Shown: piece by piece, positions 1 to 64,000 of the stretch | Layout: each line of letters opens with the position of its first letter | Numbering within the stretch: the first letter of the stretch is position 1 | Notes under the pieces: model-generated | Databases searched by the model: none | Seen by the model: only the letters and a program-made list of their open reading frames with translations | Told to the model about the DNA's origin: nothing | Position numbers and translations under genes: made by a program | Assembly: GCA_002748735.1 (NCBI GenBank) | Contig: PDTC01000011.1 | Location: forward strand, 124,001-188,000 | Direction: 5' to 3' | Length of the DNA: 64,000 nt | Source: Desulfobulbus propionicus | Lineage (GTDB): Bacteria > Desulfobacterota > Desulfobulbia > Desulfobulbales > Desulfobulbaceae

Positions 1-2560
1 ACTCGTCAGCAGTAGTGGTATTGCCGACTGTGGGCAGGGCTACACTTAAGCCGTCAATGACAATCCCCCGTACTTGATGCTCGGTATGGTTGATATCCAC
101 ATAAAAGGTGACCGTGCCGCCGAACTCCGGGTGTTGCACTGTTGCCGGTGTGGTTTCGCCTGCATCCGAATAGATGGTTCCATAGGTGGACACCGGTTCA
201 ACCGCATAGGAGTTAATGGCAAACGCCACCTTCAGCTGATGATCCTTGTCATGCATGTTTTCAAAGGTGTACCCGTAGGGACGGCCTGCCTCAGCGCTGT
301 CGACCTCGACAGCGCTCACATGATACCCGTCAGCGGGAGTGAAGACAAAGGCAGCATTATCTCCGGCCTCCACCTCGATGGAGTCCTCTACCACCGCCCC
401 TGCAGCGGTATTTTCCACCACCTGTGTTCCATACGCCACCTTTCCGGGGCCAGTGACCTCAACATTGACATAGCTGGTAAACAGGGCCTCAATGGTGTGG
501 TCTGCTAGAACATTACTGAAGGGATACTCATAGGTTGTCAGGTTTTCTCCCTGGATATTCGGCAGGACAGCATCGTCAACAAGGACCTTCGAGATATGAT
601 GTACTTTACCGTTATGGGGCACCTGGCTGCCTATGTCCTCATGGGCGTGGGCGGTAATCTGAAAGACCGTACCACTCCCGTATTCCACCTCCACATACTC
701 ATCTGCCGGGTGAGGATAGATGGTACCAAAGGGTGAAGCCTCAATCACCCTGATCCTCGAGGTGAAAGTGGCCTCCACCAGGAAATCAACGACAACGCCT
801 GGACTGGGCAGGGTGTACGCGTAATACTCCTGCCCGTTGGCAAGGCCTATATCTATGCCGTTCACCCGCAACGAGCTGATATGGTAGCCCGGATCAGCCT
901 GGACGACAAAGGTTGGCGTGGCATTGCGTTCCACCTCGACAGTGGCGGTACCATCGGTCGCGGTAATGGTTGCCCCGAAATGATCCTCCGTGGAGATCAT
1001 GCCGTGGATGGTCGCTGTCATGGTGATCTCATGGTCACCGTTTTCAATGGTGCCGATACCGGTATCGGTAATATCCACCTTATCTGCTGACACCCCCGGG
1101 GAAAGGCCCAGATTGTTCATGGAAACGGTAAAGGTCTCGGGCGGATCCTCATGTATGGCATCCGCTATCGTTGGCACGGAAAACGTGACAGAACCGGGTG
1201 CACCAGTGCTGAAGGTAAGTACCTGTGGCGTATTCTCGTAATCTGTACCGCCGGTGGCTGTACCATCAGTAAACTGAATACCAACCGTAACCCCCCCGGG
1301 AACCTCATGGTCAAGAGTTGCGGTAAACTCGAGATCTTCACCTTCAAGGGCGGTGGCGTCACTTAAGGTAATAGTAGCGGTGTCGTTATCGACGATGGTG
1401 GTCTGGACATTCGAAAAAGCGTCATCAGGGTTAAATATCACCAGGTTTGGAGGTGAAGTAAAGTAAAGCTTCACCGTATACGTTTCCTCTGGTTCAACAG
1501 CCGTGTCGTCTATAATGGGGACAGTCAATGTCATGCTGTTACCGGAATAGTTCACCGTGGTAATCGGCATGAAATCATCACCCGCTGTGGCAGTATCTCC
1601 AGCGAGGGCCTCCGCCTTGACATCCACCACCAGGTTTGCCGAAGGTTCGACAACGGCATCGGTAGAAAGTTCATAGACTGCGGCACCAAGGTTTTCCAGG
1701 ACGCTGGGTGGTCCAGTGAGGGTAAGAGAAGCCTGATCGTCATTGAGGATGGTAAACTCCTTTGGCGTGGAGTCCACATGTAAGAAGGTACCAGAAGGGA
1801 GTCCTGTAATACTCCCCAGGCGCACTTGAAAGGTTTCGTCTCCCTCGACCGCATCATCATCTACCAGCGGGATCTCCACCACAACCGAACCAGCCGTTCC
1901 CGGGTGGTGGACAGAAGTTACAGGGAGATAGTCCCCAGCCCCGGCTGTACCCTCGATAAGCTCGAGCTCGACATCGAACCCGCCCGGTACTAGCACGGGG
2001 TTATCAAGCGTTACAAGGATCGTGCAGGGGCCCATGTCTTCGGGAAACTGGTCTGGTTCAGCAAGATTGCCAGCGTAAACAAGGGAGACAGTTGCGGTGT
2101 CCTGGTCCCGGACAGTGATCACCAGGGGGGTGCCATCGTAATTTACCGGCTCAGTGCCTGACGACGCCGTAACACCTACAATCTCCAGGACCAGCGTTTC
2201 ATCGCCCTCGCCCAGGCCATCTGAAAGGATAGGGATGGTAAACTGCCCGGTTACGGGAGCCGACCCGTCTGATGCCGGTAAGGTCAGTACATAGGGCAGC
2301 CTATTGTCATATTCTGCTGGTGAGAGGGTCGAGTCCGAGCGGGCAGCAATCTGCACCGTAATGTCTCCGGTGCTCCCTCCTCCTGGAAAGGTGCCCAAGG
2401 TCACCTCTACCTCTACTTGGCCTCCTTCTTGCACCGTAAGTGGATTGGTGCTCATTGTCAGGTCGGCGCCTGAGGCAGTGGTCACGGACATCAGCAGCAA
2501 GAAGAGGCTGGCAAATCCAGCGAAAAAAGCCTTGTATTGACGCAGTGTATGTACCTTCAT
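1..2560 (-). CDS. Large secreted Calx-beta repeat protein, C-terminus beyond window (PilY1 position)
   Basis: An open minus-strand frame runs from ATG at 2560, preceded by GGAG, to the left edge without a stop, so only the N-terminal ~853 residues are visible. It starts with a signal peptide (MKVHTLRQYKAFFAG, hydrophobic core, TTASGA). Then come several ~110-residue Calx-beta-like units with the hallmark acidic turns (DDDAVEGDETF, DDTAVEPEETY, ILNDDQAS, IVDNDTAT). The last ~350 residues change to shorter beta repeats with GYHISSLRVNG and ADGYHVSAVEVD, resembling bacterial InlB-B/Flg_new-type repeats. Calx-beta motifs commonly bind calcium in surface adhesins. It is the last gene after fimT-pilW-pilV-pilX, where other type IV pilus clusters carry the tip adhesin PilY1. 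No PilY1 propeller is visible here, so that role is inferred from position only. Confidence 0.85.
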   Translation of the reverse strand, partial: MKVHTLRQYKAFFAGFASLFLLLMSVTTASGADLTMSTNPLTVQEGGQVEVEVTLGTFPGGGSTGDITVQIAARSDSTLSPAEYDNRLPYVLTLPASDGSAPVTGQFTIPILSDGLGEGDETLVLEIVGVTASSGTEPVNYDGTPLVITVRDQDTATVSLVYAGNLAEPDQFPEDMGPCTILVTLDNPVLVPGGFDVELELIEGTAGAGDYLPVTSVHHPGTAGSVVVEIPLVDDDAVEGDETFQVRLGSITGLPSGTFLHVDSTPKEFTILNDDQASLTLTGPPSVLENLGAAVYELSTDAVVEPSANLVVDVKAEALAGDTATAGDDFMPITTVNYSGNSMTLTVPIIDDTAVEPEETYTVKLYFTSPPNLVIFNPDDAFSNVQTTIVDNDTATITLSDATALEGEDLEFTATLDHEVPGGVTVGIQFTDGTATGGTDYENTPQVLTFSTGAPGSVTFSVPTIADAIHEDPPETFTVSMNNLGLSPGVSADKVDITDTGIGTIENGDHEITMTATIHGMISTEDHFGATITATDGTATVEVERNATPTFVVQADPGYHISSLRVNGIDIGLANGQEYYAYTLPSPGVVVDFLVEATFTSRIRVIEASPFGTIYPHPADEYVEVEYGSGTVFQITAHAHEDIGSQVPHNGKVHHISKVLVDDAVLPNIQGENLTTYEYPFSNVLADHTIEALFTSYVNVEVTGPGKVAYGTQVVENTAAGAVVEDSIEVEAGDNAAFVFTPADGYHVSAVEVDSAEAGRPYGYTFENMHDKDHQLKVAFAINSYAVEPVSTYGTIYSDAGETTPATVQHPEFGGTVTFYVDINHTEHQVRGIVIDGLSVALPTVGNTTTADE

Positions 2561-2621
2561 CGTACAACTCCGGTAAAAGGAAAAGATGTTCAACGTTCTT
2601 GAAAAAGAGACATCAGCGCAG

Positions 2622-3203
2622 CTAAAATCGCAGCCTGTAGCCCATTTTAATCAGGGATCGGCCAGCATGAGCCTCTGAAAACCCGTATATCCCGTAATCG
2701 TAGACCCTGCTCGCGCCGAGGGCCAGGGAGTCACCACTGGAGATCGGCTTCTGAGACACCAGCCGGTACGTGTTACCCGTTCCATCAACGGCCGAAGTAG
2801 CAGCAAAATCGGCCCCGTCAACAGTGTTATCTGTGGCGCCGCCGCCACTACCGTCAATATTGAGGAGATCATTGTCCGGGTCCGTAGAGTCGGCAGGCTT
2901 GAGCAGATTGACGGTGGGACTGGTTCCCGAAGGGACCAGCCCTGCGAGACAGTCTGCCGGGTCAGGATCAGCTGAGGTGCAGGTATTATGCATGATCTGC
3001 ACGGCCTCAACTGCTCCGGATTCGGCAAGAAAGAAGTCCTTTTGAAAAATGGCCTCACTGCGCACCATGGTCTTCTCGGAGTTGGTGGTGTGCGTGGCCA
3101 TCAGCGCCACAAAGGTGAGGAGCATCAGGATCAACAGGGCAGAGACAAGAGCCGCGCCCTCCTCGTTACCCATATGCTGCAATGCCTGGCTATACAGTCT
3201 CAT
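2622..3203 (-). CDS. pilX: PilX-like minor pilin / pilus assembly protein
   Basis: 193 residues. The N-terminus (GNEEGAALVSALLILMLL, then a hydrophobic stretch and THTTNSEKTMVRSE) matches the PilX N-terminal type: a charged segment, one membrane helix, and a following amphipathic helix with conserved Asn/Glu, but without the classical G/FTLIE prepilin motif. The remainder is a periplasmic domain with two Cys (NTCTS, DPADCLA) that could pair. It lies 9 bp after pilV in the fimT-pilW-pilV-pilX order, which is the usual minor-pilin order, and a GAGG site precedes the ATG. In other species PilX primes pilus assembly together with the other minor pilins. Confidence 0.85.
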   Translation of the reverse strand: MRLYSQALQHMGNEEGAALVSALLILMLLTFVALMATHTTNSEKTMVRSEAIFQKDFFLAESGAVEAVQIMHNTCTSADPDPADCLAGLVPSGTSPTVNLLKPADSTDPDNDLLNIDGSGGGATDNTVDGADFAATSAVDGTGNTYRLVSQKPISSGDSLALGASRVYDYGIYGFSEAHAGRSLIKMGYRLRF

Positions 3204-3212
3204 AGATATACC

Positions 3213-3641
3213 TCAGAAAACGTCTTGCGCCCTGGTGAAATCAACCCGGGCCAGTTCGTCATTGCCCCAGCGGACAAACACGTGGACCAGTCTGGTATTG
3301 CGGATGGCTGCGGTATTATCGACGACATCCCACTCAACGGTGTAGGGCCCCTGGGTGACGAGGTGACCATCTCCTGTGACGGTCGGATCTCCCTGAACAG
3401 TCATGTCAGCGGCGGTGTAGTCGGCAGACAAAAGCCGCTCCACCTGATCCATGGCCCAAACATAGGAGGCTGTCGTTCGTTTCGAATCGTTGTTGCGCAC
3501 CGCATCCCTGGTCTGCAGGCCAACAATAGCAATAATACCGATCCCAAAAATGGCCATGGCTATCGCCACCTCGATAAGGGTAAACCCTGCCTGGTTTCCC
3601 CTGGTGCCAGCGCCGTGCAGCCTCTTGTTTCCTCTAGACAT
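3213..3641 (-). CDS. pilV: Type IV pilus minor pilin PilV
   Basis: 142 residues. A basic leader ends in NQAG followed by FTLIEVAIAMAIFGIGIIA, the prepilin peptidase (PilD) cleavage motif G/F with Glu at +5 and a single hydrophobic helix that anchors the pilin before assembly. The small globular part (TTASYVWAMDQVERL, later VEWDVVDN and FVRWGNDE) is typical of PilV/GspI-like minor pilins. It sits between pilW (18 bp upstream) and pilX (9 bp downstream) and is almost certainly co-transcribed with them. Confidence 0.9.
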   Translation of the reverse strand: MSRGNKRLHGAGTRGNQAGFTLIEVAIAMAIFGIGIIAIVGLQTRDAVRNNDSKRTTASYVWAMDQVERLLSADYTAADMTVQGDPTVTGDGHLVTQGPYTVEWDVVDNTAAIRNTRLVHVFVRWGNDELARVDFTRAQDVF

Positions 3642-3659
3642 AACGTTTCCCTTTAAGGA

Positions 3660-4370
3660 TCAGGAGTTACGAATGAACACCCGAAAGGTCTGTTCCTGGA
3701 CCTGGGCACCTGCATCTATTCTCGCAGGGTTCTCTACCCTGGCCCTGAGGCGCACATCCACATAGCTGATACGGTCAAGGACAGGGGTGGCATTCAGGGT
3801 TGCCGGTAACAGCTCGTTATCACTGGCATCAAAATACCTGAACTGCAACTCTGTGACATTGGCGAGAAGCGGCTGACCACCGCCACCGGTATCGCGGCGC
3901 AGGCAGCCGAGCGTCGTGTCCCCGGAATTGAGGACCGCTCCAACTCCGCCAGAAAGGCAGTCGTCATTGGTCCGGTAATAGGCAATGCTCTCGTTGGCAT
4001 CATCGGCATCCCCATCGGGCATAAACAGGGCGTCATCATCTGTTCCGTCCCCATCGGTATCAATACCGTCGATATCACGGGTGAAATGGATGGAGTTGGC
4101 ATCCGTGTTCAACTCATCGGCGCTGTCGGTCTGAAAACCGATGCGCTGCAGATTGTGCGGATTTGTCCCTGCAGAGCGGAGTTCATCGACGAGCAGATTC
4201 TTGACGGCCCGCATGTCCTGGTTCAGTGACATCATCTGCTCCTGGATCGTGGCGCTGCGGTTCGTTGCCGTAAACATCTGGACGACACCCGTCAGCACCA
4301 TGCCGAGGACGGCCATGGCAATCATCACCTCAATCAGAGTAAAGCCGCCCTGCTGCTGTACAGTTCTCAT
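3660..4370 (-). CDS. pilW: Type IV pilus minor pilin PilW with Asp-rich loop
   Basis: 236 residues from the ATG at 4370, which overlaps the fimT stop as ATGA and has GAGG five bases upstream; a GTG six bases earlier is less well placed. The prepilin motif is QQGG/FTLIEVMIAMAVLGMVL. After the helix a long alpha segment leads into a C-terminal beta domain (ELQFRYFDASDN, SYVDVRLRARVEN) typical of PilW/GspJ-like proteins. The middle carries a very acidic stretch (DGIDTDGDGTDDD, then PDGDADDAN) resembling thrombospondin type-3 calcium loops. Translational coupling to fimT is suggested by the overlap. Confidence 0.9.
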   Translation of the reverse strand: MRTVQQQGGFTLIEVMIAMAVLGMVLTGVVQMFTATNRSATIQEQMMSLNQDMRAVKNLLVDELRSAGTNPHNLQRIGFQTDSADELNTDANSIHFTRDIDGIDTDGDGTDDDALFMPDGDADDANESIAYYRTNDDCLSGGVGAVLNSGDTTLGCLRRDTGGGGQPLLANVTELQFRYFDASDNELLPATLNATPVLDRISYVDVRLRARVENPARIDAGAQVQEQTFRVFIRNS

Positions 4371-4822
4371 AGCCACCTCACATCGACACGACCAACAATA
4401 TTCATAACAATATCAGCACCCGGTTTGTCAGGATGCCTGACGGAAAGCGTTCCCGGGGAGCCGGGCCCTCGGGGAGAAAAGGTGAAATTGGCTACGCTGG
4501 AGCTCAGGGTTACGCGGCGGCTGTCTTCAAAATCGCGGCTGCGATGCACAACCCAGTTGGCCGAGTTCATCACCTGGTCGCCATCCTCAATGATATAACT
4601 GTCAATCCCGGTGATGGTTACCCGGCACTGTCGCCGAGTCTCTGTGGCCCGCATCTTTGCCATATTCAGATCCCGCTGCAGTTGGGAAACGACCTCGCGC
4701 ACGACATAGCCACTTTTCCACTGGAGATAGGCGGGGATGGCAATGGCTGTCATCACCCCAACAATGGCCACGGCAATCAAGAGCTCTACAAGGCTGAAAC
4801 CCGCCTGTCTGTTTGTCTTCAT
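4367..4822 (-). CDS. fimT: Type IV pilus minor pilin FimT/GspH-like
   Basis: 151 residues from the second ATG (4822), which lies seven bases behind a strong GAGGAGG; the ATG at 4828 is too close to that site. The leader MKTNRQAG is followed by FSLVELLIAVAIVGVMTAIAIPAY, a standard prepilin motif. The rest (QLQRDLNMAKMRATETRRQCRV, SRRVTLSSSVANFTFSPRGPGSPGTLSV) matches the GspH/FimT fold. It is the first gene of the minor pilin operon, preceded by a sigma-54 promoter and 214 bp from pilR. Confidence 0.9.
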   Translation of the reverse strand: MKTNRQAGFSLVELLIAVAIVGVMTAIAIPAYLQWKSGYVVREVVSQLQRDLNMAKMRATETRRQCRVTITGIDSYIIEDGDQVMNSANWVVHRSRDFEDSRRVTLSSSVANFTFSPRGPGSPGTLSVRHPDKPGADIVMNIVGRVDVRWL

Positions 4823-4861
4823 ACACATTCCTCCTCAGCGACATCGCATCTCTCTTTGCTC

Positions 4862-4878
4862 AAGCAAATATCGCGCCT
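4862..4878 (-). promoter_or_regulatory. Sigma-54 (-24/-12) promoter of the minor pilin operon
   Basis: On the minus strand the bases read AGGCGCGATATTTGCTT. GG at 4877-4876 and GC at 4865-4864 are exactly ten bases apart, with TTTGCTT at -12, close to the consensus TGGCAC-N5-TTGCW. The transcription start would lie near 4852, leaving a ~30-base leader with the fimT ribosome binding site. The neighbouring PilR-type activator carries an intact GAFTGA loop for sigma-54 contact. Confidence 0.75.
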
Positions 4879-5035
4879 GATAAGCCTCTCTGGCCTTTTT
4901 ACCTTAAAAATCCATGAATTTCAGGGGAATACACCAAAGAATAAAAGCGGGACTTTTCCAGGACAAGGCCCCTGCTGCCGTAAAAACTAAAAAAAGTTAC
5001 TATGGCCAGCGGCAACTATTAAAAAAGTTAACACC

Positions 5036-6439
5036 TCACGATTCATCTTGGCCACCGATGCCATACTCCCTGATCTTGGACAACAGAGAGGGGTAGCTCA
5101 ACTCCAGTAACTCAGAGGCCCGTTTTTTATTGTTACCAGTGGCCTCAAGGGCCCGGGTGATCAAGCGCCGTTCAACGACCTGCCGCGCCTTCTTGATGGA
5201 ATAGCCGCCAAGGATGTCGTCGAGGCGGCGCCCTTCGTGCCCGCCGCCCAGGGTCTTGGGCAGGTTTTCCGGGAGGATGACCCCCTTTTCAGCCATGATC
5301 ACGGCCCGCTCCATGACGTTTTCCAATTCACGGACATTGCCTGGCCAGTGGTAACCTGTCAGCCTGGCCATGGCTGCCGGTGCAATCCCGGTGACAGAGA
5401 TATCCATGCGGGCGGCAAAGCGCTGGAGAAAATGCTCGGCAAGCAGGGAAATATCGCCATCACGCTCACGCAGCGGCGGCAGGTGCAGACGGATGACATT
5501 GAGCCGGTAAAACAGGTCCTCACGGAAAGAGCGGTCTTTCACGGCCTGCTCCAAGTTCACGGAGGTGGCTGCCAAAACCCGGATATCCACACCTTCGGGA
5601 GTACCTGCGCCAACAGGCTGTATTTCGTTTTCCTGAAGAACACGCAGCAGTTTCACCTGCATGGCAGGCGGCAGTTCACCTATCTCGTCAAGCAGGAGGG
5701 TGCCACCGTGGGCCTCCCGGAACAGCCCGGCTTTATCCCGGTCAGCCCCGGTAAAGGCGCCCTTGACATACCCAAACAGCTCACTCTCGATAAGGGTCTC
5801 CGGCAGACTGCCGCAGTTGACCGCGACAAAGGGGCCGGAGCTGCGCGGACTCAGCTGGTGAATGCCCCTGGCCACCAGCTCCTTGCCGGTGCCGCTCTCC
5901 CCGGTAATCAGGACAGTAGCCGGGTGCGGCGCTGCCTTACCGGCAAGGGTGAAGATCTCCTGCATGGCCTTGCTGGCGCCGACCATGCCGCCCAACCCAG
6001 ACCTGCCCTCCAGGTCGGCCAGACGATTCCTGAGGGTGCGAACGTTACGCCGCAGCTCCTCGCGCTCCTCTGCCTTTTTCAGGGTCAGCAGAATCTCATC
6101 AGGCTTGAATGGCTTGGAAATATAGTCATAGGCACCACTCTTCATGGCCTGGAGGGCGATATCCACCGAGCCAAAGGCCGACATCATGATAATGGTGGCA
6201 CCGCACTCCCGGGCCACAGCCTCTTCGAGAAAGGTCAACCCGTCCATACCGGGCATGCGGATGTCACAGAGGATAAAGTGATAGTCATGCTCCAGGGCTG
6301 CGAGGGCAGCACGCCCGTCCGGCAGGGCCTCGGCCTGGTAGCCAAACCCCTCAAGCATGGCGCAGAGCATGTGCCGCATGTTCTCTTCGTCGTCAATAAC
6401 AAGGACCCGTTTTTTCTCGTTCATGGCCTGGGGTTGCAA
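5036..6439 (-). CDS. pilR: Sigma-54-dependent response regulator PilR
   Basis: 467 residues with three domains in the NtrC order. The receiver (residues ~9-125) has the acidic pair DD16-17, the phospho-acceptor Asp59 in CDIRMPGMDG and Lys in SKPFKP. The AAA+ domain (~155-390) has Walker A GESGTGKE, the sigma-54 contact loop GAFTGA and Walker B GGTLLLDEIGELP. The C-terminus holds a Fis-type helix-turn-helix (ATGNNKKRASELLELS). It lies 28 bp after the sensor kinase and between two operons with -24/-12 promoters (pilA and fimT), which makes PilR the most likely identity. An internal Met6 is an alternative start. Confidence 0.92.
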   Translation of the reverse strand: MQPQAMNEKKRVLVIDDEENMRHMLCAMLEGFGYQAEALPDGRAALAALEHDYHFILCDIRMPGMDGLTFLEEAVARECGATIIMMSAFGSVDIALQAMKSGAYDYISKPFKPDEILLTLKKAEEREELRRNVRTLRNRLADLEGRSGLGGMVGASKAMQEIFTLAGKAAPHPATVLITGESGTGKELVARGIHQLSPRSSGPFVAVNCGSLPETLIESELFGYVKGAFTGADRDKAGLFREAHGGTLLLDEIGELPPAMQVKLLRVLQENEIQPVGAGTPEGVDIRVLAATSVNLEQAVKDRSFREDLFYRLNVIRLHLPPLRERDGDISLLAEHFLQRFAARMDISVTGIAPAAMARLTGYHWPGNVRELENVMERAVIMAEKGVILPENLPKTLGGGHEGRRLDDILGGYSIKKARQVVERRLITRALEATGNNKKRASELLELSYPSLLSKIREYGIGGQDES

Positions 6440-6467
6440 ACGTCAAAAGATTGAAAAGAGATCCCCA

Positions 6468-7994
6468 TCATCTGGTAGCCGCCAGGGTTGACGCCGAGGC
6501 ATTGCTGGCAGCTGGAGCCGATGATGGAGCACACTGCAGGGTGATGCTGACCTCAGCACCGCCATCGCGGTGGTTAGCGATGGCCAGGTCGCCACCCATG
6601 GACTCAAGCATTGACAGGGAAATGGACAGGCCAAGGCCTGTGCCGCGCCCCGGCTCCTTGGTGGTAAAAAACGGATCAAACAGGTTGTCCAGGTCTTCAT
6701 CATCGATACCCGGCCCGTTGTCCCGGATCTGCAGCAGCAGCCTTGCCGGTTCCTGCCCATCCATGCGTGAGCTGTGTATAACTATTCTACCACCACCCTG
6801 GGGATACATGTCCTGAATCGCATCTGCGGCATTAAGCAGGACGTTCAGGAGAACCTGCCGCAGCTGCTCAGCATCGCCGATCACCAGGTCAGGTCCGGAT
6901 TCCAGGTGCATGTCGATGTCAATTGCCCTCATGACAGGTTGCGGTGCCAACAGGGAAATTGCTGCCCTGACGACCTCGCCCAGGGAAAGCGGGGTCTGCT
7001 GCCCCGCCCTGACCCGGGCAAAATCGAGGAGTTCCCGGAGCAGCCCGCCGATCCTGTCCAGTTCCTGCTGCATACGGGCAAGAAAGTCGGCCCGTTCATC
7101 TGCAGAAACATCGGTTTGTTGCAACAGCCCCACATACCCCTGAACAATACCCACCGGGTTGCCGATCTCATGGGCAAGCCCGGAGGCGAGCCGCCCCACT
7201 GAGGCCAGTTTCTCGGCGCGGATCATCTGAGCCCGGGTATCCACCAGTTCCTGATTGGCTGTTTCCAGCCGTTTCAGCTGTGCTTCCAGCTCCTGCCTGT
7301 CCTTTTTCACCCTGTCGAGCATCTGGGTGACAGACTCCTCGAGCTGATCGAGTTCGCCCCCACTGTGCAGGGGTAAAAACGGCACACCATACCGGTCACT
7401 GTAGGCGCCGGCCATGGTAACCATCTGCTCCAGAGGGCGGAACAGCAGATGGTAGAGGCGAAGAAACCCAATGATCGTAAGCACCAGCACGTTGACCAGG
7501 GCCAGGGTCAACAGGTACGGCAGCACCTGCTGCACCGGTGCATACACCGGGCCAAGTCCACTCTGGAGACGAACAGGTGCAGGTGTGCCCGTACGGTCAA
7601 CAACGGGAACGACAAGCTGAACCTCGCGGCCCACCGGCAGTAGCCCCAGCCATTGATGCCCAACAACCTGTCGTCGTTCTTCAGTGGCCAAGGGGGCGGC
7701 CTTGAGCAAGCTACGACATGCAGCTGTGGTGCCGAACAGCAAGCGGGCCGGCTGATTCTCAACGTACTGCACAGCGCAGTCCCCCTCATGGAGCACCTCG
7801 CCGAGCAGCCGGGCAAGCTCTTCTTCGGCGCTACCTGCTCCCTGGACATGGACGATCCCGCTGAGCCTGTCAGCATGGAGCTGCACCAGACTGCGCTGCC
7901 AGAAGACCACCAAGACGGCAAAGGTCAGCGCTGTTGCCAGCAGGAGGAGGGTGGCCAGCATCAAAGAGGCCTGCAGTTTTCCGCGATACACCAT
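6468..7994 (-). CDS. pilS: Sensor histidine kinase, PilS-like
   Basis: 508 residues. The topology is one helix at residues ~9-31, a periplasmic sensor region to ~155, a second helix at ~157-180, a linker and coiled coil (~215-260), the HisKA dimerisation helix with phospho-acceptor His275 (SGLAHEIGNP), and the ATPase domain with N box (LLNVLLNAADAIQ), G1 (DNGPGI), F box (FDPFFTTK) and G2 (GRGTGLGLS). Two helices flanking a periplasmic loop differ from the six-helix PilS of Pseudomonas, so the ligand may differ. It is read together with pilR and divergent from pilA, the classic pilS-pilR/pilA arrangement. Confidence 0.88.
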   Translation of the reverse strand: MVYRGKLQASLMLATLLLLATALTFAVLVVFWQRSLVQLHADRLSGIVHVQGAGSAEEELARLLGEVLHEGDCAVQYVENQPARLLFGTTAACRSLLKAAPLATEERRQVVGHQWLGLLPVGREVQLVVPVVDRTGTPAPVRLQSGLGPVYAPVQQVLPYLLTLALVNVLVLTIIGFLRLYHLLFRPLEQMVTMAGAYSDRYGVPFLPLHSGGELDQLEESVTQMLDRVKKDRQELEAQLKRLETANQELVDTRAQMIRAEKLASVGRLASGLAHEIGNPVGIVQGYVGLLQQTDVSADERADFLARMQQELDRIGGLLRELLDFARVRAGQQTPLSLGEVVRAAISLLAPQPVMRAIDIDMHLESGPDLVIGDAEQLRQVLLNVLLNAADAIQDMYPQGGGRIVIHSSRMDGQEPARLLLQIRDNGPGIDDEDLDNLFDPFFTTKEPGRGTGLGLSISLSMLESMGGDLAIANHRDGGAEVSITLQCAPSSAPAASNASASTLAATR

Positions 7995-8190
7995 AGTCTA
8001 TGCCCCGGTGAGGTGAGGACCCGAAAGCCAGCAGGTGACAAAATTTGTCAACCAGTTCCCTAAAAATGTCACCTCATGGCTGGCAAGCAAGCTCTTCCTG
8101 CCGGGCTATCTTTGTGGGTCAAAAAAAAGAAAACAAAAAAACCTTTTTATGTTCAAAGGTTAGCATAAAAAAAAATGACAGGCAAACAAA

Positions 8191-8207
8191 TTGGTACGGT
8201 GAGTGCA
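8191..8207 (+). promoter_or_regulatory. Sigma-54 (-24/-12) promoter of pilA
   Basis: The bases TTGGTACGGTGAGTGCA place GG (8193-8194) and GC (8205-8206) ten bases apart, with TGG at -24 and TGCA at -12. The transcription start is expected near 8218, giving a ~65-base leader. Together with the adjacent PilSR genes this is the standard control of a type IVa pilin gene. The AT-rich stretch 8120-8180 just upstream may hold the PilR binding sites, but I cannot identify individual sites. Confidence 0.82.
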
Positions 8208-8282
8208 ACAATAGCGGCATGACTGCTACGGCAATTTTTGCCTAACAATTTACCAACAACATATGTAACAGGAGAAATGACC

Positions 8283-8672
8283 ATGCTGAAAAAAATGCGA
8301 CTCAACAACCAAAAAGGCTTTACCCTGATCGAGCTGATGATCGTCATCGCCATCATCGGTATCCTGGCGGCCATCGCCATCCCCAACTTCATCTCTTACC
8401 GTGACAAGGCCTACTGCTCGGCAGCTCAGTCTGATGTCCAGACCGTCATGGGCGCCATTGCTGATTACTTTGCCGATCCCGAAAATGTTACTGTCAGCAA
8501 GGCTAGTCTTAACGCTCAAAAAGGATTCACAGACGGCTCAGGTGGTTCACTTTCCAATGACAATACCTACACCCTTACCGCGACAGGAGGTACAAATCCT
8601 GGGTACAGGGTAACGGTCACCGATGCAACGAATCGTTGCCCGAACTTTGACACCGTAAGCGAAGTTCTGTAA
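8283..8672 (+). CDS. pilA: Type IVa major pilin PilA
   Basis: 129 residues from the ATG at 8283, which has GGAG eight bases upstream; the ATG at 8277 is only two bases from it. A 12-residue leader ending in Gly precedes [18 protein letters not shown], so the mature pilin has 117 residues with Phe1 and Glu5. Mature positions Phe24, Tyr27, Tyr32 and Phe51 match the aromatic positions of Geobacter PilA, with Tyr50 in addition. Two cysteines (AYCSAA at mature 33, and TNRCPNF near the C-terminus) are placed to form the D-region disulfide. The distal domain is Thr/Ser/Gly-rich. The gene stands alone between a sigma-54 promoter and a strong terminator. Confidence 0.95.
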
Positions 8673-8693
8673 TCTTCGAAATATCACCTCTTC

Positions 8694-8735
8694 AGGCAAG
8701 CCAGGCCTCCATGGTCTGGCTTGCCTTTCTTGCTC
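8694..8735 (+). terminator. Rho-independent terminator after pilA
   Basis: AGGCAAGCCAG (8694-8704) pairs with CTGGCTTGCCT (8716-8726) around an 11-base loop and is followed by a T-rich run. It lies 21 bases after the pilA stop and would separate the abundant pilin transcript from the glycosyltransferase genes. Confidence 0.85.
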
Positions 8736-8751
8736 ATCCCCACCAACAACC

Positions 8752-10584
8752 ATGACAGGCAGAGTCGCTTTTCTCCTCCTTCTCTGTACGTTGCCCCTGT
8801 GTCTTTACCTTAACACACTCCATTCCCCCTTTATCTTTGATGATTCCCATGCCATCAGGGATAACCCAAATATCAGGATCTCGGACCTGGCGCCAAGTAC
8901 CCTGGTAAAGGCCGGCTTCTCCGGTGCCTGTCGAGCACGACCGGTGGCAAACATCAGCTTTGCCCTGGATTATCTTGTCAATCAGCGGCTTAATCTCGTT
9001 ACCCTGCATTTGACCAATATCGCCATCCACACCATCAATGGCCTGCTGCTCTTTTCCTTTATCCTGCTCACCTTCAAGACGCCGGTGCTGGTACAACGTT
9101 ATGCAGACAAGGCCTGGTGGACCGCCGCTCTTGCCGCGCTCACCTGGGTGGTTCATCCACTGCATACCCAGTCTGTCACCTATCTTGTCCAACGCATGAA
9201 CAGCATGGCAGTGCTCTTCTTCCTGCTGGCGTTCATCTGCTATATTCTTGCCCGATTTTCCTCTTCCCCAGGAAAGACATGCATGCTCGTCATCGGTGGC
9301 CTGTTGTCAGCACTGCTCTCCTTCGGCTCCAAGGAGATAAGCGCCACCCTCCCCTGCTGCATCCTCCTGTATGAATGGTTCTTTTTCCAGGACTGCTCGC
9401 TCTCCTGGCTCAGGCGCAAGGCAGGTATTCTCTTTCTCTTGTTCGTCGGTGTGGTTGCACTTTTTGTCTGGAAGTTCGGGGTGAAGTTCACCAAAACCTT
9501 TACAGCCATGTACGCTGCAAGAGACTTTACCCTCGAAGAACGCCTCCTCACCGAACCCAGAGTCGTTCTCTTTTATGTCAGTCTGCTTCTCTGGCCGTTG
9601 CCCTCCCGAATGAACCTGGAACATGATTTTCCCCTGTCCACCAACCTGGTTTCCCCCTGGACAACTCTACCGGCCCTGCTGTTCTGGGGAATGCTGCTAC
9701 TACTGGCCCTTATCCTTACCAAAAGATATCGGTTAGAGGCGTTTACCCTCCTCTGGTTAATGGGCAATCTTGTCATTGAGTCGACGATTATTCCCCTGGA
9801 AATCATCTTCGAACACCGGACCTATCTTCCCTCAATGATGCTGATGCTCCTCCTGGCCGTCCTTGCTGTCCAGAAGGTTCCCAGGCGTACCCTTTTTCCA
9901 GCGGCAGCACTCCTTGTCCTGCTGCTCAGCCTGGCCACCATTGAGCGAAACCATACATGGCGCGACGAACAAACCCTTCTGGAAGACTGTGTCAGTAAAT
10001 CTCCTGAAAAACCCCGGCCAAACTACAACCTGGGCAATGTTTACGGACAGCAGGGAAACGCCGAACTGGCCATCAAGTACTATCGACAGGCCTTGAAGGG
10101 ACTACCAAACTCTTCATCGGTCCATACCAATCTGGGCATCGAGCTGATGCGAATTGGTCATCTGGAGACGGCCATCAAGCACTTTACCATAGCCCTTGAT
10201 CACCATCCTGACTTTGCCATGGCACATTTCCAGCTTGGTATAGCCCTCACCCAGCAGGGACAGTACACCCAGGCAATTGACCATTTTACCCTTTCCAGAC
10301 AAACGCCCTCGCTGGCGGCGCAAAGCACGGCAAAGATCATCGAATCACAGCTTGCCCTCAACCAACCAGCCGAGGCCCTCGCCTTTTTTGACGGCCTGCC
10401 GCCAGACCTGGCCGACTCTCCAGACCTGCTCAACAATGCGGGTGTTGCCTGCCTGATGCTCGACCAAAAAAGCAGAGCAAAAGAGCTTTTTCAGCGCACC
10501 CTGGCCCTTGATCCGGCCAACAGGAACGCACAGTACAACCTGCATCTCCTGAACAAAAAAGAAGTAGTGTCTGAGAAAAAATAA
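8752..10584 (+). CDS. TMTC-like GT-C membrane glycosyltransferase with TPR tail
   Basis: 610 residues. About 400 residues form many transmembrane helices; the first extracytoplasmic loop carries FIFDDSHAIRDNPNI with the acidic pair Asp30-Asp31, as in TMTC/PMT-type GT-C enzymes that use lipid-linked sugars. Conserved features shared with the next gene include RPVANISFALDY, LTNIAIH, VTYLVQRMNS and FEHRTYLPS. The last ~190 residues are tetratricopeptide repeats (NYNLGNVYGQQGNAELAIKYYRQAL and so on). The family attaches sugars to exported proteins; the actual acceptor is unknown. It sits directly behind pilA, so pilin or another surface protein is a reasonable guess. The start ATG at 8752 has no strong ribosome binding site. 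Confidence 0.75.
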   Translation: MTGRVAFLLLLCTLPLCLYLNTLHSPFIFDDSHAIRDNPNIRISDLAPSTLVKAGFSGACRARPVANISFALDYLVNQRLNLVTLHLTNIAIHTINGLLLFSFILLTFKTPVLVQRYADKAWWTAALAALTWVVHPLHTQSVTYLVQRMNSMAVLFFLLAFICYILARFSSSPGKTCMLVIGGLLSALLSFGSKEISATLPCCILLYEWFFFQDCSLSWLRRKAGILFLLFVGVVALFVWKFGVKFTKTFTAMYAARDFTLEERLLTEPRVVLFYVSLLLWPLPSRMNLEHDFPLSTNLVSPWTTLPALLFWGMLLLLALILTKRYRLEAFTLLWLMGNLVIESTIIPLEIIFEHRTYLPSMMLMLLLAVLAVQKVPRRTLFPAAALLVLLLSLATIERNHTWRDEQTLLEDCVSKSPEKPRPNYNLGNVYGQQGNAELAIKYYRQALKGLPNSSSVHTNLGIELMRIGHLETAIKHFTIALDHHPDFAMAHFQLGIALTQQGQYTQAIDHFTLSRQTPSLAAQSTAKIIESQLALNQPAEALAFFDGLPPDLADSPDLLNNAGVACLMLDQKSRAKELFQRTLALDPANRNAQYNLHLLNKKEVVSEKK

Positions 10585-10708
10585 CGTAGTATAAAGAGAG
10601 ATAGTTTCGATTTGACCTGACAAGCACCCTGTCTAAACTGGCAGTTGTCAGATCACGTCGTGATTGATCCACTATCAACCCCCTCAAACCTTGTCACACA
10701 GATCATTC

Positions 10709-12250
10709 ATGCCATTCACCTCGCTTCAACGGTTTGCAACAGGGAACATAGCTTTTCACCTCCTTTTCTCCCTGTTCCTGTGTAGCCTTGTCCTGGCACT
10801 CTACTCGCAGACACTTCGCGCCCCCTTCTATCTCGATGATATCGCCTGTATCCAGTACAATCAACAACTGCAAATCAAGACACTCTCTCTGGATGCCCTC
10901 CGTGAAGCAGCCTTTGCCCCTCCTGTCAAATCACGGCCAATAGCCAACATCAGCTTTGCCCTGGATTATTATTTTCAGCAACAACTCAACCCAGTCTCTC
11001 TCCATCTGACAAATATTGTCATTCATCTTCTTAACGGTATTTTCCTCTACGCATTTATTGTGCTGACCCTGACAAGGACGCCGGTACTCAAAGCCGACTA
11101 TGCCAGGAACGCTCACCTCACTGCTGCAATAACAGCAGTGCTCTGGGCGATAAACCCCCTGCAGATCCAATCCGTCACGTACATCGTACAGCGCATGAAC
11201 AGTCTGGCAACCCTGTTTTATCTGCTGGCCTTCATCGCGTACATCCTGGCCCGGACATCGACCCGCCCCGGTAAACGATATGCACTCTCCGGCCTCTGCC
11301 TCCTTGCCGCGATTCTTGCCTTTGGCAGCAAAGAAAACAGCATCACCCTGCCGCTGTTTATCCTGCTTTATGATCTTTTTTTCTTTCAGCATCTCACCCT
11401 GGCATGTCTTAAAAAGAACATGCCGCTCATTGTTTGCCTGTTGCTCTTTGCGGCAGGAGTCTGCTTCTGGAAATTCGGTGTTCACCTCAGCGATACATTC
11501 AGGGCCATGTATGCGCCACGTGACTTCACCCTTGCAGAGCGCCTGCTTACCCAGCCTCGGATTATCCTCTTCTACCTGTCACTGTTTTTCTACCCACACC
11601 CGAACCGGCTCAATCTGGAGCATGACCCAGAGATCTCCACGGCCATCCTTGAACCGTTTTCTACCCTGCCGGCGCTGCTGCTCCTGCTCCTGGCAACGAT
11701 TCTGCCGCTCCTGCTCTTTGCCAGACACCGCTTACTTTGCTTTGCCCTCCTCTGGCTCCTCGGTAATCTCGCTCTTGAATCAAGCATCATTCCCTTGGAG
11801 ATGATCTTTGAGCACCGCATGTATCTGCCCTCCATGGCACTGGCGCTGCTCACAGCGCTCTTGCTGGTTCGCTCCCTCTCGTCACGAACATTGCTGCCAG
11901 TCGCAGTAGTCCTGACGCTTCTCCTGTCGTGGGGAACCTACGAACGCAACAGCCTGTGGACAAACAAACTTGCATTCCTGTTGGACTGCGTAAAAAAATC
12001 TCCGGCCAAGGCCAGACCGCATGTTGAACTGGGAGAAGCATTACTCTTCGAAAAAAAATACCAGGAAGCAGTCCTGGTTCTTGAAAAAGGTGTCGCCCTC
12101 AATCCCTCCAGCGTCGAGGCCATCAACAGCCTGGGTGTCGCCCATGCACGTACCGGCAACCGAGCCAAGGCCCTGGCAATGTTCACTGAAGCTCTTCGAC
12201 GTGACCCGTCCTTTACGGCAGCAAAGAATAATCTCGAAAAAATTAAATAA
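10709..12250 (+). CDS. Second TMTC-like GT-C glycosyltransferase with short TPR tail
   Basis: 513 residues from ATG 10709; a TTG at 10664 would add 15 residues with no better ribosome binding site. It is a paralogue of the preceding gene: FYLDDIACIQYN (Asp43-Asp44), SRPIANISFALDY, LTNIVIHLLNG, VTYIVQRMNS, FGSKENS, LNLEHDPEIS and FEHRMYLPS recur. The TPR part is reduced to about two or three repeats (VELGEALLFEKKYQEAVLVL, NSLGVAHARTGNRAKALAMF). The pair presumably arose by duplication and could act on different acceptors or transfer different sugars. It is separated from the VKOR-DsbA gene by only 10 bp, so co-transcription is likely. Confidence 0.75.
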   Translation: MPFTSLQRFATGNIAFHLLFSLFLCSLVLALYSQTLRAPFYLDDIACIQYNQQLQIKTLSLDALREAAFAPPVKSRPIANISFALDYYFQQQLNPVSLHLTNIVIHLLNGIFLYAFIVLTLTRTPVLKADYARNAHLTAAITAVLWAINPLQIQSVTYIVQRMNSLATLFYLLAFIAYILARTSTRPGKRYALSGLCLLAAILAFGSKENSITLPLFILLYDLFFFQHLTLACLKKNMPLIVCLLLFAAGVCFWKFGVHLSDTFRAMYAPRDFTLAERLLTQPRIILFYLSLFFYPHPNRLNLEHDPEISTAILEPFSTLPALLLLLLATILPLLLFARHRLLCFALLWLLGNLALESSIIPLEMIFEHRMYLPSMALALLTALLLVRSLSSRTLLPVAVVLTLLLSWGTYERNSLWTNKLAFLLDCVKKSPAKARPHVELGEALLFEKKYQEAVLVLEKGVALNPSSVEAINSLGVAHARTGNRAKALAMFTEALRRDPSFTAAKNNLEKIK

Positions 12251-12260
12251 TCAGCGTTCA

Positions 12261-13409
12261 ATGACAAGAAACAAAAAAAATCTCCCTTACCCCTTCTTTT
12301 ACCTGGTATCTCTGGCCCTGATAATAGCTGGTCTCATCAATGCCGGTTATCTCCTCTTTGCCCATTATAAAAATTATACGGATATCTCGTACAGCAGCTT
12401 CTGTGCGATCACCACCGCCCTGAACTGCGATACCGTTGCGCAGAGTCGTTTTTCGATACTCCTCAACCTGCCCATAGCCCTCTGGGGCCTGCTGGCATAT
12501 ATTTTTCTACTCGCCTTCTTTGTTTTCAATCTGCACTACAGGTCCTTTGAATATACAAAGTGGAAAGTTGTTTTTGGGGTAAACGTGGTCTTTGTCTGCT
12601 CCTCTGTCTATTTCGCGTCGATAGCATATTTCAAAATCCACGCCTTTTGCCCCTTATGTCTGGTAAACTACGCGATAACCCTGTTTCTCTTGTACACCTC
12701 CTGGCTGACCCTCAAGCGCTTTACAAAAACAACAGCACCCCGCAGCAGCCGTACATGGCGAAACGCTGTTTTTTTCCCTTTTCTCCTTGTGTTGGCGACG
12801 CTGACCATTGCCACATGGCTCTGGCTTCCCCGGTACTGGCAGTACGACCAGCCAGGTATCACCTCTGAACTGCAGAGCGGCAGAGACGAAGATGGTCACT
12901 ACTGGATCGGAGCGGAACATCCACAACTGATTATCGAAGAGTACACCGATTATCAATGTGCCGCCTGTCGCAGGAATTACTGGCTGCTCCGAAAAATCAT
13001 CGCTGAGCATCCACAAAAGATCAGGCTGGTCCATCGCCATTACCCCCTTGATCAGGAGTTCAACAAGGTTATCGTCAGTCAGCCGCACCATACAGGTTCC
13101 GGCAGAATGTCGCTGGCTGCCCTGGCCGCCGGAGAACAAGGAAAATTCTGGGAGATGAATGACGCCCTGTACAGGGCCATGCAGGCAGGTGTCGACAGTA
13201 TTGACGTTGTCGAGCTGGCTGAACAACTGGGCATCGACACAACGACCTTCAAGCAGACCATCTTTACACCGCTTCTCGTGCGGCAGCTGCAAGCAGATAT
13301 CAACGAAGGGCTACAACACAGCATAACGGCAACACCGACCTATGTCATCGATGGCAAGGTCTACACCGGCAGTCTGCCGCCTGAAACGTTGAAAGGAGTT
13401 ATCAAGTGA
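12261..13409 (+). CDS. VKOR-DsbA fusion, periplasmic disulfide bond formation
   Basis: 382 residues from ATG 12261. The N-terminal half is a four- to five-helix VKOR domain with all four redox cysteines: the loop pair Cys48 and Cys56 (SFCAITTALNC) and the quinone-side CPLC (Cys130/133). After a further helix (~170-190) comes a DsbA/thioredoxin-like domain with CAAC (Cys233/236) and a cis-proline TATPTYVIDG. Such fusions oxidise exported proteins and pass electrons to quinones, replacing DsbA plus DsbB. The stop overlaps the GTG start of the next gene (GTGA), so the two are translationally coupled. The nearby pilin has a cysteine pair that could be a client. Confidence 0.9.
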   Translation: MTRNKKNLPYPFFYLVSLALIIAGLINAGYLLFAHYKNYTDISYSSFCAITTALNCDTVAQSRFSILLNLPIALWGLLAYIFLLAFFVFNLHYRSFEYTKWKVVFGVNVVFVCSSVYFASIAYFKIHAFCPLCLVNYAITLFLLYTSWLTLKRFTKTTAPRSSRTWRNAVFFPFLLVLATLTIATWLWLPRYWQYDQPGITSELQSGRDEDGHYWIGAEHPQLIIEEYTDYQCAACRRNYWLLRKIIAEHPQKIRLVHRHYPLDQEFNKVIVSQPHHTGSGRMSLAALAAGEQGKFWEMNDALYRAMQAGVDSIDVVELAEQLGIDTTTFKQTIFTPLLVRQLQADINEGLQHSITATPTYVIDGKVYTGSLPPETLKGVIK

Positions 13410-15142
13410 GAAAGGGCACCGCAGACAGCCTCATCCGCGGTTTTCTCTGGACGGCTCTCGGAGCCCAGGTCCTTGCCATTGCTGTTCTTGCCTGGGTTCC
13501 CCCGGTCAGTCGTGATGCCCTGACCCACCATCTCTTTGTGCCCCGGCTATACCTGGAGCAGGGCGGCATCCACGAGATTCCTGCCATTGCCTTTTCCTAC
13601 TACCCCATGAATCTCGACCTGCTCTACCTGCTGCCGCTCTACCTGGGCAACGATATCCTCGCAAAATATATCCACTTTTTCTTTGCCCTGCTCACCTGTC
13701 TCCTCATCTACAGGCATCTGCACGACAGGGTCGGTACAAACATTGCGCTACTCGGCTGTGTGACCTTCCTCTCCACCCCGATCATCACCAAATTATCGGT
13801 TACAGTCTATGTGGACCTTGGCCTCATTTTCTTTACCACAGCGTCGCTGCTGTGGCTGTTGACCTGGATTGACAACAACTTTCCCCTGCGCCGCCTTGTC
13901 GGGGCGGGCCTTTTCTGCGGGCTCGCCATGGGGACCAAGTATAACGGTCTTGTCGCCTTTGTCCTGCTCACCCTCATGGTCCCTCTTCTCTACCTGCGCT
14001 GCGCCACCACAAAGCCTTCCAGCGGCAGGGCCCTGCTCTTTGCGATGATCTTTGCCCTTGCTGCCCTGACAGCCTCTTCTCCCTGGCTGATCAGAAACTA
14101 CCTCTGGACCAGTAATCCCATCTATCCCCTGCACAACACCAGCATCCAGAAAATTCTTGGTGACCAGCCAGCACACATGCCAAACCTGGAAAAGAAAAAC
14201 CGCCAGCAGCATTCGTCAAAGAGCAATGTCTTTCTCACCAGAAAACGGCTCTGGAACGAGACCTGGTGGCAGACCCTGTTACTCCCCTTACGCTTCTTCT
14301 TCGAGGGCGAGGATGATAATCCCCGTCTCTTTGACGGCAAACTCAATCCGCTACTCCTGCTGCTCCCGGTCCTGCTCCTATTTCTTCCCCCAAAAGATCG
14401 CAAGTTAGCCAGGGAACAGTACATCCTTGCCGCCTTTGCCTTTTTCTTCTTCTTTTACACCTTCTTCCAACAGGTCATGCGGATACGCTACATTTCCCCT
14501 ATATTACCGGCACTGGTCATTCTCGCCATGACCGCTGTCCACAGTCTCGCAACGCGCCTGCAGACCTCCGGGTCCTTTGCCTATCGCCAGCAGTTCAGCC
14601 AACTGGCCCTGATAGTCCCTGCCCTGTTGATCTTCAGCTACAATACAACCTACACCTATGAGCTGTACAAAAAGATCGATCCACTCAGCTATATCACTGG
14701 AAAAACCAGCAGGAACGACTACATAGCCGCACACCGAAGCGAATACCCGGTCGTGCGTTTCATCAACAATACCCTCACACCCCGGGAAAAAGTCCTCTGC
14801 CTCTTTCTGGGTAACAGAGGCTATTATATGGGGTTCACCCCTGTCTTTGATAGGCTGAGGCCGGGCTCCATCCTCTTCAAAGATCTCCAGTCCCCGCTGA
14901 CAGGAGAAGCACTCAGGAAAAACTTGGAGACTCGTGGTATTTTTTCGGTACTGCTCAGAGGCGATCTCACCCAACAGGGGTTTGCTGCCCTTCCTGGCCC
15001 GCAAAAAAAAGCGTTCCACGATTTTTTCGAGCAGTACCTGGAAGAACGCTTTTCCAACGGGGCCTATACCTATTACACCATTCGCCAGACCGCGAAAAAC
15101 ACCACAAGCACCGGTGACAGCCGGCCCCAACCCGACACATAA
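13406..15142 (+). CDS. GT-C family integral membrane glycosyltransferase
   Basis: 578 residues from a GTG start that overlaps the upstream stop; GGAG is nine bases before it. There are around a dozen hydrophobic helices; the first loop holds VSRDALTHHLFVPRLYL with Asp37, the position of the catalytic acid in GT-C enzymes. GLAMGTKYNG and ASSPWLIRNYLWTSNPIYP are typical of dolichyl/undecaprenyl-phosphate-sugar-dependent transferases of the PMT/ArnT kind. The C-terminal ~130 residues are soluble (REKVLCLFLGNRGYYMGF). No TPR is present. Substrate unknown; the context suggests glycosylation of an exported product. Confidence 0.75.
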   Translation: MRKGTADSLIRGFLWTALGAQVLAIAVLAWVPPVSRDALTHHLFVPRLYLEQGGIHEIPAIAFSYYPMNLDLLYLLPLYLGNDILAKYIHFFFALLTCLLIYRHLHDRVGTNIALLGCVTFLSTPIITKLSVTVYVDLGLIFFTTASLLWLLTWIDNNFPLRRLVGAGLFCGLAMGTKYNGLVAFVLLTLMVPLLYLRCATTKPSSGRALLFAMIFALAALTASSPWLIRNYLWTSNPIYPLHNTSIQKILGDQPAHMPNLEKKNRQQHSSKSNVFLTRKRLWNETWWQTLLLPLRFFFEGEDDNPRLFDGKLNPLLLLLPVLLLFLPPKDRKLAREQYILAAFAFFFFFYTFFQQVMRIRYISPILPALVILAMTAVHSLATRLQTSGSFAYRQQFSQLALIVPALLIFSYNTTYTYELYKKIDPLSYITGKTSRNDYIAAHRSEYPVVRFINNTLTPREKVLCLFLGNRGYYMGFTPVFDRLRPGSILFKDLQSPLTGEALRKNLETRGIFSVLLRGDLTQQGFAALPGPQKKAFHDFFEQYLEERFSNGAYTYYTIRQTAKNTTSTGDSRPQPDT

Positions 15143-15220
15143 CACCCTCTACCGGCGCGGAAATCGCAGCACAGGCAAGGACCAGTAAAACAGTCTGAAA
15201 CAACAAGGAAAAAAAGAAAG

Positions 15221-15294
15221 TGGCTGGGGGACAGGGATTCGAACCCCGATAGGCAGAGTCAGAGTCTGCTGTCTTGCCATTAGACCATCCCCCA
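15221..15294 (-). tRNA. tRNA-Gln (anticodon CTG)
   Basis: The 74-base minus-strand sequence folds as a cloverleaf. The acceptor TGGGGGA pairs with TCCCCCA, followed by G and an encoded CCA. The anticodon stem GCAGA/TCTGC encloses the loop CTCTGAC with anticodon CTG, and the T arm contains GGTTCGAATCC. The acceptor starting with T is characteristic of tRNA-Gln. Confidence 0.95.
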
Positions 15295-15401
15295 GTATAC
15301 CCGCGAAGATCGAGCCATGGTAGAAAAAAGGAGGGTCACTGTCAAGAAAAATCGCCATGTGCGAGGAGCTTGCCAAAGAGTTCCCGACACCCGCTACCAC
15401 C

Positions 15402-16205
15402 TTATGTGATCACCAGGCCCGCATAGCCGACCACGCGCGCAGTATCACCGCTGATCTCACCGGAATCGGTATAGCGGACAAGCTCAGCCCCGGTCGCCCC
15501 CAGGGCAATGGCGGCGTCCAGGGTAATGGTCGCGGGGATGACCCCGCACATGGAGATATGGTCGGCATGTACCGTGGCAAACAGGCCGCTGGCATCAAGG
15601 CGCAAGATATATTTAAGGGCAGCTTGATCCTTGTGCTGCGCCTGGGCCCGGGGCTCGTAGTGGGTCATGTCTGTTGAGGCCAGCACCAGCACCTCCCGGT
15701 TGTGACCACGGATGGCCCGGGCAAGTTGACGACCGACCTCATGGCAGCTGCCATAGGTCAGAGAGGACACCACCAGGGGAAGGATCTTTACCTCCGGCCG
15801 CAGCAGCTGGAGAAAGGGGATCTGCACCTCAAGGGAGTGTTCCCGGTGGTGGGCTGTCTCGTCAACGGTCACCAGCGGTGCCCCTGCCAGTACCAGGTCG
15901 GCAAGGCCGGTATCCACCTGAACCTCGCCCAGTGGCGTGCGCCAGGGCTGTATGCCTAGCCCAAGGGTTGCCCCCTGACCGTAATGGTTGGGACCGAGGA
16001 GCATGACTGTCTCGGGAATATCAAGGCCTGCCAGAGTTGCACCGGCAGTCGATCCTGAATACACATAGCCAGCATGGGGGACAATGGCTGCAATGGCCTT
16101 ACGCTTTTTTCCCGGCTGCACTGGCAGAAGCTTTCTGAGGGTGCTGGTGAGGATCTCCGGATCTGCAGGGTAGAATCGATCAGCGACTGCCGGCTGGCGC
16201 ACCAC
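15402..16205 (-). CDS. Memo-family protein (AmmeMemoRadiSam system protein B)
   Basis: 267 residues from GTG 16205, which has AAGGAGG six bases upstream; the frame stays open further upstream but would run into cysS and lacks a site. It has the Memo/extradiol-dioxygenase-like fold with PHAGYVYSG, GPNHYG, HHREHSLEVQIPFL, ASTDMTHY and DHISMCGVIPA, so the conserved His and Cys residues of the family are present. Bacterial Memo genes often accompany AMMECR1 and a radical SAM gene; neither is next to it here. Its biochemical role is unresolved; human Memo1 binds copper or iron. Confidence 0.85.
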   Translation of the reverse strand: MVRQPAVADRFYPADPEILTSTLRKLLPVQPGKKRKAIAAIVPHAGYVYSGSTAGATLAGLDIPETVMLLGPNHYGQGATLGLGIQPWRTPLGEVQVDTGLADLVLAGAPLVTVDETAHHREHSLEVQIPFLQLLRPEVKILPLVVSSLTYGSCHEVGRQLARAIRGHNREVLVLASTDMTHYEPRAQAQHKDQAALKYILRLDASGLFATVHADHISMCGVIPATITLDAAIALGATGAELVRYTDSGEISGDTARVVGYAGLVIT

Positions 16206-16250
16206 GGCACACCTCCTTCCATCCTTAAAAAAACGTTCAAGCCATCTCCT

Positions 16251-16260
16251 GGGGGGGGGG
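16251..16260. repeat. Homopolymer of ten G (C on the minus strand)
   Basis: Ten consecutive G fill 16251-16260, directly behind the cysS stop codon (16261-16263 on the minus strand) and 45 bases before the Memo start. Runs this long are prone to slippage and to sequencing error; here it lies outside both reading frames. Confidence 0.95.
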
Positions 16261-17727
16261 CTAGCGGGCCACCTCCCAGGTGGTGCCCCCGGGGCCATCC
16301 TTGAGGACGATATTCATGGCAAGCAGCCTGTCACGAACAGCATCGCTGGCTGCCCAGTCTTTTCGGGCACGGGCAGCAGCACGCTCGTCGATGAGGGCGA
16401 GGATCTCGCCCTCATCGATACCGGCCTCGGCAAGCATTGCCTCGCGCCTCGCAGTTATCACCTGTTCGGGGTCTTGCTGAAGAATGCCCAACACAGCGCC
16501 CAGCTCAACAAAGAGTACTGCGGTTTTCCGCAGGAGCTGCAGATCCTCCTCGACTGCTTGCCCATTCAAGGCCTGCAGCTGTTTGTTCATCACCTTGAGG
16601 GCATTGAACAGATGCCCTATGGCCTGTGCGGTGTTGAAGTCGTTATTCATGGCCTGCTCGAAACGGTCGCGCACCGCCTCAAGCGCGGTCCGGTCCTTCA
16701 CGGATATCCGAAAAACAGGCTGATCATCGCCTGCTGGCTGCAGCTGCTGCACCGCGGCCAGGCATTCGTACATACGGACAAGACCGGTCAAGGCATCCTG
16801 AAGAGCCGCCGGCGTGAAGTCAAGCGGATTGCGGTACTGCGTGGAAAAGATAAACAGGCGCAGCACCTCGGGTTCGTGCGCAGCCAATACCTCGCGGATG
16901 GTACGGAAGTTCCCCAGGGATTTCGACATCTTCTCGTCAGCGATGGTGACAAAACCATGATGCATCCAGTAACGGGCAAAGGCTGCACCGCTAACCCCAC
17001 AGCTTTGGGCAATCTCATTCTCATGGTGAGGAAAGATCAGGTCCTTGCCGCCGCCATGGATATCAAAGGTTGTCCCTAGGTAGCGCCTGCTCATGGCCGA
17101 GCACTCGATATGCCAGCCGGGCCGCCCTTCTCCCCAGGGACTCGACCATTTGGGCTCACCCGGTTTGGCCGCCTTCCACAAGGTGAAGTCCATGGGGTGC
17201 TCTTTTTTGTGGTTCACCTGGATACGGGCTCCGGCTTGCATGTCCTCGAGGCTGCGGCCGGACAGCCTGCCGTACTCGGGAAAACGGTTCACCCGGAAAT
17301 AGACGTCACCGTCACTGGCATAGGCCAGTCCTTGCTCGACCAGCTCGTCTATCAGTTCAATCATCTCGGCAATATGCTCGGTGGCCCTGGGTTCCAGGTC
17401 CGGTGCGGTGATGTCCAGGGCCTCCATGTCAAGGAAAAACTCATGGATGAAACGCTCGGCAAGCTCCTGGGCATCGATATTCTGCTCCTCGGCCCTCCGG
17501 ATAATTTTATCATCTATATCTGTAAAATTACGCACAAAGGTAACCTTCCAGCCGCGATAGCGCAGGTAGCGGACCACCATATCAAAGACCAGTACAGACC
17601 GAGCATGGCCAATATGGCAGTAATCGTAACTGGTGATACCACAGACGTAGAGCTTGACATGCCCCGGCTCCAGGGTCTGCAGGGCTTCTTTCTTTCTGGT
17701 CAGGGTGTTGTAGATACGGATGGTCAT
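16261..17727 (-). CDS. cysS: Cysteinyl-tRNA synthetase
   Basis: 488 residues, the normal length. It charges tRNA-Cys. The class I signatures are visible: CHIGHARS (HIGH motif, residues 38-41), the zinc ligand Cys29 in YVCG, further zinc-site residues in ECSAMS and HHENEIAQS, and KMSKSLGNF (KMSKS loop). The C-terminal helical anticodon-binding part follows. It is 34 bp downstream of the ampG-like gene and 55 bp upstream of the Memo start, all in one direction. Confidence 0.97.
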   Translation of the reverse strand: MTIRIYNTLTRKKEALQTLEPGHVKLYVCGITSYDYCHIGHARSVLVFDMVVRYLRYRGWKVTFVRNFTDIDDKIIRRAEEQNIDAQELAERFIHEFFLDMEALDITAPDLEPRATEHIAEMIELIDELVEQGLAYASDGDVYFRVNRFPEYGRLSGRSLEDMQAGARIQVNHKKEHPMDFTLWKAAKPGEPKWSSPWGEGRPGWHIECSAMSRRYLGTTFDIHGGGKDLIFPHHENEIAQSCGVSGAAFARYWMHHGFVTIADEKMSKSLGNFRTIREVLAAHEPEVLRLFIFSTQYRNPLDFTPAALQDALTGLVRMYECLAAVQQLQPAGDDQPVFRISVKDRTALEAVRDRFEQAMNNDFNTAQAIGHLFNALKVMNKQLQALNGQAVEEDLQLLRKTAVLFVELGAVLGILQQDPEQVITARREAMLAEAGIDEGEILALIDERAAARARKDWAASDAVRDRLLAMNIVLKDGPGGTTWEVAR

Positions 17728-17761
17728 GGTGTGCCTGATCTGTGCAAAGAGAAAAAGGGAT

Positions 17762-18988
17762 TCACTGGCAACGCCGGTAATATTTCGCCACCCAGTGTAA
17801 CAGAATCAGGCCAAAAATGGCAACCACCGCGCAGAGCAGGAAAAAGGCAGGCCAGCCAAACCGTTCAGCCATAAACCCGGTGGGCGCCGAAGCAAAGACC
17901 CGGGGCACGCCCATGAGGCTGGAGAGCAGCGCGTACTGGGTGGCAGTAAACCGTCTGTTGGTGAGCGAGGCCATAAAGGCGACGTAGGCGGCGGTCCCCA
18001 TGCCACTTGAGAGGTTTTCAAAGGCAATCACTCCGGCGAGCCACCCGGTGTTGACACCGACGACCGCCAGCAGGGAAAAACCTGCGGTGGAGACGGCCTG
18101 GAGGATGCCGAACAGCCAGAGCGAGACTATAATTCCGGCCCGTAGCATAAAGATGCCCCCCAGCAGGCCGCCGGCTATGGTCGCCCAGAACCCAAACAGT
18201 TTGACGATCGTACCAATCTGGGTCTTGGTATACCCGATGTCCAGGTAGAACGGCGTGGTCATGGTGGATGCCATCTGATCACCGATCTTGTAGAGGAGGA
18301 TAAAGAGGAGCAGCAGCAGGGCCCCGTCACGGGAAAAGTACTCGGTAAAGGGCTTGACAACCGCCTCGAAGAAGCTCTGCGGTGTCCCTTCGTGGACCTC
18401 GGGTTCCCGGCAGACCAGCGTGGTGGCCACGCCGACAAGCAGGCTCAAGGCCATGCACAGATAGACCTGGGCAAAGCTGAAATGATCGGCAAGGATGAGT
18501 CCACCACTACCAGCCAGCAGCATACCCACCCGGTAGCCGTTGACGTATAGCGAAGACCCCAGCCCCAGCTCATTGTCACTGAGATCTTCACGGCGATAGG
18601 CATCGACAACAATATCCTGAGAGGCAGAGAAAAAGGTGACGAGCAGGGCCGCCAAGGCCACCAGCCAGGGAGTTCTGCCCGGACTTGTCAGGGCAAGGCC
18701 GACAAGGGCGACCATCAGCAGGACCTGGGTACACAGCAGCCAGCCACGGCGCCGCCCGAAAAACGGCAGGGTGAAGCGGTCCAGCAACGGCGCCCAAAAG
18801 AACTTGAGGGTATAGGGTAAGCCCACCAGGGAAAACAGGCCGATAACCGAGAGATCGACGCCCTCCTCTTTCATCCAGGCCTGGAGGACCGACAGGGTGA
18901 GCAACAACGGGACACCGCAACTGAAGCCCATAAGAAAACTGACCAGCATACGGGGGGAGAAAATCTGACGGAGCAAAGAAGGTGTCAT
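17762..18988 (-). CDS. ampG: AmpG-like muropeptide MFS transporter
   Basis: 408 residues with about twelve helices. AmpG hallmarks are GFSCGVPLLLTLSVLQAW near the N-terminus, LPYTLKFFWAPLLDRFTLPFFGRRRGW (first half) and SASQDIVVDAYRREDL. AmpG imports GlcNAc-anhydroMurNAc peptides from the periplasm for peptidoglycan recycling. Members of this MFS branch are sometimes broader transporters, so the exact substrate is an inference. The gene lies upstream of cysS and reads the same way. Confidence 0.85.
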   Translation of the reverse strand: MTPSLLRQIFSPRMLVSFLMGFSCGVPLLLTLSVLQAWMKEEGVDLSVIGLFSLVGLPYTLKFFWAPLLDRFTLPFFGRRRGWLLCTQVLLMVALVGLALTSPGRTPWLVALAALLVTFFSASQDIVVDAYRREDLSDNELGLGSSLYVNGYRVGMLLAGSGGLILADHFSFAQVYLCMALSLLVGVATTLVCREPEVHEGTPQSFFEAVVKPFTEYFSRDGALLLLLFILLYKIGDQMASTMTTPFYLDIGYTKTQIGTIVKLFGFWATIAGGLLGGIFMLRAGIIVSLWLFGILQAVSTAGFSLLAVVGVNTGWLAGVIAFENLSSGMGTAAYVAFMASLTNRRFTATQYALLSSLMGVPRVFASAPTGFMAERFGWPAFFLLCAVVAIFGLILLHWVAKYYRRCQ

Positions 18989-19287
18989 GGTCTCGACTCG
19001 TTGGGGGAAAAGAGATCTCGGTAACCTGTACCAGTACCTTTACCATATCCAGCCGATTTACCCAGCCGGTTTACAGAGATTTTTCACGCAGGCGAACAAA
19101 GAGCACTACCAGGGCGGACGAGAGTTCGTCCACCCTGAGACAACGCGCCCAGGCGTCAGTTGTGAAAAGGGCGGAGCAAAAGACACACGATCTTACCCAG
19201 GGAGATCATCTTTTCCTGTGTTCACAGGGCATGACCACTGGTTAGACATGGCTCTAACCGCTTAGCAACCAACTGAGATCTGCCATT
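18989..19287. other. Intergenic region between tatC and ampG
   Basis: 299 bases without a convincing gene. It presumably holds the ampG promoter on the minus strand. A short inverted repeat GGTTAGA/TCTAACC (19242-19258) lies about 30 bases after the tatC stop but lacks a T tract, so it is at best a weak terminator. Short open frames here have no ribosome binding site or family resemblance. Confidence 0.5.
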
Positions 19288-20025
19288 CTAGGCTGCTGCC
19301 TGTGGCCTTTTCCCGTTGAACATCCTGGTGACCAGGCCACCGGCCTCATACAAGCCGAACAAGGGAAGACTGAGCAGCACCGTGGCTACAGGTTCTCCAG
19401 CAGTAAGGAAAAATGCCAGGAGAATAATCACCAGGTAGAAGGCGTTGCGTCTTTTACGGAAGTACCCCGACTGGACCAGCCCAGCCTTTTGCGCGGCCAC
19501 CATGAGAAAGGGAATTTGAAAGGCAATACCAAAGGTCAGCACCAGCCGGGCGATAAAGGTAAGGTAGAGGCCAAGCTTGGGCATGGGGTGCAAGGTCTCT
19601 CCGGCATAGCTCATGAAAAAGACAAGTACCCTTGGCAGCACGACAAAGAAGGCAAAAGCAGCGCCACTGATAAAGAGGACGCTTGCCACGCACAGGACCA
19701 CTCTGGCCAGTTGTTGTTCATGGTCCAACAGACCTGGGGAGATAAACGACCAGGCCTGATAGATGATGTACGGGAAGCTGATGCCAAGTCCTGCCAGAAT
19801 CGCCAGTTTGATATAGGAGATAAAAGCCTCGGTCAGCTTGGTGTAGACGAGACGTTCCAGTTCAGGATAGGCAATAAAAAGTGGTCTGGTGCAGACACCT
19901 GCGATCTGGTCGATGAACAGATAGGCGAGCGTACTGGTCAATGCCACGGCAATGAAGACCCGAATGAGCCTGGTTCGCAATTCCGCATGGTGCGGGGCGA
20001 AATGCTCGAAGGCTGCAGTAATCAT
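19288..20025 (-). CDS. tatC: Twin-arginine translocase subunit TatC
   Basis: 245 residues, the usual TatC size, with six membrane helices. The N-terminal cytoplasmic segment HHAELRTRLIRVF matches the conserved H-x-x-ELR-x-R region that binds twin-arginine signal peptides. KLTEAFISYIKLA, FPYIIYQAWSFISPGL and TFGIAFQIPFL are typical family segments. It overlaps tatB by four bases. TatC and TatB form the receptor complex for folded exported proteins such as cofactor-containing oxidoreductases. Confidence 0.95.
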   Translation of the reverse strand: MITAAFEHFAPHHAELRTRLIRVFIAVALTSTLAYLFIDQIAGVCTRPLFIAYPELERLVYTKLTEAFISYIKLAILAGLGISFPYIIYQAWSFISPGLLDHEQQLARVVLCVASVLFISGAAFAFFVVLPRVLVFFMSYAGETLHPMPKLGLYLTFIARLVLTFGIAFQIPFLMVAAQKAGLVQSGYFRKRRNAFYLVIILLAFFLTAGEPVATVLLSLPLFGLYEAGGLVTRMFNGKRPQAAA

Positions 20026-20504
20026 TGATTCTCGTCTTGCCTAATCCCGTCTTTTTTTGGCCTGCTGGACGACCCTGGTGGTTGCTCGAGCCGAGAAAAG
20101 CTTTCTTGGGATATTTTGTCAGTATCTTCGCCCTCCTGTTGGCCAGACCGGGAATAAGCATCCTCTTCCCAAGGGCGAAGTTCGATCACCTCTTCTTGAG
20201 AAGTTGTTTCCAGCGCCGAGGAAGAGCCAGCAACCTGTGGCTGTCGCGATAAGGGGCTTTGTCTGGTCTCACTGTCCAGCATATGCTGTCGTAAATCTCT
20301 GGAGGCATCGGTCAACTCCTGCTGTAACTCATGCAGTGCCTCGTTTTCTTCAGCAAAGTTCTCTTTCAGCTGATGCATGGCTTTCTTCATCTCCATGACT
20401 CCTTTGGCCAGAGACCGAGCAAGGTCAGGGAGCTTATCCGGGCCAACAACGATCAGTGCCACAGCACAAATCACTATCATCTCTGGGAAACCGATGCCAA
20501 ACAT
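20022..20504 (-). CDS. tatB: Twin-arginine translocase subunit TatB (TatA/B family)
   Basis: 160 residues. MFGIGFPEMIVICAVALIVVGPDKLPDL is the single helix plus hinge of the TatA/TatB family; Glu8 favours TatB. It continues as an amphipathic helix (LARSLAKGVMEMKKAMHQL) and coiled coil to ~95, then a long acidic, low-complexity tail ending in RPKKDG. It is directly coupled to tatC. No separate tatA is in the window, so TatA is either elsewhere or this protein serves both roles. Confidence 0.9.
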   Translation of the reverse strand: MFGIGFPEMIVICAVALIVVGPDKLPDLARSLAKGVMEMKKAMHQLKENFAEENEALHELQQELTDASRDLRQHMLDSETRQSPLSRQPQVAGSSSALETTSQEEVIELRPWEEDAYSRSGQQEGEDTDKISQESFSRLEQPPGSSSRPKKDGIRQDENQ

Positions 20505-20644
20505 GGAGCGCCTTACAAGGTATGAAATTCCTGGTTGCGAGATTGTTGCCGATACAGGCGGAACAGCTAAGAAACTAAACTGTACGGGATTTACCCGGTG
20601 GTGTCAACTGGTGACATCCTGGCCGCAGAACACCATCGCCTTAA

Positions 20645-20672
20645 AGACAAGAGGCCTGCACGGCCTCTTTAC
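20645..20672 (-). terminator. Probable terminator upstream of tatBC
   Basis: AAGAGGCC (20649-20656) and GGCCTCTT (20662-20669) form a perfect eight-base-pair stem with a five-base loop. On the minus strand it is followed by the T-rich TTGTCTTT. It lies behind the hypothetical gene that ends at 20766. Confidence 0.5.
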
Positions 20673-20765
20673 AAAAAACTGCTTTTACCACCATACCTGC
20701 ATCCTCCACAAGGTAACCACCAATGTACGTCTTGCCGCAGGATCAAACAGGGGGTAGGTTGCCTC

Positions 20766-21254
20766 TCAAAAATTGAGCAGGGTTGTGGTCACCTCACCCG
20801 AATCGACCGGCACCAGCCAGAACTGTTCGGGGGTGTCAGCCATCTCCTCGACCAACTGCGGGCTTATCCAATGGGAATCCTCCACCAGACTGTACAACCG
20901 TGAATCCGTACCGATAAAGCCATCGAGCACATGTGCCAGGACATGGAGCGTCTTGCTAAGATACCCCTGTTTCAACGTCGCGAGATCTTCAAGCCGGGAA
21001 ACTCCACCCCTGGAAAGGTCGGCCAGCAATCTTTCGGTAAAGCGATGATTAGCGGCAACAGCCTCTTCCACAGTGCTGAGAAACCGGGGATTCGTCCCTG
21101 ACAACACGTCTGCCTCGTTGACAACATATTCAGCATAACTGACCAGCTGCGTGCTGTCCATGAAACGGCGAACCTGGCCTACGGCCTGTTCCAGGGTCGG
21201 TGCCCTGACCAGTAGAAAATGTATTGTTGCGGCCTGCATACACTCCCGGTTCAT
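20766..21254 (-). CDS. Conserved-looking hypothetical protein
   Basis: 162 residues, start ATG 21254 with AGGAG six bases upstream. I do not recognise the family. It is soluble, mostly helical by eye, with no signal peptide or membrane helix. Visible stretches are TIHFLLVRAPTLEQAVGQVRRFMDSTQLV at the N-terminus and a C-terminal domain with DGFIGTDSRLYSLVEDSHWIS and EQFWLVPVDSG. Codon use resembles the neighbours and there is no competing frame. It lies between ttcA (125 bp) and tatB, in the same direction. Confidence 0.75.
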   Translation of the reverse strand: MNRECMQAATIHFLLVRAPTLEQAVGQVRRFMDSTQLVSYAEYVVNEADVLSGTNPRFLSTVEEAVAANHRFTERLLADLSRGGVSRLEDLATLKQGYLSKTLHVLAHVLDGFIGTDSRLYSLVEDSHWISPQLVEEMADTPEQFWLVPVDSGEVTTTLLNF

Positions 21255-21378
21255 TCTTCACTCCTGCCATATAAAAGGGCAAAGAGTCCTTGGTACCTCC
21301 TGCCAGGCTACCAGAAAAAAAGCCCTCTCACGCTAGCACACCACTACAACCATCAGCCTGCCCAAACAGATGCTCTTT

Positions 21379-22155
21379 TCAGCCAACGGCAGCCCCAGAC
21401 CGCTGCTGGGCGGGCTTGAGCAGGTACTCAGCACGGACATTTCCCAGGGCGGCAAACATATTGCTCTTGGCCCCAGGAATTCGTTGATAGATCAATGTCG
21501 CCAGTTCACGCATGTCATGACGCCGGGTCTGCTCGTCCATCGGACAGGGAGAATCGACCGCTTCTCGCCCCAAAGCCATGGCCACCGCATCCACGTGGGC
21601 CTTTTCCAGGTAACTGAGCGGACGGATAATGGCCAGTCTGCCGGAAAACAGCTCCTGGCGGGGGAGCATGGTGCTGAGATTGCCGCTGCAGGTGAGGTTA
21701 AGAAGAAAGGTTTCGAGCAGATCATCCATATGATGCCCCAAAGCCAGCTTGGTGAAGCCATGCTCCCGGGCATAGCTGAACAGCAGCCTCCGACGATTCC
21801 GGGCGCACTGATAGCAGATACCTCCGGTATTCTCTGCAGCATCGGGGATCTGCCAGTCTGCAGGAAGCACCTTCACCTCCAGCCCTATCCCTGCAAGGAT
21901 CTGGCTCAATTGCACGGCCTGTGGTCCCGGGCCGCCACCCTGCGGGGCCATATCCACGTGCATGGCCTGGAGGTGAAAATCAATGGGTGCCCTGCTGCGC
22001 CAAAAAACAAGCACCTCGGCAAGCACCAGCGAGTCAAGACCGCCGGAAACAGCAACCAGAACCCGATCGCCGTCGGCAAGCATGGCATAATCCTGCATGG
22101 CCCTGCCGACACGACGCCGAAATCCAGGTGACAGAGCCCGGGCAATATCCTTCAC
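21379..22155 (-). CDS. ttcA: TtcA-like tRNA 2-thiocytidine biosynthesis protein
   Basis: 258 residues, GTG start directly after the lipoprotein stop. It has the PP-loop ATPase motif VAVSGGLDSLVL, a CYQCARNRRR motif (CxxC) and GHHMDDLLETFLLNL. With a third Cys in SPCPMDEQ these form the Fe-S-cluster TtcA/TtuA group that thiolates tRNA (C32 in E. coli). Length and motif order agree with TtcA. It is probably co-transcribed with the upstream lipoprotein gene (3 bp gap), which has no obvious link to tRNA modification. Confidence 0.85.
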   Translation of the reverse strand: MKDIARALSPGFRRRVGRAMQDYAMLADGDRVLVAVSGGLDSLVLAEVLVFWRSRAPIDFHLQAMHVDMAPQGGGPGPQAVQLSQILAGIGLEVKVLPADWQIPDAAENTGGICYQCARNRRRLLFSYAREHGFTKLALGHHMDDLLETFLLNLTCSGNLSTMLPRQELFSGRLAIIRPLSYLEKAHVDAVAMALGREAVDSPCPMDEQTRRHDMRELATLIYQRIPGAKSNMFAALGNVRAEYLLKPAQQRSGAAVG

Positions 22156-22158
22156 CGA

Positions 22159-22803
22159 TCAGGTCTGTGGCCGCTGCAGGTACGGGCATTCTCCCAATTT
22201 TTGCTGTATCCCTTCCCGTAACAGTTCCTCGGCGGTCACCCACCTAAAACCACGTGACGTGGCCTTCCCCAGAGTAAAGAGGTTCTCCATCAACGACTGC
22301 TGTGTCTCCTCAAAGGTTGCACTACACAGGGTCCGGCCCCCTCTCGTTTCCACAAGGCGGTACGTAAAGCCGACCCTTGCCGGGTCTTTAACCGAGTACT
22401 CACCACCAGCACGATCTTTGTATGCCAGCAAGGTCGTTTCCAGGACAGCATTGCAGCTCAACCGGTCGGCTATCGCTCTAAACTGTTCCAGAGCATTACC
22501 GGCCAGGGCAACATCCAGGCCCTCGACCTGTGCGTCACTGACAAAACGGATGTGGGCATTGGCCCTGAAATACTGTTCATAAAGCTGGTCCATGATCTGG
22601 CGACCATTTTTCAGATTTTCGGCGTTGCCAGAGGTGAGATTACCGTCGTAATCCACCGTCCGTGCCACAGGTAACACACCGATGCAACTCAGTGAAAGTT
22701 GCGGATCTGCGGGGAGCAGATCCCTTGACCCTGCACCACTGCAGGAGAGCAGAAAAAAAACCGGCAGGACCGCAAGTACATTGCGTCTGATACGGGCTAT
22801 CAC
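22159..22803 (-). CDS. Hypothetical outer-membrane or periplasmic lipoprotein
   Basis: 214 residues from GTG 22803, which has a perfect GGAGG six bases upstream; an upstream ATG at 22839 is less likely. The signal sequence ends in the lipobox FFLLSCSG, with Cys21 as the lipidated residue. The mature part (SLSCIGVLPVARTVDYDGNLTSGNAENLKNG, later ADRLSCNAVLETTLLAYKDR) resembles small lipoproteins of the GNA1162/CsgG-like type in its alternating pattern, but I cannot assign a family. Two to three further cysteines might form disulfides. Confidence 0.75.
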   Translation of the reverse strand: MIARIRRNVLAVLPVFFLLSCSGAGSRDLLPADPQLSLSCIGVLPVARTVDYDGNLTSGNAENLKNGRQIMDQLYEQYFRANAHIRFVSDAQVEGLDVALAGNALEQFRAIADRLSCNAVLETTLLAYKDRAGGEYSVKDPARVGFTYRLVETRGGRTLCSATFEETQQSLMENLFTLGKATSRGFRWVTAEELLREGIQQKLGECPYLQRPQT

Positions 22804-22971
22804 GTGAAACCTCCATACTCTTTTTAACGCATTAACCACTTGATCTCTTTTTACCTCTTGGCGTAGTTATGCACGAAATCTTCTCCAGGGATATTTTTTG
22901 TCTCTTCGAGACAACTGGCTGTACACCTGGGTTTTACTCAAAGACCAGCACATCATTTCAGAAAAAAGGGC

Positions 22972-23601
22972 CTACAGTACCCCCTTACTGGAGAGCTGTC
23001 CCTGCAGGGTGGCATGTGGAGCAACCGCCTGTGCAAGGGCCCGAGCCAAGGCCTTAAACACCGCCTCAATGACGTGGTGGGTATTTTCACCGTGGAGCAG
23101 GTCGACGTGTAGGGTTATACCACCATGCAACGCCAATGCCCACAGGAACTCCTTAACCAGTTCTGTTGCAAAGGTCCCGACCCTGCTATCCTTGAGATCA
23201 ACGTCATAGTGGAGGAACGGGCGGTTGGAAAGGTCAAGACAGACCCGAACCAGGGTTTCGTCCATGGGGACATGCGCCTCACCATACCGGCAGATCCCAG
23301 CCTTTGCCCCGAGCGCCTCTCCCAGTGCCTTGCCCAGACAGATGCCGATATCCTCGACCGTATGATGATCGTCCACCTCAAGGTCCCCTTTTGCGCTGAG
23401 CTCCAGATTAAACGACCCGTGAACCGCCAGCAGGGTGAGCATATGATCGAGAAATCCTACACCTGTAGCGATCTCAGCCTCCCCCTCTCCATCCAGTACC
23501 AGAGAGAGGATAATATCAGTTTCCTTTGTCCTGCGCTGAACCTGCGCCCTGCGTTGTTCTTCTGCCTTCACTCCTCCCTTGCCTCCATCTGTCTCCCGCA
23601 T
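22972..23601 (-). CDS. hisB: Imidazoleglycerol-phosphate dehydratase
   Basis: 209 residues. It catalyses dehydration of imidazoleglycerol phosphate in histidine synthesis. The manganese-binding histidines are in GVGFLDHML, DDHHTVEDIG and GENTHHVIEA, and the RRTKETDI start of the domain is present. The protein is monofunctional (no phosphatase domain). The N-terminal ~12 residues are doubtful: a GTG ten codons in would give a more typical start. No other his genes are adjacent. Confidence 0.95.
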   Translation of the reverse strand: MRETDGGKGGVKAEEQRRAQVQRRTKETDIILSLVLDGEGEAEIATGVGFLDHMLTLLAVHGSFNLELSAKGDLEVDDHHTVEDIGICLGKALGEALGAKAGICRYGEAHVPMDETLVRVCLDLSNRPFLHYDVDLKDSRVGTFATELVKEFLWALALHGGITLHVDLLHGENTHHVIEAVFKALARALAQAVAPHATLQGQLSSKGVL

Positions 23602-23764
23602 TTTTTATGACGGTATACCAAGATAAAAAAAGAGTATACTGGTTCGCCCGTTATGGCAACAGTTCTTCATGGCCGCGAATTCTTTTTCGCTTTGCAGGCG
23701 GGCTCGCCTCCTGTTGTCCAGCGACCATGAAAAGCTGTTTTTTTATGGCGTACACGTTTTTTAA

Positions 23765-23794
23765 TTGACACTACTCATGCGGTATTGGTATAGT
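23765..23794 (+). promoter_or_regulatory. Sigma-70-type promoter of tRNA-Gly
   Basis: TTGACA at 23765-23770 and TATAGT at 23789-23794 are separated by 18 bases, close to the consensus. Transcription would begin near 23801, about 20 bases before the tRNA. Confidence 0.8.
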
Positions 23795-23821
23795 CGCCTC
23801 CCGATTCTGATACCCTAGTGA

Positions 23822-23896
<75 letters not shown>

Positions 23897-23906
23897 TAGA
23901 GCTTTC

Positions 23907-23940
23907 AAGGTTCGAAGCGGATTCGAACCTTTTTTGTTTG
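23907..23940 (+). terminator. Rho-independent terminator between tRNA-Gly and rplM
   Basis: AAGGTTCGAA (23907-23916) pairs perfectly with TTCGAACCTT (23922-23931) around a five-base loop and is followed by TTTTGTTTG. The stem repeats the TTCGAA core of the tRNA T arm, so it may descend from a duplicated tRNA end. Read-through could also feed rplM. Confidence 0.8.
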
Positions 23941-23970
23941 ATAATTTCTTGAGCATTGAGGCGCAATTAC

Positions 23971-24399
23971 ATGAAGACATATTACACGCCGGTCAAGGAG
24001 ATTGAGCGTAACTGGTTCGTCGTGAATGCCGACGGCCGGGTACTGGGGCGTATGGCTACAGAAATCGCCCGGCGCCTGCGCGGCAAGCATAAGCCGACAT
24101 TTTGCAATTTCCAGGACAACGGAGATTTTATCATCGTCGTCAACGCCGACAAAGTCCACCTCACCGGGACCAAGTGGGACAAGAAACTGTATCACCGTCA
24201 CACCGGGTATATGGGAGGATTGAAAACTACCACCGCCCGTGAAATGCGCGACAAAAAGCCCGAAGAACTGATCCGTCTGGCTGTGCAAGGAATGTTGCCG
24301 AAAAACAAAATCGGCAGAGCTCAGCTAAAGAAGCTTAAGATTTATGCCGGTGCCGAGCATCCGCACAAGGCCCAGCAACCTGAAAATCTGGATATCTGA
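23971..24399 (+). CDS. rplM: 50S ribosomal protein L13
   Basis: 142 residues from ATG 23971, with GAGG nine bases upstream. The whole sequence follows L13: [33 protein letters not shown] at the start, [37 protein letters not shown] and [13 protein letters not shown] near the end. It is coupled with rpsI 17 bp downstream, the universal arrangement. Confidence 0.98.
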
Positions 24400-24416
24400 A
24401 AAGGGAGCAGAGCAAT

Positions 24417-24809
24417 ATGGTGCAGGAACAACATTACGCTACCGGCAGAAGGAAAACCGCAATTGCACGGGTCTGGCTGAAGCCAGGGTCAGGAAAAATC
24501 GCGGTGAACGATCACTCCCTCGAAGAATACTTCGGTGGCATCTTCTATGAAACCAAGGTAGCAAAACCGTTTGCTGTCACTGAGACGGTTGATAGATACG
24601 ACATCCGGGCGACCGTCAAAGGCGGGGGCAAGGCCGCCCAGGTCGATGCACTTGTCCACGGTATCTCCCGGGCCCTGCAGGAAATGAATCCGGAAATGCG
24701 TCTCCCTTTGAAAAAAGCCGGTCTCCTCACCCGTGATCCACGGGCCAAGGAACGCAAAAAATACGGTCAGCGGGGCGCACGTGCCCGTTTTCAGTTCTCC
24801 AAGCGCTGA
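24417..24809 (+). CDS. rpsI: 30S ribosomal protein S9
   Basis: 130 residues, usual length. ATGRRKTAIARVWLKPGSGKI and the C-terminal KKYGQRGARARFQFSKR, whose basic tail reaches the ribosomal P site, identify S9. It follows rplM and is closed by a terminator. Confidence 0.98.
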   Translation: MVQEQHYATGRRKTAIARVWLKPGSGKIAVNDHSLEEYFGGIFYETKVAKPFAVTETVDRYDIRATVKGGGKAAQVDALVHGISRALQEMNPEMRLPLKKAGLLTRDPRAKERKKYGQRGARARFQFSKR

Positions 24810-24845
24810 TCCGTTCATTTCTTTCTTCAGCATTACACGCTTCCA

Positions 24846-24880
24846 GGGGAATGGCGAAAGATCGTCATTCCCTTTTTTTA
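24846..24880 (+). terminator. Rho-independent terminator of rplM-rpsI
   Basis: GGGAATG (24847-24853) pairs with CATTCCC (24866-24872), with an inner CGA/TCG pairing, followed by seven T. It separates the ribosomal operon from argC. Confidence 0.85.
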
Positions 24881-24908
24881 TTTTTCCAGGTAACCCAGGA
24901 GACCACCT

Positions 24909-25946
24909 ATGCTTCGTGTCGGTATAATCGGGGCCTCCGGCTACACCGGAGTCGAACTGGCGAGAATTCTTACCTCCCATCCCAACGTTGTCCTCACCGC
25001 AGCAACCTCCCGCCAGTATGCGGGCAAAAAGCTTGCCTCTGTTTTCCCCAACCTGCGCGGCTGTAGCGATCTCACCCTCACAGCTCCGGATCATACCCTC
25101 GCCGACAAGGCAGATTTCTTTTTCACCGCCGTACCCCATAAAACCGCAATGGCTATCGTACCCGAGCTCTTGGCCGCCGGGAAAAAAGTCGTGGATCTCA
25201 GCGCCGACTTCCGCCTGCGCGACCAATCAGTGTATGAGAAATGGTACCAGGAGCACTCCTGTCCGGAACTCCTGGCAACAGCAGTGTACGGGCTGCCGGA
25301 ACTCTACCGCCAGCAGATCGTAAACGCTCGGCTTGTGGCCAACCCCGGCTGCTATCCCACCTCAGTACTCCTTGGCCTGAAGCCACTGTTGCTGGCGGGG
25401 ACAATTCGCACACAAACCATTATTATCGACGCAAAATCAGGTACTACCGGGGCTGGACGAAGCGTCAACCAGGCAACGCTGTTCTGTGAGGTGACTGATG
25501 GTTTCCGGGCCTACAAAACCGGTGGCACCCATCGCCACATTCCAGAGATAGAGCAGGAGCTCTCTTTACTGGCAAAAAAACCGGTGACCGTCAGCTTTAC
25601 TCCGCACCTGCTCCCCGTCTCCAGGGGCATTCTCTCGACAATATACGCGGACCTGCGCGCACCTGTCAGTCAAGAGGAGCTCGCCGACCTTTATCATGAC
25701 GCCTACGCAGAGGAACCATTCGTACGCCTCTGCAATGCGGGGCTACTCCCTGCAACACAGCATGTTCGAGGAAGCAACTACTGCGACATAGCTGTTCAGG
25801 TGGATCACCGTACCGGCCGAGTCATCGTCCTTGTCGCCGAGGATAACATCGGTAAAGGCGCGGCTGGACAGGCTGTGCAGAACATGAATCTGATGCATGG
25901 ATTTGCTGAAACTGCCGGCCTTGCCGGTGTCCCTTTTTTCCCATGA
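24909..25946 (+). CDS. argC: N-acetyl-gamma-glutamyl-phosphate reductase
   Basis: 345 residues, start ATG 24909 with AGGAG seven bases upstream. It is the third enzyme of arginine synthesis. The NAD(P)-binding start [20 protein letters not shown], the catalytic cysteine in [17 protein letters not shown], and [10 protein letters not shown] and [11 protein letters not shown] are family signatures. Its stop overlaps the truA start (ATGA), so the two are coupled. Confidence 0.97.
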
Positions 25947-26719
25947 TGCAACGAAACATCCGCCTTGATCTCTCCTTTGATGGGACACGGTACTGTGGAT
26001 GGCAACGGCAGCGCCATGCCCCTTCGATCCAAGCGATGCTCGAAACCCGGCTGGCAACACTGACCCGTGACGAGGTGACCCTTCATGGTGCAGGACGAAC
26101 CGATGCTGGTGTTCACGCCCTTAACATGGTCGCCAACTTCCATACCAGCAGCCACATTGACCTGGCAGCCTTTCTCCACGGCCTCAACTCGATGCTCCCT
26201 GAGGATATCCGTATCCTTAAGGCCACCGAGGTTCCCAAAGACTTCCACAGCCGCTTTTCCGCCACCGGTAAAACCTACAGTTACCGGTTCTTCACCGGGC
26301 AAATCATGCCACCCTGCTCTCGTCTGTATATGAGCCATTTCCCCTGCTCCCTCGAGCATACCAGCATTGCAACCGCCCTGAAACACCTCCAGGGGACCCA
26401 TGATTTCACAAGCTTTGAGGGAGCAGGATCCAGAGATCCGGCCAGTGGCAGAGGGGCGGTGCGTACACTTTTTTCTGCACAATACGGATCACTGGCAGAT
26501 CCAGACCACTGGATGCTCAGTTTCACCGGTGATGGTTTTTTGCGACACATGGTACGCAATCTGGTAGGAACGCTCATTGAGATCGGCAGGGGCAAACGAA
26601 GAGCAGATGACATTACAGCCATTCTTGCCGCTCGTGACCGGACAGCGGCCGGCCCAACGGCGCCGGCCTGTGGTCTCTTTCTTGAGCAGGTCCACTATCA
26701 ACCGCTCTTTTCTTCGTAA
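25943..26719 (+). CDS. truA: tRNA pseudouridine(38-40) synthase
   Basis: 258 residues. It isomerises uridines 38-40 in the anticodon arm. [18 protein letters not shown], the catalytic aspartate in [13 protein letters not shown] (Asp54) and [23 protein letters not shown] are standard TruA motifs. Two ATG codons lie at 25943 and 25946; the first overlaps the argC stop. It probably forms an operon with argC and maf. Confidence 0.97.
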
Positions 26720-26743
26720 AACGCCTCCACGCTTTCTTTGCTT

Positions 26744-27349
26744 ATGGAATCCCATCCACTTTTTCAAAGTAACGGCGAGCTTATTCTTGCCAGCAATTCA
26801 CCCCGGCGCCGGGACATGCTCTCCTCTCTGGGGCTGCAATTCAGCATCTGTCCTGCGGATATCGATGAACAATTGAGGCCAGGAGAGCAACCGGCAATAT
26901 ATGCCAGACGACTTGCCCTCAGCAAAGCGCGCCGGATCAGCAGTCAACACCGGGAAGCAACTGTCATTGGAGCCGACACCGTAGTTGTCCAGGACGGCCG
27001 AATCCACGGAAAACCTGGCAACGACGCAGCAGCACTTCACACCCTGCGTCAGCTACAGGGACGCCGCCACCAGGTGATTACTGCAGTGGCTGTCATACAT
27101 TGCAATAAAAAGGTGGAAACAGTGTTCGACAGTACCACAGAGGTTGTCTTCGGCGCATTTGACGACAACATCCTCTCCGCCTATATACGAACCGGGGAGC
27201 CGGCAGACAAAGCCGGTTCCTATGGAATTCAGGGCATCGGCGCTTTTCTGGTGACATCCATCACCGGCTCCTACTCCAATGTCGTTGGACTCCCCCTTGA
27301 CCGCCTCCTCACCACCCTGATAAAATATAAATTAATCTCACCCGGATAA
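26744..27349 (+). CDS. maf: Maf/YhdE-like nucleoside triphosphate pyrophosphatase
   Basis: 201 residues from ATG 26744. LILASNSPRRRDMLSSLGL, VIGADTVV and GEPADKAGSYGIQGIGA match the Maf/YhdE family, which hydrolyses dTTP/UTP or modified nucleotides and is linked to septum control. It lies 24 bp after truA; no clear ribosome binding site is visible, and a TTG six bases upstream is an alternative start. Confidence 0.92.
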   Translation: MESHPLFQSNGELILASNSPRRRDMLSSLGLQFSICPADIDEQLRPGEQPAIYARRLALSKARRISSQHREATVIGADTVVVQDGRIHGKPGNDAAALHTLRQLQGRRHQVITAVAVIHCNKKVETVFDSTTEVVFGAFDDNILSAYIRTGEPADKAGSYGIQGIGAFLVTSITGSYSNVVGLPLDRLLTTLIKYKLISPG

Positions 27350-27436
27350 TCTCAGGCAATCCCATTGGCATCACCTTTATCCGCGTGTTAAAGCTTAAAA
27401 AATAAATATTATCAACAAGTAAAACTGTCAGGACTC

Positions 27437-28819
27437 ATGGCTTTTCTCCTGAAAAAATACTATCCCGTCCGCAAAATCATCTTCTTTCTTGGTGAAGGCG
27501 GGCTGATCTTTGCCGCTATTCTTCTCTGTTACGTCATCTTTTCCGGGTGGCAGATCTTTCGGCTTGACCTCCTTGACAACACTATTCGTGCCCTGGTCGT
27601 TACCGGAATCTTTCAGATATGCCTTTACTTCTTCGACCTCTACGACCTACGGCGTACTCATTCTCCAGGCTTCACCCTGATCCGGGTAAGCCAGGCCTTT
27701 GGCGTTGGCTGTATTCTGCTGGCCTTGATCTATTTTTTTGCCCCTCTTCTTGTCATCTCCACCACCATCTTCTGGGCCTCCTACGTTATCATCTGTCTGG
27801 GGATAGCAGGTTGGCGTGGCCTGTACTACCTGGTTCTGGAACGTCGACTCTTTACCCTGCCTGTTCTCCTCGTCGGTACCGGCAGGATCGCCACCGAAAT
27901 CCTTCAGGAACTCAAGGAAGCTAAGGATTCTTCTTTCCATGTACTTGCCTACATCGGCACTTCTCCACCGACCTACAACCCGGATAACCTTCCTGTCTAT
28001 GCAAACTTTCAGGATTTTCAACAGGCACATCCTCAGCGACACCTTGAACGCATCATCGTCGCCCTAGAAAAACATCGTGACAAGATGTTCACCCCAGAGC
28101 TTCTTGAGTACAAGCTGGCAGGGGTCAGCATCGACGACGGTGTCAGTTTCTATGAAGAGATCACCGGAAAGATACTGGTAAAAACGGTCAATCCGGCCTG
28201 GCTGATCTTTGCCGATGGCTTTGGAGGTAACCGCCTTTCCCATATGACAAAACGAACACTGGATATTGTCGTCGCCGTCACCGGACTCATCGTTACTCTC
28301 CCAATCACGCTACTCACTGCGCTCCTCATAAAGCTCGAATCTCCTGGCCCCGTGTTTTATACGCAGGAGCGAGTCGGAGAAAAATCTGTCCCCTACAAGG
28401 TCATTAAATTCAGATCCATGAGAGAGGATGCCGAAAAACATGGTGCTGTCTGGGCCAGGCAAGATGATCCACGGGTGACCCGCACTGGTACTTTTATCAG
28501 GAAGGCGCGTATTGACGAAATTCCCCAGATGTGGAACGTACTGCTCGGTGAAATGAGTTTTGTTGGCCCCCGTCCAGAGCGACCGGTATTCGTCAAACAA
28601 CTGACCCGCACCATCCCCTATTACTCGCTTCGTCATGCTGTCAAACCGGGCATCACCGGCTGGGCTCAGGTCTGCTATCCTTATGGGGCTTCTGAAGAAG
28701 ATGCGTTGCACAAGCTTGAATACGATCTGTACTATATTAAAAATCGGTCGATTTTTCTTGATTTAATGATTATTTTCAGGACTGTTAAAACTGTACTTTT
28801 CCAAAAGGGTTCACGATAA
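27437..28819 (+). CDS. Polyprenyl glycosylphosphotransferase, XrtA/PEP-CTERM type (TIGR03013-like)
   Basis: 460 residues. The N-terminal ~140 residues hold about four hydrophobic helices, followed by a Rossmann-like CoA-binding-type segment (LPVLLVGTGRIATEIL). Then comes a further helix and the catalytic bacterial sugar transferase domain: KRTLDIVVAVTGLIV, SPGPVFYTQERVGEKS, VIKFRSMREDAEK, FIRKARIDEIPQ and VGPRPERPVF. The motif DDGVSFYEEITGKI with NPAWLIFADGF is characteristic of sugar transferases found with exosortase A and PEP-CTERM proteins. It should load the first sugar phosphate onto undecaprenyl phosphate for exopolysaccharide assembly. A PEP-CTERM protein occurs at 49.3-49.8 kb; the exosortase itself is not in the window. 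The next gene starts 16 bp downstream. Confidence 0.85.
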   Translation: MAFLLKKYYPVRKIIFFLGEGGLIFAAILLCYVIFSGWQIFRLDLLDNTIRALVVTGIFQICLYFFDLYDLRRTHSPGFTLIRVSQAFGVGCILLALIYFFAPLLVISTTIFWASYVIICLGIAGWRGLYYLVLERRLFTLPVLLVGTGRIATEILQELKEAKDSSFHVLAYIGTSPPTYNPDNLPVYANFQDFQQAHPQRHLERIIVALEKHRDKMFTPELLEYKLAGVSIDDGVSFYEEITGKILVKTVNPAWLIFADGFGGNRLSHMTKRTLDIVVAVTGLIVTLPITLLTALLIKLESPGPVFYTQERVGEKSVPYKVIKFRSMREDAEKHGAVWARQDDPRVTRTGTFIRKARIDEIPQMWNVLLGEMSFVGPRPERPVFVKQLTRTIPYYSLRHAVKPGITGWAQVCYPYGASEEDALHKLEYDLYYIKNRSIFLDLMIIFRTVKTVLFQKGSR

Positions 28820-28835
28820 CCTCTTCGGAGAGCAC

Positions 28836-31800
28836 ATGCCGACATCGACTTCCACTCATGAACTCAACACACGTCAGGCGCTGGAATTTATCCAAAAACT
28901 GTACAGCGGCTTACAGACCATTCGGCTCTACCCCCCCACCAACCCGCAAGTCGCCCGTTCCAATGAGTTTATTATCGACGCCCTGAAACGGTTGCTCCAT
29001 GAAGATACCAAGGAAGTCATTGTCTCCAGGACTGAAGGGCTGATAGCTGTCAATGGCACACCATTGCCTGAACGAGACCAAAAAAAACCACAGATTCAGG
29101 GGTTTTTTCAGGTTTTCACCAAACTCGATATTCACTCATTTACTTTTCAGCCAACATTTTCCCTGGCCGAGTGTAGCCGCTTCCTTACCCTGATTTCCGA
29201 GCTACTCGCAGACAAACCCGCTGACCCGATCAAGACAGTTTTTGCCAACGCAGACATCTCGACGGTCAAAGTGGATCAAAAGCGCTATGTGGCCATAGGA
29301 GAAGACGAGCAGGTGGTCAACGAGGCCGACCTAGCTGCAAGTCTCGGTCTCAGTGATGACGATCTGGTCAATCATATCCTTGCTAAAGGTCTGCCCGGTT
29401 CCGCGTTAACCGGCACCGGAGACGGCACAAATAGCGGCAGCACTCAACCGTTTTCTTCAAACATTCACGCCAACCTCAGCGGTCTCAACCCTGAAGCACT
29501 GGCCCGCCTGCTCACCCTCCTGCCCGAGACCTCGGCGACTGATGACATGGTCAACTCGACCATCAAACAACTCAACAGCGGCCAGGTTGACGAACTGGTC
29601 AGTAGTCTCATCTCACGACTTACCCCCTTCTCACAGGCAAATCAGGAGGTTGACGCAGCGCAGCTCAATATCGATCCTTCCGTCCTGAAACGGCTGGCAA
29701 AGTCTCCCCAAGGGAAAAATGTCAGCGACCGGGTCTACCAGCACCTTGATGCGATCCTCTTACAGAGCGGCAGTACACAAACCGAAACAGGAACCATCCC
29801 GAAAGAAGTCCTTGAACGGTTGCAGCAGGTTGACTGGTCTACACCACTGCTGATCACCACCGCCGAACAAACCCTAAAGGACTCCTCTCCGACAGAGTCC
29901 CAAATCAAGGCCCTCGGCAACATGCTCGGCCAGTTCGAGCGGTATCTGGACGCAGACAAGCAGCAACAACTTGTCGAAAAGGCCGGCAAAGCATTGGCGA
30001 CAATGGCAGGAGACCGTCTCACCCAGCTTTTGCCTGCCACATCTGATGGCGCCCTTGGTGAACGCCTTTTCCGGCAGATCATCACCCAGCTCCCTGAAGA
30101 TCGGCTCGACCAAGCCCTGGGGCAACTCAACGAAGACCAAGTAAACCGTCTTATCTTCCAGTTGGTCAGCGAGATACCGGTTACAGGTTCTCAGGCCGAT
30201 GGTACAGCGGCCATGGATACCCCTGGCCTGGACCGATTAGCACATACCAAGCACCCCAACATTGAAAAGACCATTGCCCGGCATACTGACGCTCATCTGC
30301 TGCGACAAAACGAACTCAAGCCAACCGAGATGCCGGCTAGCGTCAGGGAGCGGCTGCAGCAACCAGACTGGTCCGCACCGGTCCTGGTAACAGCCCTGCA
30401 ACCATTCACCGATGTCGACAACACCAAGACTGAACAGCCTGACTTTACTTCTTTTTCCAAGATCCTTGACAAATTCGAATATTTCTTCGGCAAAAATACC
30501 CGGACCGACGTGGCAGTTCGTGCCGGCCGTCAACTGGCAGAACTGGATGAAAAAGATCTTGGTCGGCTGCTGGTGCATCGTTTCCAGGGTATTTTTGGTA
30601 AGGAACTGTACGAACAGATCATTGCTCAGCTCTCCGATGAAAAATTTGAAAAGCTGACCCTGCAGATGCACGATTTTGCCCGTCTCCGGGAAAAGACTCA
30701 CCTCGATATTGATGACAAGGATCTGCAAAAAGCCTTCAAACGGCTAATGCAGACCGTACGCGGTGAAAAAATGCGTGCTGTTATTGATATGCACAGGAAA
30801 CAGCTGGCCAGGGAAGAACAGCAAAAAAAAGAACGGTTGCAGCATGGGTTTCGACGCCTGATACAGGGAGACCACGAGGTCCTCAAGGATGCGAGTATCT
30901 ACAAGTTCCTTCCCGAAAGTGTTGTCGAATTCCTTGCTGAGGGCAGAGATGAACTGGCCGATAATCTCTTGGTCAACACTGTCACCGGACTGCAAAACCC
31001 CGACGCAAGTATTCGCAACAATGCCTTTACCACTCTGGCCGAAATCGCGGAACAGCTAGCCAACGTCGGGCAATGGCAGCGATTGACAAAACTCCTGCCT
31101 GCCCTGGAACAGGGCTGTTGTTCCAATGCAACAAGCCGTGCCTCTACTGTTAAGGTCTTCAAGGCCCTGGCAACGTATACCCGACATCACCTGACCAATG
31201 GCAACTGCAGCAAAGCAAATGATATCCTGACCACTCTGCGCCGAATAAAGGCGGCCGCCCCCGTTGGTGCCAGCTATTTTGCGATCGAAGCTGATTCAGC
31301 CATCACAGACATACCCACCCTGCCGATTCTCGAAAAACTTCTCAAGGCGTACCTCAACAGTGCTGAACAAGGAGAGCTGGCAGGCCAGCTGCTGGCCTCT
31401 CTCGGCCGCAGATCAGCGGAATTCCAGCTTGATCGCCTCGTAAAGAGTGAAAACAGATTCGAGCGCCAACGGCTGCTTACTCTTATAAAAAATACAGGGA
31501 GCCCAGTTACCGATATTCTCCTTGAAAAACTGCATTCCCCTTCACCCTGGTATGTTATCCGTAATGTCATCCGCCTGCTCGGGGAACTGGGTGATTCAAC
31601 CCACATCGACACCATCGCCCCGTTTCTCAAAAACGAGGATTTACGTGTTCAGCAGGAGGTGATCCAGGCAGCGGGACGACTCAATGGTGACAAGCTTCCT
31701 CGGTTTCTCAGTACTGCGCTTACCAGTGTTCATGACCAACTTAAAAGTAAAGTCGTCCAACTCATGGGGCGACATCCAGATGCTCAGTATCTCCGGGCAC

Positions 31801-33116
31801 TGCTTGAACAACTGGAAAGTACTGTTCCCTATCAGGGAAAAAACAAAGGGGCCTTACAGATCGAAATCTGCAAGGTGCTGGGAAAGATCGCCTCCCGAAG
31901 AGCCGCTCCGGCACTCAGCCGAGTCATTCAGTCCAAGGCATTACTGGGGCTGGGCGGGTTCAGTGGAGACGTGAAAGAAGCGGCAAAGGCAGCCTTGCAG
32001 GAAATTCGCCGAACAACCATCAGCGAAGATTCCCGGGACAGGCTGTCGCTCCAGGCTGGCCTGGTCCATGAGACCTTGTCGTTATCCTCGGCCACTGATA
32101 ACGCCACCCCGGCCATTGATTTCGCCGACGATTACCAGGAACGAAAGATCATGCAAATGGCCCAGGAGGGGAATCCAGAGCAGGCAAAAAAAGAGTTGTT
32201 CGACCTGATCCTCACCAAGGTCAAGAAAAAGGACTTTGCTGCAGCAGAACGCCTGCGAGATCGCATCTACGAGATAGACCCCATGGCACTCACCGAGATC
32301 ATCCGCTCAGGTGAAATCATTGAGCAGGAAAAAAACGGGGCCATCGATGAGAACGACTTCACCATCTGGAGAGGGCTGGTAGACCAGTTATCCAGCGAAG
32401 AGTACAGCCAGCTGTACCACGAGCTCTATGAGAAGGAATATCAAGCTGAAGAAATTGTCATCAAACAGGGGGCCAAGAACGACAGCCTGTTTTTTATCAA
32501 CTCAGGCAGCGTCAAAATTTCCCACATGAAAGGAGAACGCGAGTTATTCATCACCAGCCTCAACAGAGGTGAACTGGCCGGGGAGAACTTTTTTACCGCC
32601 TCCTACTGGACCGTTTCCATGACAACCCTGACACCGGCACGTATAGCCTGCCTGAAACAGGACAGTCTCAAAAAGCTTGACGAGATCCTCCCCGGTTTCA
32701 AGCGTAAACTGCAAGACTACTACGAACAACAGAACAGTATCAAAAACTCTCGGGACAAAAAAAAGCTGGACCGTCGTAATTACGAGCGCTTCACCCTGTC
32801 ACGCAAGATCCAGGTACAACTTGCCGACCCCGTTGGCAAGCCCATTGGCCGGGGTTTTCGTGCAGAACTTTGCGACATATCAAGAGGGGGCCTTGCCTAC
32901 CTCATCCGTATCTCCAACCAACACAACACCAGACTGCTGCTGGGACGAAAGATGAAGGTCCTTCTGCCGATCGCCGCAGAAGACGGAGATCAACTGCAAC
33001 TTGATGGCCTCATTATCGGGGTGCAGCCATTCAACCTACTTGCCCGGGATTACTCGATCCATTTCCGTTTTGACAAGCTCCTCTCAGCAAAAAACATGCA
33101 GCATATCCTCGGCTAG
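28836..33116 (+). CDS. Giant HEAT-repeat protein with cNMP-like and PilZ domains
   Basis: 1426 residues, no signal peptide or membrane helix. Residues 1-120 form a domain beginning TRQALEFIQKLYSGLQTIRLYPPTNPQ. The middle is long and helical; residues ~840-1080 contain HEAT-like repeats (DILLEKLHSPSPWYVIRNVIRLLGELGD, APFLKNEDLRVQQEVIQAAGRL). Residues ~1185-1295 are a cyclic-nucleotide-binding-like beta barrel (EEIVIKQGAKNDSLFFINSGSVKI, GELAGENFF), but the conserved phosphate-binding Arg is not evident. Residues ~1312-1426 are a PilZ domain with RNYER and DISRGG, the c-di-GMP-binding pattern. It probably couples c-di-GMP to surface polysaccharide or motility. It follows the sugar transferase by 16 bp. 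The target is unknown. Confidence 0.8.
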   Translation: MPTSTSTHELNTRQALEFIQKLYSGLQTIRLYPPTNPQVARSNEFIIDALKRLLHEDTKEVIVSRTEGLIAVNGTPLPERDQKKPQIQGFFQVFTKLDIHSFTFQPTFSLAECSRFLTLISELLADKPADPIKTVFANADISTVKVDQKRYVAIGEDEQVVNEADLAASLGLSDDDLVNHILAKGLPGSALTGTGDGTNSGSTQPFSSNIHANLSGLNPEALARLLTLLPETSATDDMVNSTIKQLNSGQVDELVSSLISRLTPFSQANQEVDAAQLNIDPSVLKRLAKSPQGKNVSDRVYQHLDAILLQSGSTQTETGTIPKEVLERLQQVDWSTPLLITTAEQTLKDSSPTESQIKALGNMLGQFERYLDADKQQQLVEKAGKALATMAGDRLTQLLPATSDGALGERLFRQIITQLPEDRLDQALGQLNEDQVNRLIFQLVSEIPVTGSQADGTAAMDTPGLDRLAHTKHPNIEKTIARHTDAHLLRQNELKPTEMPASVRERLQQPDWSAPVLVTALQPFTDVDNTKTEQPDFTSFSKILDKFEYFFGKNTRTDVAVRAGRQLAELDEKDLGRLLVHRFQGIFGKELYEQIIAQLSDEKFEKLTLQMHDFARLREKTHLDIDDKDLQKAFKRLMQTVRGEKMRAVIDMHRKQLAREEQQKKERLQHGFRRLIQGDHEVLKDASIYKFLPESVVEFLAEGRDELADNLLVNTVTGLQNPDASIRNNAFTTLAEIAEQLANVGQWQRLTKLLPALEQGCCSNATSRASTVKVFKALATYTRHHLTNGNCSKANDILTTLRRIKAAAPVGASYFAIEADSAITDIPTLPILEKLLKAYLNSAEQGELAGQLLASLGRRSAEFQLDRLVKSENRFERQRLLTLIKNTGSPVTDILLEKLHSPSPWYVIRNVIRLLGELGDSTHIDTIAPFLKNEDLRVQQEVIQAAGRLNGDKLPRFLSTALTSVHDQLKSKVVQLMGRHPDAQYLRALLEQLESTVPYQGKNKGALQIEICKVLGKIASRRAAPALSRVIQSKALLGLGGFSGDVKEAAKAALQEIRRTTISEDSRDRLSLQAGLVHETLSLSSATDNATPAIDFADDYQERKIMQMAQEGNPEQAKKELFDLILTKVKKKDFAAAERLRDRIYEIDPMALTEIIRSGEIIEQEKNGAIDENDFTIWRGLVDQLSSEEYSQLYHELYEKEYQAEEIVIKQGAKNDSLFFINSGSVKISHMKGERELFITSLNRGELAGENFFTASYWTVSMTTLTPARIACLKQDSLKKLDEILPGFKRKLQDYYEQQNSIKNSRDKKKLDRRNYERFTLSRKIQVQLADPVGKPIGRGFRAELCDISRGGLAYLIRISNQHNTRLLLGRKMKVLLPIAAEDGDQLQLDGLIIGVQPFNLLARDYSIHFRFDKLLSAKNMQHILG

Positions 33117-33157
33117 TGCAAAACCCTGGGGCGGAGACATCTGCTTTTTCACCAATC

Positions 33158-35554
33158 CTAGAACGCCTCGAAATCGAAGATCGGCTCCCAGAGCAGGCTG
33201 ACACGGACACTGATAATATCACTGCGCCTGGGCGTAATATAAAAAGACTCAACAGGATGGAGCTCCGGCGCAAAAGCGGCCAGCTCTTGCGCCAGCTTTT
33301 CCTCGAGCTCCACCCCTAACCGGGCAATCTCTTCCTCAAGTCGGCCCGCCTCATCAACTGCCCGCTGGACATCGGCCTTCTCCTTAAAAATCCTGCCGGC
33401 ACTGCGCATGGAACGAGCCGTTCGGCTGGCAGTGGTCACGGAAAGAGCCTTGCGGCCAAACAGCGCCCCAAAAATTGCGACGCCAAAGGAAAGGGCTGTA
33501 TCCATGCCCCGCGCCTTGACGTCGGTCTGCTCCTTGTCAATCCTCGCCTGTGCCCGCTCGAGGCGAAGCTCCAGTTGCCGCAGCTTACCGGCATATCGCT
33601 CCTTCAGTTTGTCAGTGACCCGTTCTCTGGCCTCACGCAAGGCATTACCTCTGCGGGTATGAAAGGCGGCCGCTGTCTCGCCTGGCACAGATTCAAGCTT
33701 TAACGAGGTCACCCGCATCAGGGGAAGGCGGCGTTCATGGTAAAGGTGATCGGCCAGGGCCTTCTTCTCCTGGCGAAAACTCTTCAACGCGGCGATGCCT
33801 GGCGGCAGTTCTTTATAGTGCGCCTCTCCAGGAGGGGTTGTGCGCAGATCATCAGGGTGCACCGCAAACGGTTCAGCTACGCTCCAGTCAGCGTCCCGAT
33901 AACCGTCTTCCAGGGGCAACCGGACAGCGACCTCCTCTCGCTGATCAATAGCTCGGCGCTTGTCAACGTAGCGCACCTCTGCCGTTCCGTAGAGCCATGG
34001 CGCCAGCTGCTGCTCTTCCATGGGGACTGGAGGGGGAACATACAGCTGTTCCATTCCCCTGGCCAGCAGTGGCGGGCTGCCGGTAAAGGCCGATACCGAT
34101 GCAGGTTCACTCCCCCGCTCCCGGGTCTGTCCCGAATCCCCTGGCAAGGCATCTGCAGTCAAACGGCCAATCTCGTCCATGGACAACGGTCCCTTGAGAT
34201 AGCTCATCGCCCAGCGGGCTTCAAAGCGTATCGGTACTTCTCTGTGGGCAGAGTGCAGGAGAAAGGTACGACTGCGCATATCGGCAAGCCATCTCCTGAA
34301 AAGGGAGATATCCCTGCCCCCTGCGGCGGCACCAATGCCGGTCATCACTCGATCCTGATCCTGGCGTGTCTGCAGCCGACCGATGAACCAGGTGCCGATA
34401 TTGGCCAGAGCCTTGTAATCGAGGTCGACGGGATTCTGGGTGGCAAGCACCACACCAACACCATAGGCCCTGGCCTGCTTGAGCAGGAGCAGCATGGGTT
34501 TTTTGGAGGGAGGATTGCCTGTGGGTGGAAAAAAGCCGAAGACTTCATCCATGTACAACAGGCAGCGCAGACCACTCGCCCCCTCCTGTCGACGCATCCA
34601 GCCAATGAGCCGGCCCAGGAGCATTGTCACGAAGAACATTCGCTCATCATCGCTTAAGTGTGCGATCGACAAGATCGACAGGCGTGGACGTCCTTCCCCG
34701 GTATAGAGCAGATGCTCAATCTCCAAGGGTTCGCCTTCAAGCCAGCCGGCAAAACTCGGGCTGGCCATGATGGTGTTGAGCTGCAGGGCCAGCTCAAGAC
34801 GTTTATCCCTTGGAAAAAAGCGTTCAACGGGGAAGACACCCACCTTGGTAAAGGGTGGATCGACAACTGCACTGATCAATGACGGCAGCTCCAGTCCCTC
34901 TCCTCTACGCCAGTAGGTGAGAAGAAGAGAGGAGAGCAGGATATGCTCTCTACTTTTCAGGGGATCGGCGGTTATACCCAAAAGTCCCAGCAAGGAAGAG
35001 ACCGCCGCATTCACCAGGCCGGCGGCTGCTTCACTCTCCTCCATCAATGAGGCATCCGGCGCCTCCAGACTGTTAACAAGAGAAAGCGGGCGACCGCTGC
35101 TCCTGCCCGGAGTAAACAGGGAGAATTCTGTTTGTTCACGCATGCGACGAATGCGCTCACCATCCTGATTCCAGTCCTGAAGCCCCTTCTTCCAGGCCTC
35201 AGCGGTCTGTTCTGCCAGCTCTTCGACGCTGAGGTCCTCCCGTTCGGCCTTGACAGGATCCACCCAGGGCTGAAAATCTCCAGGGGCAAGGTCGGGAAAG
35301 GACAGCAAAAGATTGCCCATATCGCCCTTAGGGTCGATAATAATAGCAGGAATGCGGTCCATGGCCGCCTCTTCCAGCAAACCTATACCAAGCCCGGTCT
35401 TGCCACTGCCGGTCATGCCAATGATGGCCGCGTGGGTCTTCAGATGTTTGTGCCGGTAAAGCAGCGGCAGCGTGCCTGTTTCCCCGCTGTCTGCATCCAG
35501 TTCACGACCCAGATAAAAAAGATCCAGCTGCTCGTACGGTCTCGCGTCTGTCAT
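33158..35554 (-). CDS. HerA/FtsK-superfamily ATP-binding protein of unknown role
   Basis: 798 residues from ATG 35554, which has AAGGAGG seven bases upstream. Walker A is GMTGSGKTGLGIGLLEEAA (residues ~46-53 for the P loop), followed by IPAIIIDPKGDMGNLLLSFPDL; Walker B is CLLYMDEVFGFFP, and ATQNPVDLDYKALANIGTW resembles the arginine-sensor region of HerA-like ATPases. The C-terminal third is coiled coil (KLRQLELRLERAQARIDKEQ) with a short hydrophobic stretch (FGVAIFGALFG). The family is widespread but uncharacterised; DNA or protein pumping is inferred from the fold. It is divergent from the primase-helicase-like gene (96 bp apart). Confidence 0.8.
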   Translation of the reverse strand: MTDARPYEQLDLFYLGRELDADSGETGTLPLLYRHKHLKTHAAIIGMTGSGKTGLGIGLLEEAAMDRIPAIIIDPKGDMGNLLLSFPDLAPGDFQPWVDPVKAEREDLSVEELAEQTAEAWKKGLQDWNQDGERIRRMREQTEFSLFTPGRSSGRPLSLVNSLEAPDASLMEESEAAAGLVNAAVSSLLGLLGITADPLKSREHILLSSLLLTYWRRGEGLELPSLISAVVDPPFTKVGVFPVERFFPRDKRLELALQLNTIMASPSFAGWLEGEPLEIEHLLYTGEGRPRLSILSIAHLSDDERMFFVTMLLGRLIGWMRRQEGASGLRCLLYMDEVFGFFPPTGNPPSKKPMLLLLKQARAYGVGVVLATQNPVDLDYKALANIGTWFIGRLQTRQDQDRVMTGIGAAAGGRDISLFRRWLADMRSRTFLLHSAHREVPIRFEARWAMSYLKGPLSMDEIGRLTADALPGDSGQTRERGSEPASVSAFTGSPPLLARGMEQLYVPPPVPMEEQQLAPWLYGTAEVRYVDKRRAIDQREEVAVRLPLEDGYRDADWSVAEPFAVHPDDLRTTPPGEAHYKELPPGIAALKSFRQEKKALADHLYHERRLPLMRVTSLKLESVPGETAAAFHTRRGNALREARERVTDKLKERYAGKLRQLELRLERAQARIDKEQTDVKARGMDTALSFGVAIFGALFGRKALSVTTASRTARSMRSAGRIFKEKADVQRAVDEAGRLEEEIARLGVELEEKLAQELAAFAPELHPVESFYITPRRSDIISVRVSLLWEPIFDFEAF

Positions 35555-35650
35555 CTGTTGACCTCCTTGCAGGAGAAAAGATTGAACCGGCATCATCTTT
35601 CTGTTTCAATACAGGTAGAAGATTTCAACTCGTAGAAAAAAAGAGGAACC

Positions 35651-37417
35651 ATGCCGGATATCATCACATCCTATTACCAGGAACAGTTACCAGAGGGCGA
35701 GCTCAAAAACAATATCCTTCAAGCCCCCTGCCCGTTTTGTCGCTCTGCAACAGGCAAGGAGAGCTCCCTGGTGGTCTTTCTGAATCGAGAGAGTTACTTT
35801 CACGGATACTTTACCTGCAAACAATACTGCGTAGCCGGCGGCTTTCCCCTCCATTTCGCCCGGCTCCGTGGTGGCAGCATGGCCAAGGTCCCCGGTTACG
35901 ACCCCAACCGGACCTACCATACCCCCTCCATTGACCTGCCGGTCAAGAACATCAATGCCGATATCCTCGGATTTAAAGAAAAACTTACCGGCGATCAGCT
36001 GCAACGGTTCGCAGCACACAGGGTGGGGAAAACGACGCTCGACACCCTGCAGATTGGCTACAATGGCCGCTATCTTGTCTTTCCCTATATTCAGGCCGAC
36101 GGCAACTACCATACAGCCCGCTGTGTTCATCCCAATCGTCCCGAAGACAGCTTCTGGTTCGGTGACGAAAACTTCTCCAGCGCAGAGTTCCGGCTGTTCA
36201 ATGCCCCGGATGTGGAGTGCTGCGAAAATGGCAGTCTGTTTGTCGTCGAAGGTGAAGAAAACCTTCTGACCCTCAAGGAGCTGGGATTGCCTGGTGTCGC
36301 CGTCCCCTCCTCTGCTGACCTGGTGCAGGTACACAAAGAACGATTGCGCTGGGTCCGTACCCTGTTTGTCTGGGTCAATAACACCCGGGAAGCAGAGGAG
36401 GATGCCCGGAGATTCGCCACCCGCCTGGGCTACAAGGTCCGACTGATCAGATGGGCTGATGGAACACCAAAGAGCGCAACCCTCACTGACCTGGCCAAAG
36501 AGACCGGCAAGGCCTTTCGCAACACCGTGTTCACCATGGTAAAAGAGGCGAAAAGCTTCTCGCCCTTTTCCTCTCCCACCACTGAATACCTCCACTTTCG
36601 CGAACGACTACGGCTCGAGAATTCAGGAGAATACGCCGCACGGCGTACCGGCTTTCAGGCCCTGGACAGGGCGTTAGGCGGCATGCACGGAATCAATATT
36701 GTGGGAGGAACCCCCAAGGCGGGCAAGTCCTGCCTGTTCATTCAGATCGCCAGCAGTATGGCCCAGCAGAAACTGCCGGTCATTTATTACGATTTTGAAA
36801 ACGGCCGCCAGAAGATCTATTCCCGTATCCTGTGCCGCCTGGCAAGGCTTGGAAACGATCAGCTTGAGGTCGGCCATCTTGATGCTAAAGCACACCAACG
36901 ACTGACAAGGGCTCACGCTGCCCTGCAGGCAATGCTTCCGTGGTTTCGTGTCGTCACCGACCGCCGGCTGGACCCGGAGTTAATGCGCCGCCACATCGAT
37001 TTCCTCCGACATGAGACCAACCATGGCTCTCCACTGGTGGTCATTGACAGCCTGCATAAACTTCCCTTCAAGGATCTCAGTGAACGCCGCACCGGTATTG
37101 ACGGGTGGCTCAGGCAGATGGAGGCAATCCGCGACGAGATGCAGGTTGCCTTTCTCGTGGTCTCGGAACTGACCCGCAATCCGGACGGCACCTTTGACAG
37201 AAAGCCCCATCTGGGTTCGTTCAAGGGATCAGGCGACATCGGCTACTCCGCCGACAATGCCCTGGTACTGCAGCCCAACTGGAACCCCTTTGATGGTACA
37301 GAACCAGATCAACGCACCAATGAGCTCTGGCTGGTTGCCAGCCGGGAACATACACCTGGCAGAGTCGCCACCTACAGGCTCGATTACCCCTACTGGGGGT
37401 TCATCGAGGAGCAGTAG
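35651..37417 (+). CDS. Primase-helicase-like protein (zinc finger, TOPRIM-like, RecA-fold ATPase)
   Basis: 588 residues. Residues 27-60 form a zinc-finger-like cluster (Cys27, Cys30, Cys56, Cys60: CPFC...CKQYC) as in DnaG or gp4 primases. Residues ~195-260 resemble TOPRIM (LFVVEGEENLLTLKELGLPG), but the metal-binding DxD is replaced by NNT in VWVNNTREAEEDA, so primase activity is doubtful. Residues ~330-588 are a RecA/DnaB-type ATPase: Walker A GTPKAGKS (353-360), IYYDFENGR and Walker B PLVVIDSLHKL. The layout is that of T7 gp4 or Twinkle. The chromosomal context has no phage genes. Function is unknown. Confidence 0.75.
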   Translation: MPDIITSYYQEQLPEGELKNNILQAPCPFCRSATGKESSLVVFLNRESYFHGYFTCKQYCVAGGFPLHFARLRGGSMAKVPGYDPNRTYHTPSIDLPVKNINADILGFKEKLTGDQLQRFAAHRVGKTTLDTLQIGYNGRYLVFPYIQADGNYHTARCVHPNRPEDSFWFGDENFSSAEFRLFNAPDVECCENGSLFVVEGEENLLTLKELGLPGVAVPSSADLVQVHKERLRWVRTLFVWVNNTREAEEDARRFATRLGYKVRLIRWADGTPKSATLTDLAKETGKAFRNTVFTMVKEAKSFSPFSSPTTEYLHFRERLRLENSGEYAARRTGFQALDRALGGMHGINIVGGTPKAGKSCLFIQIASSMAQQKLPVIYYDFENGRQKIYSRILCRLARLGNDQLEVGHLDAKAHQRLTRAHAALQAMLPWFRVVTDRRLDPELMRRHIDFLRHETNHGSPLVVIDSLHKLPFKDLSERRTGIDGWLRQMEAIRDEMQVAFLVVSELTRNPDGTFDRKPHLGSFKGSGDIGYSADNALVLQPNWNPFDGTEPDQRTNELWLVASREHTPGRVATYRLDYPYWGFIEEQ

Positions 37418-37431
37418 GACAGGCCAGCTGT

Positions 37432-38763
37432 TTACTCCAGCGTGCGGCGCCAGCGCTCAAGCGACCTGAGTGCCTTGTCCGCCCGTAGCCGACCCCGCTG
37501 TTGCTTGGGGACCCTTCCCTCGAGCGGCGGGAAAAGGCCAAAATTGACATTTGAGGGCTGAAACCGCGCAGGATCGCTGGCGGTCAGATGAGTGATCAAC
37601 GCACCATGGGCCGTCTCTGCCGGCGGCAGACTCAGGTCTTTGCCAAGCACCAAACTGGCGGCATTGATGCCGGCAAGCAGTCCCATGGCCGCCGACTCCA
37701 CATAGCCCTCCACCCCGGCGAGCTGTCCCGCCAGGAACAACCGGGGGCGAACCCGTAACTGGAGGGTGGGTAACAGCAGAGATGGTGCCCGGATAAAGGT
37801 ATTCCGGTGAATGGAACCATACCGGAGAAACTGGGCCTGCCCAAGTCCAGGAATCTTGCGAAAAACGTGCCGCTGTGCCGACTGGGTGAGTTTGGTCTGG
37901 AACCCCACCAGATTATAGGCCGTTCCGGCACGGTTCTCTGCCCGCAGCTGGACCACGGCATGAAAACGTTCACCACTGTGCGGATGGGCGAGCCCCACCG
38001 GTTTCATGGGGCCAAAGCGCAGGGTGTCTCGGCCCCGCTCGGCCATCACCTCAATGGGCAGGCACCCTTCAAAGTATCTCGCCTCCTCGAACGACTGTAA
38101 CGGTACCTTGTCGGCAGCCTTGAGGCTGGTAAGAAAATCCTCATAAGCCTCCCGGTTCATGGGACAGTTGAGATAATCGCCAGGCTCTTCATCCTGCCAA
38201 CGGGACTTACGGTAACAGATGTCCATGTCAATGGACTCGGCATCGATGATCGGGGCGATGGCATCGTAAAAGGCGAGGTTATCGGCACCGGTCAACGCAC
38301 CCAGGCTTGCAGCGAGTGGCTCGGAGGTGAGCGGGCCAGTGGCCAGGACAGTGGGTATCTCAGGAGCAGGAGCGAGCCCTTTGACTTCCTGCCGGTGCAG
38401 GGTGATAAGGGCATGCCCTTCAATGGCAGTGGTAACCCCGGCGGCAAAACGCTTGCGGTCAACGGCCAGGGCCCGCCCGGCCGGAACGCTTGTGGCGTCT
38501 GCCACCGCCATGGTCAGGGAACCCAGACGCCGCATCTCCTCCTTGAGAAGGCCAACCGCCGAATCCACTGATGCGGCACGAAACGAGTTGGAACAGACCA
38601 GTTCCGCGAGGTGTTCACTGGCATGAACCGGACTGAAGCTGAGTGGCCGCATCTCGATGAGCTCGACAGGCACGCCCCGTTGCGCCACCTGCCAGGCACA
38701 CTCACTGCCGGCGAGACCGCCGCCGATCACTCGTACCCCGACTGCATCTTTTTTATCGCTCAA
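37432..38763 (-). CDS. trmFO: Methylenetetrahydrofolate-tRNA uracil-5 methyltransferase
   Basis: 443 residues from TTG 38763, with GAGG six bases upstream; the frame is open for 58 more codons, but those overlap the 3D lipoprotein gene and carry no family resemblance. [21 protein letters not shown] is the FAD-binding start, followed by [40 protein letters not shown], the conserved CYRKSRWQ and [12 protein letters not shown], and the end [15 protein letters not shown]. TrmFO makes m5U54 in the T loop of tRNA using folate. Its start overlaps the upstream gene by 11 bases. Confidence 0.95.
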
Positions 38764-39301
38764 TCTGCACCTCGACGCGCCTACGGCCCCATCGTAAGGC
38801 CTCGGCATGAGAAGTAAAAAAGAGGTCAAGCCGATCCGGACCCTTGATAGCAGAACCCCGGTCGGCGACCACCCCCCATCCATATCCAGGAATGTACATC
38901 CGGGTGCCAAAAGGGTAATAGCCGGTGTCAGCGGCAAGGGTGCCGTCGCGGGGGAACCAGCACCAAGGCAGAATCAGACGGAAAGGAATCATCCAGGGAC
39001 GGGCAGCACTGTCCCTGGAAAAGAGCCCCGGAACAGGCTCCACCGGCATGGTACGGGACGCGGTTTCTCCGGTATAGGGCATACCCCGTCGAGCCCCGGA
39101 GTTGACATACCTGTTCCAGAAATCCAGCTTGAGAAAAAGCCAGCTCCCCCGCTCCCAGGAGCAGCATTGTCCACAACCGCAGTAGGCGGTGGTCTCCATG
39201 ACTCTTATTTGATGGCGGCTACAGCCACCAAATAAGAGCAGAAACAGAACCAGCAGCGGGAGGCAGGTCTGAGCACCCCTTCTCCCTGCTATCACCGTCA
39301 T
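38753..39301 (-). CDS. 3D-domain lipoprotein
   Basis: 182 residues from ATG 39301. A basic N-terminus and hydrophobic run end in the lipobox LFGGC (Cys27). [16 protein letters not shown] and the C-terminal [38 protein letters not shown] match the 3D domain (three conserved Asp: ADRG, GPDRLD), known from MltA- and YuiC-like murein-active enzymes. It likely acts on peptidoglycan at the outer membrane. Longer starts upstream would overlap the end of ahcY. It is closely packed with ahcY (7 bp) and trmFO. Confidence 0.85.
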
Positions 39302-39308
39302 TGTCCTC

Positions 39309-40595
39309 TCAGTACCGGTAATGCTCCGGCTTATACGGCCCATCGACATCAATACCCAGGTACTCTGCCTGCCTGGAGGTGAGCGCGGTCAGGTGCGCGT
39401 CGATCTTTTTGAGATGCAGCCGGGCCACCTTCTCATCAAGGTGCTTGGGCAGAAAGTACACCTGGCGTTGATAACGCTCCGGATGCTGCCAGAGCTCTAT
39501 CTGGGCAAGCACCTGATTCGTAAACGAATTGCTCATGACGAAACTCGGATGGCCTGTGGCGCAGCCCAGGTTGACCAGACGGCCCTCGGCAAGAACAATG
39601 ATACGCTTGCCATCGGCAAAGATGACATGATCCACCTGGGGTTTAATGTTCTCCCAGGTCAGGTCACGGATACCGGCAATATCAATTTCTGAATCGAAAT
39701 GACCGATATTGCAGACAATGCTTTGATCTTTCATCTGCTCCATATGCGCCCGTGTAATCACGTCGACATTGCCGGTAGCGGTAACAAAGATTTCACCCAC
39801 CGGGGCAGCTTCCTCCATGGTCACTACCCGGTAGCCTTCCATGGCGGCCTGCAGGGCGCAGATGGGATCAATTTCGGTGACGAGCACAGTGGCGCCCATG
39901 CCACGCAGTGCCTGGGCGCAGCCCTTGCCGACATCACCATAGCCCGCGACCACCGCGACCTTGCCGGCGATCATCACGTCGGTGGCCCGTTTAATCCCGT
40001 CAATTAAGGATTCACGGCATCCATAGAGATTATCAAACTTGGATTTGGTCACCGAGTCATTGACATTGATCGCCGGTGTCAGCAGGGTTCCTGCCTTGGC
40101 CATCTCGAAGAGCCGATGGACACCGGTGGTGGTCTCCTCGGAGATACCCCGTACCTCCTGCAGTAGCTCGGGGTACTTCTCATGCATGACCAGGGTCAGA
40201 TCACCGCCGTCATCGAGAATCATATTGGGCCGCCAGTTGTCAGGGCCGAAAATGGTCTGATCAATGCACCACCAGAACTCCTCCTCTGTCTCTCCCTTCC
40301 AGGCAAAGGTGGGAATACCTGCCGCCACCATGGCAGCGGCAGCGTGATCCTGGGTGGAAAAAATATTGCAGGAAGACCAGCGCAACTCTGCGCCCAATGC
40401 GACCAGCGTCTCCATCAGGACACCTGTCTGGATTGTCATGTGAAGGCAACCGGCAATACGCGCTCCCTGGAGCGGTTTGCTCCGGCCATACTCGTCGCGC
40501 AGGGCCATAAGCCCTGGCATCTCAGTCTCGGCAATGACGAGCTCCTTGCGGCCCCAGTCGGCCAGGGTAATATCTGCAACGTTATAGTCATTCAT
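39309..40595 (-). CDS. ahcY: Adenosylhomocysteinase
   Basis: 428 residues, the shorter bacterial form lacking the ~40-residue insert. It hydrolyses S-adenosylhomocysteine to adenosine and homocysteine. Signatures are [44 protein letters not shown], the NAD-binding [32 protein letters not shown] and the C-terminal KPEHYRY. GGAGAG precedes ATG 40595. It lies 42 bp after metK, so SAM synthesis and recycling are encoded together. Confidence 0.97.
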
Positions 40596-40637
40596 TGAAA
40601 GCTCTCCTCAATGCAGGTGATTCGGATAATGCCGGCA

Positions 40638-41801
40638 TCAAAGCCCGGCCAGGGACTTCAGCTCTTCAGCCTTGTCGGTGCGTTCCCAGGTAAACCCTTC
40701 CTCTTCGCGGCCAAAATGACCGTAAGCGGCTGTCCGCCTGTACATTGGTCGCAGCAGGTCGAGCTCCTGGATAATTGCCTTGGGGCGCAGGTCAAAGACT
40801 TCGTTGACAAGCGTCACCAGCCGGTCATTGCTCACCTTGCCGGTACCGAAGGTGTTGACGTGGATAGAGACCGGTTTCGAGATACCGATAGCGTAGGCCA
40901 CCTGGACCTCGACCTCGGTGGCGATCCCCGAGGCAACGATATTCTTTGCCACATACCTCCCCATATAGGAAGAGGAGCGATCCACCTTGCTCGGATCCTT
41001 GCCAGAAAAGGCACCACCGCCATGGGAACCGCGACCGCCATAGGAATCGACAATGATCTTGCGGCCGGTGACCCCGCAGTCACCTACCGGCCCCCCGACA
41101 ACGAATCGGCCCGTGGGGTTGATAAAGAATTTTGTCCCCTTGTCCAGCATGTTCTCCGGCAGGACCGGCTTGATGATCTCCTCCATTACCCCTTCCTTGA
41201 GATTCTCGTAGCTGACATCTGGATGATGCTGGGTGGAGAGGACCACGGCTTCGATCCGCTTTGGCTGACCATCCTCGTATTCCACTGTAACCTGACTCTT
41301 GGCATCCGGACGCAGCCAGGGTAATTGTCCTTTTTTACGCACCTGGGCCTGTTGGCGCATCAGTAAGTGGGCATAGGTGATCGGCATGGGCATGAGCACC
41401 CGGGTCTCGTTGCAGGCATACCCAAACATCAGCCCCTGGTCACCGGCTCCCTGATCAAGATCAACACCGGTACCCTCGTCAACCCCCTGGGCAATATCTG
41501 GCGACTGCTTATCAATGGTGGTCATCACCGCGCAGCTCTGCCAGTCAAACCCCATATCCGAAGAGTTGTACCCAATCTCGCGGATGGTCTGGCGGACAAT
41601 GTCGGGCATATCAACCCAGGCTGTGGTGGTAATCTCACCAGCAATCATTGCCAGCCCGGTTGTTACCAGACTCTCGCAGGCGACCCTCGCCGCCTTGTCC
41701 TGGGCGAGAATCGAGTCAAGGATTGCATCAGAAATCTGGTCAGCAACCTTATCGGGATGTCCCTCAGCAACAGATTCAGAAGTAAAAAGATGTATTGCCA
41801 T
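40638..41801 (-). CDS. metK: S-adenosylmethionine synthase
   Basis: 387 residues from ATG 41801 (AAGGA nine bases upstream); the frame continues 32 codons upstream, but that stretch overlaps a leader hairpin and lacks similarity. [33 protein letters not shown], the [21 protein letters not shown] region and [14 protein letters not shown] identify MetK, which forms SAM from methionine and ATP. It is the first gene of the metK-ahcY-3D lipoprotein-trmFO run. Confidence 0.97.
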
Positions 41802-42178
41802 ATAGCTAGATCCTTTAAATAAAATTTTACACCCTTCCCCAGTGCCCTTTCGGTCGACATTGTAAAGGGATGACTCTGGGTAACGTCTCAACAACATTAA
41901 AGAGTTACAAAAACAGCACCGCTGTAAAAGTATTACGATACTCTATACTACTTCCCGAAATCAATACCAAAGACCATGACAGCGACGCTGCTGTATTGCA
42001 AAAAATTGTTCGTTCTCTGTCAAGATTTGGCTATACTCTCTTCAGAGCATCCCGAATACTTGTTTGTTCTTCTGGTCTTGGCATTATGCAGAGAACTTTT
42101 CTCTTGGATACGTAGCACCTGGCCTGCGATAACGTTTGCCGCAGGGTCTAATCTCCCCCACTGAACCGCAGTACAACG
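41802..42178. other. Intergenic region with hairpin in the metK leader
   Basis: 377 bases between divergent genes. On the minus strand, 37-79 bases before the metK start, a two-part hairpin can form: CCCAG/CTGGG (41876-41880 with 41838-41842) enclosing CCCTTT/AAAGGG (41864-41869 with 41845-41850). A TTGACA sits at about 42020 on the minus strand but without a good -10. I do not see the conserved core of a SAM-I, SAM-II or SAH riboswitch. The rest shows nothing recognisable. Confidence 0.5.
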
Positions 42179-42400
42179 ATGATACGGCGCACTTTCTACC
42201 TGATAATCGGCTTTTCCTTCCCGTTTTTCTGGACCTTTCACGCCAACGGCCTGCTCAAGGCCCTCTACCTGCCGATTAAGCGGTTCCTCGGCATCCAGAG
42301 CAGTCTCTGGCCATCACTGTTCACCGCCATCCTGGTGTACGGCCTTATCATCTTTATCTTCGAACTTCTGCTACGCACCCGTGAGGACCTGCAGATCTGA
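42179..42400 (+). CDS. Small two-helix membrane protein
   Basis: 73 residues: RTFYLIIGFSFPFFWTFHA (first hydrophobic segment), a basic linker (LPIKRFLG) and SLFTAILVYGLIIFIFELLL (second segment) ending in a charged tail. No family recognised. The ribosome binding site is poor, but codon use resembles the neighbours, the frame is convergent with fabL and stops one base before it. Confidence 0.55.
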   Translation: MIRRTFYLIIGFSFPFFWTFHANGLLKALYLPIKRFLGIQSSLWPSLFTAILVYGLIIFIFELLLRTREDLQI

Positions 42401-42401
42401 A

Positions 42402-43154
42402 TCATCCCTGAATGGCATAGCCGCCATCCACCACCACGGTCTGCCCGTGAATCATCTTTGCCAGAGGACTGCAGAGGAACAGCGCTGTATCGGCAACATC
42501 GTCAGGGGTCGTGAGGCGGCCCAGCGGTGTACGTTCAAGGGAAGCACCGATTAACTGATGACGGTTGGGAAATTTTTTCAGGGCATCGGTATCGACCACA
42601 CCTGCGGAAATAATGTTGACAAGAATCCCCCTGGGGCCCAGCTCCACAGCGAGATGGCGAACCAGCGACTCAAGGGCCGCCTTGGAGGCGCCGACTGCGG
42701 TGTAGTTAGGAATGGCGCGCACGGCCCCGATGCTGGAAACCGCAAGAATACGGCCGCCATCGGTCATCATCGGTGCAACATACTGGCTGAGTGCCAACAG
42801 GGCCCGGGCATTGATATTTATGGACCAGTCCCAGTGGCGAGTGGTCAGCTCCATGGCGGGTTTCAGCACACCGGAAGCGGCATTACTGACCAAGATGTTC
42901 AATGCTTGATGGTGCTCGCGGATCTCAGCAAACATCCGCTCTAACTGCTGCTCTTCAGCGACATTGGCCTTGACAGCCAGACAGCGTACACCTTTTGCCT
43001 CGATCAGGGCAACCGCCTCTTCGGCGTCGCGGCGCTGTCGTACATAGTTGATGATGATGTCAGCGCCATACTCGGCCAGCCGCAACGCTATAGCACGACC
43101 AATACCTCGGGATCCTCCGGTAATCAGGGCCACCTGATTTTTCAGATTCAGCAT
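42402..43154 (-). CDS. fabL: Enoyl-[acyl-carrier-protein] reductase III, FabL-type
   Basis: 250 residues, ATG 43154 with GGAGG upstream. It is a short-chain dehydrogenase with ALITGGSRGIGRAIALRLAE and SNAASGVLKPAMELTTRHWDWSININARALL. The ENR-type catalytic Tyr-x6-Lys is in NYTAVGASKAALES, and VDTDALKKFPNRHQL and IHGQTVVVDGG follow. These stretches closely resemble Bacillus subtilis FabL from memory, so it should reduce enoyl-ACP with NADPH in fatty acid elongation. Triclosan-type sensitivity would differ from FabI. It is a lone gene. Confidence 0.9.
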   Translation of the reverse strand: MLNLKNQVALITGGSRGIGRAIALRLAEYGADIIINYVRQRRDAEEAVALIEAKGVRCLAVKANVAEEQQLERMFAEIREHHQALNILVSNAASGVLKPAMELTTRHWDWSININARALLALSQYVAPMMTDGGRILAVSSIGAVRAIPNYTAVGASKAALESLVRHLAVELGPRGILVNIISAGVVDTDALKKFPNRHQLIGASLERTPLGRLTTPDDVADTALFLCSPLAKMIHGQTVVVDGGYAIQG

Positions 43155-43245
43155 ATCTGCCCTCCTTCACAGTTTTTTCAAGACACTGCTAACTGTTTCT
43201 ATTTTGGTCAACAAGCAAGACAACAACACCTGTTTTCTGTCATGT

Positions 43246-44190
43246 TCATGGCTCGGGGCGTGCCGCCAGTACCGCTTTTTTCAAGAAACTCCTCAAAAAA
43301 CGAAAGGGGCTGAACCGGACAGGATTCAAGTACTGCGGTATCTCAAAGTCATCATAGCGGATCTCCCCAGGGAGCAGCCGGGGAAAGACCAGGTCTGTAG
43401 CATCGCTTCCCGGCACCCCCTGTTGTATGGCTTCCAGGGCAAGAGGACAGTCCCGAGGCTCTATCCCGAGCACCTGCAAAAGAGCGGAATCAACAGCAAC
43501 CGGATTTTCGCCGGCAGCAAGGAACCCAGGGGAACAGTGGTCGCCACGAACAGGTCCTGTCACATGCATCGCCTGGATACCGTCTGCCACAGTGATACTC
43601 GCAGGCAGATGTTCCAGAATCTCCAACAGCAGCGAGCTAAAGTTGCCGCCTTGACCGCCATACACCATGTGCCACCATGCCTTGCGAGGCCCGACCAGAC
43701 AGCCAAAGCAGTTCTTCACGGCTGCCGTTATCCGGGTCTGGGCATGAGCCTTGATCCGGGGCAGATTGACCAACAGATCACAGTCCAGGGCATCACTGGC
43801 CAGGGCCGCGGTCTGCCCAGATGACAGCCGCACCCTGTCGATCCGGTCAAAATTGCAGATCTCCACTCCAAGGGCCTTAAGGGATATATCGATTCCAAGA
43901 CGACGAAGAGCTGCCGCTGCTGTACCAAAAGCCGGTGAATCACCAACGCATACCCGGGCCCCTTGCATCACAAACCAGCGAGCAACCTCAATCAACAGTG
44001 CCCCTTCGGTGCAGGCTAGCGGGGTTCCGGCGCTGATCAGGTTGGGTTTGAGTAGCACTCGGGCTGAATGCAGTTCAGGCAGGGGAAACTCTTCCAGTAC
44101 CGACGCAAGCGTCAATGCCAGTGCGGCATCATAGTCTGTACAGACGGCAAGGACTACGCTGGTCGACGTTAGCTGCAAAGAGGTATCCAA
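43246..44190 (-). CDS. DUF362 family protein
   Basis: 314 residues. LLKPNLISAGTPLACTEGALLIEVARWF, VCVGDSPAFGTAAAALRRLGI, LVNLPRIKAHAQTRITAAVKNCFGCLVG and ADGIQAMHVTGPVRGD are DUF362 signatures. Many relatives carry a C-terminal 4Fe-4S ferredoxin domain; none is present here. The start at 44190 is TTG with no good ribosome binding site and may be wrong. Function of the family is unknown. Confidence 0.85.
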   Translation of the reverse strand: MDTSLQLTSTSVVLAVCTDYDAALALTLASVLEEFPLPELHSARVLLKPNLISAGTPLACTEGALLIEVARWFVMQGARVCVGDSPAFGTAAAALRRLGIDISLKALGVEICNFDRIDRVRLSSGQTAALASDALDCDLLVNLPRIKAHAQTRITAAVKNCFGCLVGPRKAWWHMVYGGQGGNFSSLLLEILEHLPASITVADGIQAMHVTGPVRGDHCSPGFLAAGENPVAVDSALLQVLGIEPRDCPLALEAIQQGVPGSDATDLVFPRLLPGEIRYDDFEIPQYLNPVRFSPFRFLRSFLKKAVLAARPEP

Positions 44191-44284
44191 CAGGTTGAAG
44201 TCACAAGGGTGTTCGGGATCGGCTCATTCCTGTAGAGCCAAACAACACCCGGAAAAATACAGAGTTCCGTACAGCATTGCCATA

Positions 44285-44318
44285 AAAAAACCGGCCTGAC
44301 CCGAGGGGTCAAGCCGGC
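44285..44318 (-). terminator. Terminator-like hairpin downstream of serA
   Basis: CCGGC-C-TGACCC (44291-44302) pairs with GGGTCA-A-GCCGG (44306-44317), with one C/A mismatch and a three-base loop. On the minus strand seven T follow. It stands 310 bases behind the serA stop, so it would end an extended serA transcript or a separate RNA. Confidence 0.6.
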
Positions 44319-44334
44319 AAAAAGGAGAGAAGAG

Positions 44335-44526
44335 ATGAAAACACCCTTTTTACTTCACATCCTATGCCAACTTAAAAAAAATAAAAAAATTTTTTTAGCA
44401 CATAAAAACAAACAAATACGTCAACAACGTGTTTTCATGCGCCTTCTTCAGAAGGGCCCGTCTGTTCAATTTTTTATACAAGCACCTCTGTGTTCAATTT
44501 TCTCTCACATCCAACTAGCTGATTAG
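44335..44526 (+). CDS. Candidate 63-residue basic small protein
   Basis: ATG 44335 has an excellent ribosome binding site (AAAGGAG seven bases upstream), directly behind the 44285-44318 hairpin. The product is rich in Lys (QLKKNKKIFLAHKNKQ) and has no recognised family. AT-rich composition differs from other genes, so it may be a chance frame. Listed because of the ribosome binding site only. Confidence 0.25.
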   Translation: MKTPFLLHILCQLKKNKKIFLAHKNKQIRQQRVFMRLLQKGPSVQFFIQAPLCSIFSHIQLAD

Positions 44527-44625
44527 CTTAGAAAAAAACTTTAAAGCGTTAAAATTTATCCGACCGTATAGTAAAACTGTTACGGCTGTGTAGGTTTTAC
44601 TCAACAGCAAGACCGCAACAGCCGT

Positions 44626-45807
44626 TTACCTGCAACCAATCAATCGCGTCCTGAGAACACCGTCAAGCTCCCGAATTTTCACTTCCACTTCATCCGGTAC
44701 CGGTCCTTCGCAGTCGATGATATTATACCCCAGCGTACCGTTGCTCTTGTTGGTATAGTTCATAATGTTGATATGCTCGTCCCCGAGGATGTTGGTGACC
44801 TTGGCGATCATGCCCGGCTGGTCACGGTTAATCACGGTCAGCCGCGTGTGCACATTGACGGTGGGGATAGTCTCAATGTTGGGAAAGTTAACGCTATGGA
44901 CGATATTGCCGTATTCGAGGTAGCTTTTCAGCTCTTTGACAGCCATGAGGGCGCAGTTACCCTCGCTCTCGGAGGTGGAAGCACCCAGATGCGGCGTGCA
45001 GAGGATACGCTCATGGTTGAGGAAATCGTCTGAAGGGAAATCAGAGAGATGCCCGGCCAGTTTCCTGCTCTGCAGGGCAGCGAGCACTGCCTGTTCGTCG
45101 ACCACAGGGCCACGCGAATAGTTGACCAGTACAGCACCGTCTTTCATCATTTCAATGAACTCGGCACCCACCAATCCCCGGGTAGTGCTGTTCAAGGGGA
45201 TATGCACCGAGACAAAATCGGCCGCAGCCAGAACGTCACGACGTGAGCGGGCCAACTCAACGCCTGGCAGGAGGTCATGGATATTGTCCAGTGCGGGAAA
45301 AGGATCAAACCCGAGGACCCGCATGCCATGACGGAGTCCAGCATTGGCAACACCAACGCCAATTTTTCCAAGCCCGAAAACACCGAGGATTTTACCGGCA
45401 ATCTCGTGCCCCTTGAAGATCTTTTTCCGCGCCTCCACCTCCTTGTTTATTTCTTCAGTGGATCTCCCCTTGAGCTCCCGGCAAAAGACAATACTCTGCT
45501 CAACATTACGAATCCAGTTGCCAAGCATGGTGAACACCAACTCCACCACGGCGTTGGCATTGGCTCCCGGAGTATTAAAGACGCAGATCCCCTTTTCACT
45601 GGCCTCGTCCACCGGGATATTATTTACCCCTGCTCCTGCCCTGGCAATGGCCAAAAGTGAGTTCATCCCGTCAAGCTTCACCGGTGAACTGCGGACCACC
45701 AACCCCTGGGGATCGGGCTCATCCTCGCTGACCCTGTAATTTTCAGTAAAGAGATTAAGTCCTTCCTGGGCAATAGCGTTCATGGTCCTGATACGTAACT
45801 GTTCCAT
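44626..45807 (-). CDS. serA: D-3-phosphoglycerate dehydrogenase with ACT domain
   Basis: 393 residues, ATG 45807 with AGGAG five bases upstream. It is the first enzyme of serine synthesis. The substrate domain has RAGAGVNNIPVDEASEKGI and NTPGANANAVVEL; the NAD-binding domain has ILGVFGLGKIGVGVANAGL; catalytic segments are NYSRGPVVDEQAV and TPHLGASTSESEGN (His). The C-terminal ~70 residues (VINRDQPGMIAKVTNILGDEHINIMNY) are an ACT domain for feedback control. The length corresponds to the short type with one ACT domain. Confidence 0.95.
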   Translation of the reverse strand: MEQLRIRTMNAIAQEGLNLFTENYRVSEDEPDPQGLVVRSSPVKLDGMNSLLAIARAGAGVNNIPVDEASEKGICVFNTPGANANAVVELVFTMLGNWIRNVEQSIVFCRELKGRSTEEINKEVEARKKIFKGHEIAGKILGVFGLGKIGVGVANAGLRHGMRVLGFDPFPALDNIHDLLPGVELARSRRDVLAAADFVSVHIPLNSTTRGLVGAEFIEMMKDGAVLVNYSRGPVVDEQAVLAALQSRKLAGHLSDFPSDDFLNHERILCTPHLGASTSESEGNCALMAVKELKSYLEYGNIVHSVNFPNIETIPTVNVHTRLTVINRDQPGMIAKVTNILGDEHINIMNYTNKSNGTLGYNIIDCEGPVPDEVEVKIRELDGVLRTRLIGCR

Positions 45808-45984
45808 ACCTGCTCCTGTTCAATAAGGGAAAACACCTTCAATACACGCCGCCAAACTGCTCCTGTTGTCCTCTTCCCTCTGCAGAGAGGGCGAAACGCA
45901 CTCTCTTTTCTCTGGCACAACGATTGTCAGACCTACAACACCGCCGTTCTTTCGTCAAGAAAAAGCGGCTGCCTTGACAACTGG

Positions 45985-46013
45985 TTTTCAGCGGGCGTAA
46001 AAATGCGTATAGT
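45985..46013 (+). promoter_or_regulatory. Probable promoter of the M1/ChaN/PDZ gene
   Basis: TTTTCA (45985-45990) and TATAGT (46008-46013) are 17 bases apart. The -10 box overlaps an upstream in-frame ATG (46003), which argues against that ATG as start and for the GTG at 46078. Confidence 0.5.
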
Positions 46014-46077
46014 AAGCGAAAGCTGTTGTCAGCTGATCGTCTCTTCCAACACCCTCACAGCTCAACGGAGGCCTTCT

Positions 46078-49068
46078 GTGCGCATCGTTTTACTGATCTT
46101 TTTCCTGATACCCTCCCACCCCCTTTCCGGGCAGGCGGCACCAGCATCGCCTTTGGTTCATACCATACATGTCAGTTTTGACCTGCATGCAGGGATGGTG
46201 TTCGGTACCAGCCGGTTCGACCTCCCAGGCGAGCGCCCGCTACACCTTGCCTGCGGCCCCCTACTGGTTACCGGTAGCGTTCTCGAAAACGAAAATGGCC
46301 CACAACAGCAGGTTAAACCAGATACCACGAACAGGCTCCATCTGGCGCCTACCCGAAACAAGCGAGTACTCCTGCTCTCCTGGCAGCTCAATGCCAGGGC
46401 CACCCCCGGCAACAGTGTGGCGACCAACGGCATCACCCTTACCGGTTTCTGGCATCCCCGCACCGATGACGATGTCCTTTTCCGTGTTCAGGCCCAGCTA
46501 CCTCCTGGATTTACCGGGATCACCGAGGCCGAGGATCTCGAATACGGTGCCGGCATGCTCAAGGCCACCTTCCCGCATGCGCTGCCGGCCATCAACTTTG
46601 CCGCCGGTCCCTACGAGACCCTTCAACGTAACGTCGGCGCCACAACCCTATTCACCTTTTTCTATCCCGAGGATCGCCAGCTGGCCCAGCGCTACCTTGA
46701 AAAGGGCGCTGCCTTCATCAAACGCTTTGAGGCCCTGCTGGGTCCCTTTCCCTACCGTCGCTATGCAATCGTCGAAAACAGGTTACCCACAGGCTACGGC
46801 ATGCCTACCTACACCCTGCTCGGCCAGGCCGTGGTCAGGCTGCCGTTTATTGTCAACACCTCACTGGGGCACGAAATCCTTCACTCCTGGTTCGGGAACT
46901 CGGTCTTTGTGGCCGAAAATGGCAACTGGTGCGAGGCCCTCACCACCTACCTGGCAGATCAGGCCTTTGCCACAGACCGGGGTGAGGGAGTACTCTTCCG
47001 GAAAGAACAACTGCAGCGTTACCGCGCCTTCAGCTCATCACCCCCCATCACCCTCCAGGAATTTTCTGGCGGTCACCAGCACACTGCCAGGGCAGCTCGT
47101 GTTGTCGGCTACGACAAGGGTTCCATGGTCTTTCATATGCTGCGCAATCTCATCGGTGACCAGCACTTTTTCAGAGGCCTGCAGCTCCTCATCGAAAGGC
47201 ACCGGTTCCAGCGGGCCGGCTGGGCAGACGTGGAAGCCGCATTCGCACGTGCCTCCGGCCAGGACCTGCGCTGGTTTTTTGAGCAATGGCTCGAGCGGGA
47301 CGATATTCCCCGGCTGACAGTTAACAATGTTCGCCTGGATCAACGAGACGGGATGAGCCGGGTGCGTTTCACCCTCACCCAGAAAAACACCACACCCTAT
47401 AGGCTGCTGGTACCTGTTGCCGTAACAACCCCCGGCACCAAAGAGACGCAGAAGTTCACCGTCACCACCACAGACCGGTCCACTGAGGTCGAACTCCTGG
47501 TGAACGGTCTGCCCACAATGTTACAGGTGGACCCTGCGTATGACCTGATGCGAGAGCTGCAGGGAGATGAAGCGGCGCCAACCTGGTCAGTTCTGCTCGG
47601 GACAGAGGGAGCCATCGCTGTCCTGCCCGAGGAGTCTGGTCCCTGGCAGCCCCTGCTAAAGGCCCTGCCCTCAACCATCCAACAACTTCCAGCCAGCGAC
47701 CTGAGTACAGCCCAGCTTGCTACCTCCAGCATTCTCTTTCTCGGAGATTCACCACTGCGTCGCAGCGTTCTCGGAGACGCCACCAAGGACAACGGTTTTT
47801 TCCTACAGGTACTCAACAACCCGCTCAGCCCTGAACAGGTCATGGCAGTGATCGATGCCAGCGATGGCCAGCAGATCAAGCAAGCAACGCCTAAACTTCG
47901 CCATTACAGCAAGTACAGTCGCCTGCACTTCATCGATGGCCACATCCAGGAAAAAACAGTTGCGACCACGGATCAGGGTATTCTCGTCGAACTCTACCCG
48001 ACGCCCCTGGCAACGCCAGTGGACGCACTCCTGCCCTTTACCGCTCTGCTTGAAAAAATAGCAACCAGCCGTGTGATCTACGCCGGTGAGACCCACACCG
48101 ATTACGGGGCCCACCTACTCCAGCTCCAACTGCTGCAAACGCTTCACAGCAAAGACCCCAACATCGCCCTGGGGATGGAGATGTTTCCCCGTTCAGCCCA
48201 ACCAGTCCTCAACGCCTTTATCGAAGGCAAGATCGAGGAGCGGGAGTTCGTGGAGCAATCCGGCTATTACCACGTCTGGGGTTTCGACTACCGCCTGTAC
48301 CGGCCCCTGCTCACCTTTGCCCGCAGACACCAGATACCGGTTATCGGCCTCAACGCAGACCGCAAGCTCATCAGCTCGGTGGCAAAAACCGGCTCAACCG
48401 CCGGACTCAGTGAAGAACAGCTGGCCACCATCCCGGCAAGCCGTGACCTGAGCCTGCCAGGGTACCGCCGGCGGCTACAGTCCGTACACACCATGCATGG
48501 TGGCACCAGCCACCGTATAGATTTCACTGGCTTCCTCCAGGCCCAGGCATTGTGGGATGAAACCATGGCCGCCAGTATTGCCAGCTATCTTGAACGTAAC
48601 CCCCAGCAGCGGATGCTGGTCATTGCCGGAACTGGACATGTCTACCGCGACAATGCCATCCCGCCGAGGGTGAAGCGGCGGCTAAACGTCCGGCAAAGCG
48701 TACTCGCCCTGAGCACATCAGCGGCCCCCAGTACCGGCCCCGAAAAAGATGTTGATTACCTTGTTCGGGGGTTCGCCGCTCAACTACCGCCAGCCGGTAA
48801 ATTAGGAGTTCTCCTGGAGGAAGAGGACAGCGGCCTGCGCATAACCGGTTTCAGCACGACGAGCCGGGGCGGCGAGACTGGCCTGAAAAAAGACGACATC
48901 ATCGTCGCCATAAACGCTGAACCAGTAAAAAGCATTGCGGCGCTGCGATTTACCCTGCTCGATCTATCGGTTGGCGAAAGGGTCACCTTGCAGGTGCAAC
49001 GCGGCGCACATGCTGAAAACATTGAGGTTGAACTGAGTACCCCGCCCCTACCGCCCGGACATCCATAA
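46078..49068 (+). CDS. Exported M1-type peptidase fused to ChaN-like and PDZ domains
   Basis: 996 residues from GTG 46078, six bases behind GGAGG; an ATG 75 bases upstream overlaps the likely promoter. The signal peptide is MRIVLLIFFLIPSHPLSGQAAPA. Residues to ~430 form a gluzincin domain with the zinc motif HEILH (265-269) and Glu286 (spacing 16 rather than the usual 18), including HSWFGNS and KGSMVFHMLRNLIG. Residues ~664-880 are a ChaN/Tiki-type domain (VIYAGETHTDYGAH, ALGMEMFPRSAQPVLNAFIEG, VIAGTGHVYRDNAIP). The last ~90 residues form a PDZ domain (GGETGLKKDDIIVAINAEPVKSI). Probably a periplasmic peptidase; ChaN relatives bind haem or act as metalloproteases. No partner genes are adjacent. 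Confidence 0.85.
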   Translation: MRIVLLIFFLIPSHPLSGQAAPASPLVHTIHVSFDLHAGMVFGTSRFDLPGERPLHLACGPLLVTGSVLENENGPQQQVKPDTTNRLHLAPTRNKRVLLLSWQLNARATPGNSVATNGITLTGFWHPRTDDDVLFRVQAQLPPGFTGITEAEDLEYGAGMLKATFPHALPAINFAAGPYETLQRNVGATTLFTFFYPEDRQLAQRYLEKGAAFIKRFEALLGPFPYRRYAIVENRLPTGYGMPTYTLLGQAVVRLPFIVNTSLGHEILHSWFGNSVFVAENGNWCEALTTYLADQAFATDRGEGVLFRKEQLQRYRAFSSSPPITLQEFSGGHQHTARAARVVGYDKGSMVFHMLRNLIGDQHFFRGLQLLIERHRFQRAGWADVEAAFARASGQDLRWFFEQWLERDDIPRLTVNNVRLDQRDGMSRVRFTLTQKNTTPYRLLVPVAVTTPGTKETQKFTVTTTDRSTEVELLVNGLPTMLQVDPAYDLMRELQGDEAAPTWSVLLGTEGAIAVLPEESGPWQPLLKALPSTIQQLPASDLSTAQLATSSILFLGDSPLRRSVLGDATKDNGFFLQVLNNPLSPEQVMAVIDASDGQQIKQATPKLRHYSKYSRLHFIDGHIQEKTVATTDQGILVELYPTPLATPVDALLPFTALLEKIATSRVIYAGETHTDYGAHLLQLQLLQTLHSKDPNIALGMEMFPRSAQPVLNAFIEGKIEEREFVEQSGYYHVWGFDYRLYRPLLTFARRHQIPVIGLNADRKLISSVAKTGSTAGLSEEQLATIPASRDLSLPGYRRRLQSVHTMHGGTSHRIDFTGFLQAQALWDETMAASIASYLERNPQQRMLVIAGTGHVYRDNAIPPRVKRRLNVRQSVLALSTSAAPSTGPEKDVDYLVRGFAAQLPPAGKLGVLLEEEDSGLRITGFSTTSRGGETGLKKDDIIVAINAEPVKSIAALRFTLLDLSVGERVTLQVQRGAHAENIEVELSTPPLPPGHP

Positions 49069-49180
49069 ACAACGGAAGTGCTCGCAGATGGCTTGTAGGG
49101 TTATCCCGTTTTCATCAACATGATGATGGCTTTCGCGAAAAACTACGCCTGCCCCCTTTAACCTGTGACAGAAAACACAA

Positions 49181-49214
49181 ACAGCGGTCTTCCGGAAAAC
49201 CGGAAGACCGCTGT
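49181..49214 (-). terminator. Rho-independent terminator of the PEP-CTERM gene
   Basis: A perfect 15-base-pair stem (49181-49195 with 49200-49214, ACAGCGGTCTTCCGG) with a four-base loop. On the minus strand it is followed by TTTGTGTTTTC. It lies 36 bases behind the PEP-CTERM stop and could also stop the converging M1 gene transcript. Confidence 0.88.
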
Positions 49215-49249
49215 GCACAACTAATTCCTAACGGGTATACTTACGGGAG

Positions 49250-49822
49250 TTATGTTCTGGTGAAGCGTCTGCGGCGAGCCGTGGCAAGACCGACAAGGCC
49301 GGAGCCGAACAGCAACATGGTAGCAGGCTCGGGGACCGGAGTAGTGACAACACGACCATACAGACGAGAGTGATCGAGCCAAATGGCAGCACCCTCTTGA
49401 TTATGGACATCAAGGGTGACGTCAAACATTCCATCGGCATTCAACCAGTGTACATCGACAACCACTGCGTACCGGTCATTGTCGATTGCATCTAATTCTT
49501 CCCACACCATTTGCTGAGCATTAAATCCTAGCCGAACTGACGCTGTATAATCCCATTCAACCAAGAGGTTCTCTGGTCCCCCAGTTACACCGCTGGTGAA
49601 ATCCAATTCAAGGTATGCTTTGGCTACACGGTTACCTGCAATCTCGTCGGTCACGTCGTGGGTATACGTGAAAGATTCGTTATTCGCAATTGACATTGCC
49701 CCGGAAGCACGAGAAGATCCCCAACTATCAACCACATCCTCAAATTGATAGGACTGTGCAAACGCATTTCCACTCAAGCCGAGCAAAACCGTACACACAG
49801 CAGTGACTATCAATTTTTTCAT
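49250..49822 (-). CDS. PEP-CTERM sorting domain protein
   Basis: 190 residues, ATG 49822 behind a strong GAGGAGGAAGG. The signal peptide is MKKLIVTAVCTVLLGLSGNAFA. The mature part is acidic and beta-rich (SWGSSRASGAMSIANNESFTYTHDVTDEI). The C-terminus is the textbook PEP-CTERM signal: VPEPATM, a hydrophobic helix LLFGSGLVGLA and the basic TARRRRFTRT. Exosortase would cut it there and release or anchor it in the exopolysaccharide layer. It has its own sigma-54 promoter and terminator. The matching XrtA-type sugar transferase is at 27.4 kb. Confidence 0.92.
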   Translation of the reverse strand: MKKLIVTAVCTVLLGLSGNAFAQSYQFEDVVDSWGSSRASGAMSIANNESFTYTHDVTDEIAGNRVAKAYLELDFTSGVTGGPENLLVEWDYTASVRLGFNAQQMVWEELDAIDNDRYAVVVDVHWLNADGMFDVTLDVHNQEGAAIWLDHSRLYGRVVTTPVPEPATMLLFGSGLVGLATARRRRFTRT

Positions 49823-49895
49823 ATCCTTCCTCCTCTTGCGTAGAACACATGTCTACTTTTTCACTACCTAAAAAATTAACTTATTCTCTTTTTAT

Positions 49896-49914
49896 TATGC
49901 AAAATAAAGACCAG
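49896..49914 (-). promoter_or_regulatory. Sigma-54 (-24/-12) promoter of the PEP-CTERM gene
   Basis: The minus strand reads CTGGTCTTTATTTTGCAT: GG (49912-49911) and GC (49900-49899) ten bases apart, with TTTGCA at -12. The start would be near 49887, with a ~65-base leader. PEP-CTERM genes in exosortase-A species are known to be controlled by RpoN with PrsK/PrsR, which fits. Confidence 0.65.
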
Positions 49915-50056
49915 CTCAACCAGAAAAGTTTTTTCCTTGTAACATGTTAAATTAACTAAAAAAAACGGCGAGATTCCCCAAGAAGACAACATCACATCCT
50001 TTATGAACATTTTGTTTTTCCGTAAATTCAGCTATAGCAAACGGCTGGATCTTTTG

Positions 50057-50108
50057 GGCTCTACAGCAAAACTCCTTGCAGGGCAAGTGATTGCAAGGAG
50101 GATGAGCC
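50057..50108. repeat. Nested inverted repeat between folP and the PEP-CTERM gene
   Basis: CTCCTTGCA (50072-50080) and TGCAAGGAG (50092-50100) are perfect inverted repeats around 11 bases. They are enclosed by GGCTC (50057-50061) and GAGCC (50104-50108). The internal bulge and lack of a T tract make it unlike a plain terminator. It lies in the 412-base gap between the PEP-CTERM start (49822) and the folP stop (50235). No coding frame in this gap is convincing. Confidence 0.7.
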
Positions 50109-50234
50109 GCCCTTCCTGCCCCTGTTTATTTTTCCGGAATTCTGAAAACCCGAAAACCACAACTGCACCAATCTTCTTCCAGGGACAATGCCTCGATTTT
50201 TCGTTTAAGGGGCAGAGGTCATGCAAGATATTTT

Positions 50235-51035
50235 TTAGCTACTGTGACGGACGGCCTGCTGGAGGCGCAGAGCCAGAACTGTTTTTTCAACGTCATGGAC
50301 GCGGAGAATATCTGCACCATCACCGGCACACAGCGCCGACAACACAGCGGTCGGCCAGTCACGCTGCTCTATTGGCAGGCCGAGCAGTTTCTCAAAAAAA
50401 GATTTTCTCGAATGACCGATGAGGACCGGGCACCCAAGGTGCTTAAACGACCCAATATTTGCCAAGATGGTGAGGTTGTGCTCGAGAGCTTTACCAAAAC
50501 CGATACCAGGATCAAGGATGACGCGCTGCCTGCTGATACCGCCGCGCTCCAGCCAGGCAAGCCGCTCTTCAAAAAATGCGCACACCTCAGCGATCACGTC
50601 ATCGTAATGGGGATTTTTCTGCATGGTGCCGGGCGTTCCCTGCATGTGCATGACAACTACCGAACAGTCACAGCTCTGGGCAACATCGAGCATCTGCTCG
50701 TCCTGACGAAACGCGGCAATATCGTTAATCATGGTCGCACCGGCAGCAAGGGCTTGCCGGGCGACCTCGGCCTTGGTGGTGTCGATACTGATCGGCAGGT
50801 CTGTCACCTGACGGATGCAGTGAAGTGCCGGCAAAACTCGGGCAAGCTCCTCGGCCTCGCTTACCGGTTCCGCAAAGGGTCGGGTTGACTCACCGCCAAC
50901 ATCAATAATATCAGCACCGGCTTCGACCATCCTGGTCACCTGGGCAAGGAGGTGTTCCTCAGCCAGGTATGCGCCGCCATCAGAAAAGCTGTCCGGCGTG
51001 ACATTGAGGATTCCCATAACTTGAGGGCACGGCAT
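50235..51035 (-). CDS. folP: Dihydropteroate synthase
   Basis: 266 residues from ATG 51035 (AAGGAG seven bases upstream). It condenses p-aminobenzoate with dihydropterin pyrophosphate in folate synthesis. VMGILNVTPDSFSDGG, ADIIDVGGESTRP, SIDTTKAEVARQAL, INDIAAFR, VVMHMQGTPGTMQ, DPGIGFGK and GHSRKSFF are the family motifs. In many relatives folP lies directly behind ftsH; here three propeller genes stand between them. Confidence 0.97.
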   Translation of the reverse strand: MPCPQVMGILNVTPDSFSDGGAYLAEEHLLAQVTRMVEAGADIIDVGGESTRPFAEPVSEAEELARVLPALHCIRQVTDLPISIDTTKAEVARQALAAGATMINDIAAFRQDEQMLDVAQSCDCSVVVMHMQGTPGTMQKNPHYDDVIAEVCAFFEERLAWLERGGISRQRVILDPGIGFGKALEHNLTILANIGSFKHLGCPVLIGHSRKSFFEKLLGLPIEQRDWPTAVLSALCAGDGADILRVHDVEKTVLALRLQQAVRHSS

Positions 51036-51103
51036 CGCGTATCTCCTTCTATTACAGCTTCGCTGGCCTCGAAACAGAACAACGCGCATCTTGGCGAATC
51101 ATC

Positions 51104-51135
51104 AAGGGCGAGGAGGTTGCCCCTGCCTCGCCCTT
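51104..51135. repeat. Inverted repeat upstream of folP
   Basis: AAGGGCGAGG (51104-51113) and CCTCGCCCTT (51126-51135) form a perfect ten-base-pair stem with a 12-base loop. No T tract follows on either strand. It lies 69 bases before the folP start and may be a second stop signal for the repeat-protein transcript or a leader structure of folP. Confidence 0.6.
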
Positions 51136-51189
51136 CTCACAAAACCATGTAGCCAGTCCTGCTTAAGCCGACGTTGTCTGTTTGTTCCA

Positions 51190-51218
51190 AGCGCCGGGCA
51201 CTATTAGCATCCGGCGCT
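51190..51218 (-). terminator. Probable terminator of the first propeller locus
   Basis: AGCGCCGG (51190-51197) pairs with CCGGCGCT (51211-51218) with a 13-base loop, 16 bases behind the stop at 51234. The T tract on the minus strand is weak (TTGG), so termination may be inefficient. Confidence 0.45.
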
Positions 51219-51233
51219 TTTCCAGGACTTTTT

Positions 51234-52313
51234 TTAGTCTCTTTTCTTGGGCAGAAACAGCTCCCAGGGGAAGTCGTTGCTCGCAAGGTCATGGCGAAGA
51301 ATAGTGCCACCATCGCCAACGACAACAACGTCCCTGTCCTCGCTGCCGGAAACGCTATACAAGTCTTCTGTGGTTCCAGAAATCATGGTGCTCCAGCTGC
51401 TGCCATCGTAGTGAAGAATGGTGCCGCTTTTCCCAACGGCAAAAACATCATCAGCGCTACTGCCCCAGATATCGATGAGCTCAGCTGTTCCCGAAGGCAG
51501 GGGCATGGGTTCCCAATAGAGAGAAAGATCATCATCCTCAAGGTAATGGAGGATAACCCCAACAACACCGTTTCCACCAGGGCCCGAAGTACTCCCCACA
51601 GCAAACATATCATTTTCGCTGACTCCCCACACACCATTGAGTTCCACGGATATTTCCAAACTCCAGAGTTTCCACTCCGCCCCGTCATAAAAGAGGAGTG
51701 TACCGCTACTCCCGACAGCAATGGCGAGAGTCTCTTCGTAGGGGAAACTAGACCTCCACCCCCACAGGCTTCTGAGATGTTCTGTGGTATTGGAAATCAT
51801 GTTACTCCAGCTGTTGCCATTGTAGTGACGGATGGTTCCATTGCTCCCCACGGCAAAGACATCACTGCCGCTACTGCCCCACACGTCGGCAAGATTTGCA
51901 TACGTCCCCGAAGTCATTGAGGTCCAGCTGCTGCCATCATAGCGGCGGATGGATCCACCAGCACCGACAGCAAAGACATCATCAGTACTGCTCCCCCACA
52001 CGCCAGAGATAGTTCCCCAACCAGAGCTCGAAGTGCTCCAGCTACCGTCTCTGTAGTGGAAGATGGTAGCGCTTTCGCCGACAGCGAAGACATCATCAGC
52101 GTTGCTCCTCCATACGCCATTGAGTTGTTTTTTCTCACCGGAGTTCATGGCGGTCCAGCTGTTGTTCTCCCGTCGGAGGATGGCACCCTCCTCACCGACA
52201 ACAAAGACATCACTACCGCTGCTGCCCCACACGCCAGTAGCCGAACGTACCCACAGCATAGACATTATCGGAATCGCTTCCCCACACGGCAAAGAAATCC
52301 GTATTGAATGCAC
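51234..52313 (-). CDS. C-terminal part of frame-broken propeller protein, copy 1
   Basis: This frame holds about eight repeats of the type VWGSSGSDVFAVG-x2-GTILHYDG-x2-W-x2-M and ends with the family tail NDFPWELFLPKKRD. It has no signal peptide; its first ~29 codons only overlap the preceding frame. Repeat coding truly begins at about 52237, inside a 113-bp block shared with copy 2. The frame is one base displaced from the N-terminal part (52213-53067). Together the two parts contain 14 repeat motifs, twice seven. Best read as the broken second half of one gene; it could also be silent sequence or an assembly fault. Confidence 0.7.
   Translation of the reverse strand: MHSIRISLPCGEAIPIMSMLWVRSATGVWGSSGSDVFVVGEEGAILRRENNSWTAMNSGEKKQLNGVWRSNADDVFAVGESATIFHYRDGSWSTSSSGWGTISGVWGSSTDDVFAVGAGGSIRRYDGSSWTSMTSGTYANLADVWGSSGSDVFAVGSNGTIRHYNGNSWSNMISNTTEHLRSLWGWRSSFPYEETLAIAVGSSGTLLFYDGAEWKLWSLEISVELNGVWGVSENDMFAVGSTSGPGGNGVVGVILHYLEDDDLSLYWEPMPLPSGTAELIDIWGSSADDVFAVGKSGTILHYDGSSWSTMISGTTEDLYSVSGSEDRDVVVVGDGGTILRHDLASNDFPWELFLPKKRD
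52127..52239. repeat. 113-bp block shared by propeller copies 1 and 2 (first member)
   Basis: The stretch matches 54241-54353 with one difference seen by eye (position 14). It encodes, on the minus strand, TGVWGSSGSDVFVVGEEGAILRR and the following ENNSWTAMNSGEKKQ. In both copies the 5' edge (coding sense) is exactly where the reading frame breaks; beyond the 3' edge the copies diverge. Confidence 0.85.
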
Positions 52314-53067
52314 CAGAAGTCATATATTGCCATTGGTTGTTAGTATAACGAAGAATATGTCCTCGTTCCGCCACAACAAAGACATCGCTACCGCTGCTGC
52401 CCCACACGCCAGTGAACACGGGCTTTACTCCCCCCGGCAACAACGGTAAGGACTCAGAACTCCAGTTGCTACCATCATAGCGGAGGATGGTGCCTTCATC
52501 ACCAACGGCAAAGACATTATCAGTACTGCTCCCCCACACGCCATGAAAAGCTGCTGTCACCCCCGCCGGCAGCCCCATAACGCTCCAGGCGCTGCCATCA
52601 TAGTGGAGAATGGTGCCTTCATCACCAACGGCAAAGACATTATCAGTACTGCTCCCCCACACGCCAGCAAGATCTGCTGTCACTCCCGCCGGCAGCCCCA
52701 TAACGCTCCAGCTGCTACCACTGTAGTGAAGGATGGTGCCGTCATCGCCAACGGCAAAAAGGTCACTGCTGCCATCTCCCCAGATACTTCTAAGAGTGAC
52801 ATCTGTTGCCGAGGGCATACCGGTCCAGACACTGCCATCGTAGTGAAGAATAGTGCCGACTTCACCGACGGCAAAGAGATCATTGGGACTGGTCCCCCAA
52901 ACGTCATTGAGATCATGTCCCTGGGGCAGGGGATTCTCCCAGCACCACTTATCCGCAGAGCAAACCTTTGCCCAGGCCTGATGGCCGCAGACAAGCAACA
53001 GCATGAACCCAACGACAGATGTCAGCGTCAGCCATGATCGAATGACAGCCGTAAATGAATTTTTCAT
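52213..53067 (-). CDS. Secreted propeller-repeat protein, N-terminal part, copy 1 (frame-broken)
   Basis: 284 codons, ATG 53067 with AGGAGGG upstream. The signal peptide is MKNSFTAVIRSWLTLTSVVG with the core MLLLVCGHQAWA. A short Cys-containing linker (KVCSADKWCWENPLPQG) follows, then six ~41-residue repeats (two of them 123 bp apart and nearly identical in DNA). The sixth repeat stops after DNVYAVGTFG and runs out of frame into WRVGQQR. The continuation lies in the overlapping frame ending at 51234. The intact paralogue at 55398-56384 shows that signal peptide and tail belong to one protein. Confidence 0.75.
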   Translation of the reverse strand: MKNSFTAVIRSWLTLTSVVGFMLLLVCGHQAWAKVCSADKWCWENPLPQGHDLNDVWGTSPNDLFAVGEVGTILHYDGSVWTGMPSATDVTLRSIWGDGSSDLFAVGDDGTILHYSGSSWSVMGLPAGVTADLAGVWGSSTDNVFAVGDEGTILHYDGSAWSVMGLPAGVTAAFHGVWGSSTDNVFAVGDEGTILRYDGSNWSSESLPLLPGGVKPVFTGVWGSSGSDVFVVAERGHILRYTNNQWQYMTSGAFNTDFFAVWGSDSDNVYAVGTFGYWRVGQQR

Positions 53068-53304
53068 TGTACTTCCCTCCTCATGGAGTTTTTCTGGTTA
53101 CAGGCAACTTGAAAGAACCATTTGTCTTGTGGCCCTGGTATGTACAGGTTTACCAGTGTATCGCCAATTCATGAGGTGCTCAAGTAAAATTCTCAAAATT
53201 TCATCGTAAAAATACAAAGATTATACGTTTGCTGACAGCATCTCCGCCCCATCTGGATTCAAGACCTATCCCTGGATACGCTGCCGCCTCACTGCCCAGT
53301 CATG
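53068..53304. repeat. Duplicated upstream region, copy 1
   Basis: This intergenic stretch matches 55069-55304 closely, including the conserved minus-strand segment around AAATTTTGAGAATTTTACTTGAGCACCTCATGAAT. A weak promoter TTGAGC-N17-TACACT can be drawn in it. It shows that gene and promoter were duplicated together, about 2.0 kb apart. With 53305-53401 this forms a 334-base gap without genes. Confidence 0.8.
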
Positions 53305-53350
53305 CTGAAAAAAACCGCAATCAAGCAAGACCTGGCGGCTAACACCGGGC

Positions 53351-53389
53351 AAAAAAAAAGGCCGGACGCTAGTCGCGTCCGGCCTTTTT
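53351..53389 (-). terminator. Strong (bidirectional) terminator of propeller copy 2
   Basis: GGCCGGACGC (53360-53369) pairs perfectly with GCGTCCGGCC (53375-53384), loop of five, flanked by nine A and five T. On the minus strand it follows the stop at 53402 with a nine-T tail. Confidence 0.9.
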
Positions 53390-53401
53390 CCAGGACTTTT
53401 T

Positions 53402-54346
53402 TTAGTTTCTTTTCTTGGGCAGAAACAGCTCCCAGGGAAAATCTTTGCTTTCAAGGTCACGGCGCAGGATGGTACCGTCGTCAGACCCGACAACAACAAC
53501 ATCCTTACCCCTACTTCCGGAAATGCCAGAAAAATTATCTGTGGCTCCAGAAATCATGGGGCTCCATTCATTGCCATCGTAATGAAGGATGGTGCCGCTA
53601 TCACCAACGGCAAAGACGTCTCTGCCGCTACTCCCCCACACGCCAGCAAGATCTGCTGTTGTATTCGAGGTCATAGTGCTCCAGCTGCTACCATCGTAGT
53701 GAAGGATGGTGCCGGCATTGCCCACAGCAAAGACATCACTGCCGTTGCTGCCCCATACGCCAGTAAGAGCTGCTGTCGCTCCCGACGGCGGAGTCATGGC
53801 GCTCCAGCCGCCATCATAATGGAAGATCGTCCCATTAGTGCCCACGACAAAGACATCTCTCCTGGCACTTCCCCAGACGGCGAGAAAATTTCTGTTCACA
53901 AAGGTATAGGTGGTCCAACCACTGCCATCGTAGTGGGTAATGACTCCACTCCCCCCTTGTCTCCCCACGGCAAAGACATCACTACCGCTACTGCCCCAAA
54001 TGCCATTAAGCCGTGCCGATGCATCGAACATCGAGCTCCAGCTATTGCCATCGTAGTGGCGAATGTAGTTATAGCTGATAGCAAAGACATCATCAGCGCT
54101 ACTGCCCCATACAGCCTGAAGTGCTATTGTCGTCCCCGAGTTCATGGCGGTCCAGCTGCTGCCATCGTGGCGAAGAACGGTACCGCCATTGCCAACGGCG
54201 AAGGCATCACTGTCGCTACTCCTCCACACGGCTCTGAGCTGTTTTTTCTCACCAGAGTTCATGGCGGTCCAGCTGTTGTTCTCCCGTCGGAGGATGGCAC
54301 CCTCCTCACCGACAACAAAGACATCACTACCGCTGCTGCCCCACAC
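53402..54346 (-). CDS. C-terminal part of frame-broken propeller protein, copy 2
   Basis: 314 codons beginning at a GTG that is simply the Val of the first VWGSSGSDVF repeat; a TGA lies six codons upstream and no ribosome binding site is present. It contains eight repeats and ends in KDFPWELFLPKKRN. The frame is two bases displaced from the N-terminal part (54259-55068), whereas copy 1 is displaced by one. The first ~113 bp are the block shared with copy 1. Probably not translated on its own. Confidence 0.7.
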   Translation of the reverse strand: MWGSSGSDVFVVGEEGAILRRENNSWTAMNSGEKKQLRAVWRSSDSDAFAVGNGGTVLRHDGSSWTAMNSGTTIALQAVWGSSADDVFAISYNYIRHYDGNSWSSMFDASARLNGIWGSSGSDVFAVGRQGGSGVITHYDGSGWTTYTFVNRNFLAVWGSARRDVFVVGTNGTIFHYDGGWSAMTPPSGATAALTGVWGSNGSDVFAVGNAGTILHYDGSSWSTMTSNTTADLAGVWGSSGRDVFAVGDSGTILHYDGNEWSPMISGATDNFSGISGSRGKDVVVVGSDDGTILRRDLESKDFPWELFLPKKRN

Positions 54347-54353
54347 GCCAGTA
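54241..54353. repeat. 113-bp block shared by propeller copies 1 and 2 (second member)
   Basis: Counterpart of 52127-52239 with one visible difference. The frame break of copy 2 lies at its coding-sense 5' edge (HYDG joined to TGVWG with the intervening half repeat missing). Confidence 0.85.
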
Positions 54354-55068
54354 TACCATCATAGTGGAGAATGGTACCATAGTCCGCCACGGCAAAGACA
54401 TCATTGCCGCTGCTGCCCCACACACCATTGAGATTTCTTCCCGTATTCGAAGACATGGCGGCCCAAGTGCTGCCATCATAGCGGAGGATAGTACCTCCAT
54501 CACCAACGGCAAAGACATCACTACCGCTGCTCCCCCACACGCCATGAAAAGCTGCTGTCACCCCCGCCGGCAGCCCCATAACGCTCCAGGCACTGCCATC
54601 ATAGTGGAGGATGGTGCCGCTCGTTCCCACGGCAAAGACATCACTGCCGCTACTGCCCCACACGCCAGCAAGATCCGCTGTCACTCCCGGCGGCAGCGCC
54701 ATAGCACTCCAGTCGCTGCCATCATAATGAAGAATGGTACCGCTATCACCAACGGCAAAAAGATCACTGCTACCGTCTCCCCAGATACTTCTAAGAGTGA
54801 CATCTGTTGTCGAGGGCATGCCGGTCCAGACACTACCATCGTAGTGAAGAATAGTGCCGACCTCACCGACGGCAAAGAGATCATTGGGGCTGGTCCCCCA
54901 AACGTCATTGAGATCATATCCCTGGGGCAAGGGATTCTCCCAGCACCACTTATCCGCAGAGCAAACCTTTGCCCAGGCCTGATGGCCGCAGACAAGCAAC
55001 AGCATGAACCCAACGACAGATGTCAGCATCAGCCATGATCGAATGACAGCCGTAAATGAATTTTTCAT
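54259..55068 (-). CDS. Secreted propeller-repeat protein, N-terminal part, copy 2 (frame-broken)
   Basis: 269 codons, ATG 55068 preceded by GAGGAGGGA. The signal peptide and first repeats are almost identical to copy 1 (one residue change in the first 50: LML for LTL). Five repeats are in frame; the fifth ends at GTILHYDG and the frame then runs through 31 unrelated residues (ILACGAAAVVMSLL...) to a stop. The true continuation is the frame at 53402-54346. Missing sequence between HYDG and TGVWG corresponds to roughly half a repeat. Confidence 0.75.
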   Translation of the reverse strand: MKNSFTAVIRSWLMLTSVVGFMLLLVCGHQAWAKVCSADKWCWENPLPQGYDLNDVWGTSPNDLFAVGEVGTILHYDGSVWTGMPSTTDVTLRSIWGDGSSDLFAVGDSGTILHYDGSDWSAMALPPGVTADLAGVWGSSGSDVFAVGTSGTILHYDGSAWSVMGLPAGVTAAFHGVWGSSGSDVFAVGDGGTILRYDGSTWAAMSSNTGRNLNGVWGSSGNDVFAVADYGTILHYDGILACGAAAVVMSLLSVRRVPSSDGRTTAGPP

Positions 55069-55304
55069 TGTGCGTCCCTCCTCATGGAGTTTTTCTGGTT
55101 ACAGGCAACTTGAAAGAACCATCTATCTCCTGACCCTGGTAGTACAGATGTACTAATCGTACCGCCGATTCATGAGGTGCTCAAGTAAAATTCTCAAAAT
55201 TTCATCGTAAAAATACAAAGATTATACATTTGCTGACAGCATCTCCGCCCATTTGGATTCAAGCCCTATCCCTGGATACACTGCCGCCTCGCCACCCAGT
55301 CATG
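55069..55304. repeat. Duplicated upstream region, copy 2
   Basis: Matches 53068-53304. With 55305-55397 it forms a 329-base gap without genes. Near 55355-55375 a small hairpin GCCAG/CTGGC followed by seven T on the minus strand may terminate the third propeller gene. Confidence 0.75.
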
Positions 55305-55397
55305 TGGGCAAAAGCAGTAATCCACGAGCAACTGCCTGCCAACACCGGGCAAAAAAACGCCAGACGCTGGCAGTATCCGTTGTTCTCCAGGACGTTT

Positions 55398-56384
55398 TCA
55401 GTCTCTTTTTTTTGGCAGGAACATCTCCCAGGGGAAGTCGTTGTCAAGGGTGCATCTCAGGATGGTACCGTCATACCCCACGGCAAAGACATCTCTGCCA
55501 CTGATTCCCCAAACACCATTGAGCTCTTTTATCGTTTCCGGGGTCATATCGGTCCAGGTTTTGCCATCGTAGTGGAGAATGACTCCACGATGAATCCCCC
55601 CGGCTCCCACGGCAAAGACATCGCTGCCGTTGTTTCCCCAGACACCAGCAAGATCAAGATCCCTTGTCGTGTTCAAAGGCATTGTTTCCCATGTGCTGCC
55701 ATTGTAGTGGAGGATGGTGCGATCATCCCCGACGGCAAAGACATCATTACTGCTGCTCCCCCAGATACCAGTAAGATATGTGGTCGTACCCGAAAGCATG
55801 TGTGTCCATTGGTTGCCATCGTAGTGGAAGATGGTACCGCTCGTTCCCACGGCAAAGACATCTCCGGCGCTACTCCCCCAGACATCCTCAAGATGGTCAG
55901 TAAGTTCCAGACTCATATCGACCCATTCGTTGCCATTGTAGTGGAGGATAGTACCACTATCCCCGACGACAAAAACATTACTGCCACTGCTCCCCCACAC
56001 CCCAGCAAGCCTTGTTTCCCAGTCCATAACGTTCCAGCCTTCACCGTCGTAGTGGAGAATCTTCCGATACCCGACGGCAAAAACATTACGGTCACTGCTT
56101 CCCCAGACATCATAGAGTAAATTTGTTCTCTTCAAATGCATGGGGTTCCAGTCACTGCCATTATAATGGAGGATGACGCCCGCATTCCCCACCACAAAAA
56201 GATCACTGGTGCTGCTTCCCCAGATACTTTGAAAAATGTCTGACGTTCCCGGTTCCATGGCGGTCCATCCACTCGAACAACCCTTTGCCCAAGCCTGATG
56301 ACCGCAGACAAGCAACAGTAAAACTCCGACGACGGATGTCAGTATCAGCCATGATCGGGTGGCAAGTGTGAATAAAGTTTTCAT
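55398..56384 (-). CDS. Secreted seven-repeat beta-propeller-like protein (intact copy)
   Basis: 328 residues, ATG 56384 with GGAGGGA upstream. The signal peptide MKTLFTLATRSWLILTSVVG...CGHQAWA precedes seven repeats of ~41 residues (IWGSSTSDLFVVG to VWGISGRDVFAVG), the number expected for one seven-bladed propeller, and the tail NDFPWEMFLPKKRD. The repeat consensus (WGSS-x2-DVFAVG-x2-GTILHYDG-x2-W) is known from many bacterial exported proteins of unknown function. It has no membrane anchor, so it is probably periplasmic or secreted. It is the ancestor-like, unbroken member of the three-locus array. Confidence 0.85.
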   Translation of the reverse strand: MKTLFTLATRSWLILTSVVGVLLLLVCGHQAWAKGCSSGWTAMEPGTSDIFQSIWGSSTSDLFVVGNAGVILHYNGSDWNPMHLKRTNLLYDVWGSSDRNVFAVGYRKILHYDGEGWNVMDWETRLAGVWGSSGSNVFVVGDSGTILHYNGNEWVDMSLELTDHLEDVWGSSAGDVFAVGTSGTIFHYDGNQWTHMLSGTTTYLTGIWGSSSNDVFAVGDDRTILHYNGSTWETMPLNTTRDLDLAGVWGNNGSDVFAVGAGGIHRGVILHYDGKTWTDMTPETIKELNGVWGISGRDVFAVGYDGTILRCTLDNDFPWEMFLPKKRD

Positions 56385-56557
56385 GGTGCTTCCCTCCTTG
56401 TGTAATGGTGCTGATTACAGGCAAGCACCGTTTGCCTTGCAGCTCTGCCATCTGGATCTGTAAGCATCCCAGAGTGACGGCGCTGCATCTCGCTGCCCAT
56501 CATGTGGGCAAAAGCAGCAATCCAGTAAGACCCGCCTCCCCTGGGCCTGAGCAAGCC

Positions 56558-56591
56558 CAAAAAAAAGGGGGACACCCAGGTAGCGTCCCCC
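56558..56591 (-). terminator. Rho-independent terminator of ftsH
   Basis: GGGGGAC (56567-56573) and GTCCCCC (56585-56591) pair with an 11-base loop; eight A on the plus strand (56559-56566) give an eight-T tail on the minus strand. It lies 41 bases behind the ftsH stop and separates ftsH from the propeller genes. Confidence 0.88.
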
Positions 56592-56631
56592 TCATTCTCG
56601 GCATCCCAACCAGCAAGACTTCCCCGCGTGG

Positions 56632-58599
<1,968 letters not shown>

Positions 58600-58682
58600 A
58601 AGGCTTTCCTCATATAATAATTTACCCGGCTCTCCGGGCCGGGTCTGTACTGACTAGTACCTATGATAAGGCAGATTACCGT

Positions 58683-61600
58683 TCAGTCAACACCCTTTGC
58701 AAATTCCTGGATGGTCTTTACCCTGATCTGCTGCTTTCGCAGCGAGGCCACAGCCATGGCCATGGACCAGGCACCGGTCACGGTGGTGGTGTAGGGAATG
58801 TGCGATTCCAGGGCCGAGCGACGGATGGTGTACGAGTCCTCGGTGGTCCTGCGGCCAGCTGAGGTGTTGATAATCCAGTGTACCTCACCGTTGAGCACCC
58901 GATCGAGGATGTTGGGACGCCCCTGGCTGATCTTCTTCACCTTTTCACAGGGGATGCCGGCGGCCTTCATCCGCTCGGCGGTGCCATGGGTAGCGAGCAG
59001 CCTGTACCCCAAATCGACCAGTCGCTGTGCTGTCGGTAAAATGGACTCCTTGTCAGAATGGCGCACCGAGATGAACACGGTACCCTCGAGCGGCAGGTGG
59101 ACACCAGCCGCCTGCTGCGACTTGGCCATGGCCTGGCCGAGATCGTCGTCGATTCCCATGACCTCACCGGTGGACTTCATCTCCGGCCCCAGCAGCACGT
59201 CGACGCCCTCAAACCGGTCAAACGGAAAAACAGCCTCCTTCACCGACCAGTGAGGTAAGGTTTTCTCGGTGGTCAGGCCGAGCTCCTCCAGGCGCATGCC
59301 CATCATCACCTTGGTGGCGATCCTGGCGAGCGGAATCCCTGTGGCCTTACTGACGAACGGCACTGTCCGCGAGGCCCGCGGATTGACCTCAAGCACGTAC
59401 AGATCCTCGCCCTTGACCGCGAACTGCACGTTCATCAGACCGATAACGCCCAGCTCCGCGGCCATGGCCCGGGTGGCCCGGGAAATTTCCGCAACCATGG
59501 CCTGCGAAAGGGTATGGGGCGGCAGCACGCAGGCCGAATCACCGCTATGGATACCAGCCTCTTCAATATGCTCCATAATGCCGCCGATCACGGTCCGTTC
59601 ACCATCACAGATCGCGTCCACATCCACCTCAACCGCGTCCTTGAGGAACTTGTCCAGAAGTACCGGATGGGTGCTGTCGCGTATGCCGGGCAGGTTCATG
59701 AAGTCACGGATTCCCTCTTCATTGTAGACAATGCGCATATCGCGGCCACCGAGCACATAGCTGGGTCGCATGACCACAGGGTAGCCGATCTCACCCGCGA
59801 CAACCAGGGCTTCCTCAGGTGTTCTGGCCGTACCGTTGGCTGGCTGGCGCAGGCCAAGTTTCTGCAGAAACTGCTGAAACCGCTTGCGGTCTTCGGCACG
59901 GTCAATGGCATCCGGCGATGTTCCGATAATCGGCACTCCTGCTTCATGCAGGGGCACAGCCAGGTTTAGCGGCGTCTGGCCGCCAAACTGGACGATAACC
60001 CCCTCGGGACGTTCGCGCTCAATGATGTTGAGCACATCTTCCCGGGTCAGTGGTTCAAAGTACAGCTTGTCTGAGGTGTCGTAATCCGTGGAGACCGTCT
60101 CCGGATTGGAGTTGACCATGATGGATTCGACGCCGAGCTCCCGCAGGGCAAAGCTGGCGTGAACGCAGCAGTAGTCAAATTCAATGCCCTGACCAATGCG
60201 GTTCGGGCCACCGCCAAGAATCATGATCTTTTGCCGGTTGCTGATCCTCGCCTCATCCTCCTGTTCGTAGGTCGAGTAGTAGTAGGGGGTGTAGGATTCA
60301 AACTCGGCGGCGCAGGTGTCCACCAGTTTATACACAGGTAGTAGCCCGAGTTTTTCGCGAAGACTGCGGACATCGACCTCTGAGGTGCCGGTCAGGTGGG
60401 CGATCTGGGCATCACTGAAGCCATGCTGTTTGACATCGCGGAGAAAGGCCCGGTCCAGCCCGGCAAAGCCCTGCTGACGAATTTCATCACCCTTGGCGAC
60501 GATCTGTTTGAACGTATAAAGAAACCATGGATCTATCCTGGTCAGCTCAAAGAGACGGTCCAGGGCCATACCGCGCCTGAGGGCCTCAAACAGATAGCTC
60601 ATCCGCCGGGAGCTGGGGCGCACCAGGCCGCGATCCAGGTCGTCGGCATGGAGAGCCTCCAGGGTGTCCTCACCGTCAAAGCCGAACCCCATCCGCCCGA
60701 CCTCCAGGCTACGCAGTCCTTTCTGGAAGGCCTCCTTGAACGTCCTGCTGATGGCCATGGTCTCTCCCACAGACTTCATGGCCGTGGTGAGAAGATCTTC
60801 GGTTTCCGGAAATTTCTCAAAGGTCCACCGCGGGATCTTGACCACGCAGTAGTCAATGGCCGGCTCGAACGAAGCGCAGGTCTCCCGGGTAATGTCGTTT
60901 TTGAGTTCATCGAGGGTGTAGCCAACGGCCAGCTTGGCGGCAATCTTGGCGATGGGAAACCCTGTCGCCTTGGAAGCGAGGGCTGAGGAGCGCGACACCC
61001 TTGGATTCATTTCAATGACCATCAACTCTCCGTCTTCGGGGTTTACCGCAAACTGGACATTGGAGCCGCCGGTCTCCACCCCGATTTCCCGGATAATGGC
61101 GATGGCGGCATTGCGCATCTGCTGGTATTCGACGTCGGTGAGTGTCTGCGCTGGAGCCACGGTGATGGAATCACCGGTGTGTACACCCATGGGGTCAACA
61201 TTTTCAATGGAACAGATAATGACGACATTATCGTTGCGGTCCCGCATCACCTCGAGTTCGTACTCTTTCCAGCCCAGCAGGCTGCGTTCGAGCATGATCT
61301 CACTGGTCATGCTCAGGTCGAGGCCGGCCGAGGCCAGCTCTCTGAGCTCACTGCGGTTATAGGCGACACCACCGCCAGTGCCCCCCAGGGTAAAACTGGG
61401 CCGGACAATCACCGGAAAACCAATGGTCCCGGCTGCATCAAGGGCTGCGTCCAGGGTGTGGACAATCGCCGACTCCGGTACCTTGAGCCCAATCTTGCGC
61501 ATGGCCTCGCGAAACTCCTCACGGCCTTCTGCCTTGCGGATAACCGTGATATCGGCTGCGAGCATCTCCACCTTGTACTGTTCGAGTACCCCCATCTCCG

Positions 61601-61907
61601 CCACCTTGATGGCAGTGTTGAGTGCCGTCTGGCCGCCAAGGGTGGGCAACAGGGCATCAGGCCGTTCCCGCTCGATGATTCTGGCCACGCACTCCGGGGT
61701 GAGGGGTTCGATGTAGGTGCGGTCGGCCAGCTCCGGCTCGGTCATAATGGTGGCCGGATTGGAGTTGACGAGCACCACCTGGTAGCCCTCCTCCTTGAGC
61801 GCTTTGACCGCTTGAGCCCCTGAATAGTCAAACTCGCAGGCCTGGCTGATGATAATCGGCCCGGAGCCGATCAGAAGAATCTTCGTAATGTCTGTACGCT
61901 TGGGCAT
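58683..61907 (-). CDS. carB: Carbamoyl-phosphate synthase large subunit
   Basis: 1074 residues, full length. It makes carbamoyl phosphate for pyrimidines and arginine. The two homologous halves each start with an ATP-grasp: [29 protein letters not shown] and [38 protein letters not shown] and [21 protein letters not shown] and [15 protein letters not shown] follow in order, and the C-terminal allosteric domain ([38 protein letters not shown]) is present. It is 16 bp downstream of carA. Confidence 0.98.
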
Positions 61908-61923
61908 CTCTTCTACCGGAGGA

Positions 61924-63036
61924 TTATGCAGTTTTCTCCATCAAGGCGATAAACCGATCAAACAGATATTCGGCATCATGGGGACCTGGGCCGTGTTCCG
62001 GATGATACTGAACACTGAACACCGGCAGCTCCCGATGGCGCATGCCGGCAAGGCTGCCGTCGTTGAGGTTGATATGGGTGACCTCGATTTCCGGAGGCAG
62101 ACTGTGCGGGTCGACACAGAAACCATGATTCTGGGCGGTGATCTCGACCCGTCCGGTGGTCAGATCCTTTACCGGCTGGTTGCCACCACGGTGACCAAAC
62201 TTGAGCTTGTAGGTGGAGCCACCATAGGCAAGGCCGAGCATCTGGTGGCCCAGACAGATACCAAAGATCGGCTTTTTCCCAAGAAGGCTGCGGATATTGT
62301 CCACGACGCCAGCCACACCTGCCGGATCTCCTGGTCCGTTGGACAGGAAGATACCATCGGGATTGAGCTCGAGAACCACGGTCGCCGGGGTGGTCGCCGG
62401 CACGACCAGGACCTCGCAGCCCCGCCGGCTCATGAGTCGAAGCTGGTTGAACTTGATACCAAAATCATAGGCTGCCACCCGAAAACTGGCGGTGTCGTCG
62501 GTGAAGCCGTTCGCCGCCACCAGTCGGCCGTTGCGCCAGACGCAGATCTGCTTGCCTGTCACCCTGCTCACCATATCCTGCCCCACGAGACCGGTCCAGT
62601 CGCGGGCCCGCGCCACCAGTGAGGCAGCGTCAAAATCCTGGGTGGTGATGACAGCCTTCATCGCCCCGAGGGTACGAATCTTCCTGGTGAGCATCCGGGT
62701 ATCCACCCCTTCGACCCCCAGGATGGAATGCCGCCTGAGCAGGTCGGCCAGGTTACCCTGTGCCCGATAATTACTGGGAAACTGCTGGTACTCACGGACC
62801 ACAAAGGCCCCCGGAAAGAGGGCAGTGGACTCCATATCCTCAGCGTTTACGCCATAGCTGCCGATAAGCGGATAGGTCATGGTCACCAGCTGGCCGGTAT
62901 AGGAGGGATCGCTCAGGACCTCCTGATAGCCACTCATACTGGTGTTAAAGACAATCTCGCCAACCGCCTCACCCTCGCCGGTAAAGGAGCGCCCCTCAAG
63001 AACAGTCCCGTCTTCCAGTCCTATGAATGCTTTCAT
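61924..63036 (-). CDS. carA: Carbamoyl-phosphate synthase small subunit
   Basis: 370 residues. The glutamine amidotransferase has the nucleophile in [16 protein letters not shown] and the His/Glu pair in [14 protein letters not shown]. The N-terminal domain starts with [17 protein letters not shown] and has [16 protein letters not shown]. It hydrolyses glutamine and feeds ammonia to CarB. The start overlaps the waaA stop by four bases. Confidence 0.98.
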
Positions 63037-64000
63037 CTGTCCCAGGTAAAGGTTGATTGTCGGGCATGCCGGGAGAGCACCTCCCGGACGATATTCACCT
63101 GCCGGGCAGCCGCTCCCCTCTGGGTGGCGGCTGCATCGCGGGCGGCCTCGCCGGCTCGCTCCCGAGCAGATCTGTCAGCAAGATGCACCAGGACAAGCTC
63201 GCGAAGGGCAGCGCCATCATTGACCTGAAAACCGCCCCCTGATTTGACGAGCAGTGCGGCCGCATCTTGAAAATCTCTCATGGACGGCCCAAAGTAGACC
63301 GGCCTTCCCCAGCGGGCAGCCTCCATGATGTTGTGGCCACCCTTTGGCACCAGGCTGCCGCCGCAAAAGAGCAGATCACCGGCCGCATACACCTCTGCCA
63401 GTTCACCCATGCAGTCAATCAGCACCACCTGGGCACAACGCTGCCGACCATCGGCCAATGCCGAGTACAGGGTATAGGCAACTTCTTCCCGGTCCAGCAG
63501 CGCCTGGACTTCGGCCAGTCGTTGCAGATGCCGGGGAGCCAGCACCCAAAGGGTCGGTCCCTTGGCCGCCAGTGCCCTGTAGACAGGAAGCAGTATCTGC
63601 TCCTCGCCGCTACGGGTGGAGCCACAGACAAAGACAGTCTGTCCGTTAACCTGCAGCTCCTGGCGACGCTGTTGCCGGATCGCCGCAGGATTTTCTGGCC
63701 ACTGGTCATACTTGAGATTGCCACTGACCTCAATACGTTCGGCCGCAACGCCCAGGCGCAGGAAGCGGTCCCGGTCTGTCCCGGTAATCACTGCCAACCG
63801 TTCAAAGGTTCCGAGGCTGCTGCGGATCAGCCTGCCAGTTTTCAGGTAAAGCCTGCAGGAGCGCTCGGAGAGCCGGCCATTTAACAGTACGGCTTTCACT
63901 CCCAGGCGCTTGAGCTCCAGCAGGGTAACCGGCCACAGCTCTGTTTCCAGGCAGAGGTACAGCGACGGGTTCAGCAGCTTGCAGGCCCGGCGCACAGCAG
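63033..64000 (-). CDS. waaA: 3-deoxy-D-manno-octulosonic acid transferase, N-terminus beyond window
   Basis: The frame stays open to the right edge, so about 320 residues are visible, roughly the C-terminal three quarters of a ~425-residue WaaA. LCLETELWPVTLLELKRLGVKAVLLNGRLSERS, VSGNLKYDQ, FVCGSTRSGEEQILL, VLAPRHLQR and the nucleotide-binding FCGGSLVPKGGHNIMEAARWGRPVYFGP are WaaA motifs. It transfers Kdo from CMP-Kdo to lipid A precursors at the inner membrane, implying an LPS-bearing cell. It overlaps carA by four bases. Confidence 0.93.
   Translation of the reverse strand, partial: AVRRACKLLNPSLYLCLETELWPVTLLELKRLGVKAVLLNGRLSERSCRLYLKTGRLIRSSLGTFERLAVITGTDRDRFLRLGVAAERIEVSGNLKYDQWPENPAAIRQQRRQELQVNGQTVFVCGSTRSGEEQILLPVYRALAAKGPTLWVLAPRHLQRLAEVQALLDREEVAYTLYSALADGRQRCAQVVLIDCMGELAEVYAAGDLLFCGGSLVPKGGHNIMEAARWGRPVYFGPSMRDFQDAAALLVKSGGGFQVNDGAALRELVLVHLADRSARERAGEAARDAAATQRGAAARQVNIVREVLSRHARQSTFTWDR

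What the first reader, a model, noticed from the sequence alone, without database searches (positions are those of the whole stretch)
51234..56384. Tandem array of secreted propeller proteins inserted between ftsH and folP
Three paralogous loci, each with signal peptide, ~41-residue WGSS/DVFAVG/GTILHYDG repeats and the tail FPWE(L/M)FLPKKR(D/N), separate ftsH from folP, which are neighbours in many bacteria. ftsH has its own terminator before the array and two loci carry duplicated promoter regions at a ~2.0 kb period, so the array looks like a later, still expanding insertion. The function of the family is unknown.
Basis: partly seen in the sequence, partly recalled or inferred. Interest (0 to 1): 0.75.

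Follow-up and report, generated by a model that had tools for sequence, protein, structure and literature searches.

The report
Shared tail on unrelated secreted proteins
Three duplicated propeller genes really do sit between ftsH and folP here, but the more interesting thing is their last dozen residues, a short FPW-x-x-F-L-P tail that many otherwise unrelated, apparently exported proteins of related bacteria also carry and that looks like an undescribed address label.

Summary
Insertion is supported: ftsH directly precedes folP in 23 of 29 relatives' loci held.

The tail is not peculiar to the propellers. A codon pattern for W-x-L-F-(L/F)-P-A-I hits 83 places in 50 of 257 genomes of the order (control 3); F-P-W-x-phi-F-phi-P hits 263 in 79 of 257, up to 23 per genome (control 11). 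Of 193 places read, 134 are C-terminal, 132 of them with the Trp 10-18 residues before the stop. 128 bodies fall into 33 BLAST clusters. Identical peptides have different DNA (WNLFLPAI 21 of 21), so the peptide is under selection.

It resembles a sorting or anchoring tag: it follows choice-of-anchor J and Q domains and, in one family, stands where a homologue has a VPLPA-like tail. But it has no membrane helix (0 of 134) and does not track exosortase (10 of 33). Eight cases lie just behind a signal-peptide-like stretch, favouring docking over cleavage. Receptor and localisation remain unknown.

The parts
56632..58599 (-). ftsH, left neighbour (upstream) of the array
   Evidence: ORF, 655 aa; tblastn relatives in 23 of 29 folP loci
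56565..56593 (-). terminator-like hairpin behind ftsH
55398..56384 (-). prop1: intact 328-aa propeller-repeat protein, 7 units, signal-peptide-like N-terminus
55401..55436 (-). tail FPWEMFLPKKRD of prop1
   Evidence: read; pattern hit
53402..55068 (-). prop2: two ORFs (55068-54259 and 54346-53402), 5+8 units, frame break at about 54353
53405..53440 (-). tail FPWELFLPKKRN of prop2
   Evidence: read
51234..53067 (-). prop3: two ORFs (53067-52213 and 52313-51234), 6+8 units, frame break at about 52239
51237..51272 (-). tail FPWELFLPKKRD of prop3
   Evidence: read
54255..54353 (-). 99-base block identical to 52239-52141, starting at the frame break of prop2
52141..52239 (-). 99-base block identical to 54353-54255, starting at the frame break of prop3
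50235..51089 (-). folP, right neighbour (downstream) of the array
   Evidence: ORF, 284 aa; relatives in 63 of 67 genomes, own included

Best explanation
The array is a set of duplicated genes for exported propeller-repeat proteins (7 or 14 units) inserted between ftsH and folP. Each protein ends in a tag, consensus F-P-W-x-(L/M)-F-L-P-A-I followed by about 3-7 polar or small residues, which genomes of this order attach to many unrelated exported-looking proteins. Most likely mechanism: after export by Sec (only signal-peptide-like N-termini are shown) and passage to the outside (inferred), the tag binds, as a short extended hydrophobic peptide, to a dedicated receptor at the cell surface or matrix (inferred, not identified), so that different domains are displayed at one site. 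Shown: one selected peptide on unrelated bodies, nearly always terminal, without a membrane-spanning helix, not tracking exosortase, standing in one family where a homologue has a known-type sorting tail. Inferred: non-covalent docking, because the motif also occurs just behind signal peptides and in linkers, where cleavage at the motif would cut the protein off.
For: Pattern counts against reversed control: 83 against 3 (places read) and 263 against 11 (sum) in 257 genomes; own genome 5 against 0, the 5 being the 5 propeller genes. 134 of 193 places read are C-terminal, 132 with W 10-18 residues before the stop. Positions not asked for by the pattern agree: A at +6 in 73 of 90 C-terminal FPW hits against 1 of 18 in short ORFs; F at -2 in 35 of 53 LFLPAI hits. 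128 bodies in 33 BLAST clusters. Synonymous DNA: WNLFLPAI 21 of 21 and WPMFLPAI 15 of 15 distinct. Signal-peptide-like starts in 48 of 58 tail ORFs of 300 aa or more against 47 of 132 other long ORFs of the same loci. Choice-of-anchor J 43.8 bits (cut-off 30) and Q 27.4 bits (cut-off 25) directly before the tail. Tail swap in one family: 6 genomes of genus g25 end FNWNLFLPA(I/M), the G001 homologue ends VPLPA-like. Motif just behind a signal-peptide-like stretch in 8 cases.
Against: No experiment, no localisation and no receptor; neighbour scans found no common partner gene. The swap rests on one homologue, whose tail scores below the cut-offs of VPLPA-CTERM (20.4 against 25.35) and PEP-CTERM (15.8 against 16); of the two other non-g25 homologues one end was not resolved and the other shows neither tail in the frame held. 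The patterns select the motif, and the FPW places read (119 of 263) come first from the richest genomes. One single-linkage cluster holds 72 of 128 bodies. Tails of the window itself lack A-I (K-K instead). The signal-peptide test is a crude hydropathy rule.
Confidence: 0.55

Rival explanations
1. The tail is a processed sorting signal: an unidentified enzyme, not exosortase, cleaves at the motif and attaches the protein to the surface, as sortase-like systems do.
For: C-terminal in 134 of 193 places read; follows choice-of-anchor domains; takes the place of a VPLPA-like tail once; several tags per genome on unrelated proteins, as for PEP-CTERM and GlyGly-CTERM (abstracts).
Against: No membrane helix in 0 of 134 reaching the 1.6 threshold; no constant basic end (net charge +2 or more in 27 of 134); eight cases just behind a signal peptide and others in linkers, where cleavage would release the protein.
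Confidence: 0.22
2. The tail is a secretion signal read by the outer-membrane export machinery and has no role after export.
For: Tail ORFs look exported (48 of 58 with signal-peptide-like start); terminal position.
Against: No test was possible; linker and N-terminal positions are unusual for such a signal (general knowledge).
Confidence: 0.12
3. The tail inserts on its own into a membrane interface as a short hydrophobic peptide, without a receptor.
For: W followed by L/M-F-L-P-A-I is hydrophobic; frog peptides beginning FLP are membrane-active (recalled, not looked up).
Against: Letter-for-letter constancy (W, F and P were fixed by the patterns, but A at +6 in 73 of 90 was not) is more than a hydrophobicity rule needs.
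Confidence: 0.08
4. A DNA-level repeat or mobile cassette at gene ends explains the common letters; the peptide has no role.
For: Palindromic repeats lie behind at least one tail gene (L054).
Against: Identical 8-residue peptides have all-different DNA (21 of 21, 15 of 15); N-terminal and linker copies keep the peptide.
Confidence: 0.03

Closest known systems
PEP-CTERM / exosortase (and the VPLPA-CTERM variant)
   Same: Short C-terminal homology region on many unrelated exported proteins, several per genome, sporadic distribution (abstract of PMC1569441); one family carries either tail.
   Different: No PEP, no transmembrane helix (0 of 134), no constant basic end; 23 of 33 genomes with the strict tail have no PF09721 match.
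GlyGly-CTERM / rhombosortase and MYXO-CTERM / myxosortase
   Same: C-terminal tags on proteins homologous only in the tag; families whose members swap tags (abstract of PMC3237569); surface sorting (abstract of PMC11980579).
   Different: Those are tripartite: motif (SGGS-like, or with an invariant Cys), helix, basic end. The present tail has neither motif nor helix.
Ycf48-like PSII_BNR (PF14870, NF010237) and Tectonin (PF19193) propellers
   Same: Weak similarity of the repeat bodies: PF14870 25.5 bits and NF010237 29 bits on the 5' ORF of prop3, Tectonin 21.2 bits on prop1.
   Different: All under the curated cut-offs (27, 326 and 30 bits); best PDB chain for prop1 only E 0.033.

Membership tests
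PEP-CTERM / exosortase tag | near-invariant Pro-Glu-Pro or VPLPA-type motif | tested here: not met
   consensus FPWxxFLPAI; four tails alone give no NCBIfam match
PEP-CTERM / exosortase tag | transmembrane helix after the motif | tested here: not met
   0 of 134 tails reach mean hydropathy 1.6 over 19 residues, maximum 1.57
PEP-CTERM / exosortase tag | basic cluster at the end | tested here: inconclusive
   net charge after the motif 0 in 40, +1 in 49, +2 in 26, +5 in 1, negative in 18 of 134
PEP-CTERM / exosortase tag | co-occurrence with exosortase | tested here: not met
   strict-tail genomes: 10 with, 23 without PF09721; other genomes 88 with, 136 without; Fisher p 0.35. Genomes with FPW-type tails only were counted as tail-free in this test.
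MYXO-CTERM | invariant Cys in the motif, then helix and Arg-rich end | tested here: not met
   motif columns -6 to +17 hold no frequent Cys; no helix
GlyGly-CTERM | SGGS-like motif, helix, basic end | tested here: not met
C-terminal sorting or anchoring tag in the wide sense | same short terminus on proteins with unrelated bodies | tested here: met
   33 BLAST clusters in 128 bodies
C-terminal sorting or anchoring tag in the wide sense | signal peptide at the N-terminus | tested here: inconclusive
   48 of 58 against 47 of 132 by a simple hydropathy rule
C-terminal sorting or anchoring tag in the wide sense | needed for location of the protein | not testable with these tools
   needs an experiment
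Ycf48-like PSII_BNR propeller | score over the curated cut-off | tested here: not met
   25.5 against 27 bits
Seven-bladed beta-propeller fold | ring of seven four-stranded blades | not testable with these tools

The most novel reading that the evidence does not exclude
The FPW-x-x-F-L-P-A-I peptide is a new class of protein-sorting label in Gram-negative bacteria: an uncleaved, helix-free docking tag that works at either end of a protein, is read by an unknown dedicated receptor and is used in this order to display many unrelated domains per genome, beside or instead of exosortase.
Probability: 0.35. Interest if true: 0.85.

Novelty: new variant of a known kind. Interest (0 to 1): 0.66.

Why it matters
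If the tail is a sorting or docking tag, it marks part of the exported proteome of a bacterial order whose genomes here are mostly drafts, it implies an unknown receptor or enzyme that phylogenetic profiling could find, and it is short enough (about 12 residues) to be moved onto a reporter. It would also explain why propeller proteins of no recognisable family share an odd constant end.

Tried and rejected
Partner gene beside the tail genes: clusters of neighbouring ORFs in the strict-pattern loci and the FPW loci L252-L330 gave orthologous neighbourhoods and one common signalling-type gene, no shared partner. Exosortase as partner: no association.

Tail outside the order: the strict pattern gave 9 places in the 379 genomes outside it (control 2); only G632, with the motif just behind a signal-peptide-like stretch, looked real. 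The FPW pattern in 385 genomes of the phylum (16 of them in the order) gave 80 out-of-order places against 19 in the control (my count from the table), so it does exceed its control there. I read 70 of these 80 (26, 44). About 28 are interior to long membrane-protein frames that look like ArnT-type glycosyltransferases (label recalled); 3 met the C-terminal rule, none with A-I, and look like chance frames. Ten listed places were not read.

Literature: 12 tail strings (LFLPAI, FLPAIL, FLPAII, WNLFLPA, WALFLPA, LFLPAIT, FPWPMFLP, FPWPMF, PWPMFLP, PWNLFLP, MFLPAI, FPWPLFLP) gave 0 papers. Searches on sorting signals listed no paper that I recognised as describing this tail (listings only). A search on this repeat type gave nothing specific (listing only). 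Closing strand of the propeller: dropped, because unrelated folds carry the tail.

Counting rules and rows dropped: C-terminal means at most 25 residues from W to the stop and a frame of at least 60 codons in all; one search asked for 60 codons upstream and gave 53 C-terminal, 13 short-ORF and 17 other of 83. The 134 include the own copies on C4 and C6, not the three of the window. In one search two loci (L110, L154) were dropped by eye as not exported-looking, and 11 N-terminal or linker cases were added by hand; both loci stay in the 134. The looser own-genome pattern TGGNNNNTNTTYYTNCC gave 23 hits with 11 in its control.
Full report
What is in the window. On the minus strand the order is ftsH (58599-56632), prop1 (56384-55398), prop2 (55068-53402), prop3 (53067-51234), folP (51089-50235). 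The prop genes code for proteins with a signal-peptide-like start and units of about 39-42 residues with the core WGSS..DVFAVG..GTILHYDG. prop1 has 7 units; the intact paralogue on contig C6 of the same genome has 14; prop3 has 6+8 and prop2 5+8 over two ORFs each. Seven and twice seven fit 7-bladed propellers, but no structure could be predicted and no Pfam or NCBIfam model scores over its cut-off. The genome is a draft of 1.8 Mb in 30 contigs, 85.6% complete; a fifth copy is cut by a contig end (C4). Relatives of the repeat body occur in 15 of 115 genomes searched, the own one counted, and in 13 named loci of other lineages such as Thioploca. Of these named loci, the six whose frame ends were printed (L021-L026) do not end in the tail; propeller proteins of G045, G090, G047, G034 and G018 do, in variants.

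State of the copies. prop2 and prop3 are frame-broken as assembled, both at the 5' edge of one 99-base exact block (54353 and 52239). Two independent breaks at the same base are unlikely: either the break was copied by recombination, or an assembler collapsed repeats there (99 is a common k-mer length, recalled). In 60-base windows the two copies are mostly 93-98% identical from about 55280 to 54745 (one window 83%), 72-90% in the next stretch, and 47-82% after the shared block, so duplication or conversion of the 5' part is the younger event. Growth of propellers by blade duplication is described (PMC9218822, start of the abstract only).

Insertion. Of the 29 relatives' folP loci held, 23 have ftsH immediately upstream on the same strand; of the 6 others, 2 are cut by contig ends and 4 have 1.5 kb of flank without it. 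The loci held are the best-scoring of 63 matching genomes, own included. G+C of the array is 52.6%, of the rest of the window 55.2%.

The tail. In the own genome the codon pattern for F-P-W-x-phi-F-phi-P occurs 5 times, at the 5 propeller genes, against 0 in the reversed control. A looser pattern (23 hits, control 11) led to an unrelated protein on contig C27 ending DFYWPLFLPAITTDQQ. Across the order, W-x-L-F-(L/F)-P-A-I occurs at 83 places in 50 of 257 genomes (control 3) and F-P-W-x-phi-F-phi-P at 263 places in 79 of 257 genomes, up to 23 in one (control 11, sum). I read all 83 of the first and 119 of the second kind, 193 distinct places. Of these 134 are C-terminal, 132 with the Trp 10-18 residues before the stop. 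Letters not asked for by the patterns agree with one consensus: A at +6 in 73 of 90 C-terminal FPW hits but in 1 of 18 in short ORFs; F at -2 in 35 of 53 LFLPAI hits.

It is a selected peptide, not a DNA repeat: the commonest 8-residue forms have a different DNA sequence each time (21 of 21, 15 of 15). It sits on unrelated bodies: 33 single-linkage BLAST clusters in 128, one of which holds 72. Of 16 tail proteins scanned with Pfam, 7 had a match: CARDB and lactonase propeller, InlB-like B-repeats, right-handed beta helix twice, a marginal multicopper oxidase and Big_13 Ig-like. Tail ORFs look exported: 48 of 58 of 300 aa or more against 47 of 132 other long ORFs of the same loci, by a crude rule.

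What it may do. NCBI names domains 'choice-of-anchor' when they precede alternative sorting tails (recalled). J (43.8 bits, cut-off 30) and Q (27.4, cut-off 25) directly precede this tail. In one family, six genomes of genus g25 end FNWNLFLPA(I/M), and the homologue of G001, a genome with exosortase, ends in a VPLPA-like tail at the same place, though under the model's cut-off. Such swapping is described for GlyGly-CTERM, LPXTG and PEP-CTERM (abstract of PMC3237569). Unlike those tags the tail has no transmembrane helix (0 of 134) and no constant basic end, and it does not track exosortase: 10 of 33 strict-tail genomes have a PF09721 match, 88 of the other 224. In 8 cases the motif lies just behind a signal-peptide-like stretch, in five of them with a second copy a little further on; others lie in linkers. 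A cleaved signal would be self-defeating there, a docking motif would not. My preferred mechanism is therefore a docking tag with an unknown receptor; this step is inference.

Range. Outside the order the strict pattern is near its control (9 against 2 in 379 genomes; one looks real, G632). The FPW pattern exceeds its control there (80 against 19 in 369 genomes, counted), but of 70 places read none is a convincing tail, about 28 lying inside membrane proteins that look like glycosyltransferases.

Not shown: location, processing, receptor, fold. No paper holding the tail strings was found in the library searched, which lacks most subscription journals.

Noticed in passing
window 49250-49822 (-): A PEP-CTERM protein (TIGR02595 26 bits over its cut-off 16, PF07589) in a genome where exosortase PF09721 gave no match; the genome is only 85.6% complete.
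   Followed up: partly
window 54255-54353 and 52141-52239: 99-base exact block at the frame breaks of both prop2 and prop3; recombination or assembly collapse.
   Followed up: partly
window 46003-49068 (+): A 1021-aa ORF that reads like an M1-type peptidase followed by a ChaN-like and a PDZ-like part (from the sequence and recall, not searched).
   Followed up: no
window 53248-53357, 55248-55357, 56500-56540: Recurring element around TTGCTGCTTTTGCCCACATGA upstream of the prop genes (families D13, D16).
   Followed up: no
L290, L293, L316, L321: The motif is followed by a Cys-Cys-containing stretch of about 150 residues; in L293 the whole protein is signal peptide, motif and this stretch.
   Followed up: no
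L258, L302, L317: In three genomes a membrane protein that looks like an O-mannosyltransferase (recalled) neighbours a tail gene of one family.
   Followed up: no
L054:1697-2227: Array of a palindromic repeat behind the tail gene of contig C27 (seen in the translated frames).
   Followed up: no
prop1, residues 153-234: Best PDB matches are monocot agglutinins, at an insignificant E of 0.033.
   Followed up: no
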